A DNA stretch of 64,000 bases from Deltaproteobacteria bacterium PRO3 (GTDB lineage: Bacteria; UBA10199; DSSB01), in assembly GCA_030263375.1 (NCBI GenBank), contig SZOV01000004.1, forward strand, positions 1 through 64,000, written 5' to 3'. The translations under genes were made by a program, and so were the position numbers. Under the pieces are notes generated by a model, which had not been told where the DNA came from, ran no database searches, and worked only from the letters and a program-made list of their open reading frames with translations. This document shows, piece after piece, positions 1 through 64,000 of this stretch. The stretch's first letter is position 1; each line of letters starts with the position of its first letter.

Positions 1-218
1 CGAACTTGTGGGGTGACGGAGCTCTGCTCGCAGTCGGCGATCCGGTTGGCAACCGCGGCGTCAGCGCCAAGGACGACAAGGGGCCCGCCAACACGCAAAA
101 GTTCTGCGAAGAGGGCAGCAGCGATCCCGATTGCATTCGGGCCGAGAAGCGCCAGACCTCTAAGGGCACCTGGCAGGACGACTGCGCCACCGGCGCGACG
201 AAGGCTTGCCCCAAATAG
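1..218 (+). CDS. C-terminal part of an unidentified protein (5' truncated by window edge)
   Basis: The reading frame is open from the left edge (first full codon at position 3) to a TAG at 216-218, so this is the end of a gene that starts outside the window. A TTG at position 6 could serve as a start, but nothing upstream supports it. The visible 70 or so residues are polar and contain four cysteines in a CEEGSSDPDC / DDCATGATKAC pattern, which suggests an exported, disulfide-containing protein. I recognise no family. It runs in the same direction as prfC, 91 bases upstream of it. Confidence 0.45.
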   Translation, partial: NLWGDGALLAVGDPVGNRGVSAKDDKGPANTQKFCEEGSSDPDCIRAEKRQTSKGTWQDDCATGATKACPK

Positions 219-309
219 CCATGCGGGAGGGTCCGGCGCGAAGCCGCCGGCGTTTTCGGTTGCCACCAAAAGGGTTGTGTTCGGTCCCGCATTTTTCTAG
301 GTTCCGGGC

Positions 310-1923
<1,614 letters not shown>

Positions 1924-1958
1924 ATTTTTGGGTATTTGCCGCGCCCGCCCCGGCCGGC

Positions 1959-2846
1959 TCACCAATAGGGATAGGGATCCCAATCCGGCCAACCGAACCA
2001 AAAGGGATAGGCCCAGCCGACGGGAACGAAGACCGAGGAGTAAGGCGTGAAACCCACGTTGGCCTGCACCGCGCCCTTCGGGTTGGGGTCCTCGTCGAGC
2101 TCGGCGTCGTTCTGCTTTTCGAATTGCGTCGCCGCTTTTTGCAAGGCCGCCACCGCCTTGGGGTCGTCTTGGGGCGATCCCTTCCAGTTTTCCGGATGCG
2201 CCGCCGTCGGGGCCTGCTGCAATTGCTGGGCTAAGGCCTGCGCCTTCTGGGTGAGGGGCTTGGGGTCTTTTTTGAAGGAGTCGGGCGCGGCTTTGTCGAG
2301 CTGCAGGCTTTGGCTGAGGATGTGGAAGATTTCAGAATGGGCGGCGACGGTCTGGAAATTTTTCTGGGCCGGATCGGGCAGCGTTTGGAGCGCTTGGCGG
2401 AACTCCTGCCCCGCCTGCCGATTGAGGTCGGCGGTCTTGCGCAGCAGGTCATAGTGATTTTGTGCCAAGTCGGCGGCGATGGGCTGCAATTCCTTGGGAT
2501 AGGCGGCGTCGATCTGTTTCACCGATTTGCCGGTTTGGGGTCCGAAGGCGGCCAGGTCTTCCACTAGTTTAGGATAGCGCAGCAGCCTTCAGAGTTTTTT
2601 TTGCGTGTCCTGCGGGGCGGTCGCCAATAAGCTCCGAAAGGCGGCGCCGGTCTTCGCCTGGATCTGGGCGAGCTGCACCAGGGTCCCGGGATAGGCGAGG
2701 ACGCCCACGGTCGCCTGGCGGATGTCGGCGGGATAGACCGACAAGGCCTGGATGGCGCTCGGGGCCTTCGTCGGGTTGGGCGCGGCGGCCGAGGCGTTTG
2801 CGGGAAGAGACAACAATAGTAGAAGGAGTATGAGGAATCGTCGCAT
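1959..2846 (-). pseudogene. DUF3300-like secreted protein interrupted by an in-frame TGA
   Basis: Two pieces lie in one frame. An 85-residue N-terminal piece (ATG at 2846, signal peptide with a run of leucines) stops at a TGA (2591-2589). A 201-residue C-terminal piece follows, whose first candidate start is a GTG at 2564. Reading through the TGA gives a smooth 295-residue protein: QKKL-stop-RLLRYPKL. The YPADIRQA / RYPKLVEDLA pattern resembles DUF3300-type secreted proteins. The tail is rich in Trp, Tyr and Pro. Other genes here use TGA as a normal stop (ald, for example), so a changed genetic code is unlikely. It may be a nonsense mutation, a sequencing error or a readthrough site. It diverges from ald. 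Confidence 0.65.
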
Positions 2847-2921
2847 AGTCCTGCCACGCTATCGGCCGGGTCCGCGGAAGTCCATGGAAATTTCCTTCTC
2901 TCCATTCCGGCGCCGCTGGGC

Positions 2922-2927
2922 TAAAAT
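2922..2927 (+). promoter_or_regulatory. -10-like element of ald, consistent with a leaderless transcript
   Basis: TAAAAT ends 6 bases before the ald ATG (2934). Transcription would then begin at or next to the A of the start codon. No convincing -35 hexamer is seen 17 bases upstream and there is no Shine-Dalgarno sequence. Confidence 0.4.
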
Positions 2928-2933
2928 CTCTCC

Positions 2934-4034
2934 ATGATCGTCGGTATTCCCAAGGAGATCAAAGACCACGAAGGCCGCGTCGCCCTCCTGCCGGAGGCCG
3001 TGGCCGAATTGGTCCGCGCGGGGCACCGGGTCTTGGTGCAGCGCGGCGCGGGGACGGGTAGCGGGTATCCGGACGCCGACTACCGCCGGGCCGGCGCCGC
3101 GCTTACTGCCAACGCGCGCGCCCTATACTCGGGCGCGCAACTGGTGGTGAAGGTCAAGGAACCCCTGCCCAAGGAATTTCCCTACTTCCGTCCGGGCCTC
3201 CGCTTGTTTTGTTACCTGCACCTCGCCGCGAATCCGCGCCTGGTGCGAGCCCTGCAAAAATCCCGCGTCGAGGCCCTGGCCTTCGAGACCCTGATGGTCG
3301 GCGCCGCCACGCCACTGCTCAGGCCGATGAGCGAGATCGCCGGACGCCTCAGCGTGGTGGTCGGCGCGCATTTTTTGCAGACGGATCAGGGCGGCAAGGG
3401 CGTGCTGCTCTCGCCGACGGATTTTTCCGAGGGGGCCTCGGTCGTCGTGGTGGGCGGCGGCAGCGTCGGCCGCGCGGCCGCGGAGGTCGCGGCTGGGATG
3501 GGGGCCCGCGTCACCGTCCTCGATCTCAAGCCCGAGGCGCTGGCTTTCTGGGCGCGGAATTTCCCGGCGGTGAAGCTCGAGGCCTCCAGCCCCGAGAGCG
3601 TGGGACGCGCGTTGCGCGGGGCGGATCTCGCCGTCGGGGCGGTGTACATCCCCGGCGCGAAGGCCCCCAAGGTGATCCGCCGCGCGATGGTCAAGCGCAT
3701 GGCGCCCGGCTCGGTGCTGGTCGACGTCGCCGTCGACCAGGGCGGCGCCTCCGAGACCACGAGGCCCACCTCCCATTCGCATCCGGTCTACCGGCGCTAC
3801 GGCGTCATCCACTATGCCGTTGCGAACATGCCCGCCCTGGTAAGCCGCACCGCCTCGCAGGTCCTGTCGCGGGCCATCCTGCCTTACGTCCTTCAGGTTG
3901 CGGAAATGGGGAGATTGGAAGACTTGTCGGCGAACCGGGTCCTGAAGAGCGCCGTCAACGTCGCGGCGGGAGAGATCCTCCATCCCGGCGTGCGGGCGGC
4001 CTTCGGGGACCGAGTCGCGGGCGAGGCGCGATGA
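2934..4034 (+). CDS. ald: alanine dehydrogenase
   Basis: 366 residues, close to the family norm of about 370. It interconverts L-alanine and pyruvate plus ammonia with NAD(H). The N-terminus MIVGIPKEIKDHEGRVALLP is the family signature with the substrate-binding Arg and the KE pair. KVKEPL follows, then a Rossmann nucleotide-binding site (VVVVGGGSVGRAAAEVA, about residues 166-182), and a C-terminal DVAVDQGG segment typical of Ald. It lacks the membrane domains of PntA. It is divergent from the DUF3300-like pseudogene and likely monocistronic. Confidence 0.95.
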   Translation: MIVGIPKEIKDHEGRVALLPEAVAELVRAGHRVLVQRGAGTGSGYPDADYRRAGAALTANARALYSGAQLVVKVKEPLPKEFPYFRPGLRLFCYLHLAANPRLVRALQKSRVEALAFETLMVGAATPLLRPMSEIAGRLSVVVGAHFLQTDQGGKGVLLSPTDFSEGASVVVVGGGSVGRAAAEVAAGMGARVTVLDLKPEALAFWARNFPAVKLEASSPESVGRALRGADLAVGAVYIPGAKAPKVIRRAMVKRMAPGSVLVDVAVDQGGASETTRPTSHSHPVYRRYGVIHYAVANMPALVSRTASQVLSRAILPYVLQVAEMGRLEDLSANRVLKSAVNVAAGEILHPGVRAAFGDRVAGEAR

Positions 4035-4066
4035 GCGCGGCGTGGGGTGAAGGGCGGGATGCGGCG

Positions 4067-4100
4067 AAAAAAAAGGCCTTCCGCCGCGCGGAAGGCCTTT
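4067..4100 (-). terminator. Rho-independent terminator, mainly for the minus-strand gene at 4126-4692
   Basis: A perfect 13-bp stem (4072-4084 with 4088-4100) has a 3-base loop. On the minus strand it is followed by a run of Ts (plus-strand A run 4067-4074). It begins 26 bases after the minus-strand stop codon and may also serve ald weakly from the other side. Confidence 0.85.
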
Positions 4101-4125
4101 CGTACCCGGAACCAGGATGGAGCTG

Positions 4126-4692
4126 CTAACGGCGGCGCATCCGCCACAGGGGCAGGGTCGCCATTAAGCCCCAGACCAGGGCTCCGCCCGCGCTGCCGGT
4201 CGCGGTAGGGTTCAGGCTGCAACCGCTTCCCTCCATAAAGGTCAGGGCTCCGCCTCCCGTAGCGCCGGTCTCCCCGTCGTCGAGGACTTGGGCGTTGTCG
4301 GGGACGTCTCCGTCGCCTGCATTGCCGGACTCGCCCTCCGAGTCGTCGGGGTTTTCTTTCTCCGGGGTATCTCCTTCGTCCTCCGGCGTTTCCTCGCCGG
4401 GATCTCCTTCTCCCTCCTCGCCGTCGTCGCCGTCATCCGGCACGTCCGAGGGATCGGGTTCCGATTCGCATTCCCCCAAGCTGTCCATGACGCCCGGCAC
4501 TTCGCCGTTGACGTGGTCCATGTGGGCCTGGATCAAGGCGGGATTGGCGGTGCAGATCGTGTGGGGGTTGTGATTGACGTTATGGCAGAAACAAACTTTT
4601 TCCTGTCCCCGCGCTTCGTCCGTCTTGGCTTGCAAGCTCAAGGGAAACAGGAAGCTCAATGCCAGCAAATACCATCTTATGGAATATTTCAT
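4126..4692 (-). CDS. secreted acidic protein with C-terminal Cys/TM/Arg sorting tail
   Basis: 188 residues. A signal peptide (about 1-22) is followed by a compact Cys/His segment (VCFCHNVNHNPHTIC, then HMDHVNGEVPG). This resembles the ICH...HTIC...AH..HGD motif found in many surface proteins. Next comes a long linker of Asp, Glu, Gly, Pro and Ser, almost certainly disordered. The C-terminus is tripartite: GSGCSLNP, a hydrophobic helix, then RMRRR. This is the layout of MYXO-CTERM or GlyGly/JDVT-CTERM-type sorting signals that anchor or process exported proteins. Function is unknown. A strong terminator follows, and the gene stands alone between ald and coaX. Confidence 0.75.
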   Translation of the reverse strand: MKYSIRWYLLALSFLFPLSLQAKTDEARGQEKVCFCHNVNHNPHTICTANPALIQAHMDHVNGEVPGVMDSLGECESEPDPSDVPDDGDDGEEGEGDPGEETPEDEGDTPEKENPDDSEGESGNAGDGDVPDNAQVLDDGETGATGGGALTFMEGSGCSLNPTATGSAGGALVWGLMATLPLWRMRRR

Positions 4693-4843
4693 CGTCGCTC
4701 TCCTTTGCCGGGGCCTTCTGGAAGCCCCTCGCGAATGAAAGGTAAAGATGGCCAGGGAGCGCTGCGGGACAAGGACTTGACAGCCGACGGGCGCGGACTA
4801 TCGGTATCTAATAGCCTATAATGATTGGGGAAATATATTTTAC

Positions 4844-4862
4844 GCCGCGGGCAGCCCGCGGC
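4844..4862 (-). terminator. hairpin downstream of coaX, possible terminator
   Basis: A perfect 8-bp GC-rich stem (4844-4851 with 4855-4862) has a 3-base loop and lies 19 bases after the coaX stop. On the minus strand an A/T-rich stretch, not a clean T run, follows it, so termination may be inefficient. Confidence 0.5.
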
Positions 4863-4880
4863 CTTGCAGTAAAGGGAGAT

Positions 4881-5690
4881 TTACTTTTTTCCCGGCTTTC
4901 GGCCCTTTCGGTTGAATTCGTGGAGCAGGCGCAGGCCCTCGAGGGTGAGGTAGGGATCGAAGGCCGAGATGGTCCGGCTGGCCTTCGAGATCAGACCGAT
5001 GAAGCCGCCGGTCGCGACCACCTTGCACTTCGTCTTCGCTTCCTTCTGCATGCGGCGGACGATCTCGTCGACCATGCCGACGTAGCCGTAGAAGATGCCG
5101 GCCTGGATGCTCTCGACCGTGTTGCTCCCGATGATGCGGCTCGGCTTGCGGATCTCGACGCGCGGCAGCTTGGAGGCGTGTTGGAAGAGGGCCTCGTTGG
5201 AGATGGCGATGCCTGGGCAGATGCAGCCGCCCTTGTAGACCTTGGCCTTGTTGATGAAGTCGAAGGTGGTGGCGGTGCCGAAGTCGACGACGATCAGGGG
5301 GCTGCCATACTTCACGACACCGGCGACGCCGTTGACGATGCGATCGGCGCCGACCTCGCCCGGGTGGCTCAGTCCGATCTTGATTGGCATCTTCATCCGT
5401 GGCGAGACGAAGAGCGGCTTGAGCTTGAAGTAGCGCTCGCACATGCGGTCGAGGTTGAATTCGAGCGGCGGTACGACGTTGGAGATGATGATGGCGTCGA
5501 CCTGGTCGAGCTGGAGCCCGGCGAACTGAAATAATTCCTTGAAGAAGATGCCGAACTCGTCGGCCGTCCGTTCTTTTTTGGTCTCCATCCGCCAGTGGTG
5601 GAGCAGGCGCGGCTTGCCGCCGGCCTTGGGCCCGTTTCCGTAGACCCCGATGACCATGTTGGTGTTGCCGACGTCGATGGCGAGTAGCAT
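4881..5690 (-). CDS. coaX: type III pantothenate kinase
   Basis: 269 residues, the usual length for CoaX, which phosphorylates pantothenate in the first step of coenzyme A synthesis. Visible ASKHA-fold motifs are AIDVGNTNMVIGVY at the N-terminus (phosphate 1), HPGEVGADRIVN (substrate and dimer region), VVDFGTATTFD (phosphate 2), and VVATGGFIGL near the C-terminus. It lies 36 bases downstream of birA in the same orientation. The birA-coaX pairing is common in bacteria and probably forms one operon here, ending at the hairpin near 4850. Confidence 0.95.
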   Translation of the reverse strand: MLLAIDVGNTNMVIGVYGNGPKAGGKPRLLHHWRMETKKERTADEFGIFFKELFQFAGLQLDQVDAIIISNVVPPLEFNLDRMCERYFKLKPLFVSPRMKMPIKIGLSHPGEVGADRIVNGVAGVVKYGSPLIVVDFGTATTFDFINKAKVYKGGCICPGIAISNEALFQHASKLPRVEIRKPSRIIGSNTVESIQAGIFYGYVGMVDEIVRRMQKEAKTKCKVVATGGFIGLISKASRTISAFDPYLTLEGLRLLHEFNRKGRKPGKK

Positions 5691-5726
5691 AAATCTCCTA
5701 GGGAATGGGGAACACGAGGTTCGTTC

Positions 5727-6509
5727 CTACAATAACGTCGTATCCTCCGCCAACAGCTCGGCCACCTCGCCGCCCCTTCCGGCCACGCGCAGTTTGCCGT
5801 CGGCGGCCAGGCCCAGGACGCGGCCTTCGTCGCGGCGGCCGTCGCACTCGTAGGCGATCTCGAGGCCGAGCATCCCGGAGTCTTGTTCCCAGCGTTGGAT
5901 CAGGCTGGCGGCGCCCTCGCGGGCCAGGCGGTTGATCTCGCCCAAGACGGCCGGGATCAGGCGCTGCAAGAGCTCGGCGCGATCCGCCGTCACGCCGATC
6001 TGCCCCAAAGAGGTCGCTAGCGGGGCCACCTCGGGGCTGAAGTCCGCGGCCGTCTGCGAGACGTTGATCCCGACGCCGACGACGAGGAAACCCACCTTGG
6101 AGCCCGAGTGATACATCTCGGTCAGGATGCCGCCCAATTTCTTTTTGGCGACCATCAAGTCGTTGGGCCATTTTAAAACCAGCTCGCGCACGCCGAGCCC
6201 GCGAATCGCCTGCGCCAAACCTAGGCCCGCCGCGAGGGTGGTGAGAGGCGCCTGAGCGGCCTCCAAATCGGGGCGCAGCAGGAGCGAAAAATAAAGTCCC
6301 CGTCCCGCCGGCGAATCCCAATGCCGCCCCAGCCGCCCCCGCCCCGCGCTCTGCGCCCCGGCCACCACCAAGGTGCCGTGGGGCGCGCCCTTTTTCCCCA
6401 ACTCCACCGCCTCAAAATTGGTGGAGCCGGTCTCCGAAAAGAAATGGATCTTCGAGAGCACGGGGATTTTCGATGTCAGGCATTCGACTTGAGCTTGAAA
6501 ATTTTCCAT
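5727..6509 (-). CDS. birA: biotin--[biotin carboxyl-carrier protein] ligase, catalytic form without HTH
   Basis: 260 residues from the ATG at 6509; a TTG four codons upstream is possible but less likely. It activates biotin as biotinyl-AMP and attaches it to the BCCP lysine. Motifs: SETGSTNFEA, the GRGRLGRHW biotinyl-AMP loop, LKWPNDLM, KLGGILTE, and GVGINV. The C-terminal SH3-like cap is present. The N-terminal winged helix of E. coli BirA is absent, so it should not be a DNA-binding repressor. Its likely substrate is the carrier protein encoded at 48803-49315 in this window. It is co-oriented with coaX. Confidence 0.93.
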   Translation of the reverse strand: MENFQAQVECLTSKIPVLSKIHFFSETGSTNFEAVELGKKGAPHGTLVVAGAQSAGRGRLGRHWDSPAGRGLYFSLLLRPDLEAAQAPLTTLAAGLGLAQAIRGLGVRELVLKWPNDLMVAKKKLGGILTEMYHSGSKVGFLVVGVGINVSQTAADFSPEVAPLATSLGQIGVTADRAELLQRLIPAVLGEINRLAREGAASLIQRWEQDSGMLGLEIAYECDGRRDEGRVLGLAADGKLRVAGRGGEVAELLAEDTTLL

Positions 6510-6545
6510 TGGAAAAAACAACTAGCCGAAGCCGGCGCATTAGTC

Positions 6546-6574
6546 ATCGAAATTTAGGGCTAGGTCTCCGTCAA
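6546..6574 (-). promoter_or_regulatory. predicted sigma-70 promoter of birA-coaX
   Basis: On the minus strand TTGACG (6574-6569), a 17-base spacer and TTCGAT (6551-6546) precede birA. The predicted start site is about 30 bases before the ATG at 6509. The -10 match is only moderate. Confidence 0.45.
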
Positions 6575-6712
6575 AAGTTCGCGGCACTCCAAAGAATATC
6601 TTCACGGGAGAAAATTCGCGCGCTTAATGTCCCGCATAGCGCGATCTCAAGGAGCACTCCTTGCGAGGAGCTCACCGCGGGGCAAGGGAAGGACCGCGTC
6701 CCAATCTCCCTA

Positions 6713-6741
6713 TTGACACACCGCATCACCGCCCGTAAACT
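6713..6741 (+). promoter_or_regulatory. sigma-70 promoter of the diguanylate cyclase gene, near-leaderless
   Basis: TTGACA (6713-6718), a 17-base spacer, then TAAACT (6736-6741). The ATG is at 6753, so the 5' leader would be only about 4-5 bases. No Shine-Dalgarno is visible. Confidence 0.7.
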
Positions 6742-6752
6742 TTCCCCAACCC

Positions 6753-8282
6753 ATGAAGCTAGTGTCGGCCTTTCGCGAAAATCTAAAAGAAAATCTGGGC
6801 CTTAAGATCGGGCTCTCCACCGGGGTCGCGATCTTCGTCCTGGTGCTGCTCTTGCTCGGCTTCGTCGCGGCGATCCAGGGCGACCTGATCAGCAAGTTCA
6901 CGATGATCCAGGTCCTGCTGGTGCTGGCCATCGTCATCGCGACCTTTTCTATCCTGGTGATCGCGATCTCGACCAATCTATTCATCCACCGTCCCTTAAG
7001 CCGCCTGATGGCCGCGATCCGCCAGGCCGAGTCCGGCGACCTGAAGACGCGCGCCCGCGTCGAGACCGAGGACGAGATCGGCCAGGTGGCCTCGCAGTTC
7101 AACGACATGCTGGCGAAGATCAACGAGCTGGAAGGGGTGAAGATCGACTCCGAGCGCAAGCTCGCGGCGATGCAGGAGGAACTCAAATTCAAGGCGATGC
7201 TCGAGGAAAAGGCGAAGATCATCACCTCGACCAACCGCAAGCTCGAGGAGAGCCTCAACGAGCTTTCGGTGCTCTACAACATCTCTCAGGCCCTGACCGG
7301 CAGCATCGACCCCGAGGAGCTCTGCAACCTTTTGGGCGACGTCATCGTGCGCAACGTCGGTGTTCAGGACTTCGCGATCCTGTTGCTGGAGGAAGAGACT
7401 CAGAAGATCGAGGTCAAGGCCGCACGCGGCTTCAGCCAGAACGACCACGTCCGTGGGCTGAAGTTCGACCTGGGCGAGGGGATCAGCGGCAAGGTGGCCA
7501 AGACCAAGCAGCCGGTCTACATCCCGGACACCTCGAAGGACACCCTTTATATGCATTACAAGGGCGCCAAGCCGGAGGACGGATCCTTCCTCTGTCTGCC
7601 GATCGTGGCCAAGGGCTTAAGCCTCGGCGCGATCAATTTCTCGCGGAAGGCGGTGGACGGTTTCAGCGCCAACGAGATCCGCCTGCTCACCACCGTCGCG
7701 GGCCAGATCGGCATCGCCCTCGAGAACGCGCGACTCTACGCCAAGACCAAGGAGATGACGCTGATCGACGAGCTCACCCAGGTCTACAACCGGCGCCACT
7801 TCCAAAAGATCCTCGAGATGGAATTCAAGCGCGCGAAGCGCTTCCAGCGGCCCTTGACCCTGCTGATGATCGACGTCGATCACTTCAAGGAGTTCAACGA
7901 CACCTTCGGCCACCTCGAGGGCGACCGCGTCCTCGCCGACCTGGCCGAGGTCCTGGCCGCCAACCTGCGCGAGGTCGACACCGTCGCCCGCTACGGCGGC
8001 GAAGAATTCTCCGTCATCCTGCCCAACACCACGGTGGAGGACGCCCAGCACGTCGCGCACAAGATCCGCGAGCTGGTCGCCAAGATGCACGAGAAGCACG
8101 GCCGCCCGGCCGCCCAGCAGGTCACGGTCAGCATCGGCATCGCCGCCTTCGACGCCGAGACGGCCGGCCTCGAGGACCTCATCAACCACGCCGACATCGC
8201 GCTGTACCGCGCGAAATCCCAGGGCCGCAATCGCGTCGTGCTCCACGACGAGGAGCAGGCGACCTTGCGCGTCGTCGAATAA
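6753..8282 (+). CDS. membrane diguanylate cyclase (HAMP-GAF-GGDEF)
   Basis: 509 residues. Two adjacent hydrophobic helices (about 22-72) precede a HAMP linker, a coiled coil, a GAF sensor domain (about 180-325) and a C-terminal GGDEF domain. The active-site loop reads GGEEF (residues 415-419), a functional variant. An intact RxxD inhibitory site (406-409) lies exactly five residues before it, so the enzyme should make cyclic di-GMP and be product-inhibited. LIDELTQVYNRR is the usual GGDEF entry motif. The periplasmic loop is very short, so sensing probably happens in the cytoplasmic GAF domain. It has its own promoter at 6713-6741 and is convergent with murU. Confidence 0.93.
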   Translation: MKLVSAFRENLKENLGLKIGLSTGVAIFVLVLLLLGFVAAIQGDLISKFTMIQVLLVLAIVIATFSILVIAISTNLFIHRPLSRLMAAIRQAESGDLKTRARVETEDEIGQVASQFNDMLAKINELEGVKIDSERKLAAMQEELKFKAMLEEKAKIITSTNRKLEESLNELSVLYNISQALTGSIDPEELCNLLGDVIVRNVGVQDFAILLLEEETQKIEVKAARGFSQNDHVRGLKFDLGEGISGKVAKTKQPVYIPDTSKDTLYMHYKGAKPEDGSFLCLPIVAKGLSLGAINFSRKAVDGFSANEIRLLTTVAGQIGIALENARLYAKTKEMTLIDELTQVYNRRHFQKILEMEFKRAKRFQRPLTLLMIDVDHFKEFNDTFGHLEGDRVLADLAEVLAANLREVDTVARYGGEEFSVILPNTTVEDAQHVAHKIRELVAKMHEKHGRPAAQQVTVSIGIAAFDAETAGLEDLINHADIALYRAKSQGRNRVVLHDEEQATLRVVE

Positions 8283-8293
8283 TTTTTCGGAAA

Positions 8294-9100
8294 TCAGCCC
8301 AAGGGAATGTCGCCGCGCTCGGCCCAGCGCCGCGCCTCGCGCCACAGCCGCAGGATGGGGGCAGGGCTTTCCTCCCGCCACAGGGCGCGGTCCACCTTGG
8401 TGAGCTCGGCGAGGCTGCCCAAGTCCCACCAGCTGCCGCGGTGCTCGTAGGCCTGGAGGCGCTCGCCCCGAGCGAGGGCGGGTTGGTAGACCTGCCGCAC
8501 TACGCAGCCGAACTCATGGCGGGGATAGCCGCGGAACAACTCCGGCTCCAGCAGGTGGGCCCCCGAGAAGATGGCCTGCTTGAGCCGCGGCAGCCGAGTC
8601 GCCGGCTCGGGTCCGCCCGCGATCCGCCGGATGCGGCCCGCGACGTCGAACTCGACGAAGCTTTGCACCTCGGCGCGATCCTTGGGGACGCAGGCCAGCG
8701 TGGCCTTGGCCCCGCTGCGCCGGTGGGCCGCAGCCATCTTTTTCAAATCCAGGTCGAAGAGGATGTCGCCGTTCAGCACGAAGGTGCCGCGATCCTCCAG
8801 GGCGTCCAGGGCCTGCGCGATGCCGCCGGCGGTGCCGAGGATCTTCGGCTCGAAGCTGTAAGAGAGCTTAAGCCCCAGGCTCTTCCCGTCGCGGAAGCCG
8901 CGCCGGATCTTTTCAGGGAGGTGGTGCAGGTTGATCACGATCCGGCGGATACCGGATTCCTTCAGCAGAAAAAGATTGAAGAGCAGGATCGGCACCCCGC
9001 CCACCGGCAGCAGGGGCTTGGGCGAACGCAAGGTCAAGGGCCGCAGCCGGGTGCCGAGGCCGGCGGCGAGGACGATGGCTTGTCGCGGAAAGGGGCTCAT
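8294..9100 (-). CDS. murU: N-acetylmuramate alpha-1-phosphate uridylyltransferase
   Basis: 268 residues. The sugar-1-phosphate nucleotidyltransferase fold opens with IVLAAGLGTRLRPLT, followed by PKPLLPVGG, VLNGDILFD and a GSWWDLGS segment. The immediately upstream gene is AmgK-like, which points to MurU, the enzyme making UDP-MurNAc from MurNAc-1-phosphate in the peptidoglycan-recycling shortcut that bypasses MurA. The ATG (9100-9098) overlaps the amgK stop as TGATG, so translation is probably coupled. A mannose- or glucose-1-phosphate nucleotidyltransferase role is the alternative on sequence alone. Confidence 0.85.
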   Translation of the reverse strand: MSPFPRQAIVLAAGLGTRLRPLTLRSPKPLLPVGGVPILLFNLFLLKESGIRRIVINLHHLPEKIRRGFRDGKSLGLKLSYSFEPKILGTAGGIAQALDALEDRGTFVLNGDILFDLDLKKMAAAHRRSGAKATLACVPKDRAEVQSFVEFDVAGRIRRIAGGPEPATRLPRLKQAIFSGAHLLEPELFRGYPRHEFGCVVRQVYQPALARGERLQAYEHRGSWWDLGSLAELTKVDRALWREESPAPILRLWREARRWAERGDIPLG

Positions 9101-10143
9101 CAGGCCAGCTCGGGGACGTGCTTCGCCAGGACCTCTTGCAGTCCCTGGAACTCGGGCACCGACGCGAAGGCCGACTTCACGTAGCCCAGCGAGGCCGGGA
9201 CGTGCGGCAGGAAGTTGGGATTGCCCTTCACCTTCTTGATGTATTGGAAACGCCCGGCGTCCTTCAGCTTGCGCTGGAGGGTGATCAAGTAGAACTGCTT
9301 CTTGAAGGTCTCGCGGTCGAGCTTCGGCAGCCCCAGCTTGTCCCGGCCCTCGAGGTAGTAGTCGAGCAGGGCCTCGACGGTCGTGTCGGGCAAGACGACG
9401 TAGGAATCGCGCAGCAGGGCGACCAAGTCGTATTGCGGCGGGCCCATCAGGGCGTCTTGGAAGTCGATCAGGTAAAATTGGTACTGGAAGAGCATCAGGT
9501 TGCGGCTTTGGAAGTCGCGGTGGGTGAGCCCGTAGGGGATCTTGACGATGCCCTCGACCAGTCGGTGCCCCGTCTCCATCAGCCATTTGCGTTCTTTTTG
9601 CGGGATCTTTTTGCCGAAGCGGTCTTCGATGCCGTACTCGAGGAAGTGCTCGAATTCCCATAGGAGCAGCGGGAGGTCGAAGCTGCGCTGGAAGGCCATG
9701 CACTCCGGATCGGCTTTCTCCAGGCCCGCCTTTTGGAATTGCAGCAGCAGGTCGACGGCCTGCTTGTAGAAGAAATCGCGCATCGACTCGTTGCAGCTGG
9801 GCAGGAGCTTCTCGAGGGTCTTGTCGCCCAGGTCTTGCAAGAGGATCAGGCCCGCGTCGAGGTCGGCGTCGATCACCCGGGGCGCGGGCAGGTCGGCCTT
9901 CTCGAGCCAGCGGGCGACGTTGAGGAAGGGGGGCTCGAGCTTCGGGCCCTCGTAGTTGGTGATCTCTTCGGAAGCGCTTTGGCGGCCCGCCGGCATCTGC
10001 ATGACGATGAAGGTCTCGCCGCCGGCCAGGGTGGCGCGGTAATAGACGCGATAGGAGGCTTCGCCGAACAGCTTGTCCAGGGACACGATCGCCCCGCGCT
10101 TCGCAAGCAGGGCGGCCAATTTTTCGGGGACGGCTTCGCTCAC
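9100..10143 (-). CDS. amgK: anomeric MurNAc/GlcNAc kinase, APH-fold
   Basis: 347 residues with a GTG start. The aminoglycoside-phosphotransferase fold shows a nucleotide-binding N-lobe, the catalytic loop THRDFQSRN and the metal-binding IDFQDA. AmgK phosphorylates recycled MurNAc at C1, and MurU (overlapping downstream) then adds UMP. Together they return cell-wall sugar to UDP-MurNAc and give intrinsic fosfomycin tolerance in Pseudomonas and Caulobacter. A well-formed promoter lies directly upstream, placing the transcript start about two bases before the GTG. An antibiotic-kinase role is unlikely given the coupled murU. Confidence 0.85.
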   Translation of the reverse strand: MSEAVPEKLAALLAKRGAIVSLDKLFGEASYRVYYRATLAGGETFIVMQMPAGRQSASEEITNYEGPKLEPPFLNVARWLEKADLPAPRVIDADLDAGLILLQDLGDKTLEKLLPSCNESMRDFFYKQAVDLLLQFQKAGLEKADPECMAFQRSFDLPLLLWEFEHFLEYGIEDRFGKKIPQKERKWLMETGHRLVEGIVKIPYGLTHRDFQSRNLMLFQYQFYLIDFQDALMGPPQYDLVALLRDSYVVLPDTTVEALLDYYLEGRDKLGLPKLDRETFKKQFYLITLQRKLKDAGRFQYIKKVKGNPNFLPHVPASLGYVKSAFASVPEFQGLQEVLAKHVPELA

Positions 10144-10151
10144 CAGGGGCA

Positions 10152-10180
10152 GGTTTAAACCCGGTAAACTGACCTGTCAA
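10152..10180 (-). promoter_or_regulatory. sigma-70 promoter of amgK-murU, leaderless
   Basis: Minus strand: TTGACA (10180-10175), a 17-base spacer, TAAACC (10157-10152). The GTG start is at 10143, so the mRNA should begin within a few bases of the start codon. The -10 overlaps the palindrome GTTTAAAC (10153-10160). Confidence 0.7.
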
Positions 10181-10207
10181 TCGTACAGATGGAAGATTCG
10201 CTTCGGC

Positions 10208-10507
10208 CTATTTGCCGGGGACGTAGACGGAGTTTCCGTCGCTGGTCACGCCCGGATAGGGGTAAGGATACCCGTAGGGATAGCCGTAAGGATAATAATA
10301 AGGCCGGCCCACCTCGGCGGTGTCCGGCGAGGTGTTGGGCGCCACCGGCGGATAACCCGGATAGGGATAATAGGGATCGCGGAGCCGGTATTTTTGGCCC
10401 ACGGCCGCGGGCGGCGGGGCGACGGTGCCGTCGCCGGTATAGACTTGGGCTTGGGCGAATCCGGAACTTAAAGTGATAAGAGTCAAGGCCAGTAGGAACG
10501 TTTTCAT
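10208..10507 (-). CDS. small secreted Tyr/Pro/Gly-rich protein
   Basis: 99 residues. A clear signal peptide (about 1-20, cleaved after AQA) is followed by a low-complexity mature chain dominated by Tyr, Pro and Gly. It includes a PYGYPYGYPYPYP stretch with a 4-residue period. There are no cysteines after cleavage. I recognise no family; such chains are found in surface-coat or adhesive proteins. The DUF3300-like pseudogene in this window also ends in an aromatic-rich tail. A possible -10 (TAGAAT) lies about 25 bases upstream of the ATG. It stands alone. Confidence 0.7.
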   Translation of the reverse strand: MKTFLLALTLITLSSGFAQAQVYTGDGTVAPPPAAVGQKYRLRDPYYPYPGYPPVAPNTSPDTAEVGRPYYYPYGYPYGYPYPYPGVTSDGNSVYVPGK

Positions 10508-10678
10508 AGGCTTTCTCCGACCTCGATTCTACTCCCTAGGTAAAAGGCTGCGAAAGAGAAATTTATGGGCTTGCGAAAGGCGGTCGAGGCCCGAATCGCG
10601 GCCATCGGGTGCGACGCGGCACCGTGGCAGGCCGTCGGCCCCATGGGGACGGCATTTTGCGCCGATGTGGGAACGAGG

Positions 10679-11725
10679 TTATTTTTCCGCCGAGGTTGAG
10701 CCCGCCGGCAGGTGCGTGGCGGTGTGGCGGCGGGTGACGAAGTCTTTGATGTCGCCCAGGACCTCTTGCAGGATGTATTTCCGCTCGGTGCGTTGCTTGA
10801 GATAGAAGGGCACGATGCAGCCGCAGCGCTCGCAGTCGGCGTCGGCTCCCATCATGCACTGGTCTTTCTTGTTGCCCAGCGGATCGAAGGCGAAGCCCTT
10901 TTGCAAAAAGATGCAGTTGTCGCCGATCGCCTTGTGGCGCTCTTTCTTGCGCATCAGGTTGAGCACGCGCTCGCTGACGCCGATGAAGTCGCCGTACTTC
11001 GAGCGCTTGAGCTCGATGATGCGGTCGATGATCTTGTCCTGCTCTTCGAAGGGAATGAAGAGGTCGTGCTTCACGCCCTTCACCGGGGTGAAGAAGTCGA
11101 AGAGGATGTGCTTCACCTTCTCGTTGGGGTACCACTCCTCGAGCAGGTCTTCCATGCAGTGCAGGTTGCGCTTGTTCAGGCAGCAGGCCAGCGAGATGTT
11201 CATGCCGGGCTCGGCCTCGGCCACCGACTTTTTGATCTTCTGGTAGACGCCCTTGCCGCGGATGTCGTCGTGGTACTCCTCGGTGCCGTCGACCGAGATG
11301 TGGAACATTACGTCCGGCCAATTGGGGATGCCGAAGGTGCCGTTGGTGACGACGATGTTGAACATGAAGTACTTGCGCCCGATCTCGATCAGGTCCTTGC
11401 GCAGCAGGGGCTCGCCGCCGACCCAGGTGGCGCTGCGGAAGGGGAAGCCGTCTTTTTTCAATTCTTCGAGCTTGGCCAGCCACTCGTCGGGCTTGAGCTC
11501 TTTGTCCTGTTCGTAGGCGAAGAAGTAGCAGTGCTTGCAGCGGATGTTGCACTTGTTGGTGACGTCGATGGAGACCACGGCGCGGTCGGGGAAACCGCGC
11601 ACGAAGAAGGCCACCTTGGGCAGGACGTAGTCTTTCCAGAACTTGCGCTTCTTTCCCCGGATGGTCGGCGTCTTGATCTCTTCCTTGCGAACCGGGGCTT
11701 GGAGTGCTTCGGCGGCTTCAGCCAT
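10679..11725 (-). CDS. radical SAM protein with SPASM-like C-terminal cysteines
   Basis: 348 residues. The CxxxCxxC cluster motif is C59-C63-C66 in VTNKCNIRCKHCYFF, followed by a WVGGEPLLRKDL segment that matches the GGEP SAM-binding motif. The C-terminus has a cysteine group (C..., QCMMG, CERCGC) that could bind a second Fe-S cluster. The N-terminal 45 residues are basic and carry a hydrophobic stretch, suggesting membrane association. The substrate cannot be told from sequence; there is no peptide precursor or hopanoid gene next to it. It has its own predicted promoter at 11762-11790. Confidence 0.85.
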   Translation of the reverse strand: MAEAAEALQAPVRKEEIKTPTIRGKKRKFWKDYVLPKVAFFVRGFPDRAVVSIDVTNKCNIRCKHCYFFAYEQDKELKPDEWLAKLEELKKDGFPFRSATWVGGEPLLRKDLIEIGRKYFMFNIVVTNGTFGIPNWPDVMFHISVDGTEEYHDDIRGKGVYQKIKKSVAEAEPGMNISLACCLNKRNLHCMEDLLEEWYPNEKVKHILFDFFTPVKGVKHDLFIPFEEQDKIIDRIIELKRSKYGDFIGVSERVLNLMRKKERHKAIGDNCIFLQKGFAFDPLGNKKDQCMMGADADCERCGCIVPFYLKQRTERKYILQEVLGDIKDFVTRRHTATHLPAGSTSAEK

Positions 11726-11761
11726 AGCGGGCCTCTTTTGCGAATGATTATTGAGCGGGAT

Positions 11762-11790
11762 GAGATATGCCGCTTGCCCCGTGAAGTCAA
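11762..11790 (-). promoter_or_regulatory. predicted sigma-70 promoter of the radical SAM gene
   Basis: Minus strand: TTGACT (11790-11785), a 17-base spacer, TATCTC (11767-11762). The leader to the ATG at 11725 would be about 30 bases. Confidence 0.55.
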
Positions 11791-11814
11791 GTTTTGTCGC
11801 GGGGTTAGGGGAAT

Positions 11815-12921
11815 TTATCCCTTGGAATTCAGAGACTTCTGCAAGGCTTCCCCCAAACTGCTGGTGAGCGGTTGTTTCGCGATTGCCGGGTTGTTTGTCC
11901 GTGCGGCGCCGGAAGGCGGGCCCTGGGCGGGAGACTTTTCGTTTCCGAGGCTCTCGGCGAGGTCCTGGGCGGCGCGTTTGTACAGGGGACGCTCGAAGAG
12001 GCGGTTATTGTGCGAGGTCCAGGCCGCGTCGCCCTCGCCCTCGCGGGCCACCAGGTCGAGGAAGCCCTGGATTTTCGAGTCCATGTCGTCCAGGTGGTGC
12101 ACCACGATGGCCTCGAGGGTCTTGGGGCGCTTGGGCGAGCCGTATTCGAGGCGGCCGTGGTGGCTCAGCACGATGTGCTCGATGTGCTGCAGGACCTTTT
12201 CGGGGAAATCGGGGATCTGGGCGGCCTTGCGGATCAGGATCTCGACGCTGGTGATGAGGTGGCCGATCAGCCGGCCCTTGTCGGTGTACTCGAAGGCGCG
12301 CTCGGACTCGAGCTCCTCGATCTTGCCGAAGTCGTGCATGATGAGGCCGGCCAGGACCAAGTCGCGGTCGATCATCGGGTAAAAGGGAAGTACCGCCTTC
12401 GCCAGCTTGCACAGGCCCAGGACGTGCTCGAGCAGGCCGCCGACCCAGGCGTGATGGTTGGTCTTCGCAGCGGGGGCGCGCTGGAAGTCACGGCTGTACT
12501 TCGGGTCCTCGAGGATGCCCAGGATCAACTTCTGCACCCAGGGATTCTTCATGTCCTCGCGGCAGATCCGCAGCAGCTCTTGGTACATCTTGGGGATGTC
12601 CTGCTTGGAGGCGGGCAGAAAATCCGCGGGGTTTACCTGGGCGTCCTCGACGCGCTGGATCTCGAAGACGTTGAGCTGGAGGTGGTCCTGGTAGAGCACG
12701 ACCTTGCCCTTGACGCGGACATAGTCGTTCTTTTCGAAATTCTGGCTGAGCAGCTCGGCCTTGTCCCAGATGCGGGTCTCGATCTGGCCGCTGCGGTCCA
12801 AGAGCTTCATGTTGACGTAGGCCTTGTTGTTCTTGCCGAAGAGCAGGGCCTTGTGGATACAGAGGTAGATGCTGTCGACGTTCGAGCCCTCGCGGAGCTC
12901 CTGGATGTAGGTCTTGGACAT
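11815..12921 (-). CDS. YhaM-like 3'-5' exoribonuclease (OB-fold plus HD domain)
   Basis: 368 residues from the ATG at 12921 (MSKTYIQEL); an upstream in-frame start adds 13 residues but lacks family support. An N-terminal OB-fold nucleic-acid-binding domain (about 10-100, including VNMKLLDRSGQIETRIWD) is followed by an HD phosphohydrolase domain with HHAWVGGLLEHVLG, IMHDFGKIEE and LSHHGRLEYGSP, which carry the metal-binding His/Asp residues. This is the YhaM/CBF1 architecture, which degrades RNA and ssDNA from the 3' end. The last 50 residues are a polar, likely flexible tail. It is divergent from icd. Confidence 0.88.
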   Translation of the reverse strand: MSKTYIQELREGSNVDSIYLCIHKALLFGKNNKAYVNMKLLDRSGQIETRIWDKAELLSQNFEKNDYVRVKGKVVLYQDHLQLNVFEIQRVEDAQVNPADFLPASKQDIPKMYQELLRICREDMKNPWVQKLILGILEDPKYSRDFQRAPAAKTNHHAWVGGLLEHVLGLCKLAKAVLPFYPMIDRDLVLAGLIMHDFGKIEELESERAFEYTDKGRLIGHLITSVEILIRKAAQIPDFPEKVLQHIEHIVLSHHGRLEYGSPKRPKTLEAIVVHHLDDMDSKIQGFLDLVAREGEGDAAWTSHNNRLFERPLYKRAAQDLAESLGNEKSPAQGPPSGAARTNNPAIAKQPLTSSLGEALQKSLNSKG

Positions 12922-12972
12922 AGGGGGCGCACCGTAGCGCAAAGCGATTCCCGGCTTCAATACAAAGTAGGC

Positions 12973-13002
12973 TTGACACTGCCCCGCGCGATTGGATAGT
13001 GT
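12973..13002 (+). promoter_or_regulatory. predicted sigma-70 promoter of the icd operon
   Basis: TTGACA (12973-12978), an 18-base spacer, TAGTGT (12997-13002). The predicted transcript starts about 35 bases before the icd ATG (13046). The leader is A/T-rich and has no clear Shine-Dalgarno. Confidence 0.6.
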
Positions 13003-13045
13003 AACGCGCCTTTCAAAAAACCCATATATTTTAAGTAGTTAACTC

Positions 13046-15299
<2,254 letters not shown>

Positions 15300-15301
15300 T
15301 T

Positions 15302-16455
<1,154 letters not shown>

Positions 16456-16459
<4 letters not shown>

Positions 16460-17325
16460 GCGTCCTCGTCAACAAAAACACCAAAGTCGTCACCCAAGGG
16501 ATCACCGGGTCCACGGGGCAATTCCACACCCGCGCCTGCAAGGAGTACGGCACGCAGATGGTCGCGGGCGTCACGCCCGGCAAGGGCGGGCAAGACTTCG
16601 AGGGCATCCCGATCTTCGACACCGTCCGCCAGGCCAAAGAGAAGACCGGCGCCAACGTCTCGGTCATCTACGTCCCGCCGCCCTTCGCGGCCGACGCCAT
16701 CCTCGAGGCGGTGGACGCGGATCTCGACCTCGCGATCTGCATCACCGAGGGCATCCCGGTCACCGACATGATCCGAGTGAAGCGTGCCATGGAAGGCCGC
16801 CGCACTCGACTGATCGGGCCCAATTGCCCCGGCATCATTACCCCGGGCGAGTGCAAGATCGGCATCATGCCGGGCCACATCCACAAGCCCGGCGCGGTCG
16901 GCGTGGTCTCGCGCAGCGGCACCCTCACCTACGAGGCGGTCTACCAGCTGACCGAACTCGGCATCGGCCAGTCGACCTGCATCGGGATCGGAGGCGACCC
17001 GGTCAACGGCACCAATTTCATCGACGCCCTCAAGCTCTTCAACGAGGACCCCAAGACCGAGGCGATCGTCATGATCGGCGAGATCGGCGGTTCGGCCGAG
17101 GAAGAGGCCGCGGACTACGTGAAGAAGCACGTCAAGAAGCCGGTGGTGGGATTCATCGGCGGCATGACCGCGCCCCCGGGCAAGCGCATGGGGCATGCCG
17201 GGGCGATCATCTCCGGCGGCAAGGGCACCGCGGCCGAGAAGATCGCGGCCTTGGAGGCGGCGGGCATCAAGGTGAGCCGCTCGCCGGCCGAGATCGGCAA
17301 GACTTTAAAATCCGTTTTGAAATAA
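16456..17325 (+). CDS. sucD: succinyl-CoA ligase, alpha subunit
   Basis: 289 residues. It carries the CoA-binding Rossmann domain ([14 protein letters not shown]) and the phosphohistidine loop [14 protein letters not shown], in which His247 matches the active-site histidine of the family. It overlaps sucC by 4 bases. In this window succinyl-CoA could also arrive from propionyl-CoA through the carboxylase and epimerase encoded at 49-54 kb, linking that pathway to this enzyme. Confidence 0.97.
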
Positions 17326-17337
17326 AGGAATACGACC

Positions 17338-17763
17338 ATGGCCAAAGAACGCACCCTCTCCATCATCAAGCCCGACGGCGTCGAAAAGAACGTCATCGGC
17401 GAGTGTTTCCGCCGCTTCGAGCAGGGCGGCCTCAAGATCGTCGCGACCAAGATGATCCACATGGACCAGAAGAAGGCCGAAGGCTTCTACGCCGTCCACA
17501 AGGAGCGCCCCTTTTTCCAAAGCCTCGTGAAGTTCATGACCCGCGGCCCGGTCGTGGTCTCGGTGCTCGAGGGCGAAAACGCCATCGCCAAGCACCGCGA
17601 GATCATGGGAGCCACCGATCCCGCCAAGGCCGCGCCCGGGACCATCCGCAAGGATTTGGCCAGCAACATCGAGGAGAACACCGTCCACGGCAGCGACGGG
17701 CCGGATACGGCGAAGTTCGAGGTGTCCTACTTTTTCGAGACCTCGGAGATTTTTTCGCGCTAG
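17338..17763 (+). CDS. ndk: nucleoside diphosphate kinase
   Basis: 141 residues, standard length. It transfers the gamma phosphate between nucleoside tri- and diphosphates through a phosphohistidine. [15 protein letters not shown] is the N-terminal signature and the catalytic histidine is H117 in NTVHGSDG. It is 12 bases after sucD with a Shine-Dalgarno-like AAGGAAT, and is probably the last gene of the TCA operon. sucCD-ndk linkage fits, because the GTP or ATP made by SucCD is Ndk's substrate. Confidence 0.97.
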
Positions 17764-17782
17764 TTTGTTTTTTTGCCGCCAC

Positions 17783-17938
17783 GCCCCTTGGCGAGAGGGC
17801 GATATCTCCTGTCGCACCGGGCCCGCCCCTCAAGCCGGGGCGGACCCTACGTCGAAAAATCCTAAGGAATATTAGAAGGCTTTAAGGAAGGATTTTTCGA
17901 AAGTTGCGACAGGAGATATCGCCCTCTCACCAAGGGGC
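17783..17938. repeat. 156-bp nonautonomous inverted-repeat element (MITE/REPIN-like)
   Basis: Terminal inverted repeats of 34 bases (17783-17816 and 17905-17938) match at 33 positions. Inside are a second, perfect 12-base inverted repeat (17852-17863 with 17889-17900) and a 7-bp GC hairpin (17823-17829 with 17837-17843). The whole element can fold into one long cruciform. It encodes no protein. It sits 20 bases after ndk and 25 bases before the ArsC-like gene. Confidence 0.8.
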
Positions 17939-17963
17939 TTTGTGCCGGTCTTGGGGCTCTCTT

Positions 17964-18317
17964 ATGCTTCGATTCTATTGGTATTCTAAATGCGATACTT
18001 GCCGCCGAGCCAAGAAATGGCTTGAGTCAAACGGGCGGAAGTTCGAGGAAATCGACATCACCCTCGCGCCTCCTTCGCTTGCGGATTTGAAAGACTATCT
18101 CAAGAAGAGCGGCAAGGAGTTAAAAGACTTCCTCAACCGCAGCGGCGTCCAATACCGCGAGCTCAACATGAAGGATAAGGTGAAGAGCCTTCCGGCCGAC
18201 AAGATCCTCGAGATGCTCGCCAAGGAAGGCCGCCTGATCAAGCGGCCCATCCTCACCGACGGCAAGAAGGTCTCGGTCGGCTTCGACGAGAAGGAATTCG
18301 CCCGGCTTTGGGCCTGA
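17964..18317 (+). CDS. ArsC/Spx-family thioredoxin-fold protein
   Basis: 117 residues from the ATG at 17964 (MLRFYWYSKCDTCRRAKKWL). A longer frame starts inside the inverted-repeat element and was rejected. The thioredoxin-like fold carries a CDTC pair near the N-terminus and the family's RPIL segment (IKRPILTDGKK) near the C-terminus. Members are glutaredoxin-coupled arsenate reductases (ArsC) or Spx/MgsR/YffB regulators and reductases. The CxxC is Spx/YffB-like, and there are no ars genes nearby, so an arsenate role is not supported. It lies upstream of purK with a separate promoter between them. Confidence 0.85.
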   Translation: MLRFYWYSKCDTCRRAKKWLESNGRKFEEIDITLAPPSLADLKDYLKKSGKELKDFLNRSGVQYRELNMKDKVKSLPADKILEMLAKEGRLIKRPILTDGKKVSVGFDEKEFARLWA

Positions 18318-18361
18318 AGTTTTGGTGGCTCGAGCGTACTCCCATTCTTGAAAACGCCCCC

Positions 18362-18390
18362 TTGTCTTTTTTTCGATCCTTTTCTAGCTT
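18362..18390 (+). promoter_or_regulatory. predicted promoter of purKE, near-leaderless
   Basis: TTGTCT (18362-18367), a 17-base spacer, TAGCTT (18385-18390). The purK ATG is at 18397, six bases after the -10, so the transcript would start at the start codon. Confidence 0.45.
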
Positions 18391-18396
18391 CCACCC

Positions 18397-19545
18397 ATGT
18401 CTCGATCCGACACAGTTGGAATCCTCGGCGGCGGCCAGTTGGCGATGATGCTGGCCCAGGCCGCGGAGCGTTTGGAGCTGTCCGTCAGCGTCTACGAAGA
18501 AGACCCGGGCGCCCCGGCTTTTCACACCCGGGCCTCCCGCGTCCAGGCCTCGCCGCGGGACCGCGACCGGCTGCGCGCCTGGCTCGAGGGGCTTTCGGTG
18601 CTCACCTTCGAAAATGAATTCGTCGACACCTCGACGCTGCGGGAGTGCCTTCCCGCCGGCCTCCAGGTCTTTCCCTCGCTCGCCGCCCTCGACCTCGTGC
18701 AGGACAAGCTCCGGCAAAAGGCCTATCTCGCCGAGCTGGGTTTTCCCGTTCCGGCCTTCCGCGAGGCTCCCGACGCGGCGGCGGCGGAAGCCTTCGCCGC
18801 CGAGCAGGGTTGGCCCCTCGTCCTTAAGGAGCGCCGCCACGGCTACGACGGGCGCGGCACCTATGTCCTCAAGGATGCCGAAGAGCTACGCCGATTTTTC
18901 GCGGCGCGAAAATCCCCCGACTCGCTCCTGGCGGAGGCCTTCGTGCCCTTCACCATGGAGATCGCCGTCCAGGTCGCGCGCAACCCGCGGGGCCAGGTCT
19001 CCTGCTTTCCGATCGTCAAGACCTTCCAGACCAACGGCGTCTGCCATTGGGCCAAGGCCCCGGCGAGCCTCGGTCCCGAGGAAGCCGAGCAGATCACGTC
19101 CCTGGCCCGGCGGCTGATGGAGAGCCTCCAAGCGGTGGGCGTCTTCGCCGTCGAGATGTTTTGCGCGCCGGAAGGGGGCATCCTCATCAACGAGCTGGCG
19201 CCCCGCGTGCATAATTCCGGACACTACACCATCGAGGGCTGCCGGACTTCCCAGTTCGAGCAGCACCTCCGGGCCGTGACGGATGCCGACTTGGGATCGA
19301 CGGAACTCCTCCATCCGGGCATGGCGATGATCAATATCCTGGGCGATTTCGAGGGTCCGTATCGCCTGGAAGGGGCCGATCGGGTTTCTCAAAACCACCC
19401 GGCCATCCTGCACTGGTACCACAAAAAGACCTCGGGCCGCGGCCGCAAGCTGGGCCATTTGACCGCCTGGGGTAGCACCTCCGACGAGGCCATGCGGCAC
19501 GCCTTGGAGGCGCGAAAGGAGCTGCATCTATGTCCCTCCGACTGA
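18397..19545 (+). CDS. purK: 5-(carboxyamino)imidazole ribonucleotide synthase
   Basis: 382 residues. This ATP-grasp enzyme carboxylates AIR to N5-CAIR in de novo purine synthesis. [17 protein letters not shown] is the PurK N-terminal signature, and [22 protein letters not shown] (ATP-grasp loop) and [14 protein letters not shown] (metal and ADP site) follow. It overlaps purE by 16 bases, so the two are co-translated; the product N5-CAIR is unstable and handed to PurE. Confidence 0.97.
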
Positions 19546-20060
19546 AACCCCTCGTGGGTATCGTGATGGGGAGCGACTCCGACCTGCCGACCATGGTCGA
19601 GGCCGCCGAGACGCTTGCGGACTTCGGCGTCCTTACGGAGGTGGAGATCCTCTCCGCGCATCGTACGCCCCGGCGGATGTTCGACTACGCCGAGTCGGCG
19701 CAGGATCGAGGCTTGAAAGTGATCATCGCCGGCGCCGGCGGCTCGGCCCACCTGCCGGGCATGGTGGCGGCACTGACGCCGCTGCCGGTCATCGGCGTGC
19801 CCATCCTTTCCAAGGCGCTGAGCGGCGTCGATTCGCTCTTGTCGATCGTTCAGATGCCGCCGGGCGTTCCGGTCGCGACGGTGGCGGTGGGCGGGGCCAA
19901 GAACGCCGGTCTCTTGGCGGCGCAGATCCTGATGCTCTCGGACCCGGACTTGGCCGAGCGGGTGCGGGAGTACAAGGCGAGGCTCGGGCGCGAGGTCGCC
20001 GCCAAGAACCAAAGTCTCAAGAAGCTGGGGCCCCGCCGCTACCTGCGCCGGAAACAATGA
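19530..20060 (+). CDS. purE: N5-carboxyaminoimidazole ribonucleotide mutase
   Basis: 176 residues, the class I length. It moves the carboxyl group of N5-CAIR to C4, giving [18 protein letters not shown], the catalytic SAHRTPRRM loop and [11 protein letters not shown] are all intact. The start overlaps the end of purK by 16 bases. A basic tail (RRYLRRKQ) ends the protein. No clear terminator follows before the converging carbonic anhydrase gene. Confidence 0.97.
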
Positions 20061-20119
20061 CTCGCCGCCGAGAGATTTTTTATAAATACTCGCCGCCGCG
20101 CCAGTAGCTCGGCGGGCGG

Positions 20120-20779
20120 TTAGTTTTTCCAGTCCACTTGGCCGCTGTCCAAGTCCACCACCGCACCGAGGATCTTGATTTTTCCCTGCTTCACCAGATC
20201 AGGCAGGACGGAGCCCTGGGTCGAGAGCCGGTGGACGATGTAGTTGACATTGGCTTGGATCGAGCAGTCGAGGACTTGGTTGGATTTCTTGCAGGAATCC
20301 CCGGCCAAGGCCGGCTTGACCGCGTCGACGACCTTCTGGATGTCGCCGGGGACCGGCTGACCCTTGAGGGTGGCGTCGATCGCGCCGCAGCGCTCGTGGC
20401 CCAGGACGACGACGAGCGAGGAGCCCAAGACCGCCGTCGAAAACTCCAGGCTGCCGATCGCGACGGGGTCGGCTACGTTGCCGGCGGTTCGTACGACGAA
20501 GAGGTCGCCCAGTCCTTGATCGAAGACCAGCTCGGGCGGGACCCTGGAGTCCGCGCAGCCCAGAATCGAGGCGAAGGGCGCCTGCTTCTGCGCGATCTCG
20601 CCGCGGCGTTGCGGGCTTTGGTGGGGGTGTTTCAACTGACCCGCCGCGAAGCGAGCGTTGCCATCTTTGAGGGCCTGAAGGGCGGCGTCGGGACCCTGAG
20701 GCGCCTGGCCGCGGGTCTCCGCGGAAAGGGCGATAGCTAGAACGGCGAGCAAGAGGGCGGCTGGGACGTGTCGGGACAT
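20120..20779 (-). CDS. exported beta-class carbonic anhydrase
   Basis: 219 residues from the ATG at 20779, chosen because AAGGAG lies seven bases upstream and a signal peptide (MSRHVPAALLLAVLAIALSA) starts there. An upstream in-frame start at 20821 would bury the signal. It hydrates CO2 to bicarbonate. Zinc ligands and catalytic residues are seen in GCADSRVPPE and LGHERCGA, and the FVVRTAGN segment is typical of beta-CAs. The signal peptide predicts a periplasmic enzyme. Near the C-terminus a DSCKKSNQVLDC cysteine pair may form a disulfide. Confidence 0.92.
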   Translation of the reverse strand: MSRHVPAALLLAVLAIALSAETRGQAPQGPDAALQALKDGNARFAAGQLKHPHQSPQRRGEIAQKQAPFASILGCADSRVPPELVFDQGLGDLFVVRTAGNVADPVAIGSLEFSTAVLGSSLVVVLGHERCGAIDATLKGQPVPGDIQKVVDAVKPALAGDSCKKSNQVLDCSIQANVNYIVHRLSTQGSVLPDLVKQGKIKILGAVVDLDSGQVDWKN

Positions 20780-20883
20780 TGCGATCTCCTTTGGGGTTCG
20801 AGCGTTTAAACCTGTCGGCATTCCGCCTTGAAGCGGATAATTTCATGACCAAGCTTTGGTTTTTCCGAAGTAGCTGAAATCGC

Positions 20884-21933
20884 CTAGCGCGCCTCCAACA
20901 CCATGTTGAAGGGCGTCTCGGCGGCGCGCCGAATCTTGGCGAAGCCGCCCTTTTCCAAAATCTCCCGCAGCCGCCTTTCGCCCGCCTGCGCGCCGAGCGC
21001 GGGACCGTCCTGCGCCAGCGAGGCCGGCACGCAGACGCAAGTGGAGGCTGCGTAGAACACCCGGCCCACCGGGTTGAGGTTGTCCTCCAGCTTGTCGCCG
21101 GCGCGGGGCTCGACGATCATCCATGTGCCGTCGGGCTTGAGGCTCTGCTTGACGTGGCGGGCCACCGCTACGGGGTCGCCCATGTCGTGTAGGCAGTCGA
21201 AGTGCGCGACCAGGTCGTAGTCGTTGCCGGGGTAGTTCGTGGATTCGGCGACCTCGAAGTCGACGCGGTCGGCGACGCCCGCACGCTTGGCGCGGTGCCG
21301 CGCTTCCTCGATGGAGGCCGCGTGGAAATCGAAGCCGAAGAATTTCGACTGCGGATAGGCCTGGGCCATCAGGATCGTCGAGGCCCCCAGGCCGCAGCCG
21401 ACGTCGGCGACTTTCGCGCCCGCCTTCAGCTTGGCCTCGACGCCGTCGAGGGCCGGAATCCAGGATTGAATGAGGTTGCCGATATAGTTAGGCCGGAAGA
21501 AGCGCTCGGTACCAGTGAAGAGCAGGTGGTGGTGGCCGCCCCAGTCCAGGCCCTCGCCCGATTTGAAGCGTTCGACGATCTTTTCGTGGTCGAGAAACAT
21601 CGAGGCGATGGTTTGGAAGGCCCCGGGCAGGAAGAAAGGGCTGTCCTCCTGCGCCAGCGTCGCGACCTGCTCGGGCTCGAGGGAGAACGTTCCGCTCGCG
21701 GCGTCGTAGGCGACGAAACCGCCGGCGGCTTGGTTGCTCAGCCACTCGCGGACGTAGCGCTCCGCGGTGCCGGTGCGTTTTGCCAACTCCCCCGGCGTCG
21801 CCGGGCCTTCCGCCAAGGCCTTGTAGAGGCCCAGCCGGTCGCCGATCAGCGCCATCACGGCGCTGGCCGCGGCGCCGATCTCGCCGACGGCACGATTCAT
21901 AAAGGCTTCCAGTTTTTGGGGATTGAGATCCAT
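20884..21933 (-). CDS. SAM-dependent methyltransferase, O-methyltransferase-like two-domain type
   Basis: 349 residues. An N-terminal winged-helix dimerisation domain (about 20-95; GELAKRTGTAERYVREWL) precedes a class I methyltransferase domain with motif I VADVGCGLGASTI and an acidic FGFDFH at the end of beta-2. FDCLHDMGDP follows. Proteins of this layout (Rv2258c-like) methylate unknown small molecules. Shine-Dalgarno GGAGG precedes the ATG. The gene lies directly beside the left copy of a direct repeat that brackets a 3-kb insert, so its original upstream neighbour was probably the endonuclease-family gene at 24975. Confidence 0.85.
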   Translation of the reverse strand: MDLNPQKLEAFMNRAVGEIGAAASAVMALIGDRLGLYKALAEGPATPGELAKRTGTAERYVREWLSNQAAGGFVAYDAASGTFSLEPEQVATLAQEDSPFFLPGAFQTIASMFLDHEKIVERFKSGEGLDWGGHHHLLFTGTERFFRPNYIGNLIQSWIPALDGVEAKLKAGAKVADVGCGLGASTILMAQAYPQSKFFGFDFHAASIEEARHRAKRAGVADRVDFEVAESTNYPGNDYDLVAHFDCLHDMGDPVAVARHVKQSLKPDGTWMIVEPRAGDKLEDNLNPVGRVFYAASTCVCVPASLAQDGPALGAQAGERRLREILEKGGFAKIRRAAETPFNMVLEAR

Positions 21934-21977
21934 AGGCCCTCCTTTTATTCGAACGGGGACAAGGATAAGCCTTTTTC

Positions 21978-22033
21978 CGGATCTTGAAAAACAAAAGGAT
22001 GAGGGCCGCGGGACCGGGATCAGCCGGCCGGCT
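21978..22033. repeat. left copy of a 56-base direct repeat (partner at 24933-24988)
   Basis: 54 of 56 bases match 24933-24988 in the same orientation, with weaker similarity on both sides (about 21966-22062). The right copy spans the stop codon and 3' flank of the endonuclease-family gene, so this left copy is a decayed fragment of that gene's end. The two copies bracket 2.9 kb. Confidence 0.85.
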
Positions 22034-22081
22034 TAAAGGGCGGAAGGGGGGCGTGGTCGCTGCGGGGAGCGCGGTAGTCCC

Positions 22082-22110
22082 TTGACGGGAGAAACCGACT
22101 TGTCTACGAT
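22082..22110 (+). promoter_or_regulatory. predicted sigma-70 promoter of the Cys-rich secreted protein gene
   Basis: TTGACG (22082-22087), a 17-base spacer, TACGAT (22105-22110). The leader to the ATG at 22133 is about 16 bases and includes GGAGA. Confidence 0.6.
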
Positions 22111-22132
22111 TTATGGAGATTTAGGGACGCTT

Positions 22133-22579
22133 ATGAAAGGACTTCCCTGGAAGCTTGCGCTTGTCGCCTGCCTGGGCTTGCTCGACATTCAAAATCCGGC
22201 AATGGCCACGTCGCGCTCGCAATATTTCGACAATTGCTCGGCTGGGAAAAACTGCGACGAAAAGCTCAGCTGTTGCCGGGAGGCATGCGGCTCGTATTCC
22301 GAAACGAATACCTCGGATGGAAAAAGGAGCTGCACCTGCACCTTCAATAATCCGGATGCCTCCCTCGAATCCTGCAAGCCGGCGACCAAGGCGGTCGATT
22401 TCACCGTTCAGCCCGACCTTCAGGGCGTCGAGCCCGTCAACCCCCGCGAATTCCGGACACATCCGGGCACGTTCCAGCAGCTCGAGCCGGTGAATGAACC
22501 CAACCTGCCGGGGGAAGGGACCTCCACACCTGGGCGTTTTCAGGTCCCTCGATGGTTGGATGGCCTCGAGGCGGATTAA
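22133..22579 (+). CDS. secreted Cys-rich protein of unknown function
   Basis: 148 residues from the ATG at 22133, where a signal peptide begins (MKGLPWKLALVACLGLL, cleavage after AMA). An upstream in-frame ATG lies inside the promoter and was rejected. Seven cysteines fall in the next 55 residues (NC, NC, SCCREAC, CTC, SC), implying a disulfide-knotted domain. The remaining 70 residues are Pro/Glu/Asn-rich and probably extended. I recognise no family. It lies inside the 2.9-kb segment between direct repeats and is convergent with the transglycosylase fusion. Confidence 0.75.
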   Translation: MKGLPWKLALVACLGLLDIQNPAMATSRSQYFDNCSAGKNCDEKLSCCREACGSYSETNTSDGKRSCTCTFNNPDASLESCKPATKAVDFTVQPDLQGVEPVNPREFRTHPGTFQQLEPVNEPNLPGEGTSTPGRFQVPRWLDGLEAD

Positions 22580-22585
22580 CCGGCG

Positions 22586-23992
22586 CTAATGTCCCTCCGC
22601 CGCGTTAGCCGTCCATCGCCAATGCCAGGGCTCGAAGGCCATGCCTAAAGCATTGTTCAATGGATAAGAGAGGCGAAAACCCGCCAGGGGCGCGTTCCGC
22701 TCCAGCCAGCGGAAGGCCTCGGTTTGTTCCAACGGAATATCCGTGTCGCCCAAGACGCCGAAATCTATCGCGGGAAAATCCACGCAGGAGTGCTCGCTTT
22801 CCTCGGGAAGGGCGACCCTTTGGAATGTCCGACTCAGGCAGTAAGCATCCTGTCGCAGAAAGGCGAGCATGAGGTAGTGCTGGTAGCCGGCCGCGCGGTA
22901 TGCGGAGGTGACGATCAGCGGGATTCCATCGGCATGAGCCCGGGCGAACAAGGAATGAAGGGACGCGTAAGCGGGTTGCGGGATCCAGTAGGTTCGGTTG
23001 CCATATTCGTTCGAGGCCTGCCCGAGCGGAATGAGTCTCGCTTGGGCGGGGTCGGCGGGACGTTCGCAGGCGAGTAAGGGCAGGGGGCGGCGTTCTCGTT
23101 TCTTCTGCAGCAAGCTTCGAATAAAGGCGATTTCCTCCGTCTCAAGCGATTCCCACAGCCGTTCCTCGGTGAGCAAAAAAGCCCGCCCCGAGAGGATGTC
23201 GTTGGCGAAGGTGCTGAAAACCTTGGCGACGATGTAGTCCGTCCGTTCGGATTCCTCTATGGTCAAGCGGTCGTCACAAGCCTCCGCGGTTTTTTCCCGG
23301 CGAATGGGAGGAAGATAGGATTGAAGGAGGAGATCGAAAATGCGGCTGCCCGCCTCGGTGAAACGTTCGTGGAAATTCTCTTCATCGGCGCGTTCGGGGT
23401 TCGGGAGGATCGAGGCCAAATACGAGGCTTCCAGGGGCCCCAGTTCTTCAGGCAGCTTGCCGAAGTAGTGTCGGGAAGCCGCTGTGACCCCGAACAGGGA
23501 AGGGCCCCATTGGGCGACGTTGAGGTAAATCTCCAGAATCCGGTTTTTCGTCAGGCTTCGTTCCAGCTTCAGGGCGAGAATCACCTCGCGAAGTTTGCGT
23601 GACAGGGTCTTTTCAGGGCCTAGATACAAATTCTTGGCGAGCTGCTGGGTGATCGTGCTGCCGCCCCAGACGATTTTTCCCTGCTTGAGATTGATCCAGA
23701 ACGCTGCCCGAAGGCTTTTCCAATCAAGACCTGGATGAAAATAAAATCGGAAGTCCTCCGCCACCACGACGGCTTGCGGAATAAACGGCGACATCCTCGC
23801 AAGAGGCGTCCAGGCGATGGAGCACTCCGCTTCACATTTCCTCTTGATGAAACTAGTCGTCTTCGGATTGGCGTTTTGGAGGGGGCTCGGATCCGGAGCG
23901 CGAAACCAGAACCAGGCGAAGCCGATCGAGAGAAGGATCGCTGGAGCTAAGGCCAGAGCGGTGAAAGCCAGGAACCGGCGTCTTCGGCGCAC
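22586..23992 (-). CDS. GT51 peptidoglycan glycosyltransferase fused to M15 (VanY-like) D,D-carboxypeptidase
   Basis: 468 residues, GTG start. A basic N-terminus and one TM helix (about 9-30) anchor a GT51 domain: catalytic Glu79 in AEDFRFYFHPGLD, then WGGSTITQQLAKNLYLG, and the second Glu (E154) in KNRILEIYLN. After about 100 linker residues comes an M15/LAS-type peptidase with VTSAYRAAGYQ, SEHSCVDFPAIDF (His401 and Asp410 as likely zinc ligands, with a loop two residues longer than the usual SxHxxGxAxD) and EPWHWR (His457). The first domain polymerises lipid II; the second should trim D-Ala. Monofunctional GT51 enzymes are normally about 240 residues, so this fusion is unusual. It lies inside the repeat-bracketed insert. 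Confidence 0.85.
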   Translation of the reverse strand: MRRRRRFLAFTALALAPAILLSIGFAWFWFRAPDPSPLQNANPKTTSFIKRKCEAECSIAWTPLARMSPFIPQAVVVAEDFRFYFHPGLDWKSLRAAFWINLKQGKIVWGGSTITQQLAKNLYLGPEKTLSRKLREVILALKLERSLTKNRILEIYLNVAQWGPSLFGVTAASRHYFGKLPEELGPLEASYLASILPNPERADEENFHERFTEAGSRIFDLLLQSYLPPIRREKTAEACDDRLTIEESERTDYIVAKVFSTFANDILSGRAFLLTEERLWESLETEEIAFIRSLLQKKRERRPLPLLACERPADPAQARLIPLGQASNEYGNRTYWIPQPAYASLHSLFARAHADGIPLIVTSAYRAAGYQHYLMLAFLRQDAYCLSRTFQRVALPEESEHSCVDFPAIDFGVLGDTDIPLEQTEAFRWLERNAPLAGFRLSYPLNNALGMAFEPWHWRWTANAAEGH

Positions 23993-24040
23993 CGGGCTAG
24001 TTTAAACCATCCATCGGGGAAACGCCACCGGTCCGGGGAA

Positions 24041-24694
24041 TTAGCCGGGACGCGCGACCTTGATTTGGGTCTTATGGAGGCGGTTCGCCCAGTCGCGATA
24101 GTATACGGTAAATACGTTCTTCTTGGCCGGCAGCCGGAACTTTAAAAGACCGACGTGGGAGTGAGTTCCCGTTCGAGGGATCATGACGTCGATGTAGTTG
24201 TACGGCCTGGTATTGGGATTGGAGGCGTAACACTCCTCGCTCGAAATCCCCTGAATACCCGCGCGAGGAATCTTACAGTAGTTTATGGGAAGCGAACCGA
24301 CGCCCGCGGCAAAGGGCGAGCCGGCCAAATTTCCCAGCAGTTCGGACTCGTTCGAAAGCGGAGCAAAGGCATAGGGATCGTTGGCCTCCCCCGCGAACTG
24401 CGAGAAGGAAATCGGATCGGCGAATCGGTAGTTCGTCGGCACCCGCAGGAAAGCCGATGCTACATAGGAGGCGCTCCAGCGGATTTGCGCGTAATTAAAG
24501 CTGAGGCTGTAATTCAGAGAAACCGCTCCCGGAGGAAGCGCGGAGTCGGAGGGCCGGTGCCCGGACCCCTGATGGGGAGAAACGATTTCCGGCGACAGGT
24601 CCGAGGTATCCATTTGCTCCGCAGAATCGACGTTACCGCAGGCTGCGAGAGACATTGAAAAAAGAACTAAGAAAATTGGATTGGATTTTTTCAC
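24041..24694 (-). CDS. lipoprotein of unknown function
   Basis: 217 residues from the GTG at 24694, which follows a GGGGGG ribosome site; two in-frame starts upstream lie in the promoter. The lipoprotein signal ends in SMSLAACGN, with Cys as the lipidated residue. The mature chain is Ser/Asn/Tyr-rich and includes a GTHSHVGLLKF segment and a C-terminal domain that could be an immunoglobulin-like fold (KFRLPAKKNVFTVYYRDW). A cysteine pair (YCKIPRAG, EECYAS) may be oxidised. No family is recognised. It lies inside the 2.9-kb insert, has lower G+C than the flanking core genes, and is preceded by a sigma-54-type promoter. Confidence 0.75.
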   Translation of the reverse strand: MKKSNPIFLVLFSMSLAACGNVDSAEQMDTSDLSPEIVSPHQGSGHRPSDSALPPGAVSLNYSLSFNYAQIRWSASYVASAFLRVPTNYRFADPISFSQFAGEANDPYAFAPLSNESELLGNLAGSPFAAGVGSLPINYCKIPRAGIQGISSEECYASNPNTRPYNYIDVMIPRTGTHSHVGLLKFRLPAKKNVFTVYYRDWANRLHKTQIKVARPG

Positions 24695-24725
24695 CGAGCC
24701 CCCCTGTTCTACGACCGCATACATA

Positions 24726-24742
24726 AGCAAGCCCGAGGCCAA
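24726..24742 (-). promoter_or_regulatory. sigma-54 promoter upstream of the lipoprotein gene
   Basis: Minus strand TTGGCCTCGGGCTTGCT, with GG and GC separated by exactly 10 bases, the -24/-12 spacing. The predicted start lies about 22 bases before the GTG at 24694. Confidence 0.6.
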
Positions 24743-24932
24743 AACTTTTCCCAAGGGGAGCCGAGGAGGGTGTTTTTATAAGACACCGATATTACCGGCG
24801 ATTTTAGCGGAGTCTCTTGGAGTCCATTGAGGGGCATGCAAGGCGATTGGGGGGTGAGCCCCTCGGAAAGGGGCGGGCTGAGGGAATTTGATACCCTGCT
24901 TCTCAAAAGGGGAAAGAAAAAGCCGTTTATTT

Positions 24933-24988
24933 CGGATCTTGAAAAACAAAAGGATGAGGGCCGCGGGATCGGGATCAGCCGGCCAGCT
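24933..24988. repeat. right copy of the 56-base direct repeat (partner at 21978-22033)
   Basis: This copy covers the last codons and the 3' flank of the endonuclease/exonuclease/phosphatase-family gene (stop at 24975-24977, minus strand). The repeat period is 2955 bases. See the left copy for identity. Confidence 0.85.
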
Positions 24989-26162
24989 CGAAGCGCAGGA
25001 CGGCGGGGTGGTGGTCGCTGGGCCTCGCCCCGGCGGGGTAATCGACCCCGGGCTGCAGCGCGATCACCCGCCTCTCGAGGCTGCGCAGGCCCCGCGCTGC
25101 GAACCAATCCAGCTTCAGGCTGATCTTTCCACCGCCCTTTTGGATCTGCCGGTTGATCCATCGGACGATCCATTCGGGGAATTGGTCCCGGGCCATGTGG
25201 CCCAGGTCGCGGTCGTCGGAGACCAGGTCGTAGGTGCCGGCGCCGGGCTCGTTGCAAGCGCGGAAATCGAAGCCGCGTCCCTCGAGCATGCGGAAGAGGG
25301 GGCGGTCAAACTTATGCTCGGGTCCCGGGTAATGCCTGCGAATCATCGCTTGGGGTCCCGTCACCAAGACCTGCCGGAGCACGCTTAGCAAAACCGCCGG
25401 GCCGTGCGTGGTGTCGAGGGTGTTGGTGTTCCAGTCGCCGGCGACCAGGGCGCGAGGCCGTTCGTCGAGGGCCGAGATCGCCCTTCCCAGCTGCGCGGCC
25501 CGGGCCCGCGGCGAGGAGAAGGCGTCCAGGTGCGTGCAGGCCAGCGTCAAGGTCTCGCCGCCGAGCTTGAGGTCGGCCAGTAGGGCGCGTTTCTCGCCGA
25601 GCCGCGCCTCCTTGGACTTGAGCTTGTCGATGGCGTTGTCCATGCGGACCACGCGGAGGTTCTCGAGGCGGTAGCGCGAGAGGATGGCCTTGCCGTGAAG
25701 CCCCAGGGCGTTCCGGCCCTCCTGGTGGCGCTCGGAGCCGTGGCCGAGGGTGAAGTTGAAGTAAGACGGAGCAAAGTAGGCGTGAAGGCCGAGGGCCTCG
25801 GCCAGCTCGGCCGCGACGTTGCGGTTCTCGGAGCGCGCCATCCCCCAATCCACCTCGGTGAGGAAATAGAAATCGGCGTCGTTGAGGCGCGGGTCCTCGC
25901 TCAGGCTGTGCCGTAGGGCCGCGAGCTGCTTGCCGCGCTCGATGTTCCAGGTGACGGCCTTCCAAGTCCGCGGCGCTTCGGGCCCGGCCGGCGGGGAGGC
26001 CGGGACATGCACCTCGAAGCCGCGGTGCAGGCCTTCGGCGACGGCGCGGGCGAGCTCGCGCAGCCGAGGGTCCTTTTGTAGCCGGACATGGACCGGGACC
26101 GGGCTCGGGTCGCGGGCCAGGTAGTCGGAGGTCTCGGCGCAGGCTTGCAGGAAGGGGTCCAT
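24975..26162 (-). CDS. endonuclease/exonuclease/phosphatase-family hydrolase
   Basis: 395 residues. An N-terminal stretch of about 70 residues is followed by an EEP fold: TWNIERG, a metal-binding Glu in LTEVDWGMA, HLDAFSS, GDWNTN and a terminal SDHHPA. These are the metal and catalytic residues of DNase I/sphingomyelinase/inositol-phosphatase-like enzymes. The substrate is not evident; there is no signal peptide, so a cytoplasmic hydrolase is likely. The start lies at the edge of a strongly AT-rich 108-base stretch. The 3' end has been partly copied to 21978-22062. Confidence 0.85.
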   Translation of the reverse strand: MDPFLQACAETSDYLARDPSPVPVHVRLQKDPRLRELARAVAEGLHRGFEVHVPASPPAGPEAPRTWKAVTWNIERGKQLAALRHSLSEDPRLNDADFYFLTEVDWGMARSENRNVAAELAEALGLHAYFAPSYFNFTLGHGSERHQEGRNALGLHGKAILSRYRLENLRVVRMDNAIDKLKSKEARLGEKRALLADLKLGGETLTLACTHLDAFSSPRARAAQLGRAISALDERPRALVAGDWNTNTLDTTHGPAVLLSVLRQVLVTGPQAMIRRHYPGPEHKFDRPLFRMLEGRGFDFRACNEPGAGTYDLVSDDRDLGHMARDQFPEWIVRWINRQIQKGGGKISLKLDWFAARGLRSLERRVIALQPGVDYPAGARPSDHHPAVLRFELAG

Positions 26163-26270
26163 ATTTAAAAATATAGAATAATTTTTTGAATAAAATTTAT
26201 AAAATAAATGTATAAAATTTAAATTAATTAAAAATTATCAAATAATTTCAATATCTTAATTAATAAGAAA
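26163..26270. promoter_or_regulatory. AT-rich intergenic island upstream of a sigma-54 promoter
   Basis: About 108 bases are almost entirely A and T, with runs such as AATTAATTAAAAATTATC, in an otherwise very G+C-rich window. It lies between two divergent genes and ends at the sigma-54 element at 26273. The likely role is a bent or IHF-type region and activator-binding region; an AT-rich silencer site or a DNA-unwinding site are alternatives. Confidence 0.6.
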
Positions 26271-26272
26271 GA

Positions 26273-26289
26273 CTGGCATCCGCGTTGCA
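26273..26289 (+). promoter_or_regulatory. sigma-54 promoter of the 96-aa gene
   Basis: CTGGCATCCGCGTTGCA matches YTGGCACG-N4-TTGCW closely. GG (26275-26276) and GC (26287-26288) are separated by exactly 10 bases. The predicted start is near 26300, 17 bases before the ATG at 26317. Confidence 0.75.
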
Positions 26290-26316
26290 ATTATCTCCAA
26301 CTGAAGGAGAGGCGCT

Positions 26317-26607
26317 ATGGAATCCCAATTCAGCCAGGACCCGACGATTCAAGAGCTTTACCAAGGCGTGGTGACCCAGCTGAAGCGGACCCTGTCCAGC
26401 CAAGAGCCCCGGCAGGCCGTGAAGGAGATCCAGTTGGCGGAAAAGATCATGTCGAACATCGAGCGCTGCTTCCTCTCCGACCCCTTCGCCCGCTCGGAAG
26501 ACTTGGGCAAGATCGTCGAGTTCACCCGCGGCCAGCTCTGGAACCAGGCCCGCAACTACGTCGCGAAGCTGCAGGGCGCCCAGCGCGTCCCCGCCTTCAC
26601 TTCTTAA
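26317..26607 (+). CDS. small helical protein of unknown function, sigma-54-driven
   Basis: 96 residues, soluble and predicted mainly alpha-helical (QELYQGVVTQLKRTLSS, EIQLAEKIMSNIERCF). It has no signal peptide and a single cysteine. A strong ribosome site (GAAGGAGAGG) sits 6-15 bases before the ATG. Its composition looks like a small adaptor or regulatory protein, but I recognise no family. The upstream region combines a near-consensus sigma-54 promoter and an AT-rich activator region, so it is probably induced by a specific signal. It is convergent with the helicase operon. Confidence 0.7.
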   Translation: MESQFSQDPTIQELYQGVVTQLKRTLSSQEPRQAVKEIQLAEKIMSNIERCFLSDPFARSEDLGKIVEFTRGQLWNQARNYVAKLQGAQRVPAFTS

Positions 26608-26641
26608 TATTATACTCCCGAAATTTTCGAAGAACGTCCGA

Positions 26642-27844
26642 TCAGCGCAGCCGCACCCGCTTGCCGCGCGTGCCGATCCTTCCGAAGGGCGTGACCGGGA
26701 TCGCGGGGGTTTCCTCGAAGGCGGGGATGCCCTCGAGCTGCTTGCGCGGCAGCTGGAAGCCGACCTGTTTCTCGATCTGCTCGATAAAATGGCTCTCGAC
26801 CCAGGTGGCCAGCGTCGAGGCGCGGCCGGTGGCGTTCATGCGCGCGGTGCGGCCGCTGCGGTGGACGTAGTCTTCGGCCGTCTGCGGGATGTCGTAGTTG
26901 ACGACATGGCCGATGCCCTTGACGTCGATGCCGCGGGCCACGATATCGGTGGCCACCAAGATCTGGAACTTGCCGTCCTTGAAGCCCTGCAGCACCGCGA
27001 TGCGCTCGCCCTGGCTGCGGTCGGAGTGGATCGCCTCGACCGAATGTCCCTCTTTCGCCAACAGGCGGCTCAGCCATTCGGCGTCCAGCCGGGTGCGGGT
27101 GAAGACCAGCGTGGAATCGGCCTCCGCCTTCAAGAGCTTGAGGATGGCCTCGCGCTTGTGCTGCGGTTCCATGACGTAGAGGGCGTGTTCGATGCCTTCG
27201 GCGGCGGTGCCGGGACGCGCGATCTCGACCCGCTGCGGGTTGTTGAGATACTGCTCGGCCAGTCGCGTGATCTCGGAGGGCATGGTCGCGCTGAACATCA
27301 GGGTCTGCCGGTCCTTCGGCAGCACGCGCAGGATGCGGCGGATCTGCGGCAGGAAGCCCAGGTCGAGCATGTGGTCGGCCTCGTCCATCACCAAAAAACT
27401 GATATTGCCCATATGGACGTTGCGGCGTTCCATGTGGTCGCAGAGCCGGCCGGGCGTCGCGACGAGGATCGAAGGGTGTTTTTGCAGGGCGGCGGTCTGG
27501 CTGCGGATGGGCTTGCCGCCGATGATCGCCACCGAGTGGACTTTGAGCGGCGTACCGACCTTCTCGATCGCCGCGTGGGTCTGCAGCGCGATCTCGCGAG
27601 TGGGGCAGAGGATGACCGCGCGGGTGCCCTCGATGCCCTGGAGCTTCTCGACCAGGGGGAGCACGAAGGCCAAGGTCTTGCCGGTGCCGGTCTGCGCGAT
27701 GCCGATCAGGTCGTTGTCGGCCATGGCGACGGGGATCGCGGCCTCCTGGATGGGCGTGGGGTGGTGGTAGCCGGCCTTTTCGAGGCTGTGCAGCAGCTGC
27801 TCGGAGAGGCCCAGGTCTTTAAAATGCCGTTGGGTGGTTTCCAT
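26642..27844 (-). CDS. DEAD-box RNA helicase, RhlE-like
   Basis: 400 residues, a short DEAD-box protein with almost no C-terminal extension. Motifs in order: FKDLGLSEQLL and PTPIQ (Q motif), AQTGTGKT (Walker A), PTREIALQ (Ia), TPGR (Ib), DEAD (II), SAT (III), VARGIDVKGIGHVVNYD (V) and HRSGRTAR (VI). It unwinds RNA duplexes in ribosome assembly or mRNA decay. It lies 9 bases downstream of the glutaredoxin gene and is probably the last gene of a bolA-grx-helicase operon. Confidence 0.94.
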   Translation of the reverse strand: METTQRHFKDLGLSEQLLHSLEKAGYHHPTPIQEAAIPVAMADNDLIGIAQTGTGKTLAFVLPLVEKLQGIEGTRAVILCPTREIALQTHAAIEKVGTPLKVHSVAIIGGKPIRSQTAALQKHPSILVATPGRLCDHMERRNVHMGNISFLVMDEADHMLDLGFLPQIRRILRVLPKDRQTLMFSATMPSEITRLAEQYLNNPQRVEIARPGTAAEGIEHALYVMEPQHKREAILKLLKAEADSTLVFTRTRLDAEWLSRLLAKEGHSVEAIHSDRSQGERIAVLQGFKDGKFQILVATDIVARGIDVKGIGHVVNYDIPQTAEDYVHRSGRTARMNATGRASTLATWVESHFIEQIEKQVGFQLPRKQLEGIPAFEETPAIPVTPFGRIGTRGKRVRLR

Positions 27845-27853
27845 GGATGCGTT

Positions 27854-28177
27854 TTAAGCTTTTTGGGCGGCGGCCTGGACGAGGGGTTGCAGCTCGCCGC
27901 GGGCGTACATCTCGCGGACGATGTCGCAGCCGCCGATGAATTTTCCATCGATGTAGATCTGCGGGATGGTCGGCCAGTTCGAGAAGGCCTTGATGCCGTC
28001 GCGGATCTCGGGGTTATCCAGGACGTTGACGGTCTGGTAGGGCACGCCCAGGCGGTTGAAGACGTCGACCACCGCGGCGGAGAAACCGCACTGCGGGAAG
28101 GCCGGGGTCCCCTTCATATAGATGAGGATCTTATTGTCTTGGATCTGCTGGGCGATGGTCTGTTGGACGTCGGACAT
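27854..28177 (-). CDS. grxD: monothiol glutaredoxin (Grx4 type)
   Basis: 107 residues. The active site is CGFS in FPQCGFSAAVV, with KGTPAFPQ before it and WPTIPQIYI and GGCDI after it, the glutathione-binding positions. CGFS glutaredoxins bind a [2Fe-2S] cluster with glutathione and pass it on, often as a heterodimer with BolA proteins. Here the bolA-like gene is 13 bases upstream in the same operon, supporting a Grx-BolA iron-sulfur trafficking pair. Confidence 0.95.
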   Translation of the reverse strand: MSDVQQTIAQQIQDNKILIYMKGTPAFPQCGFSAAVVDVFNRLGVPYQTVNVLDNPEIRDGIKAFSNWPTIPQIYIDGKFIGGCDIVREMYARGELQPLVQAAAQKA

Positions 28178-28190
28178 GGATTCGCTCTCC

Positions 28191-28436
28191 TTAGCTGTTT
28201 TTCCACTGTTGGGGGGTATAGGTTTTCAGGGCCAGGGCGTGGATCGCCTCTTTCATCAGGTCCCCCAGCGCCTTGTACACCATCTGGTGCTGTTCGACCA
28301 TGGTTTTGCCCTCGAAGAGGGGGCTGATGATCAGGACCTGGAAATGGTCCATGGTGCCGGTCGTGTCTTGGACGACGACCTCGCTGTTGGGAAAGGACTG
28401 GACCAGTTTTTCCCGGACTTCTTCCGGATGCATCAT
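28191..28436 (-). CDS. BolA-family protein
   Basis: 81 residues from the ATG at 28436, which sits 8 bases after GGAGGT; a second ATG is the next codon. A longer in-frame start was rejected for lack of family match. The class II KH-like BolA fold shows EVREKLVQSFPNSEVVVQD, the HFQVLIISPLFEGKTMVEQH region and a C-terminal IHALALKTYTP with the conserved His. BolA proteins partner CGFS glutaredoxins to bind or sense Fe-S clusters. It is first in the operon, divergent from the kinase gene. Confidence 0.93.
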   Translation of the reverse strand: MMHPEEVREKLVQSFPNSEVVVQDTTGTMDHFQVLIISPLFEGKTMVEQHQMVYKALGDLMKEAIHALALKTYTPQQWKNS

Positions 28437-28637
28437 GGACAAAACCTCCTTTGAGGACAACGGGTTGCACTTCATTAACCAAGTGGGGGAAATAATCAAG
28501 GCTCATCGTAGGCAAGCGGCGGCTTGGGCCGCTTTCCTTTCCTGGATCGGATCGGAAGCGGTCCCCGCGGCCTCAGGCTCCCTGCCTCGACAAATCTATC
28601 CGTTGAATCTTATTGAGGAATATGAAAACCTCCTCGG

Positions 28638-31565
28638 ATGAGCCAAGAACTCGATTCCGGTGCGGCCGTGGCGACCGGAGGGGGCCGTTACTCCGTCTTG
28701 CGCTGCCTGGGGGCGGGCGCCAAGGCCGAGACCTATCTCTGTGCGGACTCCCAGACCGGCGGAGCCTCGGTGGTCCGCAAGCTCTTGAGTCCCGAGCTCT
28801 CGGCCGAAAATCCCGACATCGTCGACGCGGTCTTCCCGCGTTGGGCGGCTTTGGTTCAACCCAACCTCGTCCGGGTCCTCGACTACGGTTGGGAGGAAGG
28901 CCGTGCCTACCTCAATACCGAATTTTTTGAAGGGGTCCCGATCCTCCAAGCCTTGTCCGGCGCGCCCTTGGACAAGGTCTGGCGGGTCTTCGGCCAGCTG
29001 CTCCTGGCCTTGGACCGGCTCTACGCCCACAACGTCCCGCACCTGGACCTCAAGCCGCAAAACGTCTTGCTGGGCGCCGACGCCTCCGGGGCCCCGCTCT
29101 TGAAGCTCGTCGATTACGGCTGGATGGCCTTGCTCCATCCCTACAATCCCGCGGATAGCAACGCGATCGGCACCGCGCCCTACGCGGCGCCCGAGTACGC
29201 CCTGCGCCGCAGCCCCGACCTGCGCGCGGATCTCTACTCGGTCGGGATCTTGCTTTTTTCGGTCCTCGCGCGCCGGCCTCCCTACGAGGGGAGGGACGCC
29301 GCCGCCCTGCTGCAGGCCCAGTTTCAGCGCGATGCCCCGGCCCTCAAGTCGGTGGTGGCCGGGGCCCCCGCGCCGCTGTCGGATTTCATTCAGCACCTAT
29401 TGAACCGAGACCCGCAGGGCCGCTTCGAGAGCCCGCAACAGGCGTTGGCTGCCCTGCAGGCCGCAGTGGGGGCGTCCTTCCCGACCGACGCCTTGCCTTG
29501 GCCGCCGGCCTTCAGCGACCCGCAGCAGGTCTTTCGTTCCAAGGAGGCCCTGAAATTATTCCGGCGCATCGCCATTCAAGGCGGGCGCTGGGCGATCCAG
29601 GGACCGGAGGGCTCGGGCAAGAGCTTTTTCGCGCGCTGGCTCGAACGTCTGCTCTGGAGCAATCAGAAGCGCGTCTTTCGACTCTTGGGAGAAAACCTTT
29701 CCCTGATCCAGGGGGAGGTCTCGCTCAACCCCTCCGTTCCCACTTACCTGATTGTCGACGACGCGGACCGCGCGGCGATCGAGGCTTGGCTCGCGGCGCG
29801 GCCCTACGGCCACGTCGTCGCCTTGGGCCGGGACATGGCCTGGGCGAAGGCGGAGCAGGGCTGGCAACGCGTCGAGTGGAAGGCGATGAGCCCCGCCGAG
29901 ACGGTGGCGCTCTGCGAGGCCGCCTTCGGCAAGCTCGACGCGCGGGTGCCGCAGGCCTTGCAGGCGCGCTTTCGCGGCCTGCCCGGGGGGCTGGCCGCGG
30001 GCGCGGCCGCGCTGGAGCGCCAGGGCGTCTTGCGCCGCGAGGGCGCGGTTTGGAGGCTGGACGTCGAGAAATTCTCGCGAGGCGCCGGTTCGCCGCAGCT
30101 CGGCTCTCCCTGGGCGACGCTGCCGGAGGCCTCGCGCCGGCGCCTGGCCCGGCTCGCCGCTGCGCCGGTGCCCTGGCCCGCGGCCGTGCTGCGGGAAGAG
30201 CCCGAGCTCGAGGCCTGGTTGCGCGCCGGCTGGCTGCGCCGGCGCCTGAAGGGCGGCGAGGAGTTTTTCCAATCCGAGCTGGGGCTTGCCTCGGCGGCCG
30301 AGGGCGGGTTGTCTCCCGAAGATCTCTTGGCGGCGCTGGAGGAGGTCCTGCGCCGCGGCTGGGCCGGTGAGGTCCGGGAGGCGCTGGGGCGTTTCTTTCC
30401 GGCCGAAGGCGCCCCGCCCGCTGCGTCGCTGCTGCGCGCGCGCGCGGCCGTCGCCCGGGGGGATCACGCCGAGGCGCTCAAGCTTTTGACCGCGCCCTTC
30501 GTGAACGGTCTGGACGCCGCCGCCAAGCCCTTGGCCTTCGAAACGCTGGGGCTGGCGCTCGATGCGACCGGCAAGGCCCCGCAGGCCGAGGCGGCCTTCA
30601 AGAACGCCTTCCAAGCCTACAAGGCCGCCGGCCAGGCCGCGGGACAGGCGCGGGTCCTCTTGCATCTGGGCGTCGCGACCCGGCGCGCGGGCGACGGCGG
30701 AAAGGCGCTGGGTTTTTTCCAGCAGGCCCTGGCCGCCGCCGCGGGCGCGCCGGAAAAGGACGAGCTGCGGGGGCGCATCGAGCTGGCCGTGGCGCAACTC
30801 TACGCGGCCGCCACCGATTTCGAGGGCGCGGAGTCGCACTTTCAAGAGGCCTTGGGCGCCCTCGAGGCCGCCCGGCACGGCGGGGCCCTGGCCGAGGCCT
30901 ATGCCGTCTACGCCGAGCATTGTTTTCAGACCCTCGACTCCGACCGGGCGGAGATCTTCTGTCACGAGGCCCTGGGCTGGGCCCTTTTTCAAGGGGACTT
31001 GGCCGCGCAGGCGCGGATCTGCCGCTTGTGGGCCCGCATCCTGATGGTGCGCGAGGACCTGCGGGGGGCGGGCGCGCGGCTCGGCGAGGCGGTCGCGGCC
31101 CTGGCTAAGTCCCCCGACGAGGCGGCCTACGCCCGGGCGCTGCTCGAGCGGGCGGAATTCGCCGAGGCGGCGCGGGACCTCGAGTCCGCGCAGCGGGACT
31201 CGCGCAAGGCCTTCGAGATCGCGCGGCGGCTCAAGCTGGGCGAGCTGGAGGGCGAGACCCTGCTGGTCGTCGGCAAGATCCAGAGCCGCGACCTCGAGCG
31301 CCTGGATGCCGCCGTCAAGACCTTGCAGGGCGCGCGGCAGATCCTGGAGAAACTCCCCGGCGCGAAGCGGCTCTGGGAGTGCGATTTTCAGCTGGGCGAC
31401 ATCGCGCGCTTCCGCGGAGACGGTCCGACGGCCCGCGCCCATTACCAGCGCGCCCTGCAGGGTCTCGACGGCGTGATGGCGGCCCTGCCGCCGCAGGGCG
31501 AGGAGGTCGAGCGCCTGAGGAGGCGCCGCGGCGAATTAGAGATGTCGATACAGGTGTTGGGATAG
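28638..31565 (+). CDS. Ser/Thr protein kinase with ATPase domain and tetratricopeptide repeats (PknK-like)
   Basis: 975 residues. The N-terminal kinase domain (about 17-275) has a glycine loop (LGAGAKAETY), the catalytic loop HLDLKPQN with Asp137 (HRD replaced by HLD) and DYG in place of DFG. A STAND/AAA-type ATPase follows, with Walker A GPEGSGKS (322-329) and IVDDAD as Walker B. From about 580 to 960 the protein is Ala/Leu/Glu-rich TPR repeats. There is no DNA-binding C-terminus, unlike MalT/AfsR proteins. It probably integrates phosphorylation with protein-protein binding in the cytoplasm. It lies 17 bases upstream of dus. Partners are unknown. Confidence 0.88.
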   Translation: MSQELDSGAAVATGGGRYSVLRCLGAGAKAETYLCADSQTGGASVVRKLLSPELSAENPDIVDAVFPRWAALVQPNLVRVLDYGWEEGRAYLNTEFFEGVPILQALSGAPLDKVWRVFGQLLLALDRLYAHNVPHLDLKPQNVLLGADASGAPLLKLVDYGWMALLHPYNPADSNAIGTAPYAAPEYALRRSPDLRADLYSVGILLFSVLARRPPYEGRDAAALLQAQFQRDAPALKSVVAGAPAPLSDFIQHLLNRDPQGRFESPQQALAALQAAVGASFPTDALPWPPAFSDPQQVFRSKEALKLFRRIAIQGGRWAIQGPEGSGKSFFARWLERLLWSNQKRVFRLLGENLSLIQGEVSLNPSVPTYLIVDDADRAAIEAWLAARPYGHVVALGRDMAWAKAEQGWQRVEWKAMSPAETVALCEAAFGKLDARVPQALQARFRGLPGGLAAGAAALERQGVLRREGAVWRLDVEKFSRGAGSPQLGSPWATLPEASRRRLARLAAAPVPWPAAVLREEPELEAWLRAGWLRRRLKGGEEFFQSELGLASAAEGGLSPEDLLAALEEVLRRGWAGEVREALGRFFPAEGAPPAASLLRARAAVARGDHAEALKLLTAPFVNGLDAAAKPLAFETLGLALDATGKAPQAEAAFKNAFQAYKAAGQAAGQARVLLHLGVATRRAGDGGKALGFFQQALAAAAGAPEKDELRGRIELAVAQLYAAATDFEGAESHFQEALGALEAARHGGALAEAYAVYAEHCFQTLDSDRAEIFCHEALGWALFQGDLAAQARICRLWARILMVREDLRGAGARLGEAVAALAKSPDEAAYARALLERAEFAEAARDLESAQRDSRKAFEIARRLKLGELEGETLLVVGKIQSRDLERLDAAVKTLQGARQILEKLPGAKRLWECDFQLGDIARFRGDGPTARAHYQRALQGLDGVMAALPPQGEEVERLRRRRGELEMSIQVLG

Positions 31566-31582
31566 ACGGGAAACGTTATTTC

Positions 31583-32755
31583 ATGAACTTCTGGAACACA
31601 TTGCAAAGGCCGATCCTGGGCCTGTCGCCGATGGACGGCGTGACCGACGCCGCCTACCGCCGGGTCGCGGCGCGGCACGGCGGGCCGGACGTGGTGCTCA
31701 CCGAGTTCACCAACGTCGAGGGCCTGTCGCGCAACGCCGACGTCATGTTGGACGACTTTATTTACTCCGAGGCCGAGCGTCCCGCCGTCGCGCAGATCTA
31801 CGGCAAGGAACCCGAGGCCTTTTATAAAGTTGCGGTGCTCGCCTGCGAGCTGGGCTTCGACGGCGTCGACGTCAACATGGGTTGCCCCGCGAAGAACGTC
31901 GCCTCGCGGGGCTGCGGCGCCGGCCTGATCCGCACGCCGGAGCTGGCCAAGGAGATCGTCCGCCGGGTTCAGGCGGGGATCCGCGACTGGAGCAACGGGC
32001 TCTCGGCCGAGGACCTGGGCCTGAAGCCGCGCATGGCGATGAAGGTGCGGCGGATGAACCTGGCCCGCGCCGGCGTCGAGCGCGTCGCCGAGCGGCGGGT
32101 CATCCCCGTCTCGGTCAAGACGCGGCTCGGCTTCGACTCGATCATCGTCGAGGATTGGGTGCAGCACCTCTTGGAGACCGAGCCCGCCGTGATCTCCCTG
32201 CACGGCCGCACCCTCAAGCAGATGTACACCGGCTCGGCGGACTGGGACGCCATCGCGCGGGCCGCCGAGGTTATTCATCAAACGCCGACCTTGGCCCTGG
32301 GCAACGGGGATATCCAAACCTTGGAGGAGGGCCTGCAACGCATTCGCCAGAGCGGGGTCGACGGGATCTTGATCGGCCGCGCGGCGATCGGCGCGCCTTG
32401 GATCTTTCGCGGCAAGACGGCCTTAAAGGCGGCCGCCGCGGGCCTTCCGGACGACGCGCCTTTGGACGCCCCGGTTTCCCTGGAGGAGCGCTTTGCGATC
32501 CTGCTCGAGCACGCGCGGCTCTTCGAGGAAATCAAGGGGCTGAAACGCTTCTCCGCGATGCGCAAGCACTTCGCCTTTTACTGCAAGGGGATCCCGCGGG
32601 CGGCGGAGCTGAGGAACCGGATGTTCCAGACAAGGTGTCCGGAAGATGTGGAGAGAATTTTGCGGGAATATCTGGTTGCTTTGAATCGGGACGACCTACT
32701 GTCGGGCAAGTCCGGCTATTCCTGTTTGGAAATGGCGGGTTCCGGTGCAAATTGA
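31583..32755 (+). CDS. tRNA-dihydrouridine synthase
   Basis: 390 residues from the ATG at 31583; a much longer frame reads back through the kinase gene and was rejected. It reduces uridine in the tRNA D-loop using FMN and NADPH. Motifs: LGLSPMDGVTDAAYR, DVNMGCPAKNVASRGCGAGL with the catalytic Cys, SVKTRLGF, ISLHGRTLKQMY and GNGDIQ. Between the GCPAK loop and SVKTRLG there is an insert of about 30 residues relative to E. coli Dus enzymes. The subfamily (A, B or C) is not certain. Confidence 0.92.
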   Translation: MNFWNTLQRPILGLSPMDGVTDAAYRRVAARHGGPDVVLTEFTNVEGLSRNADVMLDDFIYSEAERPAVAQIYGKEPEAFYKVAVLACELGFDGVDVNMGCPAKNVASRGCGAGLIRTPELAKEIVRRVQAGIRDWSNGLSAEDLGLKPRMAMKVRRMNLARAGVERVAERRVIPVSVKTRLGFDSIIVEDWVQHLLETEPAVISLHGRTLKQMYTGSADWDAIARAAEVIHQTPTLALGNGDIQTLEEGLQRIRQSGVDGILIGRAAIGAPWIFRGKTALKAAAAGLPDDAPLDAPVSLEERFAILLEHARLFEEIKGLKRFSAMRKHFAFYCKGIPRAAELRNRMFQTRCPEDVERILREYLVALNRDDLLSGKSGYSCLEMAGSGAN

Positions 32756-32771
32756 GACTCCGGGTAAAACT

Positions 32772-33380
32772 ATGAAACGCCTGATCCTCGCCTCCACCTC
32801 CCCGCGTCGTCGCGAGCTGATGTCCCATCTGCGGCTTCCCTTCGAGTGCCATGCCCCGAATTTCGAGGAGGCCAGCGACCCTGCCCTCTCCCCCGCGGAG
32901 GAGGCGATGGAGTTCGCCCGCGCCAAGGCCGCCTCGCTGCTCGCCGAATTCCCCGACGCCCTGCTGATCGGCAGCGACACGCTGATCGCCCTGGACGGCC
33001 GAAAGATCGGCAAGCCGAGGGATCCGGAGGACGCGGTCGCGATCCTGGAGACGCTCTCCGGCAAGATCCATCAGATCTTCACCGCGGTCGCGGTCCTCGA
33101 GACTTCGACCGGCAAATGGGCCGGCGCTTTGAGCCAGGTGACCGTCGCGATGCGCGTCTCCACCGAGGCCGAGCGGCGGGCCTATGTCGCGACGGGCGAG
33201 CCGCTCGACAAGGCCGGCGCCTACGCCATCCAGGGCGCCGGGCGGCACTTGATCGCCGCAGTGGAAGGGGACTACTACGCCGCCGTCGGGCTGCCGCTGC
33301 ACGAGCTGGCCGAGGCCCTGCGGGATTTCGGCCTCGAGCCGTCGATTTCGTTTCCACCCGCCCCGTTTCCCGGGCCATAA
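32772..33380 (+). CDS. maf: Maf-family nucleoside triphosphate pyrophosphatase
   Basis: 202 residues from the ATG at 32772. It hydrolyses non-canonical or modified nucleotides (dTTP/UTP or m7GTP by subfamily) to the monophosphate. LILASTSPRRRELM is the substrate loop, IGSDTLIALDG carries the metal-binding Asp, and DKAGAYAIQGAG completes the site. QG and the DTL motif fit the YhdE/dTTPase branch. It follows dus by 16 bases, with a -10-like TAAAAC two bases before the ATG. Confidence 0.93.
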   Translation: MKRLILASTSPRRRELMSHLRLPFECHAPNFEEASDPALSPAEEAMEFARAKAASLLAEFPDALLIGSDTLIALDGRKIGKPRDPEDAVAILETLSGKIHQIFTAVAVLETSTGKWAGALSQVTVAMRVSTEAERRAYVATGEPLDKAGAYAIQGAGRHLIAAVEGDYYAAVGLPLHELAEALRDFGLEPSISFPPAPFPGP

Positions 33381-33403
33381 TCCTCCCCCAAAAGGGAGCG
33401 TCC

Positions 33404-34222
33404 ATGAAACAGTACCTGGTTTCCCCGAAGAAGAACTTCAAGCTCAAGAAGTACGATCCTTCCGATACCGGCGACTACGAAGCCAACGAGGACGGCGAGA
33501 AAAAGGCGGAACAGCACACGCGCCAGATCCTCTCGAAGCTCGACGAGCTGCAGGAGCGGCTCTACGCCTCCCGGAAGCAGTCCCTGCTGATCGTCCTGCA
33601 GGGCATGGACACCGCGGGGAAGGACGGCACGGTGAAGCACGTGATGGACGGGGTCAACCCCACCGGCTGCGTCGTCCACTCCTTCAAGGTGCCCACCGAG
33701 GAAGAGCTGGCCCACGACTACCTCTGGCGGGTGCACCAAAAGGTCCCCGCGAAGGGTTTCATCGGGATCTTCAACCGTTCGCATTACGAGGACGTCCTCG
33801 TCACCCGCGTGCACGGTCTGGTCTCGGACAAGGAAGCGGCGCGGCGCTTCCGCGAGATCAACGACTTCGAGGACCTGTTGGTCCGCAACGGCACCGTCAT
33901 CCTGAAATTCTTCCTGCATATCTCGAAGGAAGAGCAGCGCCAGCGCCTCGAGGCCCGGGCGCGCAACCCGCAAAAGCGCTGGAAGTTCAGCTTGAACGAC
34001 GTGAAGGAGCGCCGCTTCTGGTCGCATTACCACCAGGTCTATCAAGAGGCGATCGCCGCTACCAGCGCCCGCGAAGCGCCCTGGTACGTCGTGCCTGCGA
34101 ACCACAAGTGGTACCGCAACTACGTGGTGGGCAAGATTATCATCGAGACCCTGGAGGGCATGAAGCTCAAGTTCCCGCCGGCGGCACCCGGGGTCAACTT
34201 CGACAAGATCAAGGTACCTTAG
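33404..34222 (+). CDS. polyphosphate kinase 2 family (polyP:NDP/AMP phosphotransferase)
   Basis: 272 residues, a single-domain PPK2. It uses polyphosphate to phosphorylate nucleotides. Walker A is VLQGMDTAGKDGTVKHVM, followed by the lid and NRSHYEDVLVTRVHG, and YVVPANHKWYRNYVV at the C-terminus. The N-terminal KKNFKLKKYDPSDTG resembles class I/III PPK2 enzymes acting on ADP or both AMP and ADP; the class cannot be settled by eye. It begins 23 bases after maf with GGGAG in front. Confidence 0.93.
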   Translation: MKQYLVSPKKNFKLKKYDPSDTGDYEANEDGEKKAEQHTRQILSKLDELQERLYASRKQSLLIVLQGMDTAGKDGTVKHVMDGVNPTGCVVHSFKVPTEEELAHDYLWRVHQKVPAKGFIGIFNRSHYEDVLVTRVHGLVSDKEAARRFREINDFEDLLVRNGTVILKFFLHISKEEQRQRLEARARNPQKRWKFSLNDVKERRFWSHYHQVYQEAIAATSAREAPWYVVPANHKWYRNYVVGKIIIETLEGMKLKFPPAAPGVNFDKIKVP

Positions 34223-34291
34223 CCGCCGTTCCCCGTGCGGGTCCGCCGAATCCGAGGCCCCGCTATCATTCCGAAAATTCCGGAGGAGAGG

Positions 34292-36700
34292 ATGAGCGTC
34301 CCCACCCTAAGCTTGAGCGAATGGCAGCAGCGCCTCGGCGCCGATCCGGTACAGGGGCTAAGCCCGGCCGAGGCGGCGCGGCGCCTGGCGCAGGACGGCC
34401 CCAACGCCCTCCCCGAGAAGCAGGCCAACCCCGTCTTGAAATTCCTCTCCTATTTCTGGGGGCCGATCCCCTGGATGATCGAGGTCGCTGTTGTGCTTTC
34501 GGCCCTGGTCGGGCACTGGGCGGATTTTGGGATCATCCTGGTCCTGCTGGTGATCAACGCCGTCGTGGGCTTTTGGGAAGAGTTCCAGGCGGGCAACGCG
34601 ATCGCGGCGCTTAAGGCGAAGCTGGCCTTGAAGGCGAAGGTGAAGCGAGGCGGGGCTTGGCTGGATGTCCCGACCCGCGAGCTGGTGCCCGGCGACTTGA
34701 TCCGGATCCGCCTGGGCGACATCGTCCCCGCCGACGCGGTGGTCCTGACGAGCGATCCGATCGAGGTGGACCAGTCCGCCCTGACCGGCGAATCCCTGCC
34801 GGTGACGCACGGCCAGGGCGAGTCGCTCTACTCGGGATCGATCCTGCGCCAGGGCGAATGCGACGCCCTGGTCAGCGCGACCGGCCTCAAGACCTATTTG
34901 GGCAAGACCGCCGAGCTGGTCGCGGACGCGAAAAGCGTCAGCCACTTCCAAAAGGCGGTGCTCAAGATCGGGGACTACCTGATCGTCTGCGCCCTCGTCT
35001 TGGTCGCCGCCATCCTGATCGCGGCGCTGTGGCGCGGCGATCCGCTCTTGACCACGCTGCAGTTCGCCCTGGTGCTCACCGTGGCGGCGGTGCCGGTGGC
35101 GATGCCGACGGTGCTCTCGGTGACGATGGCGGTGGGGGCGCGGCTCTTGGCCCGCAAGGAGGCGATCGTCAGCCGTCTCTCCTCGATCGAGGAGCTGGCG
35201 GGGATGGACACGCTCTGCTCGGACAAGACGGGGACCTTGACGCAGAACAAGCTCTCCCTGGGCGAGCCCATTTGCCTCACGGGCACGACTCCGGAAGAGC
35301 TGGTCTTGGCCGGGGCCCTGGCCTCGCGTGCGGAGGACCGCGACCCCATCGACTTGGCGGTCCTCGCTGGCGTCAAGGACGAGAAATCCCTCGCCGCGCA
35401 CCAGGTGCTGCATTTCCAGCCCTTCGATCCGGTGCGCAAGCGCACCGAGGCCCAAGTGGAGGATCCCGACGGCCGGGAGTATTGGGTGACGAAGGGGGCG
35501 CCGCAGGTGATCGCCGCGCTGGCGGCGGACGCGGCGGCGCGCTCTGAGATCGACCGGCAGGTGGCCGCGCTGGCGGCCCAGGGCACGCGCGCCTTGGTGG
35601 TCGCGCGCGCGGACGCGCCCGGCGTCTGGCGGCTGCTGGGGATCTTGCCGCTCTCGGACCCGCCGCGGCCCGACAGCCGGGCCACCATCGCCGCCGCCGA
35701 GGCGATGGGCGTGGGAGTGAAGATGGTGACGGGCGACCAGCTGGCGATCGCCAGGCAGATCGCCGGAGAATTGGGGATGGGGACGGACATCCTCGACGCC
35801 GGGACCTTGGCCTTTGGCGACGCGGCGCAGACGAGGGCGACCCTGAAGGAGATCGAGGGCGCGGACGGTTTCGCCCAGGTCTTCCCCGAACACAAATACC
35901 GCATCGTCGCGGCGCTGCAGCAGGGCGGGCACATCGTGGGGATGACCGGCGACGGCGTCAACGACGCGCCGGCCCTTAAGAAGGCCGACTGCGGCATCGC
36001 GGTCTCCAACGCCACCGACGCGGCGCGGGCGGCGGCGGCCATCGTCCTGCTCACGCCCGGGCTCTCCGTGATCGTGACGGCCATCCAGGAGGCGCGGCGC
36101 ATCTTCCAGCGGATGAACGCCTACGCGATCTACCGCATCGCCGAGACGATCCGCGTCCTGCTCTTCATGACCCTCTCGATCCTGGCCTTCAACTTCTATC
36201 CGGTGACGGCGGTGATGATCGTCCTGCTCGCCTTGCTCAACGACGGGGCCATCCTCTCCATCGCCTACGACAACGCGAAATTCTCCAATCGACCGGAGGC
36301 CTGGGACATGCGCCGCGTCTTGGGCGTCGCGACGGTGTTGGGCGTGGTGGGGGTGATCGAGTCCTTCGCGGTCTTTTTCGTCGCCGACCGATACTTCCAC
36401 CTGAGCCGCGACTTGATCCAGACGCTGATCTACCTCAAGCTCTCCATCGCCGGGCACGTCACGGTCTTCGTCGCCCGCACCCGAGGTCCCTTCTGGTCGG
36501 AGCGCCCCTCGAACCTGTTGCTGGGCGCGGTGCTCGCCACGCAGATTCTCGCGACCTTCATCGCGGTCTACGGCCTGTTCATGACGCCGCTCGGGTGGAA
36601 GTGGGCGGGGTTGGTCTGGGGCTATGTCTTGGTTTGGCTATTTATTGAGGACCAGGCAAAGCTCTTGGCCTATCGGATGCTTGCCAAGGGACGGAATTAG
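34292..36700 (+). CDS. P-type H+-ATPase (P-IIIA, plasma-membrane proton pump type)
   Basis: 802 residues from the ATG at 34292, preceded by GGAGGAGAGG. Motifs: TGES phosphatase loop (SALTGESLPV), the P-IIIA transmembrane signature AAVPVAMPTVLSVTMAVGA, the phosphorylation site CSDKTGTLTQNKLS, KGAPQV, and the hinge MTGDGVNDAPALKKAD. About ten hydrophobic helices are visible. The compact N-domain and the lack of metal-binding or Ca-pump signatures fit bacterial and archaeal proton ATPases. It would export protons at the expense of ATP. The stop overlaps that of the opposing outer-membrane gene by 4 bases. Confidence 0.92.
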   Translation: MSVPTLSLSEWQQRLGADPVQGLSPAEAARRLAQDGPNALPEKQANPVLKFLSYFWGPIPWMIEVAVVLSALVGHWADFGIILVLLVINAVVGFWEEFQAGNAIAALKAKLALKAKVKRGGAWLDVPTRELVPGDLIRIRLGDIVPADAVVLTSDPIEVDQSALTGESLPVTHGQGESLYSGSILRQGECDALVSATGLKTYLGKTAELVADAKSVSHFQKAVLKIGDYLIVCALVLVAAILIAALWRGDPLLTTLQFALVLTVAAVPVAMPTVLSVTMAVGARLLARKEAIVSRLSSIEELAGMDTLCSDKTGTLTQNKLSLGEPICLTGTTPEELVLAGALASRAEDRDPIDLAVLAGVKDEKSLAAHQVLHFQPFDPVRKRTEAQVEDPDGREYWVTKGAPQVIAALAADAAARSEIDRQVAALAAQGTRALVVARADAPGVWRLLGILPLSDPPRPDSRATIAAAEAMGVGVKMVTGDQLAIARQIAGELGMGTDILDAGTLAFGDAAQTRATLKEIEGADGFAQVFPEHKYRIVAALQQGGHIVGMTGDGVNDAPALKKADCGIAVSNATDAARAAAAIVLLTPGLSVIVTAIQEARRIFQRMNAYAIYRIAETIRVLLFMTLSILAFNFYPVTAVMIVLLALLNDGAILSIAYDNAKFSNRPEAWDMRRVLGVATVLGVVGVIESFAVFFVADRYFHLSRDLIQTLIYLKLSIAGHVTVFVARTRGPFWSERPSNLLLGAVLATQILATFIAVYGLFMTPLGWKWAGLVWGYVLVWLFIEDQAKLLAYRMLAKGRN

Positions 36701-37827
36701 AATTTCCCCGGCGCGAAGCGCTGGATGCCGATTTCGAAGGCGCCGTAGCCGGCGATATTGAACTTGTCGTCGCTGCGGGTGGCGAGCGTCCCCAGTACAA
36801 AGTTCAGCACGCGGCTTTTGTCGCCGAAGATCATGACTCGCGCGGAGGCGCCGAATTGGTCCTCGACCTTCGTGCCTTCGAATCCCGCCAGGTCGTCGCG
36901 CCAGACGCGGGCGTAATTCGCGTGCAGGCCCCAGTAGCGCCAATGCAAATCGGCGCCGAGGCTGAACTGTTTGCGGTCTTTCAGCGGCGTCAGGCCCTCG
37001 CCCGAGGCGGTGTGGACGGGGACGAACTGCCCGTAGCCCGCCTGGATGTCGAAGTGGTCGCCGAAGCCCTGCTGCAAATACGCGCTGGGCGTCAGTCCGC
37101 CGCCGGCGTCGGTCGCGTTGATGCCGGGCAGCAGGGCGGGCAGGCTGCCTTCCGGGTAATTCACATAACCGAGGCTGCCGCCGATCACGGTCACCCAGCC
37201 CGGCATCTTGTCGGGGTTGAACATGTTGAAGGTCAGCAGGCCTTGCAGCAGGCCCATGCCCTCTTTCTTCCCCCCGAAGGCCCCGGAGAGAGAAAGCCTT
37301 AGGTCGACCGGGAATTTTTCCGTCATCGGCTGGTGGAAGCGGACGTCGCCGCCCCAACCGAGGCGGATGTTGGGATCGGCCAAGTTGCCGTCGGTGAAGC
37401 CCTCGTAGGACCAGTCGCGGAAGCGGCGCTGCAGGGTGTTGTCCCAGTAATTGCGGCCGAGCCGGATCTGCCACTGGGAAGACGGCTTGAACTGGGCGTA
37501 GAGCTCGGGGATGTCGATGCGCAGGTCGCTGTCGGTGCCCTCGATCTTGAAAAGCCGGGGATCGGGGGAGAGGCGCAGCAGGCGGATCTTGGCGTCGGAG
37601 AGCCCGGACTCGTTGCCGACCTGCAAGGCGGGGCCGACGACGGTCGTGATCTTGTCGTTGAACTCGTAGCGAAACCGAGGCGCTAGCCTCAGCCCGTAGA
37701 TATAGTCGTTGTTGATCTCGTGGAAGGGAAAGCTCCCTTCCAACGATAGATCCAGAGTTGGATCACCCATCTTTGCGTACCCCCGTCGTCGCGGCCCGAG
37801 CCGCATACCTGAAGTATCGGGAATCAC
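36697..37827 (-). CDS. outer-membrane beta-barrel protein, apparently lacking its signal peptide
   Basis: 376 residues if the GTG at 37827 is used. Amphipathic alternating strands run throughout (LRLAPRFRYEFNDKITTVVG, GWVTVIGGSLGYVNY, FDIQAGYGQFVPV) and the protein ends in phenylalanine, all typical of a porin-like barrel. The visible N-terminus (MIPDTSGMRLGPRRRGYAKMGD) is basic and not hydrophobic. An in-frame stop lies four codons upstream of the GTG. Either the 5' part is lost or frameshifted, or the start has been disturbed. Function is unknown. It converges on and overlaps the H+-ATPase stop by 4 bases. Confidence 0.7.
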   Translation of the reverse strand: MIPDTSGMRLGPRRRGYAKMGDPTLDLSLEGSFPFHEINNDYIYGLRLAPRFRYEFNDKITTVVGPALQVGNESGLSDAKIRLLRLSPDPRLFKIEGTDSDLRIDIPELYAQFKPSSQWQIRLGRNYWDNTLQRRFRDWSYEGFTDGNLADPNIRLGWGGDVRFHQPMTEKFPVDLRLSLSGAFGGKKEGMGLLQGLLTFNMFNPDKMPGWVTVIGGSLGYVNYPEGSLPALLPGINATDAGGGLTPSAYLQQGFGDHFDIQAGYGQFVPVHTASGEGLTPLKDRKQFSLGADLHWRYWGLHANYARVWRDDLAGFEGTKVEDQFGASARVMIFGDKSRVLNFVLGTLATRSDDKFNIAGYGAFEIGIQRFAPGKF

Positions 37828-37931
37828 GCAAGAAAGTTACCGGGCGCGGAGCGGAAAAAAGATGCCGCTCTGCGGCGTCGCGAATTCAATAAAAAATACT
37901 TTTAATTTCAATGAGTTATACTTGCACGCGG

Positions 37932-38315
37932 CTAACCCTGCCAAAGGGCGTTTTTCTCATGGAGTCCGAGCTCCGAAAAGTCGCGATCGAAGGCGAGCAG
38001 CTTCTCTCCGTTGACGAGCACGACGGCGGCCAAAACGGCATCCGCCAGCGAGGCTTTGCTTTTATTGGAAAGCCTCGCCTTGGCATACAGTTGCGCCCCT
38101 AACTGAAGGTGAGTTTTTTCCGGAGCCATGAGCTCGAGGGATTCCAGCTCGTTGGCGATCGCTGTGGGATCCAGTCCTCGCCGCAAGAAGAAGACGAAGG
38201 TCTCCGCGTACTGTTGCGGAAGGATTCCCAAGGCTTCTTGTGGGAGTTTGATCCGTTTGGCTTTATCGGTTCCCAAAAGCCATTCCACGGCAAAGCTGGA
38301 ATCAATCCAAATCAT
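37932..38315 (-). CDS. vapC: PIN-domain ribonuclease toxin (VapC family)
   Basis: 127 residues. The acidic residues of the PIN active site are seen in IDSSFAVEWLL, QYAETFVFF, SLADAVLAAV and FDRDFSELG. VapC toxins cleave tRNA or rRNA, and the cognate antitoxin is encoded by the overlapping upstream gene (14-base overlap). No toxin-inactivating change is apparent, so the module may be active. The cellular role is addiction or stress response. Confidence 0.88.
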   Translation of the reverse strand: MIWIDSSFAVEWLLGTDKAKRIKLPQEALGILPQQYAETFVFFLRRGLDPTAIANELESLELMAPEKTHLQLGAQLYAKARLSNKSKASLADAVLAAVVLVNGEKLLAFDRDFSELGLHEKNALWQG

Positions 38316-38529
38316 GGTCGCGGTCCAATGCCTTGAGTTCTTCTTGCAGTTTTTTTGAAGGAACCTTTTTTACGTCCTTGAGCGAACCGAAACGAAACCC
38401 GGATTTTTTAAGGTGGTATTTTTCGAAGACCAACTCTTTGATCACATCGGTCTTGGTTTTCTTCAGACGGCGGGATAGCCATTCCAAGCGCTTCTCGAAT
38501 TGGGGGTCTGTATGGATGTTCAGCGCCAT
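38302..38529 (-). CDS. vapB: VapB-type antitoxin, ribbon-helix-helix
   Basis: 75 residues. The N-terminal ALNIHTDPQFEKRLEWLSRRLKKTKTDVIKELV region fits a ribbon-helix-helix DNA-binding domain (beta-strand, two helices). The charged C-terminal tail (LQEELKALDRDHDLD) should bind and block VapC. It precedes vapC and overlaps it by 14 bases, the usual antitoxin-first order. A strong promoter ends about a dozen bases before the ATG. Confidence 0.85.
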   Translation of the reverse strand: MALNIHTDPQFEKRLEWLSRRLKKTKTDVIKELVFEKYHLKKSGFRFGSLKDVKKVPSKKLQEELKALDRDHDLD

Positions 38530-38540
38530 ATATGGGCTTT

Positions 38541-38569
38541 AGGATAGCTACAGAGGGTCTTTATGTCAA
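38541..38569 (-). promoter_or_regulatory. sigma-70 promoter of vapBC, near-leaderless
   Basis: Minus strand: TTGACA (38569-38564), a 17-base spacer, TATCCT (38546-38541). The vapB ATG is at 38529, giving a leader of about 5 bases. VapB autorepression would act here. Confidence 0.75.
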
Positions 38570-38579
38570 GGCGGGTGGT

Positions 38580-39368
38580 TTATTCCGGTTTCCAGTATCC
38601 AAAGGCTTCGAGGTAGGGTTTGAAGTAGCCTTCGGCGGCGCGGAGCTTTTCCATTTCGGCCACCGCGGCCTCGACCAAGGCGCGTTCGCGCCCCAAGTCG
38701 ATCACGCCCCGCAGGACGAGGGTGCGGAGGAAGACGAAGTAGGTGTCCATCGCGTCGCCCAGGCAGTAGTCCTCGATGCGGAACAGGTCGCCGGCCTCGA
38801 AGAGCGACTGAACCATGTCGCCCTTCGTGTCCATCTTGCCCGGCTTGCCCAGGATCTTCGAGAAGAGGTTGAGTCCGCCCTTCCAGCGGATCGCGCCGTA
38901 GTTGGTGAGGAACTCATGGAGGTCGAGGTGGTGCTCCTCGTTGAAGCGGTAGCGCGGGCCGAACTTGTCGTAGTGCGATTCGCGGATGCTCAAGCCTAAG
39001 CGGAAGGCCCAGAGCTCGAGGACACGGAGGTCGAAGCCCTTGCCGTTGAAGTCGACCAGCACCGGCCGGTTTTGATTGTAGGTTTCCCAGAAGTGCTCGA
39101 CTAAGGCGCGGGGCGTCTTGCCGTCCTTGCCCAGCAGGCCGATCTTGAGGATCTCGAAATCCGGATTGAGGCCGACCGCCGCGATGCAGACCGGGACGTG
39201 GAAGGCGGGGTTGATGAAGTCGCGGCCGTCCTGGGCCAGCTCGGCGAGCTGGGCTTGATAGGCCTGCTCGTCGTCGAGGGCCTGGCCGGCGTACAGGACG
39301 CGGTTGAGCAGGGCTTTGTCGATGCGTGTCTCGATGTCGTAGACGAGGTAGCGGAATTGGGAGGACAT
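38580..39368 (-). CDS. predicted 3'-5' exonuclease (DNA polymerase B-associated exonuclease family)
   Basis: 262 residues from the ATG at 39368 with GGAG in front; the frame extends further but without conservation. The RNase H-like exonuclease fold shows YLVYDIETRIDK (Exo I, Asp-Glu), LVDFNGKGFDLRVLE (Exo II) and EDYCLGDAMDTYFVF (Exo III, Asp). HLDLHEFL and GLNLFSKILGKPGK are typical of the PF10108-type family. It probably degrades or proofreads DNA in the cytoplasm. The product ends just before the vapB promoter. Confidence 0.88.
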   Translation of the reverse strand: MSSQFRYLVYDIETRIDKALLNRVLYAGQALDDEQAYQAQLAELAQDGRDFINPAFHVPVCIAAVGLNPDFEILKIGLLGKDGKTPRALVEHFWETYNQNRPVLVDFNGKGFDLRVLELWAFRLGLSIRESHYDKFGPRYRFNEEHHLDLHEFLTNYGAIRWKGGLNLFSKILGKPGKMDTKGDMVQSLFEAGDLFRIEDYCLGDAMDTYFVFLRTLVLRGVIDLGRERALVEAAVAEMEKLRAAEGYFKPYLEAFGYWKPE

Positions 39369-39597
39369 AATTGGGCTCCGCGAAAATTGCGATGAAGGGG
39401 CTTGGGTACCTCGCTCGGCGCTAGCATGGGAGGTGCCGAAGGGCAAGTCGCCCGCGGCGCATAGATGGTCCCCGGATACGGCTTGCCATTCCGCCTTGGG
39501 GGCGCTAAACCCCTGCGGCAACCGCCGGGAAGGGCCCGCCGATAAAGGGCCCACCGGTTGTGATTTCCTCGGGTAAGGAAATTCCGCAAAGGTTTGC
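39369..39597. other. 229-base intergenic region with several hairpins; possible structured RNA
   Basis: No convincing gene is seen. Hairpins include a perfect 7-bp stem at 39563-39582, a GGGCCC pair (39532-39537 with 39547-39552), and a compound stem at 39491-39518 (CCGC/GCGG plus GGGG/CCCC). On the minus strand, AAGGCGGAATGGCAAG could pair with CTTGCC about 40 bases later, giving a long imperfect rod with a bulge, vaguely 6S-like. I could not match it to a known RNA. It could also be a leader for the plus-strand gene at 39598. Confidence 0.3.
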
Positions 39598-40347
39598 ATG
39601 GATTTCTTTGCCCGCTTCTTCCTTGGCGTTCTCGTCTCCCTCCCAAGTCGCCCTCGCCCGCATCTTCAACTGAGTAATGGCCAGATTAGCTGCCAGGGCG
39701 AGGTCAGGCCGGTGCCTGAGTCTTGCGACGGCCTCGATAACGACTGCGACGGAGTAACGGACGAAGGCTGTGCCTGCGCCCCCGGCGCTGTTCGAGACTG
39801 CGGTATCGATTTGGGACCTTGCTCCCTAGGGCAGCAGGAATGCCTACCGGGCGGAACTTGGTCGGACTCCTGCTCCGGGACGGTACCTCAGCCGGAAACC
39901 TGCGATGGAGTCGACAACAACTGCAACGGCGCGGTGGACGAGGGTGTTTTGAATCTTTGCGGAACCTGTGGCCCCGAGCCCGCCGAGGTCTGCGACTATA
40001 TCGACAATGACTGCGATGGTGCGGTGGACGAGGGTGTGAGTAATGTCTGTGGAGGATGCTGGACAGTGGGGCCGGAGGAGTATGCACCGGGTATTTTGGA
40101 TTGTGATAATGTCGATAATGATTGTGATGGGATTATTGACGAGACAGATGCCCCAGTCATATGTGGTCTCGGAGTCTGCCAGATCCAAGTTGACTCTGTT
40201 TGTCAGGAGTGTTTTCCCAATCCAGAGGCAGCTTCAACAGAACATTTTGACGTTGGTAATTGCAATAACGGCGTTGACGATGATTGTGATGGCCTTACGG
40301 ACGTAGAAGAGTTTCCCGACTGTTTCTTTCTCCAAGGAGGAGGTTGA
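39598..40347 (+). CDS. MopE-like protein with repeated metal-binding motifs
   Basis: 249 residues. Five copies of a Cys-Asp/Asn motif are visible (CDGLDNDCDGVTDEG, CDGVDNNCNGAVDEG, CDYIDNDCDGAVDEG, CDNVDNDCDGIIDE, NNGVDDDCDGLTD), spaced by short Cys-bearing linkers. This is the putative metal-binding repeat of MopE and many deltaproteobacterial surface proteins; it probably binds Ca or Cu with disulfides. The N-terminus (MDFFARFFLGVLVSLPSRPR) is only a weak signal peptide, so the start may be incomplete. The second half is richer in A+T than the first. Two lipoprotein genes follow, the first overlapping its ribosome site. Confidence 0.8.
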   Translation: MDFFARFFLGVLVSLPSRPRPHLQLSNGQISCQGEVRPVPESCDGLDNDCDGVTDEGCACAPGAVRDCGIDLGPCSLGQQECLPGGTWSDSCSGTVPQPETCDGVDNNCNGAVDEGVLNLCGTCGPEPAEVCDYIDNDCDGAVDEGVSNVCGGCWTVGPEEYAPGILDCDNVDNDCDGIIDETDAPVICGLGVCQIQVDSVCQECFPNPEAASTEHFDVGNCNNGVDDDCDGLTDVEEFPDCFFLQGGG

Positions 40348-40348
40348 T

Positions 40349-40927
40349 TTGAAAGGAATAATTTTTTCATTAATCTTTTTAGGAATGGGATTCTTGCAGG
40401 CATGCAGTTCCTGCCAAGAATTAAGAACTCCAACGATGTATACAGAATATGGGGAATTCCATCTGATTATCACTAACGCTGATTTTGTCCAATTCGAATT
40501 GGATATCAAGCCTTTTAGGCCGATTCGGCATGGTAGTTTTCTTGTAAATGATGGGTATGAGCGGCCCGATAAGACATTTCCCCAAAATCAAGTTACTTTC
40601 CAATTTTTCTTCCGTGAAAATGCATTGCCGGGGGGGGAAGATATTTTTGAACAGAAGAAAGGCGAGGTTTTTGAAATCCCTCCTACCCCCTATGAGGTCG
40701 ACGGAATGGATGTAGTCTATAAAGAGGCGTTTCCTCCTCCTACCCCGGATCCCGATGGGATAGGATGGTGGCTGCCAACGACCTATTCCGGCAAAGTCAC
40801 CATCCTGGAAGACGACCTCGTCGAATTCGACCTCACCTTCACCGACGGCGTCGAGTCGCGGCGTGTCCTGGCGACCTTCGTTTTCAAAACCTTAGACCTC
40901 GTTCAAAACGTCGGGGAATGCGGTTGA
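40349..40927 (+). CDS. lipoprotein of unknown function
   Basis: 192 residues with a TTG start at 40349, preceded by AAGGAGGAGG. The lipoprotein signal ends FLGMGFLQACSSC. The mature part has a beta-rich look (GEFHLIITNADFVQFELDI, GKVTILEDDLVEFDLTF) that may be a small beta-sandwich. No family recognised. The first two thirds (to about 40750) are clearly poorer in G+C than the rest of the window, suggesting acquisition. It starts 2 bases after the MopE-like stop, so the two are co-expressed. Confidence 0.75.
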   Translation: MKGIIFSLIFLGMGFLQACSSCQELRTPTMYTEYGEFHLIITNADFVQFELDIKPFRPIRHGSFLVNDGYERPDKTFPQNQVTFQFFFRENALPGGEDIFEQKKGEVFEIPPTPYEVDGMDVVYKEAFPPPTPDPDGIGWWLPTTYSGKVTILEDDLVEFDLTFTDGVESRRVLATFVFKTLDLVQNVGECG

Positions 40928-40931
40928 ACCT

Positions 40932-41330
40932 ATGAAGCGTTTCAGTGAAAAGTTTATTGCCTGTCTTCTGTTGGCGGCTCTTTTTCCCTTCTTCTTCGCC
41001 TGCGGCCAATGGCGGCCGGCCAGCCTTCGCGACATCCAAAACGCCTATCCCGAGAAGAAGCAGCAGGGGGAAGAGCTGTATCGCCTGGTGGGGCCCGACG
41101 GCAAGGAGAGCCGCTTCCGCCTGCGGAACGTCACCTTGGAGGATAACGGCGTCCGGGTCCGGAAAAATTCCCAGGAGAAATTTTACGGAAGCGAGGAACT
41201 CTCCTCCCTGGAGAAATTCGATGTCGACGAGAAGAAGACCCTTATTGTAACCTTAAGCTCCATTTTCGGCGGGATGGCCTTTGCCTTGGGAGTGGGATTA
41301 GCGGTCGGACTGGCCACCTACCAAGATTAA
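40932..41330 (+). CDS. small lipoprotein with C-terminal hydrophobic segment
   Basis: 132 residues. The lipoprotein signal ends LFPFFFACGQ, with Cys24 as the lipid site. The middle is charged and beta-rich (ESRFRLRNVTLEDNGVRVRKN, then a KFYGSEELSSLEKFDVDEKKT segment). The last 25 residues are a Gly/Ala/Val helix, SIFGGMAFALGVGLAVGLA. A protein with both a lipid anchor and a membrane-like C-terminus is uncommon. Function unknown. It is 4 bases after the previous gene and 16 bases before the sigma-factor-like gene. Confidence 0.75.
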   Translation: MKRFSEKFIACLLLAALFPFFFACGQWRPASLRDIQNAYPEKKQQGEELYRLVGPDGKESRFRLRNVTLEDNGVRVRKNSQEKFYGSEELSSLEKFDVDEKKTLIVTLSSIFGGMAFALGVGLAVGLATYQD

Positions 41331-41346
41331 CGAAATAGGAGCTTGC

Positions 41347-42162
41347 TTGAGTTCGGACAATCTTCGAAATCCCCTGGGGAAAGATTTCTTCAACGCGGCC
41401 GCGGAGAAGCTGAGGCCGCGCCTGCTGGCCTACCTCTACCGCCGCCTCGCGGATCGCGGGGAGGCGGAGGACCTCTGCCAGGAGGCGCTGCTCGGGGCCT
41501 ATACCGCGCTCTCCGAGTCGAAAGCCGAAGCCGCCTTTAGGGAAGGACTCTTTCAAATCGCCTCCCGCCTCGCCGACCGCGCGGCCGAGGGGGCCCAGCC
41601 CTGGGGCGAAAGCTCCCTGGAGGTCCTGCAGGATTACCTCCTGGAGCACGAAGCGACTCAGAACGAGCTGCAAGAGACGCTGGAATCCCGCGAAGAGGAA
41701 TACTCCCTCGCGGACCACGTCGACTTCTGTTTCACCGTGACCCTCCAATCGCTTTTTCCCCGCGAGCGCAACGCCTTCCTCTTGACCCAAATGGAGGGCT
41801 TCACCGCGGGGGAGGCCGCGGGCGTCATGGGGGCCTCGCCGGAGGAGGTCGAGGAAAAGGCCGCTTCCGCGTCGGAGAGCCTGCAGGAGAATTTTGCCGA
41901 GCGCTGCAGCCTGGTGAAGGCCGGCGCGCCCTGCAAGCAGTGCCGGGTCTTCGGCGAATGGCTGCTCGGGCCGGAAGAGGCGGAGGAAGAGCTGCGCGGC
42001 CTCCCGCTGCAACCCTCGGTGAAACCCGAGGCGACCTTTCCCAAGCGCCTGCAGCTCGTCTCGCGCATCGATCCCCTGCATAACGGTAGCGACCGCTTTC
42101 ACGAGCAGCTGCTCCAACTGCTGCGCCGCGCCCTGGGGGAAAAGGGCTTACTGAAGCCCTAG
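41347..42162 (+). CDS. ECF-like sigma-70 family protein with Cys-containing C-terminal extension
   Basis: 271 residues with a TTG start. A region-2-like helix pair (LLAYLYRRLADRGEAEDLCQ, EALLGAYTAL) and a region-4-like helix-turn-helix (RNAFLLTQMEGFTAGEAAGVMGASPEEVEEK) match ECF sigma factors. Region 2 to 4 spacing is longer than usual, with an acidic insert (about 85-125). A C-terminal extension of about 90 residues has RCSLVKAGAPCKQCRVFGEW, which could bind a metal or sense redox state. It would redirect RNA polymerase to an unknown regulon. The end overlaps the opposing sulfatase gene by 15 bases. Confidence 0.75.
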   Translation: MSSDNLRNPLGKDFFNAAAEKLRPRLLAYLYRRLADRGEAEDLCQEALLGAYTALSESKAEAAFREGLFQIASRLADRAAEGAQPWGESSLEVLQDYLLEHEATQNELQETLESREEEYSLADHVDFCFTVTLQSLFPRERNAFLLTQMEGFTAGEAAGVMGASPEEVEEKAASASESLQENFAERCSLVKAGAPCKQCRVFGEWLLGPEEAEEELRGLPLQPSVKPEATFPKRLQLVSRIDPLHNGSDRFHEQLLQLLRRALGEKGLLKP

Positions 42163-44049
42163 GCTCCCCACCTGGCCCGCGTCCTCGCGGCGCTCTTGAC
42201 GCACCCAAATCTCGGGGACCTTCGTCAGGTCGACGAATTCCTTCCGCGATAGACTCAAGCGATAATAGTCCGCGCTCACGCCGATGGAGCCGTCCGGACG
42301 ATACTCCAGCTCGGCCTCCAGCTCTCCCGCCGGGATCTGCGGAAAACTTCCGGCCCAGGCCTCGGGCGCGATCAGCCCCATCGATTCGCCGCGTAGCGCC
42401 CGGGGCGGCGGCGGAAGCTCGCGCGCCTCGGCGTCGAAGAGGGCGACGCCGTCGTAGCCCTCGGCCTTGCCGCCGTGCAGGGCGATCAAGGTCGGGGCCA
42501 GGTCGACCAGGCTCGCGGGCGTCTCGACCTCCTTCAAGTCCGTCCATCGCGGGTCGAAGATCCCGAAGAGGAGGTTGTTCTGTTCGCGGCCCCTCAGGTC
42601 GATGCCGTGGATGCCGCCGTAGATCTCGTGACCCGCAACGAAGCGCTCGCCGTGATCCGAGAGGAAGGCGACGCGGTGGCTCGCAAAGTATCCCTTGGCC
42701 CGCAGCTCCGCGACCAGCTCCTCCAAGAGGCGTAGCGTGCCCGGCCGTCGCAGGAAATAGGGGTTGTGCCAGCCCTCCGGCGTCCGGCTCAAGGGGTCGC
42801 CGGGCTTGGACCAGCGCCAGAAGGAGAAGTCCTTGGGACGAAGCCGGAGCCAATCCTCCAGCCCCGCGAGCTCGCGCCGGGCGAGGCGTATCGGGCTGTG
42901 CAGGTGGCAGGTGTGCAGGGCCATCAACCTCGCCCCCTCCGGGAGCCGCGAGAATTTTCGGAAGGCGAAATTGAAGAAGCGCGGCGCGTCGTAATTGAAG
43001 AGCGAGGGCGAGTTGAGGCTGAAGCCGCGCAGGTTCTCGACGAAGGCGTTGTTGGTCCAAAGCGCCGGGAAGACGAAGTGGTTGAGCAGCGCCGCGCCCA
43101 AGTGGGCCTTCCAGCCGATCTCGGGGATCACGGATTCCGAAAAGCCCCGCTCCGCCGTGAAGTAGCTCGTCTCCGGTTGGTCCGAGGCGAAGAGGCTGTG
43201 CCCGCCGTGCCGGTCGCGCAGGCGGCGTTGCAGGGTCAGCGACTCCGCCGCATTGGGCAGGGGGGAGTCGAAGAAAAGACGCACGCCGTGGCGCTCGGGA
43301 TAGACGCCGCTCAAAACGGAATTCCAGGCAGGGTGCGTGGCGGGCAGCGGCGTGAAGGCCTGGCGGAAGATCCTTCCGCCTAAGCCCGCGGCGGCGCGGG
43401 CCAAGGCGGCATTGCCGCTGTCGCCGTCCAGGGCGTCGAAGCCCAGCAGGAGCACGCGCGGCTGCTTCGTCGCGGCGGTGCGGACCGGCGGCAGGTCCAA
43501 GGCGGAGTCTCCGGCCAGGGGCGCGTGCAGCAGCGTCGGCAATAGGGCCGCAAGACCCAAGGCGGCGGCGCTGCGCAGGCCCCGGGGCCGCAGCATGGCG
43601 AAGGCCAAGAGGAGAAACAAAATTCCCAGCGCGAGGATTTGCGCAAAGCCGACGATCAGGCTCTGCTCCCAAAACATCGGGAGGAAGCCCAGGACGGAAG
43701 GGTATTGCCAGGCGGTCCACCCGTAGAGGAAGACGGTCTGCGCGGCCGCGAGGAAGAAAAAGGCCCCGAAGGCGCGGAGGCCTTTCTCGGACCGCCCCGC
43801 CGGTCCGCTAGCGGCCCACCCGACCAGCGCCGCATTGACGGCGCCCAAGAACCCGGCCCAGGCGAGGTAAAGCCCGCCGATCTTGGCCAGTCGCAACGCC
43901 ACGTCGCGCACGATGAAATCGGGCAAGGTCATTTGTCGCAGGGAGGGCAGGTAGAAAGAGGGCGCGTAGAAGAACAGCAGGCACTGTAGGCCGAAGAGCA
44001 GGATCGCGAAGAGCAGGGCCGCCTTAAACGAGATGAGGAATCGCTTCAT
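42148..44049 (-). CDS. membrane-anchored sulfatase/phosphoethanolamine transferase-like hydrolase
   Basis: 633 residues from the ATG at 44049. A far longer frame extends back through the malic enzyme gene and was rejected. Five or so N-terminal TM helices (about 7-170) lead to an alkaline-phosphatase-superfamily domain: LLGFDALDGDSGN as the metal-binding start, TPLPATHPAWNSVLSGVYPERHGV with Thr as the probable nucleophile, and FLSDHGERFVAGHE as the C-terminal metal site. These are features of LtaS/EptA- and arylsulfatase-like enzymes. No Cys-based formylglycine site is seen. It lies 23 bases after the malic enzyme and overlaps the sigma gene at the 3' end. Confidence 0.85.
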   Translation of the reverse strand: MKRFLISFKAALLFAILLFGLQCLLFFYAPSFYLPSLRQMTLPDFIVRDVALRLAKIGGLYLAWAGFLGAVNAALVGWAASGPAGRSEKGLRAFGAFFFLAAAQTVFLYGWTAWQYPSVLGFLPMFWEQSLIVGFAQILALGILFLLLAFAMLRPRGLRSAAALGLAALLPTLLHAPLAGDSALDLPPVRTAATKQPRVLLLGFDALDGDSGNAALARAAAGLGGRIFRQAFTPLPATHPAWNSVLSGVYPERHGVRLFFDSPLPNAAESLTLQRRLRDRHGGHSLFASDQPETSYFTAERGFSESVIPEIGWKAHLGAALLNHFVFPALWTNNAFVENLRGFSLNSPSLFNYDAPRFFNFAFRKFSRLPEGARLMALHTCHLHSPIRLARRELAGLEDWLRLRPKDFSFWRWSKPGDPLSRTPEGWHNPYFLRRPGTLRLLEELVAELRAKGYFASHRVAFLSDHGERFVAGHEIYGGIHGIDLRGREQNNLLFGIFDPRWTDLKEVETPASLVDLAPTLIALHGGKAEGYDGVALFDAEARELPPPPRALRGESMGLIAPEAWAGSFPQIPAGELEAELEYRPDGSIGVSADYYRLSLSRKEFVDLTKVPEIWVRQERREDAGQVGSLGLQ

Positions 44050-44072
44050 GGGCCCTCGTTTTTCAAAACCGC

Positions 44073-45407
44073 TTAAAGCGCCGCGTAGCCGATTTGCCAG
44101 TCCAGCGTGTTCTCTTCCATCGCGTCGTCGCGTTTGAACTTGGCGATCAGGAGGTTCTGCAGCCTTTGATGGTAGGCCGTGAAGTCCGGGATCGGGTGCG
44201 TCGCCACGCCGGACTCCATAGCCGCCTTGGCGATGGCGGGGGCCACGAAGAGCAGGACGCGCGGGTCGAGCGGCTTGGGGATGATGTAATCGGGACCGAA
44301 CTGCAGCTCCTTGAGCTTGTAGGCCTGGCAGACCGAGAGAGGGACCTTCTCGCGGGCCAGGAAGGCCAGGGCCTTGGCGGCGGCGAGCTTCATCGGCTCG
44401 GTGATCTTGGTGGCACCGACGTCTAAGGCCCCGCGGAACACGAAGGGGAAGCCCAGGACGTTGTTCACCTGGTTGGGATAGTCGGAGCGGCCGGTCGCCA
44501 TGATGATGTCTTTCCGAACGGCCAGCGCCTCGTGGTAGCCGATCTCGGGGATCGGATTGGCCATCGCGAAGACGATGGCGTTGGGCGCCATCGAGGCCAG
44601 CATCTCGGGCGTGAAGAGGCCCGGGCCGGAGAGGCCGATGAAGACGTTGGCGTCCTTCGCCGCGTCGGCCATGGTGCGGGCCTTGCCGTCTTGGGCGAAG
44701 AAGCCGCGGTTGGGCTCGAGGTCTTTGCGGTCCTTCGTGACCACGCCCTGACGGTCGCACAAGAAGACGTTTTCTTTCTTCACGCCGATCGAGAGGAACA
44801 TCTTCGCGCAGGCGACGGCGGCCGCGCCGGCGCCGGAGAAGAGCACCTTTACGTCGCCGGCCTTGAGCCCCGCGATCTCGAGGGCGTTGATCAGGGCCGC
44901 CGTCGAGATGATGGCCGTGCCGTGCTGGTCGTCGTGAAAGACGGGGATCTTCATGCGCTTGCTGAGCTGCTCTTCGATATAGAAGCACTCCGGCGCCTTG
45001 ACGTCCTCGAGGTTGATGCCGCCGAAGGTCGGCTCGAGCGAGCGCACGATGTCGATGAACTTGTCGGGGTCCTTCTCGTCGATCTCCAGATCGAAGACGT
45101 CGATGTCGGCGAATTCTTTGAACAGGACGCCCTTGCCCTCCATGACCGGCTTGCCGGCCAGCGGGCCGATGTCGCCCAGGCCCAGGACGGCGGTGCCGTT
45201 GGTGATGACCGCGACCAGGTTGCCGCGCGCGGTGTAGCGGTAGCTCTCCGCGGGATTGGCCTGGATCTCCAGGCATGGCGCCGCCACGCCGGGCGTGTAG
45301 GCCAGGGAAAGGTCTTCCTGGGTGGCGCAAGGTTTGGTGGGGGTGACGGCGATTTTTCCGGGCCGGCCCTGGGCGTGGTAGTCCAGGGCGGATTTCTTGT
45401 CGACCAT
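44073..45407 (-). CDS. NADP-type malic enzyme, short form
   Basis: 444 residues from the ATG at 45407; an in-frame ATG seven codons upstream overlaps the AGGAG site. It oxidatively decarboxylates malate to pyruvate. Motifs: [52 protein letters not shown] and [11 protein letters not shown] for the dinucleotide. The phosphotransacetylase domain of MaeB (about 760 residues) is absent. With the ACT-type malic enzyme at 52548 this window encodes two. It is probably co-transcribed with the sulfatase. Confidence 0.95.
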
Positions 45408-45455
45408 TCCTGTGGGACTCCTCTCCATGGGGCGCCTGGGGCGCCCTTTGGGCTG

Positions 45456-45484
45456 CTCCTACAAGAGCGCCTCGGGCCTGTCAA
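45456..45484 (-). promoter_or_regulatory. predicted promoter of the malic enzyme-sulfatase pair
   Basis: Minus strand: TTGACA (45484-45479), a 17-base spacer, TAGGAG (45461-45456). The -10 is weak at its 3' end. The leader to the ATG at 45407 is about 40 bases. Confidence 0.4.
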
Positions 45485-45577
45485 CCTCCCAATCTTTTTC
45501 GAAAAACCTACTATTTTCCGAGGGGTTCACTTGAGGGCGGGTCGCGGGGCCTCCTGTTTGCGGGCCTCCCGGGTGAT

Positions 45578-46300
45578 TTACTTAGAGAGACGTTTCTCCA
45601 GGAGATTCGTCACCGTCGCTTGAGGGCCGTCATGTTGTATCACGCCGTCGCTGATTCTGACGATCCGTGTGGCGTGGTGCACGACTCGGGGGTCGTGGGT
45701 GGAAAAAACGAAGGTGGTGCGGTGGCTCTGGTTGAGCCGCTGCATCGCGGCCATGATGGCCTCGGCGGATTCGCTGTCCAGGTTGGCTGTCGGCTCGTCG
45801 GCGAGGATGAGCAGCGGATGGGTCACCAGGGCGCGGGCGATGGCGACCCGCTGCCTCTGGCCGCCGGAGAGTTCGTCCGGCCGGTGCAGGGCGACTTCTC
45901 TGAGCTGCACGTCGGCCAAGGCGGCCCAGACGCGGTCGCGGCGCTCCTTCCGCGTCAACGGGTGGAAGAGCAGCGGGTACTCCACGTTCTCGAAGGCGTT
46001 CAGGACCGGGAAGAGGTTGAAGGATTGAAAGATGAAACCCAAAAAACGGCTGCGCAGCCGAGCCGCTTCTTTATAGGAGAGATTTTGCGTCGGCTTGCCC
46101 TGCAGGAGGATGCTCCCGGAACTCGGCTCGTCGAGGAGCCCCAGCAGGTTGAGCAGCGTCGTCTTGCCGCTGCCCGAGGGGCCCATGATGCAGAGCATTT
46201 CCCCGGAGTTGATGGCGAGGCTGAGGCCGCGCAGCGCTTGGACGTGAAGTTTGCCCAAGGTGTATTCTTTGACCACGTCTTGGGCCTGCAAGATTTCCAT
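45578..46300 (-). CDS. ABC transporter ATP-binding protein, LolD/MacB-like, without adjacent permease
   Basis: 240 residues from the ATG at 46300 (MEILQAQDVVKEYTLG); a longer frame adds 28 unlikely residues. Walker A MGPSGSGKTTLLNLLG, Q-loop FIFQSFNLFPVLNAFENV, signature LSGGQRQRVAIARA and Walker B LLILADEPTANLDS with FVFSTHDP are complete. QSFNL and the KEYTLG opening are LolD/MacB/FtsE features, so the partner should be an FtsX-like permease. None is encoded next to it. It diverges from a LolA-like gene and a beta-barrel gene, which suggests a shared lipid or lipoprotein export role. Confidence 0.92.
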   Translation of the reverse strand: MEILQAQDVVKEYTLGKLHVQALRGLSLAINSGEMLCIMGPSGSGKTTLLNLLGLLDEPSSGSILLQGKPTQNLSYKEAARLRSRFLGFIFQSFNLFPVLNAFENVEYPLLFHPLTRKERRDRVWAALADVQLREVALHRPDELSGGQRQRVAIARALVTHPLLILADEPTANLDSESAEAIMAAMQRLNQSHRTTFVFSTHDPRVVHHATRIVRISDGVIQHDGPQATVTNLLEKRLSK

Positions 46301-46542
46301 GATGACCCTTTTCCCCTGAGATGACCCGGTATGGTGCGCGAGGCGCGAGGCCTTGCGACACGAAAAGATAGAAATGCAATCCATGTGCCGATCGTTCTAG
46401 GAAAAAGTCCATGAATTTATGGTTGTTTTCCGCTGGCGCGTCCCGCGGCCGCGTTTCAATCTGATAATTTTCTCCCGGAGCTCGTCAGGCTTTTGACGGA
46501 ACCGGAAGGGTCGCGGAAATTGCGGGCGCCTTGCAAGATTGG

Positions 46543-46572
46543 TTGTGATGCCGCCGGTTCTGCCCTTATACT
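46543..46572 (+). promoter_or_regulatory. predicted sigma-70 promoter of the LolA-like/beta-barrel pair
   Basis: TTGTGA (46543-46548), an 18-base spacer, TATACT (46567-46572). A leader of about 40 bases carries GGGGGT eight bases before the ATG at 46619. Confidence 0.5.
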
Positions 46573-46618
46573 TCCCCGAGGGTTCGATTTATCCAATATC
46601 CAATGGGGGTTATCTCTT

Positions 46619-47362
46619 ATGACTAGGAAGTGGGTGTCGGGTTTTATTCTTCTTCAATTGGGTTTCGGCGGCATCTGCTCCGCGGCGGCCGCGGATCCCA
46701 ACGAGATCGTCGCCAAGGCCGACGCGATCCGCGCGCCGAAGGGTTCCTACGAGTTCGAGGCGACCGTGACGACCTACGAAGGCGCCGAAAAAAAATCCGA
46801 AAACGGCTACAAAGTCTTCGTGAGGGATCTGGACCATTCCTTGGTGGAGTTTCGGCTCCCGGCCTCCGAGAAGGGCAAGAGCCTCCTGATGGTCGAGGAG
46901 GATCTTTGGATATATCTCCCCAAGGTGAAAAAGCCGGTGCGCATCCCCCTGCAACAGCGGTTGGTGGGGGACGTCTCCAACGGAGACATGGCCAGGGCGA
47001 ATTTTTCCAACGACTATACGGCCGTTCTCGCGGGCGAGGAGAAGGTCGAGGGGAAGGACGTGTATGTTCTCGATTTAGCCGCAAAATCGCCGAAGAAAAC
47101 CTATAGCAAGATCCGCTACTGGGTTTCGAAGTCCGACAACCGGCCGGTGCAGGCGGAGTATTTCACCGTCTCGGGTCAGTCCTTGAAGACCGTGACCTTC
47201 GAGGACTTCCGCAGCGAGGCGGGCGCGATTCGTCCGATGCGCCTGGTATTCCGCGACACCCTGAACAAGAACAAGAAATCCATTCTCGAGTTCAAGTCCA
47301 TGGTGAAGAAGGACCTGGCTGAAAACATGTTCACCAAAGACTACATGAAGACCTTGGAGTAG
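46619..47362 (+). CDS. LolA-like outer-membrane lipoprotein-sorting protein
   Basis: 247 residues from the ATG at 46619, where a signal peptide begins (cleavage near SAAAA). The rest reads as a curved beta-sheet protein: SYEFEATVTTYEGAEKK, EFRLPASEKGKSLLMVEEDLWIYLPKVKKPVRIP, then YSKIRYWVSKSDNRPVQAEYF and GAIRPMRLVFRD. This is the pattern of the LolA-like DUF found with DUF1302 barrels and LolCDE/RND-type exporters. It is probably a periplasmic carrier of lipid or lipoprotein. The beta-barrel gene follows after 3 bases. Confidence 0.85.
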   Translation: MTRKWVSGFILLQLGFGGICSAAAADPNEIVAKADAIRAPKGSYEFEATVTTYEGAEKKSENGYKVFVRDLDHSLVEFRLPASEKGKSLLMVEEDLWIYLPKVKKPVRIPLQQRLVGDVSNGDMARANFSNDYTAVLAGEEKVEGKDVYVLDLAAKSPKKTYSKIRYWVSKSDNRPVQAEYFTVSGQSLKTVTFEDFRSEAGAIRPMRLVFRDTLNKNKKSILEFKSMVKKDLAENMFTKDYMKTLE

Positions 47363-47365
47363 CCG

Positions 47366-48724
47366 GTGGCGAAACCTCATTGGCGGCGGCTATGGGCGGG
47401 GCTGTCGGTTCTGGCATGTCTCTGTGGCGCGGTCCCGGCGGCCGCCGAGGAGGTGGGATCCGAGTCCAAGCCGGGCGAGGGCGCCTCATTTTGGCGGGAC
47501 AATTTCCAATACAGCGTCGAGTTGCGGCAGGAGACGGCCTACCGCATCGCCTCGCCCCGCAATTTCAGCAAGATCCGGCAATTCGTGAAGGCCGAGACCA
47601 AGTTCACCTTCAACGACCATCTCAAGATGAAGCTGGGCGGCCGCGGTTGGTACGACGCCGTCTACGACGTGACCGATCAGTATCCGCCCGACGTGCGCGA
47701 CAGCCTGCGCAAGGAGCTCACCATCCGGGACGCCTACCTGGACATCGCGGCCCCCAAGGTGAACATCCGCCTGGGGAACCAGCAGATCGTCTGGGGCGAG
47801 GCCTTGGGGCAATTCTTCGCCGACGTAGTCACGCCGAAGGATTTGAGGGAATTCTTCCTACCCAGCTTCGAGGACGTCCGGATTCCCATCTGGGCCTTGG
47901 ACCTCCAATATAATTTTTTGCCGGGCTGGACCCTGGAGGCGGTGTTGTCGCCGGACATGAGCGTGGATAAATTCGCCCCGCCCGGCGCGGACTTCGCCTT
48001 CTTCATCCCGCCGCCCCCGCCGGGAGTGAACCAGATCCTTCTGCCCGACGACAAGCCGCAGACCGACTTCAAGCATTGGAACGGCGGCGTTCGCTTTTCC
48101 TATTTGGTGAAGGGTTGGGACCTGGCCTGGTTCTATTACACCAGTCCCGATCACGTCCCCGCGCTGTTCAAGACCCTGGGCGTCGACGCGGCGGGCACGC
48201 CGACCCTGGTCCTGGACCCGAAGCACAAGCGCGTCCACCACCTGGCCGCCACGTTCAGCAAGTCGATCGGCGATTCGGCGGTGTTGCGGGGGGAGTTCGT
48301 CTACACGATCGGGCGCTTCTTCAACGCGCAGAACCTTGCCCTCAACAACGGAGTGGTCCGCCGCGACCAATTCCGCTACGTAGTCGGTTTCGATTACAGT
48401 CTCGGGGAATTCGACATGAACGCCGAGTTCCAACAGCAGGCCATCTTCGGCCAGACGGCGAACGTCGCCGACGACATCGTCGACACATGGATCTTCCTGC
48501 GCTTCGAGCACGAATTCCTCGAGGCCAAATTGGTGCCGGAGCTGATCTTCATTGTGGGCCTGGAAGCGGGGGACACCCAGGTCAGCCCGCGTCTGCACTA
48601 CCGCGTCACGCCGGGGGTCACCTTGACCTGGGGCGCGGACATCTTCAGCGGGCCGCAGGACACCCTCTACGGGGAGTTCGACCACAGCGACCGCATCTTT
48701 ATGAACACCAGCTGGAAATTTTAA
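47366..48724 (+). CDS. DUF1302-like outer-membrane beta-barrel protein
   Basis: 452 residues with a GTG start. A signal peptide (about 1-28, ending AAA) is followed by alternating amphipathic strands through the whole length (DNFQYSVELRQETAYRIA, FTFNDHLKMKLGGRGWYDAVYD, LRYVVGFDYSLGEFD-type segments). It ends FMNTSWKF with a terminal Phe, as in barrels assembled by the BAM complex. Together with the LolA-like protein and the divergent LolD-like ATPase it may form an envelope transport set. Substrate unknown. Confidence 0.8.
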   Translation: MAKPHWRRLWAGLSVLACLCGAVPAAAEEVGSESKPGEGASFWRDNFQYSVELRQETAYRIASPRNFSKIRQFVKAETKFTFNDHLKMKLGGRGWYDAVYDVTDQYPPDVRDSLRKELTIRDAYLDIAAPKVNIRLGNQQIVWGEALGQFFADVVTPKDLREFFLPSFEDVRIPIWALDLQYNFLPGWTLEAVLSPDMSVDKFAPPGADFAFFIPPPPPGVNQILLPDDKPQTDFKHWNGGVRFSYLVKGWDLAWFYYTSPDHVPALFKTLGVDAAGTPTLVLDPKHKRVHHLAATFSKSIGDSAVLRGEFVYTIGRFFNAQNLALNNGVVRRDQFRYVVGFDYSLGEFDMNAEFQQQAIFGQTANVADDIVDTWIFLRFEHEFLEAKLVPELIFIVGLEAGDTQVSPRLHYRVTPGVTLTWGADIFSGPQDTLYGEFDHSDRIFMNTSWKF

Positions 48725-48802
48725 AGGAAAGCGGTTTAGCCCGTCTGCGCATTTGCGAGGCGGGAAGAATAAGCCCGGGCGGGATTTGGGAGGGAGCGCG
48801 GC

Positions 48803-49315
48803 TTACTCGGCTTTCGCGACCAAGACAAGCTTTTGCCCCGACTCCACCGCCTCGCCGACCTTGACGTTGACTTCCTGGACGACCCCGTCGATCGCCGCGG
48901 CAAGTTCGTTTTGCATCTTCATTGCCTCGATGACGACGAGGGCCTGGCCCTTCTCGACCTTGTCGCCCACCGCGACCTTGACGTCGACGATCTTGCCGGG
49001 CATCGGGGCGCTGATCAGGCCGTGGCCGCCGCCCGACGCTTCGCTCTGCGAGACCACGCGGCGGCGCGGGTCGAAGACTTCGAGGTGGTAGGGGATGTTT
49101 TGCAGATTGAGCTCGCAGGTGTCCTGGCGGAAGACGACGTCGGCCTCGAGGACCTCCTTGCCGTCGATCAGGAAAGAATAAAGAGAACCCTTCGCCAACA
49201 GCGGCGAAAAGCGGTGAGTCGCGCCGTCGAGCGTGACTTCATATTCGCCCTCGACGCTCTTGATCTCGACTTGGCGTTCTTGGTCTTCGAACAATACGGT
49301 GTAGATTCGTGACAT
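48803..49315 (-). CDS. biotin carboxyl carrier protein subunit of an acyl-CoA carboxylase
   Basis: 170 residues. The biotinyl domain has the canonical EAMKM motif ([14 protein letters not shown]), in which the Lys is biotinylated, with SAPMPGKI before it. An N-terminal domain of about 90 residues ([30 protein letters not shown]) resembles the C-terminal region of PCC alpha subunits. It is the last of three co-oriented genes (7 bases after the biotin carboxylase), so the carboxylase alpha chain is split here. BirA (5727-6509) should biotinylate it. Confidence 0.92.
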
Positions 49316-49322
49316 ATAAAAA

Positions 49323-50840
<1,518 letters not shown>

Positions 50841-50853
50841 GAGAGGGCCGCCA

Positions 50854-52407
<1,554 letters not shown>

Positions 52408-52466
52408 AAAATCACTGATAAACGTTAAAGATTTCGGGGATCCGGCGCCCGTGAGGGCGCCTAGGG

Positions 52467-52495
52467 CTCATAGATTTTCGGCCCGGGGGGGTCAA
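52467..52495 (-). promoter_or_regulatory. predicted sigma-70 promoter of the acyl-CoA carboxylase operon
   Basis: Minus strand: TTGACC (52495-52490), a 17-base spacer, TATGAG (52472-52467). The leader to the ATG at 52407 is about 50 bases. Confidence 0.5.
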
Positions 52496-52547
52496 GGGAA
52501 TTTCGACGCGGTATTCCAGGCAGTCGTAGCTGGGATCCGCGCAGGCC

Positions 52548-53879
52548 CTATTTGAGGAAATCGCGCGTCACTCGCGCCTGCACCGCCGCCTTCGCCACGG
52601 CCTTCGCGACCGCCGCGTGGACCAGGGGGTCGAGCGGGTCGGGGATCAGCTCGTTTTCGGGGGTTTGGCCGACGATGGCCAGGGCCGCCGCGATGAAGAT
52701 ATCGGGCGTGAAGCGCAGGGCCTTGGCCTCGATGGCGCCGCGGAAGATGCCGGGGAAGCCGAGCAGATTGTTGACCCGGCTGCCGTCGCTGGCAAAGGCG
52801 GCGCCGGCCGCGAGGGCCTCGGTGATGGTGATCTCGGGGAAGGGGTTGCTGAGCGCGAGGATGACCTGGCCCTTCTGCACGTCTTCGGCCTTGATCAGGC
52901 CGGGGAGGCCGGTCGTGGCGACGACGACCTGGCATTTCTTCAGCAAGTCCTTCAACTCGGCGACGATGCCGCCCATCCCTTCGAAACGCTTTTTCGCCTC
53001 GGGGTTGACGTCGGTGCCGTAGACCGGATTGCCGGTATATTTCATGATCAGGTTGGCGATCGCCGAGCCCGCCGCTCCCAGACCGATTTGGCCGACATTG
53101 GCCTTTTTCAGTTCGATGCCTCCGACCCGGCAGGCGTTGATCGTCGCCGCCAAGGCGACCGTCGCCGTGCCGTGTTGGTCGTCGTGCATGACGGGGATTT
53201 TCAGACGCGAGATCAGCTCGGCCTCGATTTCGAAACAATCCGGCGTGCGGATGTCCTCGAGCTGGATCGCGGAAAAGGTGGGCGAGATCGTCTCGACCGT
53301 GTCGATGAAGCGCTGGACGTCGAGGGTGTTGATCAGGACCGGGATCATGTGCAGGCCGGAAAACTGTTGGAAGAGGGCGGCCTTGCCCTCCATGACCGGC
53401 ATCGAGGCGGCGGCGCCGAGATTGCCCAGGCCCAGCACGCGGCTGCCGTTGGTGCAGAGGCCGACTGTCTTTCCGATGGTCGTGTAGACTTCGATCTGGC
53501 TGGGGTCTTCTTTGAGCAGCTTGCAGACGGAGGCCACACCGGGGGTGTAGACCTTGCGCAGGTCCTCGATGGACTGGATGGGCAGTTTGGGGCGGACCAG
53601 GAGCTTCCCGCCCTGGTGCAGCTCGAGGACTTCGTCGATGACCGATTCGAGCTCGACCTCGGGGATCTTGCGCACGGCGCTGACGATGGCGCTAAGATGG
53701 TCCTCGTCGTTGACGATGATCGTGATGTCGCGAATGTTGTGCAGCTCGCCGAAGCTGACCGTCGAGATATTGCCGATGTCGCCGCCCATCTGGGAGATGG
53801 TCGAGATCAGCTTGGATAAGACTCCGATAAATTTGCGGTTTTTGCAGCGAAGCGTGCGGATGAGTTTTTGATTCGACAT
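52548..53879 (-). CDS. malic enzyme with N-terminal ACT domain
   Basis: 443 residues. The first 80 or so form an ACT regulatory domain (RTLRCKNRKFIGVLSKLISTISQMGGDIGNI), so activity is probably controlled by a small effector such as an amino acid. The malic enzyme catalytic part follows: [39 protein letters not shown], and GLGAAGSAIANL for NAD(P). It decarboxylates malate to pyruvate. It lies 140 bases upstream of pccB in the same orientation and may be transcribed separately. The flank upstream is a 165-bp inverted-repeat element. Confidence 0.95.
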   Translation of the reverse strand: MSNQKLIRTLRCKNRKFIGVLSKLISTISQMGGDIGNISTVSFGELHNIRDITIIVNDEDHLSAIVSAVRKIPEVELESVIDEVLELHQGGKLLVRPKLPIQSIEDLRKVYTPGVASVCKLLKEDPSQIEVYTTIGKTVGLCTNGSRVLGLGNLGAAASMPVMEGKAALFQQFSGLHMIPVLINTLDVQRFIDTVETISPTFSAIQLEDIRTPDCFEIEAELISRLKIPVMHDDQHGTATVALAATINACRVGGIELKKANVGQIGLGAAGSAIANLIMKYTGNPVYGTDVNPEAKKRFEGMGGIVAELKDLLKKCQVVVATTGLPGLIKAEDVQKGQVILALSNPFPEITITEALAAGAAFASDGSRVNNLLGFPGIFRGAIEAKALRFTPDIFIAAALAIVGQTPENELIPDPLDPLVHAAVAKAVAKAAVQARVTRDFLK

Positions 53880-53929
53880 AAAGGGGATTTTAATCTCCCG
53901 CGAAATGTGAGGGGGGTCAAGGGGATTCT

Positions 53930-54094
53930 AAGTGTCGAAGTGTTTGAGTGCCTAAGTGTCTAAGTTATTAATCGAGCGGTAGTATACTCGTCAGTTGACA
54001 AGGGTGTAGGCGCTTTAGTAGCCCCTTCGCGTATTGCGTTAATTGTTGTTCCTTAGCTACTTAGACACTTAGGCACTCAAGCACTTCGACACTT
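53930..54094. repeat. 165-bp inverted-repeat element (MITE-like)
   Basis: Terminal inverted repeats of 36 bases (53930-53965 and 54059-54094) agree at 35 positions. Each arm is itself built from short related units (AGTGTC-, AGTGCC- and AAGTG-type words). It encodes no protein. A TATACT (53983-53988) and a TTGACA (53995-54000) inside do not pair at normal spacing. It fills the gap between the divergent ACT malic enzyme and epimerase genes, ending 13 bases before the epimerase ATG. Confidence 0.8.
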
Positions 54095-54107
54095 GAGCGG
54101 AGCGTTT

Positions 54108-54527
54108 ATGTCCTTCAAAAAAGTCGATCACGTCGCCATCGCCGTCCCCAACCTGGAAGAGGCGGTCAAGCTCTACCAAAGCCTGCTGGGCAAGGGGCCC
54201 GAGCACATCGAGGAGGTGGAGGAACAAAAGGTCCGGGCGGCCTTCTTCGGCGTCGGCGAGACCAACCTCGAGCTGCTCTTCCCCACCTCGCCCGACAGCC
54301 CCATCTCGAACTTCCTCGAGCAGAAGAAGGGGCGTGGCGGCCTGCACCACATCTGCATCGAGGTCAGTGGAATTGAGCAGCACCTAGAAGAGCTGAAAAA
54401 GCAGGGCGTTCAGCTGATCGACGAAAAGCCGCGCATCGGCGCCCACGGCAAGCGCATCGCCTTCGTCCACCCCAAGTCCACCGGCGGGGTCCTGCTCGAG
54501 CTCTCCGAGCCCGTCGCCGACCATTGA
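54108..54527 (+). CDS. mce: methylmalonyl-CoA/ethylmalonyl-CoA epimerase
   Basis: 139 residues from the ATG at 54108 with GGAG in front; a TTG five codons upstream lies in the repeat arm. The vicinal-oxygen-chelate fold shows KKVDHVAIAVPNLEEAVKLY, LELLFP, GGLHHICIEVS and the KGxRIAF-like HGKRIAFVHP. It interconverts the 2S and 2R epimers of methylmalonyl-CoA (and ethylmalonyl-CoA), needed for the B12 mutases. It is first in an operon with the lyase, 32 bases downstream. Confidence 0.93.
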   Translation: MSFKKVDHVAIAVPNLEEAVKLYQSLLGKGPEHIEEVEEQKVRAAFFGVGETNLELLFPTSPDSPISNFLEQKKGRGGLHHICIEVSGIEQHLEELKKQGVQLIDEKPRIGAHGKRIAFVHPKSTGGVLLELSEPVADH

Positions 54528-54559
54528 GTTTGAATTCAAATCTATAGGAGAAATCTCTC

Positions 54560-55552
54560 ATGAGTCCCAAAGTGCATCCGAACGAGGCCCTCTTCGCGGG
54601 CGAAAAGCCCTTTCCGATCATCCCTTCCTGCGAGCATTTCGCCGGCTCCGAAAAGCTGATCACCAAGGCGATGGAGCTGCAGAACACCAAGGGCGGCGTC
54701 TTCGACATCACGATGGACTGCGAGGACGGCGCGCCCACCGGCAAGGAGAAGGAGCACGCCGAGATGATCGTCGCGATGGCGAAGGGCCCGCTCAACAAGC
54801 ACAAGATGGCCGGCGCCCGGATCCACGACTACACCAATGCGCATTGGAAGCAGGACGTCGATATCCTGGTCGGCGGCGCCGGCAACGAGCTGGCCTACAT
54901 CACAATCCCCAAGCCCACCGCGGTCGGGCAGGTGAAGGAGATGATCGCCTACATCCAAGAGGTCGCGAAGAAGAACGGCATCAAGCGCGAGATTCCCATC
55001 CACGTCTTGATCGAGACCCACGGCGCCTTGAAAGATGCCTTCGAGATCGCGGCCCTGCCCTGGATGCAGGTCTTGGACTTCGGCCTGATGGACTTCGTCT
55101 CCGGCCACCATGGCGCCATCCCCGACGCCTGCATGCGCTCGCCGGGGCAGTTCGAGCACGCACTGATCTTCCGCGCGAAGGCGCAGGTCTGCGCGGCGGC
55201 CCTGGCCAACGGCATCATCCCTGCGCACAACGTGACGCTGGACCTGAAGGACGCCGAGAAGACCAAGGCCGACGCGAGCCGCGCCCGCAACGAGTTCGGC
55301 TTTCTGCGCATGTGGTCGATCTACCCGACCCAGATCGACGCCATCGTCGCGGCGATGCTGCCTGACTACAAGGGCGTCGAGAAGGGCGCGCAGATCCTGG
55401 TGGCTGCGCAAGAGGCCAACTGGGGCCCGATCCAGTTCGAGGGCGAGCTCCACGACCGCGCCACCTACCGCTACTTCTGGGAGCTGGTGCAGCGCGCACA
55501 CATCTCCGGGCAGAAGCTGCCGGAGGCGGCGGAGAAGGCCTTCTTCGGGTAA
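54560..55552 (+). CDS. HpcH/HpaI-CitE family CoA-ester lyase, likely L-malyl-CoA/beta-methylmalyl-CoA lyase
   Basis: 330 residues, SD AGGAG. The CitE-type TIM barrel has ITMDCEDGAPTGKEKEHAE (metal-binding Glu/Asp), IPIHVLIETHGALKDAFEIA and FGLMDFVSGHHG. Near the C-terminus are MWSIYPTQIDAI and IQFEGELHDRATYR. It should cleave beta-methylmalyl-CoA to glyoxylate and propionyl-CoA, as in the ethylmalonyl-CoA pathway. Neighbours are an epimerase and, elsewhere in the window, Mcd/Mch-like enzymes and the propionyl-CoA carboxylase, which supports that reading. Citramalyl-CoA or 2,4-dihydroxyhept-2-ene-dioate lyases are alternatives. A strong terminator follows. Confidence 0.8.
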   Translation: MSPKVHPNEALFAGEKPFPIIPSCEHFAGSEKLITKAMELQNTKGGVFDITMDCEDGAPTGKEKEHAEMIVAMAKGPLNKHKMAGARIHDYTNAHWKQDVDILVGGAGNELAYITIPKPTAVGQVKEMIAYIQEVAKKNGIKREIPIHVLIETHGALKDAFEIAALPWMQVLDFGLMDFVSGHHGAIPDACMRSPGQFEHALIFRAKAQVCAAALANGIIPAHNVTLDLKDAEKTKADASRARNEFGFLRMWSIYPTQIDAIVAAMLPDYKGVEKGAQILVAAQEANWGPIQFEGELHDRATYRYFWELVQRAHISGQKLPEAAEKAFFG

Positions 55553-55576
55553 ATTTCCGCAATCGATTTTGGCGAG

Positions 55577-55606
55577 AGGCAGGTCGCGAGACCTGCCTTT
55601 TTTTTT
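55577..55606 (+). terminator. Rho-independent terminator of the mce-lyase operon
   Basis: A perfect 9-bp stem (55577-55585 with 55590-55598) with a GCGA tetraloop is followed by a run of nine Ts (55598-55606). Confidence 0.92.
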
Positions 55607-55837
55607 GATAAGATTTTCCTATCCCCGGGCCGGGATTTCGTCCTAGGACGACGCCGCGATTCCCGCCTCGCCCGGAAATCGGCTCCCCAGGCAACTTTCC
55701 GGGACCGACGCCGAGCAAGGGGCGGGTTCGGCCGCCGGCCCCGACAGCCTCCTGATCCAAGGTTCCAGGAGGCCACGGGTTTGGGGAGGGCGGTGGCTTT
55801 CGCAGGGTAGCGGGAGCCTTTTCACGGGTAAGGAAAA

Positions 55838-58735
55838 ATGGTCTTTATATTTCGCTCCGCGGGGGTCGCCCCGCGTCCGGCGGAGGCGCAGGCCTCCGCG
55901 CACCCGGACCTTTCGGTCCCGGCCCTCTTGCAACGCCTTCAATCCGACGGCATTCCAATAAACGCCTCCATGCGGGCGGAATTGTCCGGTCTCGCGCGCG
56001 AGACGAGCCCCGCCTTGTTGGGCGAGGCGCTCTTCGCCCTCGCACGGCGGGGCGAGGCGGAGGGGAATCTTCCCCTCGCCGGCGCGGTCTACACATGGCT
56101 CGTCGAGAACTCCGGTTCCGGCGGGTTCACCTCGGGGTATGCCCGCAGCGCCCGGTCCCGAATCGAGGTCCTGCGCGGCGGCGGAAACTTCGGCGAGCGC
56201 GGGGAAAACTTTTTGCGGCATTTCGCCCGCGAGGCGACGGATCCTGGGCTGCTGATCGGGATGGCCTGCGCGGGCGGCGTCTTCCGCCTGACCCGCGCCT
56301 GGACTCTGGGGGAGCTCGCCGCCGCTGGAACTTTTAGTCCGACGACCACTCGCCTCCTCGCCCATGCGGCCGGCTTCGCGCTGGAGGCCCCGGCCTTCGT
56401 CGCGGCCAGTCGCGGTGTTCACGCCGCCCTCGAGGTTTCCGGCCGCACCGGGCATCCCTCTGTGGGACATGAATTGCTTTCCGCCTACCTATTTATCGGC
56501 GCGATGAAGTTGAGCGGCGCGGCCGCTGGCGGACTGCACCGCCGTTGGATCGGAGCCGAGCCCGCTCTTTCCCCCACGGGGCGGGTCTCCGCCCTCCTGT
56601 TTCCCCAGATGGGCATGTTGGGCGGCATTCTCTTGGCCCACGGCCTTGAGCAGGCGGCGGGGCTGAGGCCCGCGCAGGCCCCCGAGGCCTGGCTTGCGGA
56701 GAGCCTGGCGACCTTGCTGCATTTCCACGTGAGCGGTCGGCTCTTGCATGGTCTCGGCGGACCGGGGCTTCGGGGTTGGGAGCGCGCCATGGACTTGCAT
56801 GCGGAAGGCCTGCTGCGCCGGCCGCTCCGGATTCCCACGCGCCTCGCCTTCGCGCAGGCCCTCGAGGGACCGATGCTTAGCCAGGCGCTGAATCCTGGCG
56901 AAGAGGGCTTTGGGCAACCGCGCCAGCTGGAAGGCCGCGGCCAAAGCCTTCGGGTCGAGGCCGCCGATCCCTTGGACATCCGAGTCCCCGAAGAGGCCTC
57001 GATTCCGGAACTACTGCGGCATTTCATGCGCCTCTGGAGGGACAATCCCGGCGCGCAGCCCCGCATCGCCCTGCCCGAGGATTTGGCCAGACGGGTGGCG
57101 GATTGGGGCTACGCCTGGCAGGAGGCGATGAGCCAGAACTACGCCGCCGACTTCGCGCGCCTGCGGCGCCTGCACGAATCCCTCGCTCAGGGCGAGTCTC
57201 TCCCCGCCGAGGAGGCGCTTTACTTGGACGGGCTGATGGCTCAGACGCAGTCCCATGCGCAGGCCTTCGAGGCCTATCGCCGGCTTCTCTCGAAGATCGT
57301 GATTCAGGCCCGTCGCGCCCCTGACTACGAGCGCCGGCCCGAAGACAACACCCTCGATCGGGTCTTGCACGACCTGTCCCATCGCCCGCAATTTTTCCAG
57401 ATCATGGGCCTGGCCGCCGCCGACCTTCGCGAGGGGACTCCGCTGGACGCCTTCTATTTGCAGCAGCTCGACCCGCGGAACGGCTTTTCGGTGGGGCAGA
57501 CCGTCAAGGAAGGCCTCGTCATGGCCGCCTCCGAATCGCAGGAGCTGGTCTCGCGGGTGGGCAAGGGGCTGAAGCTTGAGGGGCTTGACGACATCCACCT
57601 CGCCCAGGGCGGCCAGGCGGCGCGGGCCCTGGGGGATATCCTGGCGAACTTCTTGACCAATACCTGGAGATACCGCCGGAGCGACGCGGTCGACGCGCAG
57701 ATTCAGGTAACTCGGCTGGCGGGCGGCGGGTTGCAATTCTCCGTCCGAGACGACGGGATCGGCATCGAGGCCCAGAATTTGGCGAGCCTCGGCAGTCACG
57801 GCTTTCGGGAATCGCGCGTCGACCTGAGCCGCTCCCACGGTTTCGGCCTGTCCTCGGTTATCGAGAACCTGCGCCGGATGGGCTGGGGTCCGCTTTGGGT
57901 GAAGAGCCGGGCGGGGGAGGGCAGCGAGTTCCGCTTCGAGATCCCCGGTGAGCAATTGCTCTCCGGCGGAGAGGGCCTTTCCGGGAGGCGCGCGGGTCCT
58001 GTGGACCGCATGGGGCAGGGCGGCCCTACCCGGCTCGAGACCAACCTGGACGAGGGCTTCATGGTGCCGGCGGCCGGCCTGGACCTGGCGATCCGCCGCT
58101 TGATCCAAGAGGTCCCGCCCGGACCCTCGCTTCCGGAGGATCTTGGCGTTTCGCGAGCCCAGGCCCTTCAATCGGGCGCCTTGCGGTTGCGGCGTTTGGA
58201 GATCTTCCATCGCCTCTTGGCCGCGGGCCAGCCCCTGGAACGCTTGGCGGTGCTCGAAAACGGCTCCGGCCCCTTGCTGGACACCGCCTTCACGGTCCTG
58301 CGTTTGGGCTCGAGACTTCGGATCAAAGAACCCGACGGGATCATGATGCGGTCGCATGCCCGGTGGTTGGGAAGAATCCTCACCGAGGCCGAGGGCGAGC
58401 GGATCCAATACCATGCTCCGGAGGCCATCGACCTGCCTTCCCCCTCGGACATCGTCTATTGGGGACATCCCAACCCCCGCGACATGATTCGGCCCGGCGG
58501 AGTGTCCATGGGAGAATACCTGGGCCGGGACGTGCGTCCGGGAGGATTTTTGGTCCTGCAGAGCGACCATTACTACGGGGCCTTCAAAGAGCTGCGGAAT
58601 CTGGACTTGGATCCCCGCGTCTGGGAGCGGCTATTTGCCGAGGATTTGCCCGACGTTGATTCCGGGTCCAATGCCATCGTCCCCTCGGCGCAGAGCACCA
58701 ACCTCCACCTTCAGGTCTTTCGCCGGCGTCACTAG
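55838..58735 (+). CDS. 965-aa protein with histidine-kinase-like ATPase domain and novel flanks
   Basis: AAGG precedes the ATG. The first 500 residues are Ala/Leu/Arg-rich with hydrophobic helices (about 140-210 and 230-285) and match nothing I know. An H-box-like VLHDLSHRP (His511) leads to a GHKL ATPase: N-box NFLTNTWRY (604-612), G1 RDDGIGIE (Asp639), and G2 SHGFGLSSV. After the kinase core come about 250 more residues (SDIVYWGHPNPRDM, GGFLVLQSDHYYGAFKEL) with the look of a class I methyltransferase fold lacking motif I. It could be a hybrid sensor whose output is not a response-regulator receiver. No partner regulator gene is adjacent. Confidence 0.7.
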   Translation: MVFIFRSAGVAPRPAEAQASAHPDLSVPALLQRLQSDGIPINASMRAELSGLARETSPALLGEALFALARRGEAEGNLPLAGAVYTWLVENSGSGGFTSGYARSARSRIEVLRGGGNFGERGENFLRHFAREATDPGLLIGMACAGGVFRLTRAWTLGELAAAGTFSPTTTRLLAHAAGFALEAPAFVAASRGVHAALEVSGRTGHPSVGHELLSAYLFIGAMKLSGAAAGGLHRRWIGAEPALSPTGRVSALLFPQMGMLGGILLAHGLEQAAGLRPAQAPEAWLAESLATLLHFHVSGRLLHGLGGPGLRGWERAMDLHAEGLLRRPLRIPTRLAFAQALEGPMLSQALNPGEEGFGQPRQLEGRGQSLRVEAADPLDIRVPEEASIPELLRHFMRLWRDNPGAQPRIALPEDLARRVADWGYAWQEAMSQNYAADFARLRRLHESLAQGESLPAEEALYLDGLMAQTQSHAQAFEAYRRLLSKIVIQARRAPDYERRPEDNTLDRVLHDLSHRPQFFQIMGLAAADLREGTPLDAFYLQQLDPRNGFSVGQTVKEGLVMAASESQELVSRVGKGLKLEGLDDIHLAQGGQAARALGDILANFLTNTWRYRRSDAVDAQIQVTRLAGGGLQFSVRDDGIGIEAQNLASLGSHGFRESRVDLSRSHGFGLSSVIENLRRMGWGPLWVKSRAGEGSEFRFEIPGEQLLSGGEGLSGRRAGPVDRMGQGGPTRLETNLDEGFMVPAAGLDLAIRRLIQEVPPGPSLPEDLGVSRAQALQSGALRLRRLEIFHRLLAAGQPLERLAVLENGSGPLLDTAFTVLRLGSRLRIKEPDGIMMRSHARWLGRILTEAEGERIQYHAPEAIDLPSPSDIVYWGHPNPRDMIRPGGVSMGEYLGRDVRPGGFLVLQSDHYYGAFKELRNLDLDPRVWERLFAEDLPDVDSGSNAIVPSAQSTNLHLQVFRRRH

Positions 58736-58842
58736 CGGAAACCGGATTATCTGCGGATGGCCGGCGGCCCCTGGGAAAAAACTGAGGTTCCGAGGCCCCA
58801 GGCTGGCGGGCCGAAGGGGGCGGCAGCCCCCGGAGCTGGGGG

Positions 58843-58880
58843 AAATCGCATAGAGATTCCGCGATTTTGGGGCCTTTTTT
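58843..58880 (+). terminator. possible terminator after the 965-aa gene
   Basis: A 7-bp stem (58843-58849 with 58861-58867) with an 11-base loop is followed by a T run (58875-58880) at a distance of seven bases. A separate GC hairpin (GGGGGC/GCCCCC) lies just upstream. This is a weak candidate. Confidence 0.35.
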
Positions 58881-58903
58881 CGTGAGCGCGCCGCCGCTGA
58901 AAA

Positions 58904-58919
58904 TGGCACAGGGCTTGCT
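58904..58919 (+). promoter_or_regulatory. sigma-54 promoter of the 219-aa gene
   Basis: TGGCACAGGGCTTGCT matches the -24/-12 consensus. GG (58905-58906) and GC (58917-58918) are separated by exactly 10 bases. The predicted start near 58930 gives a leader of about 30 bases with AAGGAGG before the ATG at 58962. Confidence 0.75.
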
Positions 58920-58961
58920 TCAAATTTCCTCCATCGAGGGCCTTTCTAAGGAGGAAACAGC

Positions 58962-59621
58962 ATGTTGGAATTCGCCGAATACGAGATCCCGAACCCGCCG
59001 TCCGAACCCCAAACCTTCATTGAACCCCAGCCTGTTTCCGAAACCGTAAGCACCTCCGATCCCCAAAATTGGCAAGACCTGCAGCGGGCCGCGACCCAAG
59101 ACCCCATCGCCCTGCTTCAGTTGGCCGACCTGGCCCTGGAAGGGAATTTTCCCGCCGAGGAGCTGCTCTTCGCCGCCCAACCCGAGCTTCAGGCCTACGG
59201 CGAGGCCGCCTTGGCCGACATCACGCTGCTGCCCCGCTTGGCCCTCCTGGCCGAGCTCGGCTGCGCGAACGTCCAGGGGCTCTTGGTGGAATTGGTGGCC
59301 GCCGGTCCGCAGGATTTCTTTTTCAGCATCGCCGGCGTCGCGGCCGAGGGCAGCTACGCCGCCTTTGCGGTCCTCAACCAGGCCGCCGGCTTCGACCACC
59401 TGGCCGCCTTGATCGGCTACGCGGAGATCTATGCGGAGGACAGCTTCTACGGCCCGATGCTCCGCGCCGTACTGCAAAACCCGGAATTTTGCCCCGCCGT
59501 CCTCGACCTCGCCGCGACCGGCGACACCGTGGCGGGCGCCATGATCGCGAAGCTCGCCGAACTGGGCAATCCCACCGCGACGGAGTGGGTGCGGGTGCCG
59601 GCGGCGGTCAACTGGCAGTAA
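58962..59621 (+). CDS. helical-repeat protein of unknown function, sigma-54-driven
   Basis: 219 residues, cytoplasmic, no signal peptide. A Pro/Ser/Glu-rich N-terminus (about 1-32, three to four PNPPSEPQ-like segments) leads into an all-helical Leu/Ala-rich domain (DPIALLQLADLALEGNF, LLPRLALLAELG, DHLAALIGYAEIYAED) that may form HEAT- or TPR-like repeats. Ribosome site AAGGAGG is strong. A near-consensus sigma-54 promoter lies upstream and a 14-bp bidirectional terminator follows, so it is a tightly controlled single-gene unit. I do not recognise a family. Confidence 0.7.
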   Translation: MLEFAEYEIPNPPSEPQTFIEPQPVSETVSTSDPQNWQDLQRAATQDPIALLQLADLALEGNFPAEELLFAAQPELQAYGEAALADITLLPRLALLAELGCANVQGLLVELVAAGPQDFFFSIAGVAAEGSYAAFAVLNQAAGFDHLAALIGYAEIYAEDSFYGPMLRAVLQNPEFCPAVLDLAATGDTVAGAMIAKLAELGNPTATEWVRVPAAVNWQ

Positions 59622-59642
59622 GTTTTCGCGAAATTTTGGGAG

Positions 59643-59675
59643 AAAGAAACAGGCCCGCGAGGGCCTGTTTCTTTT
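59643..59675. terminator. bidirectional Rho-independent terminator
   Basis: A perfect 14-bp stem (59643-59656 with 59661-59674) has a GCGA loop and A/T-rich arms, so it can end transcripts from the 219-aa gene (plus) and from the converging gene at 59693 (minus). Confidence 0.88.
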
Positions 59676-59692
59676 CAAGGACTCGCGGTCTT

Positions 59693-60592
59693 TTATCGAA
59701 TCTCGAAGGGATACTTCTCATCATCCACCGTCACGATGAAGCGCAGCAGCTTCTCGCCCTGCAGCTCCTTGGGGATGTCGAAGAGCAGCGAGAGGGTTCC
59801 CGTGCCGGTGAAGCCGGTGGAGCGGGAGTAGGAGGTTCCTTCTTCCAACACCTGGATCTCCGCTTTGCCTTCACTGAAGCTGCTGGGAAACTCCTCGCGC
59901 CGCGCGATCGGGGTGATCGTCTCGCCCTGGGCCATCACATAGAATTCCGCGAAGGTCGGCGAGCGGTGGAGGAAGTAGCTGAGCGAGGGGCCGTTTTCGG
60001 GAAGGGTGAAGACTAAGTCGACCGCGTAGGCCTTGCCCTTCGCCTTCGCGCCGCCGAAATTCGCAGCCTTCCCCGGGACGGCCTTCACCGTCGCGCCCTT
60101 GGCCAAGGGCAGGGTCTTGCCCCAGGCGCCCTGCACCCAATCCGGCTCCTTGCCGCAGCCGTCCTTGCCCGAGCACTGTTTGTCGACCTTCCAGGCCCCG
60201 CCTTCCTTGACCAGGCGCACTTCGATGTTTTCCTTCTGCGGCTTCGCCTTCGGGTCGTTCAGGGTGAAAAAGTCGCGCGCCATCGCGTCGAGCTGCAGGC
60301 TGGACTTGTTGCCGTCCTTGGAGAGATCGGTCTTCTTCACCTTGTAGCTGATCGGCGCCATTAGCTTGGCGAGCTCGCGGACCTCGGCCTTTTTCTCGGG
60401 GGTGGTGATGTCCTTGTTAAATTCGTCGACCTTTTCCTTGGAGGAGAGGGCCAGCATCTTTTCGAGGTCGCCGGCCTTGCTGGCCGCCACCCATTCGGCG
60501 TAGGCGGATTCGGGTGTGTTTTGGGCCTGGATCGCCGGCACAAAGGCCAGGGAGGCGAGCAGCAGGGCGAGGGCAGCCAAGGTCGAGCGCAT
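59693..60592 (-). CDS. secreted protein of unknown function with DUF4878-like N-terminus
   Basis: 299 residues; AAAGGAG sits upstream of the ATG. A signal peptide (about 1-23) is cleaved after IQA. The NTPESAYAEWVAASKAGDLEKMLAL segment (about 25-50) resembles DUF4878/NTF2-like periplasmic proteins. A cysteine pair (QCSGKDGC) follows. The C-terminal 130 residues are beta-rich (YAVDLVFTLPENGPSLSYFL, GTGTLSLLFDIPKEL, FIVTVDDEKYPFEI). Function is unknown. It is separated from the 219-aa gene by a shared terminator and is divergent from the acyl-CoA dehydrogenase gene. Confidence 0.75.
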   Translation of the reverse strand: MRSTLAALALLLASLAFVPAIQAQNTPESAYAEWVAASKAGDLEKMLALSSKEKVDEFNKDITTPEKKAEVRELAKLMAPISYKVKKTDLSKDGNKSSLQLDAMARDFFTLNDPKAKPQKENIEVRLVKEGGAWKVDKQCSGKDGCGKEPDWVQGAWGKTLPLAKGATVKAVPGKAANFGGAKAKGKAYAVDLVFTLPENGPSLSYFLHRSPTFAEFYVMAQGETITPIARREEFPSSFSEGKAEIQVLEEGTSYSRSTGFTGTGTLSLLFDIPKELQGEKLLRFIVTVDDEKYPFEIR

Positions 60593-60703
60593 GAGGGACT
60601 CCTTTTTGAGATCCGAGCCAGGGCCTACATCGGCGGTTTTCGTCCCGCTGTCAACCGCGGAGCAAAGGCCCTAAGCGGCCGTCTTCTCGGCGGTTTCTTT
60701 GGG

Positions 60704-60733
60704 TTGACAGCCCCTTCCGGTCCTGGCTAGAAG
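60704..60733 (+). promoter_or_regulatory. sigma-70 promoter of the Mcd-Mch operon, near-leaderless
   Basis: TTGACA (60704-60709), an 18-base spacer, TAGAAG (60728-60733), or CTAGAA at 17. The ATG is at 60744, giving a leader of about 4 bases. Confidence 0.6.
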
Positions 60734-60743
60734 CCCCGTCACT

Positions 60744-62387
60744 ATGAATACCCAAAACGCCCTCTCGGCAGCCAAGACCCTCCTCGAACAATGCGGACGT
60801 TTTCTGGCCCAAAAGGCCGCGGATGGAAAAGACATTTCCACCGCGAAGCTCGACGCCTTCCAGGGCACCGCCTACGACCTGGCCTGGGTGGCCTCCGAGG
60901 TCTACGCCGCTGAGCAGATCTGCGCCTACGCCGACAAGCATGGCGAGCTCGAGAAGGCCCTGGCCGAATACTTCACCGCCGAGATGGTCGCCAATTTTTC
61001 GCAGAAGGTCAGCTTCCACTTCCACGAGTGGGGCGTCGACCAGTCCAAGCTCGTCGAGACGATCTGGAAGCCCGAGCTCACCAAGGACGTCGAGAAGGTC
61101 CTCGCCGCCGACAACGTCGCGCGCATCGCCCAGCTGATCAAAAAGGCCAACCACGGAGGCAGCTACGGCCTGGACGAAAACCACCAGATGTTCCGCGAGA
61201 CCTTCAAGAAGTTCGCCGAGGACAAAGTGGCGCCCCTTGCCGAGAAGGTCCACCGCCACGACCTGCTGATCCCGCAAGAGATCATCGACGGCCTGAAAGA
61301 GCTGGGCTGCTTCGGCCTCTCCATCCCGCAGGCCTACGGCGGCTTTCAGGACGACGCCAAGCCCGACAATACCGGGATGTGCGTCGTCACCGAGGAGCTC
61401 TCGCGGGGCTCGCTGGGCGTGGCCGGCAGCCTGATCACGCGCCCCGAAATTTTATCAAAGGCCATCCTAAAGGGCGGCACCGACGCGCAGAAGCAAAAAT
61501 GGCTGCCGCTCTTGGCCAGCGGCGAGCGCATGGCGGGCGTCGCGGTCACCGAGCCCGACTACGGCAGCGACGTCGCGGGCATGAAGGTCACGGCCCGCCC
61601 CCAGGAGTCGAAGGGGCAGAAGGGCTGGGTCATCAACGGCGTCAAGACCTGGTGCACCTTCGCCGGCTACGCCGACACGCTGATGGTGCTCTGCCGCACC
61701 GACCCCGACATGTCGAAGAAGCACCGCGGCATGTCCATCCTGATCGCCGAAAAGCCGCGCTTCGACGGCCACGAGTTCAAGTACGACCAGCCCGAGCACG
61801 GCGGCCACATCGAGGGCAAGGCCATCCCCACCATCGGCTACCGCGGCATGCACTCCTACGAGGTCGCCTTCGAGAATTACTGGGTGCCCGAGGAGAACCT
61901 GATCGGCGGCGAGGGCGGCCTGGGCAAGGGCTTCTACATGCAGATGGAGGGCTTCGCCGGCGGGCGCTTGCAGACCGCGGCCCGCGCCCTGGGCGTGATG
62001 CAGGCGGCCTTCGAGTCGGCGCTGCGTTATTCCGACGAACGGAAGGTCTTCAACAAGCCGATCTTCGAGTACGGCATGACCCAGTGGAAGCTGGTGCGCA
62101 TGGCCGCGCTCATCCAGGCCGCGCGCCAGGCCACCTACCACGCCTGCCGCCTGATGGACGAGCACAAGGGGCAGATGGAGGCCTCGCTCGTGAAGTTCTA
62201 CGCCTCGAAGATCAGCGAGTGGATCACCCGCGAGGCCCTGCAGATCCACGGCGGCTACGGCTACGCCGAGGAATACGCGGTCAGCCGCTACTTCGTCGAC
62301 GCGCGGGTGTTTTCGATCTTCGAAGGGGCCGAGGAAGTGCTGGCATTGCGCGTCATCGCCCCCGCCTTGCTTAAACAATATTTGTAG
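60744..62387 (+). CDS. methylsuccinyl-CoA dehydrogenase-like acyl-CoA dehydrogenase
   Basis: 547 residues, well beyond the approx. 380 of ordinary acyl-CoA dehydrogenases and equal to Mcd of Rhodobacter. An N-terminal helical extension of about 145 residues precedes the FAD-dependent core: [72 protein letters not shown]. It should oxidise (2S)-methylsuccinyl-CoA to mesaconyl-CoA in the ethylmalonyl-CoA pathway. It is followed 8 bases later by a mesaconyl-CoA hydratase-like gene, which strongly supports the assignment. Confidence 0.82.
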
Positions 62388-62395
62388 GAATTTTT

Positions 62396-63559
62396 ATGCC
62401 GATCACCATCCCCTATCCCAAATTCCAAGAATCCGCCCCCGGCCAAGCCGCCAACCTCGAGAAAGTCCGCTACCCGCAATACGGCCGCGTCCTCGAGGAC
62501 TTCAAGCCCGGCGAGGTCTTCTGCCACCCCCGCGGCATCACGGTTTACCCGGCCTTCGCCCTCGAGTTCGCGACGACCTTCATGGAGGCCAACCCGCTTT
62601 ACACCAACCGCGAGTACGCGATCGCCCACGGCTTCCGCGACATGCCGGTCTCGCCGCTGATGGTGATGAACATCTGCCTCTCGTTGGGCGTGCAGAACGA
62701 CTCCGAAAAGGCCATCGCCAACCTGGGCTATTATAATGTGTGCTTCGTGAAGCCGGTCTATCCCGGGGATACCCTCCGCGCCCTGACCAAGGTCTTGGAC
62801 GTCAAGGCGAAGGAGGGCAAGCCCGGCATCGTGACCATCCGCACCATCGGCCTCAACCAGAAGAACGAATTGGTCCTGCAGTACGACCGCAAGATCATGG
62901 TGGCCGCGGCCGGCAAGGCCAGCGAGCCGACCACCGTCTCGGGCCAGCCCTTCCCCGAGCAGGCCGAGCCGACGATCGAGATCCCCAACGCGGCCGGGGC
63001 CTACCCGACGAATCTCACCGGCGTGAACAGCTACTTCGAAAACTTCACCGTCGGCGACGTCATCGTCCATGCCAACGGCCGCACCATCACCGACGAGCAC
63101 TACCCCTGGACCTACCGCGTGATGAACACCCACCCGCTGCACTACGACCGCCTCTATTCGACGGCCCGCAGCGGCGCGATGAGCGGCGAGCCCATCGTCT
63201 ACGGCGGCCTGGTCTTCGCCTGGCTGGCGGGCCTGGCCAGCCGCGACACCACCGAAAACGCCTTGGCCGACTTCGGCTACACCGAGGGCTATCACACCCA
63301 GCCTGCGGTGAGCGGCGACACGGTCTACGCGATCTCGCGGGTGCTGGCGAAGGAAGAGGGGCCCAAGGGGCTGAACGCCGGCGTGGTGACCTTCCAACTG
63401 ATCGGCGTGAAGAACATCCGGCCCAAGGAGGCCCTGGAGAAGTTCGGCGCCGACCTCTTCGTCAAAGAGAACAACAAGAAGGACCTGGGCAAGGAGAAGA
63501 TCCCCGAAAAGATCTTCGAGATCGAGCGCCGGGTCCTCGTCAAAAAGAAGCCGGCCTAA
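62396..63559 (+). CDS. mesaconyl-CoA hydratase-like double MaoC protein
   Basis: 387 residues. Two hot-dog MaoC-type domains are visible: an N-terminal one (about 25-170; [16 protein letters not shown]) and a C-terminal one (about 205-350; [40 protein letters not shown]). This is the architecture and size of mesaconyl-C1-CoA hydratase (Mch), which hydrates mesaconyl-CoA to beta-methylmalyl-CoA, the substrate of the lyase at 54560. It follows the Mcd-like gene by 8 bases with TAGGAA before the ATG. Confidence 0.82.
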
Positions 63560-63657
63560 GCTAGGGCCGACATTTCTCGATATTTCACGAATTGAGGGGT
63601 CTACCCCGCGCTTTGCCTTTTTTTGGGCGATAAGGGCGAGCTGGGCCTTTTTCGCGA

Positions 63658-63673
63658 TTGGCATGGGCCTTGC
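63658..63673 (+). promoter_or_regulatory. sigma-54 promoter of the 3' truncated gene
   Basis: TTGGCATGGGCCTTGC has GG (63660-63661) and GC (63672-63673) separated by exactly 10 bases and matches TGGCACG-N4-TTGC at all but one key base. The predicted start (about 63685) is three bases before the ATG at 63688. Confidence 0.65.
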
Positions 63674-63687
63674 GACCATTACAGGGT

Positions 63688-64000
63688 ATGAGTCCGCCTC
63701 CCATCCAATTGTCCCCTCGCGCGGTGGCTCGGCGAAGCCTCGAGTCCGAGCCGGCGCCCAAGAGGCCTAAAAAGGCCATGACGCCCGAGCGTCGCGCCAA
63801 GCGCAACGCCGACGCCTACACCGCCTTCGTCGTGATGAGCGCCCTCAGCACGGGGGTTTTTCTCGCCGGAACGGGTTTGAGCGTCTGGTCCGGTCTGCGC
63901 TACGGCAAGGCCGCGGGGACAGAGCAGTTGCTGCGCGCGGCCTCGCGCGGTTCCGAGGATTTGTTTGACGAGTCCGGAGAGATCTCGCGCGAGGCCCAGT
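63688..64000 (+). CDS. N-terminal part of an unidentified membrane protein (3' truncated by window edge)
   Basis: 104 codons are visible from the ATG at 63688 with no stop before the edge. The first 40 residues are basic and proline-rich (RRSLESEPAPKRPKKAMTPERRAKRNA). One TM helix follows (TAFVVMSALSTGVFLAGTGLSV, about 45-66), then a Gly/Ser/Glu-rich segment. The N-terminus in the cytoplasm and the C-terminal part outside would fit the positive-inside rule. I do not recognise the family. It is sigma-54-preceded. Confidence 0.65.
   Translation, partial: MSPPPIQLSPRAVARRSLESEPAPKRPKKAMTPERRAKRNADAYTAFVVMSALSTGVFLAGTGLSVWSGLRYGKAAGTEQLLRAASRGSEDLFDESGEISREAQ

Follow-up and report, generated by a model that had tools for sequence, protein, structure and literature searches.

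A single-chain fusion of a predicted GT51 glycan polymerase and an M15 VanY-type carboxypeptidase in a small group of uncultured bacteria

A GT51 peptidoglycan glycosyltransferase and an M15 VanY-type carboxypeptidase are encoded by one gene in a 64,000-nucleotide stretch of contig SZOV01000004.1 of Deltaproteobacteria bacterium PRO3 (the window). Its domain content and structure model make it reasonably probable that the product is a two-enzyme peptidoglycan synthase, held at the inner membrane and facing the periplasm, which polymerises glycan and trims the pentapeptides on the nascent strand. To our knowledge, GT51 synthases occur either alone or with a cross-linking domain. A literature search that covered mostly journals other than subscription titles returned no description of a GT51-VanY protein and no paper with both Pfam accessions, PF00912 and PF02557. 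The pairing on one chain is therefore apparently an undescribed combination of two well-known families, and the fusion is confined, as far as found here, to one small group of uncultured bacteria.

The gene is a single uninterrupted reading frame in the ORF translation, and its features are given in Table 1. The N-terminal half matches Transgly PF00912 (E 2.7e-51, 174 bits against a gathering cut-off of 27), and E79 and E136 align without gaps to the GT domain of A. aeolicus PBP1A at the established positions of the GT51 catalytic glutamates. Both glutamates had been called in the original prediction, which was made from the sequence alone. The C-terminal half matches VanY PF02557 (E 1.1e-17, 64.5 bits against a gathering cut-off of 25), with His401, Asp410 and His457 of the zinc site exactly where they had been placed, and with Arg366 of the SxYR motif and Glu454 of the ExxH motif completing the site. 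The penicillin-binding transpeptidase PF00905 is absent from the protein in a Pfam scan, so the distinction drawn earlier from bifunctional penicillin-binding proteins (PBPs) holds, the second domain being a zinc carboxypeptidase. Both domains are expected to be periplasmic by way of the N-terminal anchor. The same genome has two other GT51 genes, one of PBP1A type and one monofunctional (238 aa), and no second VanY at an E-value cut-off of 0.001.

Table 1. Features of the fusion gene and its surroundings in the window.
Feature	Position	Strand	Remarks
Left direct repeat	21972..22067		degenerate copy of nuclease gene 3' end
Inserted segment with lipoprotein and fusion genes	22068..24926		2.9 kb, 57.5% G+C; empty site in G001, G004
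Fused gene, GT51 peptidoglycan glycosyltransferase and M15 VanY carboxypeptidase	22586..23992	-	468 aa, GTG start
M15 VanY domain, residues 339-462	22607..22978	-	PF02557, PDB matches, fold
EPWH motif	22622..22633	-	E454 presumed catalytic base, H457 third zinc ligand; invariant in all relatives
Zinc loop H401-x8-D410, SEHSCVDFPAIDFG	22763..22792	-	two residues above usual length
Helical lead-in, residues 245-301	23090..23260	-	homologous to N-terminal part of stand-alone VanY relatives; helices in model
GT51 domain, residues 59-218	23339..23818	-	PF00912, alignment, fold
N-terminal membrane anchor, residues 9-31	23900..23968	-	basic N-terminus then hydrophobic stretch; helix 2-31 in model
Upstream putative lipoprotein gene	24041..24694	-	GTG start at 24694, lipobox SLAAC, 48 bp before fusion gene
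Right direct repeat	24927..25022		intact nuclease gene 3' end and downstream flank

Both folds are recovered in an AlphaFold2 model built from an 80-row alignment (pLDDT 93.2, pTM 0.85), which supersedes an earlier model from only four sequences (pLDDT 57). In this alignment the N-termini of the stand-alone VanY proteins are partly misaligned over GT51 columns, so caution applies to how the two domains are oriented in this model. By Foldseek against the PDB, the GT51 fold matches 3nb6 (TM 0.82 by target length), and the VanY fold matches VanXYc 4oak (TM 0.66) and VanY_B 5hnm (TM 0.62). No PDB entry with both domains is among the Foldseek matches listed.

The original prediction had named two ways in which it might fail, a C-terminal domain that matches no M15 profile and a sequencing error that joins two genes. 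The C-terminal half does match M15 profiles, and full-length fused orthologues with both PF00912 and PF02557 are present in three other assemblies of the class, at 76% identity in G001, which belongs to the genus of the window genome, and at 52% and 40% in G008 and G038, from two other families. These records are separate metagenome assemblies, labelled Deltaproteobacteria. All five VanY residues and both GT51 glutamates are invariant across the four fused proteins, and the same holds for four cysteines in the C-terminal unit (C239, C309, C385 and C403). A joining error is thus ruled out by four assemblies, and the fusion is real, given full-length orthologues elsewhere in the class that keep the catalytic residues. 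Between the window and G001, dN/dS is about 0.1 for the whole gene and about 0.08 for the GT51 domain; the VanY part gave no distance, presumably through saturation of its synonymous sites. The fusion gene is shown by these sequence comparisons to be under purifying selection.

The fused C-terminal unit is present in four of the 46 genomes of the class. When the genomes of 84,980 species were scanned with the C-terminal profile, three fused loci were among the best 80; that scan relied on two short peptide patterns, so divergent fusions could escape it. Long VanY frames were also checked in 385 genomes, mainly from other classes; none of the frames from outside the class contained GT51, which rules out independent fusions among those genomes. 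A phage origin was rejected because IMG/VR scans gave VanY matches only, with GT51 absent, and a plasmid origin because no plasmid record covers 80% of the C-terminal unit.

Stand-alone VanY proteins from Omnitrophota, Planctomycetota and candidate-phylum bacteria match the C-terminal unit over their whole length, starting near residue 245 of the fusion. Its profile matches L042, L043 and L052 from profile position 11, such that the helical lead-in is part of the homology. The zinc loop of the fusion has the spacing His-x8-Asp in place of the canonical His-x6-Asp, and this is a subfamily trait, since the PF02557 match is still well over its cut-off. In the alignment, His-x8-Asp is found in 11 stand-alone members and His-x10-Asp in one, with His-x6-Asp in the remaining VanY rows. 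The two extra residues noted earlier are therefore real, but they are not the fusion's own novelty, because a stand-alone subfamily already carries them (L042-L050, L052 and L056, several with a signal-peptide-like start). The VanY tree places the long-loop proteins together (100/98), with the four fused proteins as a clade among them (99/90); the data neither demand nor reject a clade made up strictly of His-x8-Asp proteins (p-AU 0.43). The fusion took over a long-loop VanY unit whole from the stand-alone subfamily. The stand-alone members share with it the loop and the N-terminal helical region, but have no GT51 in the protein or in the flanking DNA examined.

The GT51 tree unites the fused proteins with GT-only relatives from G032 and G009 and a truncated-VanY relative from G012 in one clade (98/93). 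The G012 relative, L009 (G012:C49, 1465-2448, +), retains the VanY lead-in, has lost the catalytic part and has no lipoprotein neighbour. The simplest reading of these trees would be one fusion event, after which G032 and G009 lost VanY and G012 kept a truncated unit, and the GT51-VanY fusion appears to be single in origin. Given two GT51 relatives without VanY and a third with a truncated, non-catalytic unit, the carboxypeptidase is dispensable to the module. Loss or truncation in three of the seven members of the GT51 subclade is what might be expected if one half alone were catalytic and the other served in substrate binding or location. That reading is very unlikely, as neither half varies at any of its known catalytic residues among proteins at 40-76% identity.

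All four fused loci, and the two GT-only loci of G032 and G009 as well, have a putative lipoprotein gene immediately upstream in the same orientation. The order lipoprotein-GT51(-VanY) is therefore kept in six genomes (the window genome, G001, G008, G038, G032 and G009), and a profile of the lipoprotein family gives strong matches in exactly those six of the 46. In the GT-only loci and in G038, the two genes are a few bases apart or overlap. A TIG domain is found in two family members, and no other known relatives were seen. A search of Pfam and PDB gave no sequence match that would make the lipoprotein a homologue of a known PBP activator. Beyond the lipoprotein-GT51 pair, the neighbouring genes vary among the three other fused loci.

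The pair in the window is an insertion. It sits between a methyltransferase gene and a nuclease gene that adjoin each other in G001 and G004, and it is bracketed by direct repeats with 83% identity over 96 nt. The earlier description of a lower-G+C, repeat-bracketed insert is correct: the G+C content of the window as a whole is 63.2%, related genomes show the empty site, and the left repeat reproduces the nuclease gene's 3' end in degenerate form. The same site in G002 holds an unrelated 786-aa frame. The methyltransferase-nuclease interval (window 21934-24974; L144 1488-3933; L145; L146) is a variable insertion site. A small, cysteine-rich and probably secreted protein without a Pfam match is encoded at 22082-22579 (+), convergent with the fusion gene; in G001 another cysteine-rich gene (L039 8724-9758), different from this one but also convergent, occupies the equivalent position.

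VanY is an accessory in glycopeptide resistance, where it depletes precursors ending in D-Ala-D-Ala (PMC12419801). With this precedent and with the operon on an insert in a variable site, the fusion might be part of a laterally moved cassette that strips D-Ala-D-Ala from precursors as protection against glycopeptide-type inhibitors, the polymerase holding the carboxypeptidase at the site of synthesis. We regard this as improbable, however, because no van genes adjoin the fusion, two close operons are without any VanY, and the hosts appear to bear an outer membrane, which would already keep glycopeptides out. The fusion also falls far short of the VanY glycopeptide-resistance models, with 18.6 bits of the 425 required for NF000472 and 20.7 bits of the 400 required for NF000473.

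The specificity of the C-terminal domain is less certain than its family. The name D,D-carboxypeptidase given earlier stands as to the M15 VanY type; D,D activity is likely rather than proven, since VanY_B, VanXYc and the L,D-enzyme LdcB match at similar strength. An LdcB-like L,D-carboxypeptidase would convert tetrapeptides to tripeptides, on strands already trimmed by other enzymes, and LdcB structures do match the VanY domain both by sequence (4mph, E 1.5e-10) and by fold (4ox3 and 4mph). VanY_B nevertheless outranks LdcB in the fold search. Among the M15 models, vanXY gives the highest score for L007 and L008 and for two out of three stand-alone relatives, although all the models are weak for the window protein, the LdcB model NF041194 among the low scores (17.8 bits against a cut-off of 275). 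In addition, nascent strands carry pentapeptides, so an enzyme linked to a polymerase would meet the D,D-substrate first. The L,D reading is for these reasons an unlikely one, and D,D is favoured.

With D,D-trimming, the GT51 domain would polymerise lipid II into glycan, and the zinc carboxypeptidase would remove the terminal D-Ala from the pentapeptides of the very strand being made. This would yield a tetrapeptide-bearing glycan, no donor for penicillin-binding transpeptidases but a donor for L,D-transpeptidases (YkuD), and the co-encoded lipoprotein may anchor or regulate the enzyme. The glycosyltransferase step is the most secure of these predictions; D,D-trimming of the strand as it is made is likely, and a supply of donors to L,D-transpeptidases is plausible as a proposal. 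There are three YkuD proteins in the window genome, and YkuD is present in all four fused genomes; it is widespread in the class (39 of 46), so its presence is not specific to the fusion. S13 D,D-peptidases are found in 40 of the 46 genomes, the window genome included, whereas no genome of the 46 has an S11 D,D-carboxypeptidase over the cut-off, and G008 is the only fused genome with neither. The fusion is therefore not a stand-in for absent D,D-carboxypeptidases, nor does it meet a general need, given that most genomes of the class lack it.

Parts of this arrangement are familiar from known systems. MtgA, a monofunctional GT51 (TIGR02070), has the same anchor and GT51 domain and is the best-scoring NCBIfam GT51 model for the fusion, but the score of 171.5 bits is below the equivalog cut-off of 182.65, and the fusion has an additional unit of 240 residues. 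Class A PBPs (PBP1A/1B) likewise have a domain that acts on peptides after an anchored GT51 in the same chain, although that domain is a penicillin-binding transpeptidase there and a zinc carboxypeptidase here. The VanY and VanXY D,D-carboxypeptidases (M15B, PF02557) have in common with the fusion the fold and the catalytic set SxYR, SxH...D and ExxH, and differ from it by the GT51 partner and the His-x8-Asp loop. L162 (G245:C3, 466-2220, +), from a genome of 0.6 Mb, is a 585-residue frame that seems to join a MurD-type ligase to an M15-type peptidase domain, which would be a further case of a cell-wall synthesis enzyme with a carboxypeptidase-like partner.

The closest functional likeness is to the repair machinery of E. 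coli, in which PBP1B/LpoB polymerises glycan, PBP6a trims pentapeptides and LdtD makes 3-3 links from the tetrapeptides (PMC6428754). Polymerisation followed by trimming of penta- to tetrapeptides would be common to both, with these two steps placed on one chain in the fusion, and a lipoprotein activator takes part in the E. coli system. In contrast to the fusion, the E. coli enzymes are separate polypeptides and PBP6a is a serine enzyme; no lipoprotein of solved structure is recognisably similar in sequence to the fusion's neighbour. A broader and doubtful extension is that the operon is a dedicated, laterally moved module for peptidoglycan synthesis, in which a polymerase-carboxypeptidase on a single chain, regulated by an outer-membrane lipoprotein of its own, would make tetrapeptide-only glycan for L,D (3-3) cross-linking, as a one-protein counterpart of the E. 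coli machinery.

If the assignment of a two-enzyme synthase is true, the GT51-carboxypeptidase would make strands unfit as donors for penicillin-binding proteins. Polymerisation would then be tied directly to the L,D cross-linking route, and only alternative cross-linking enzymes could join such a wall. The order of polymerisation and trimming, and the trimming of nascent strands itself, could be addressed with one purified protein.
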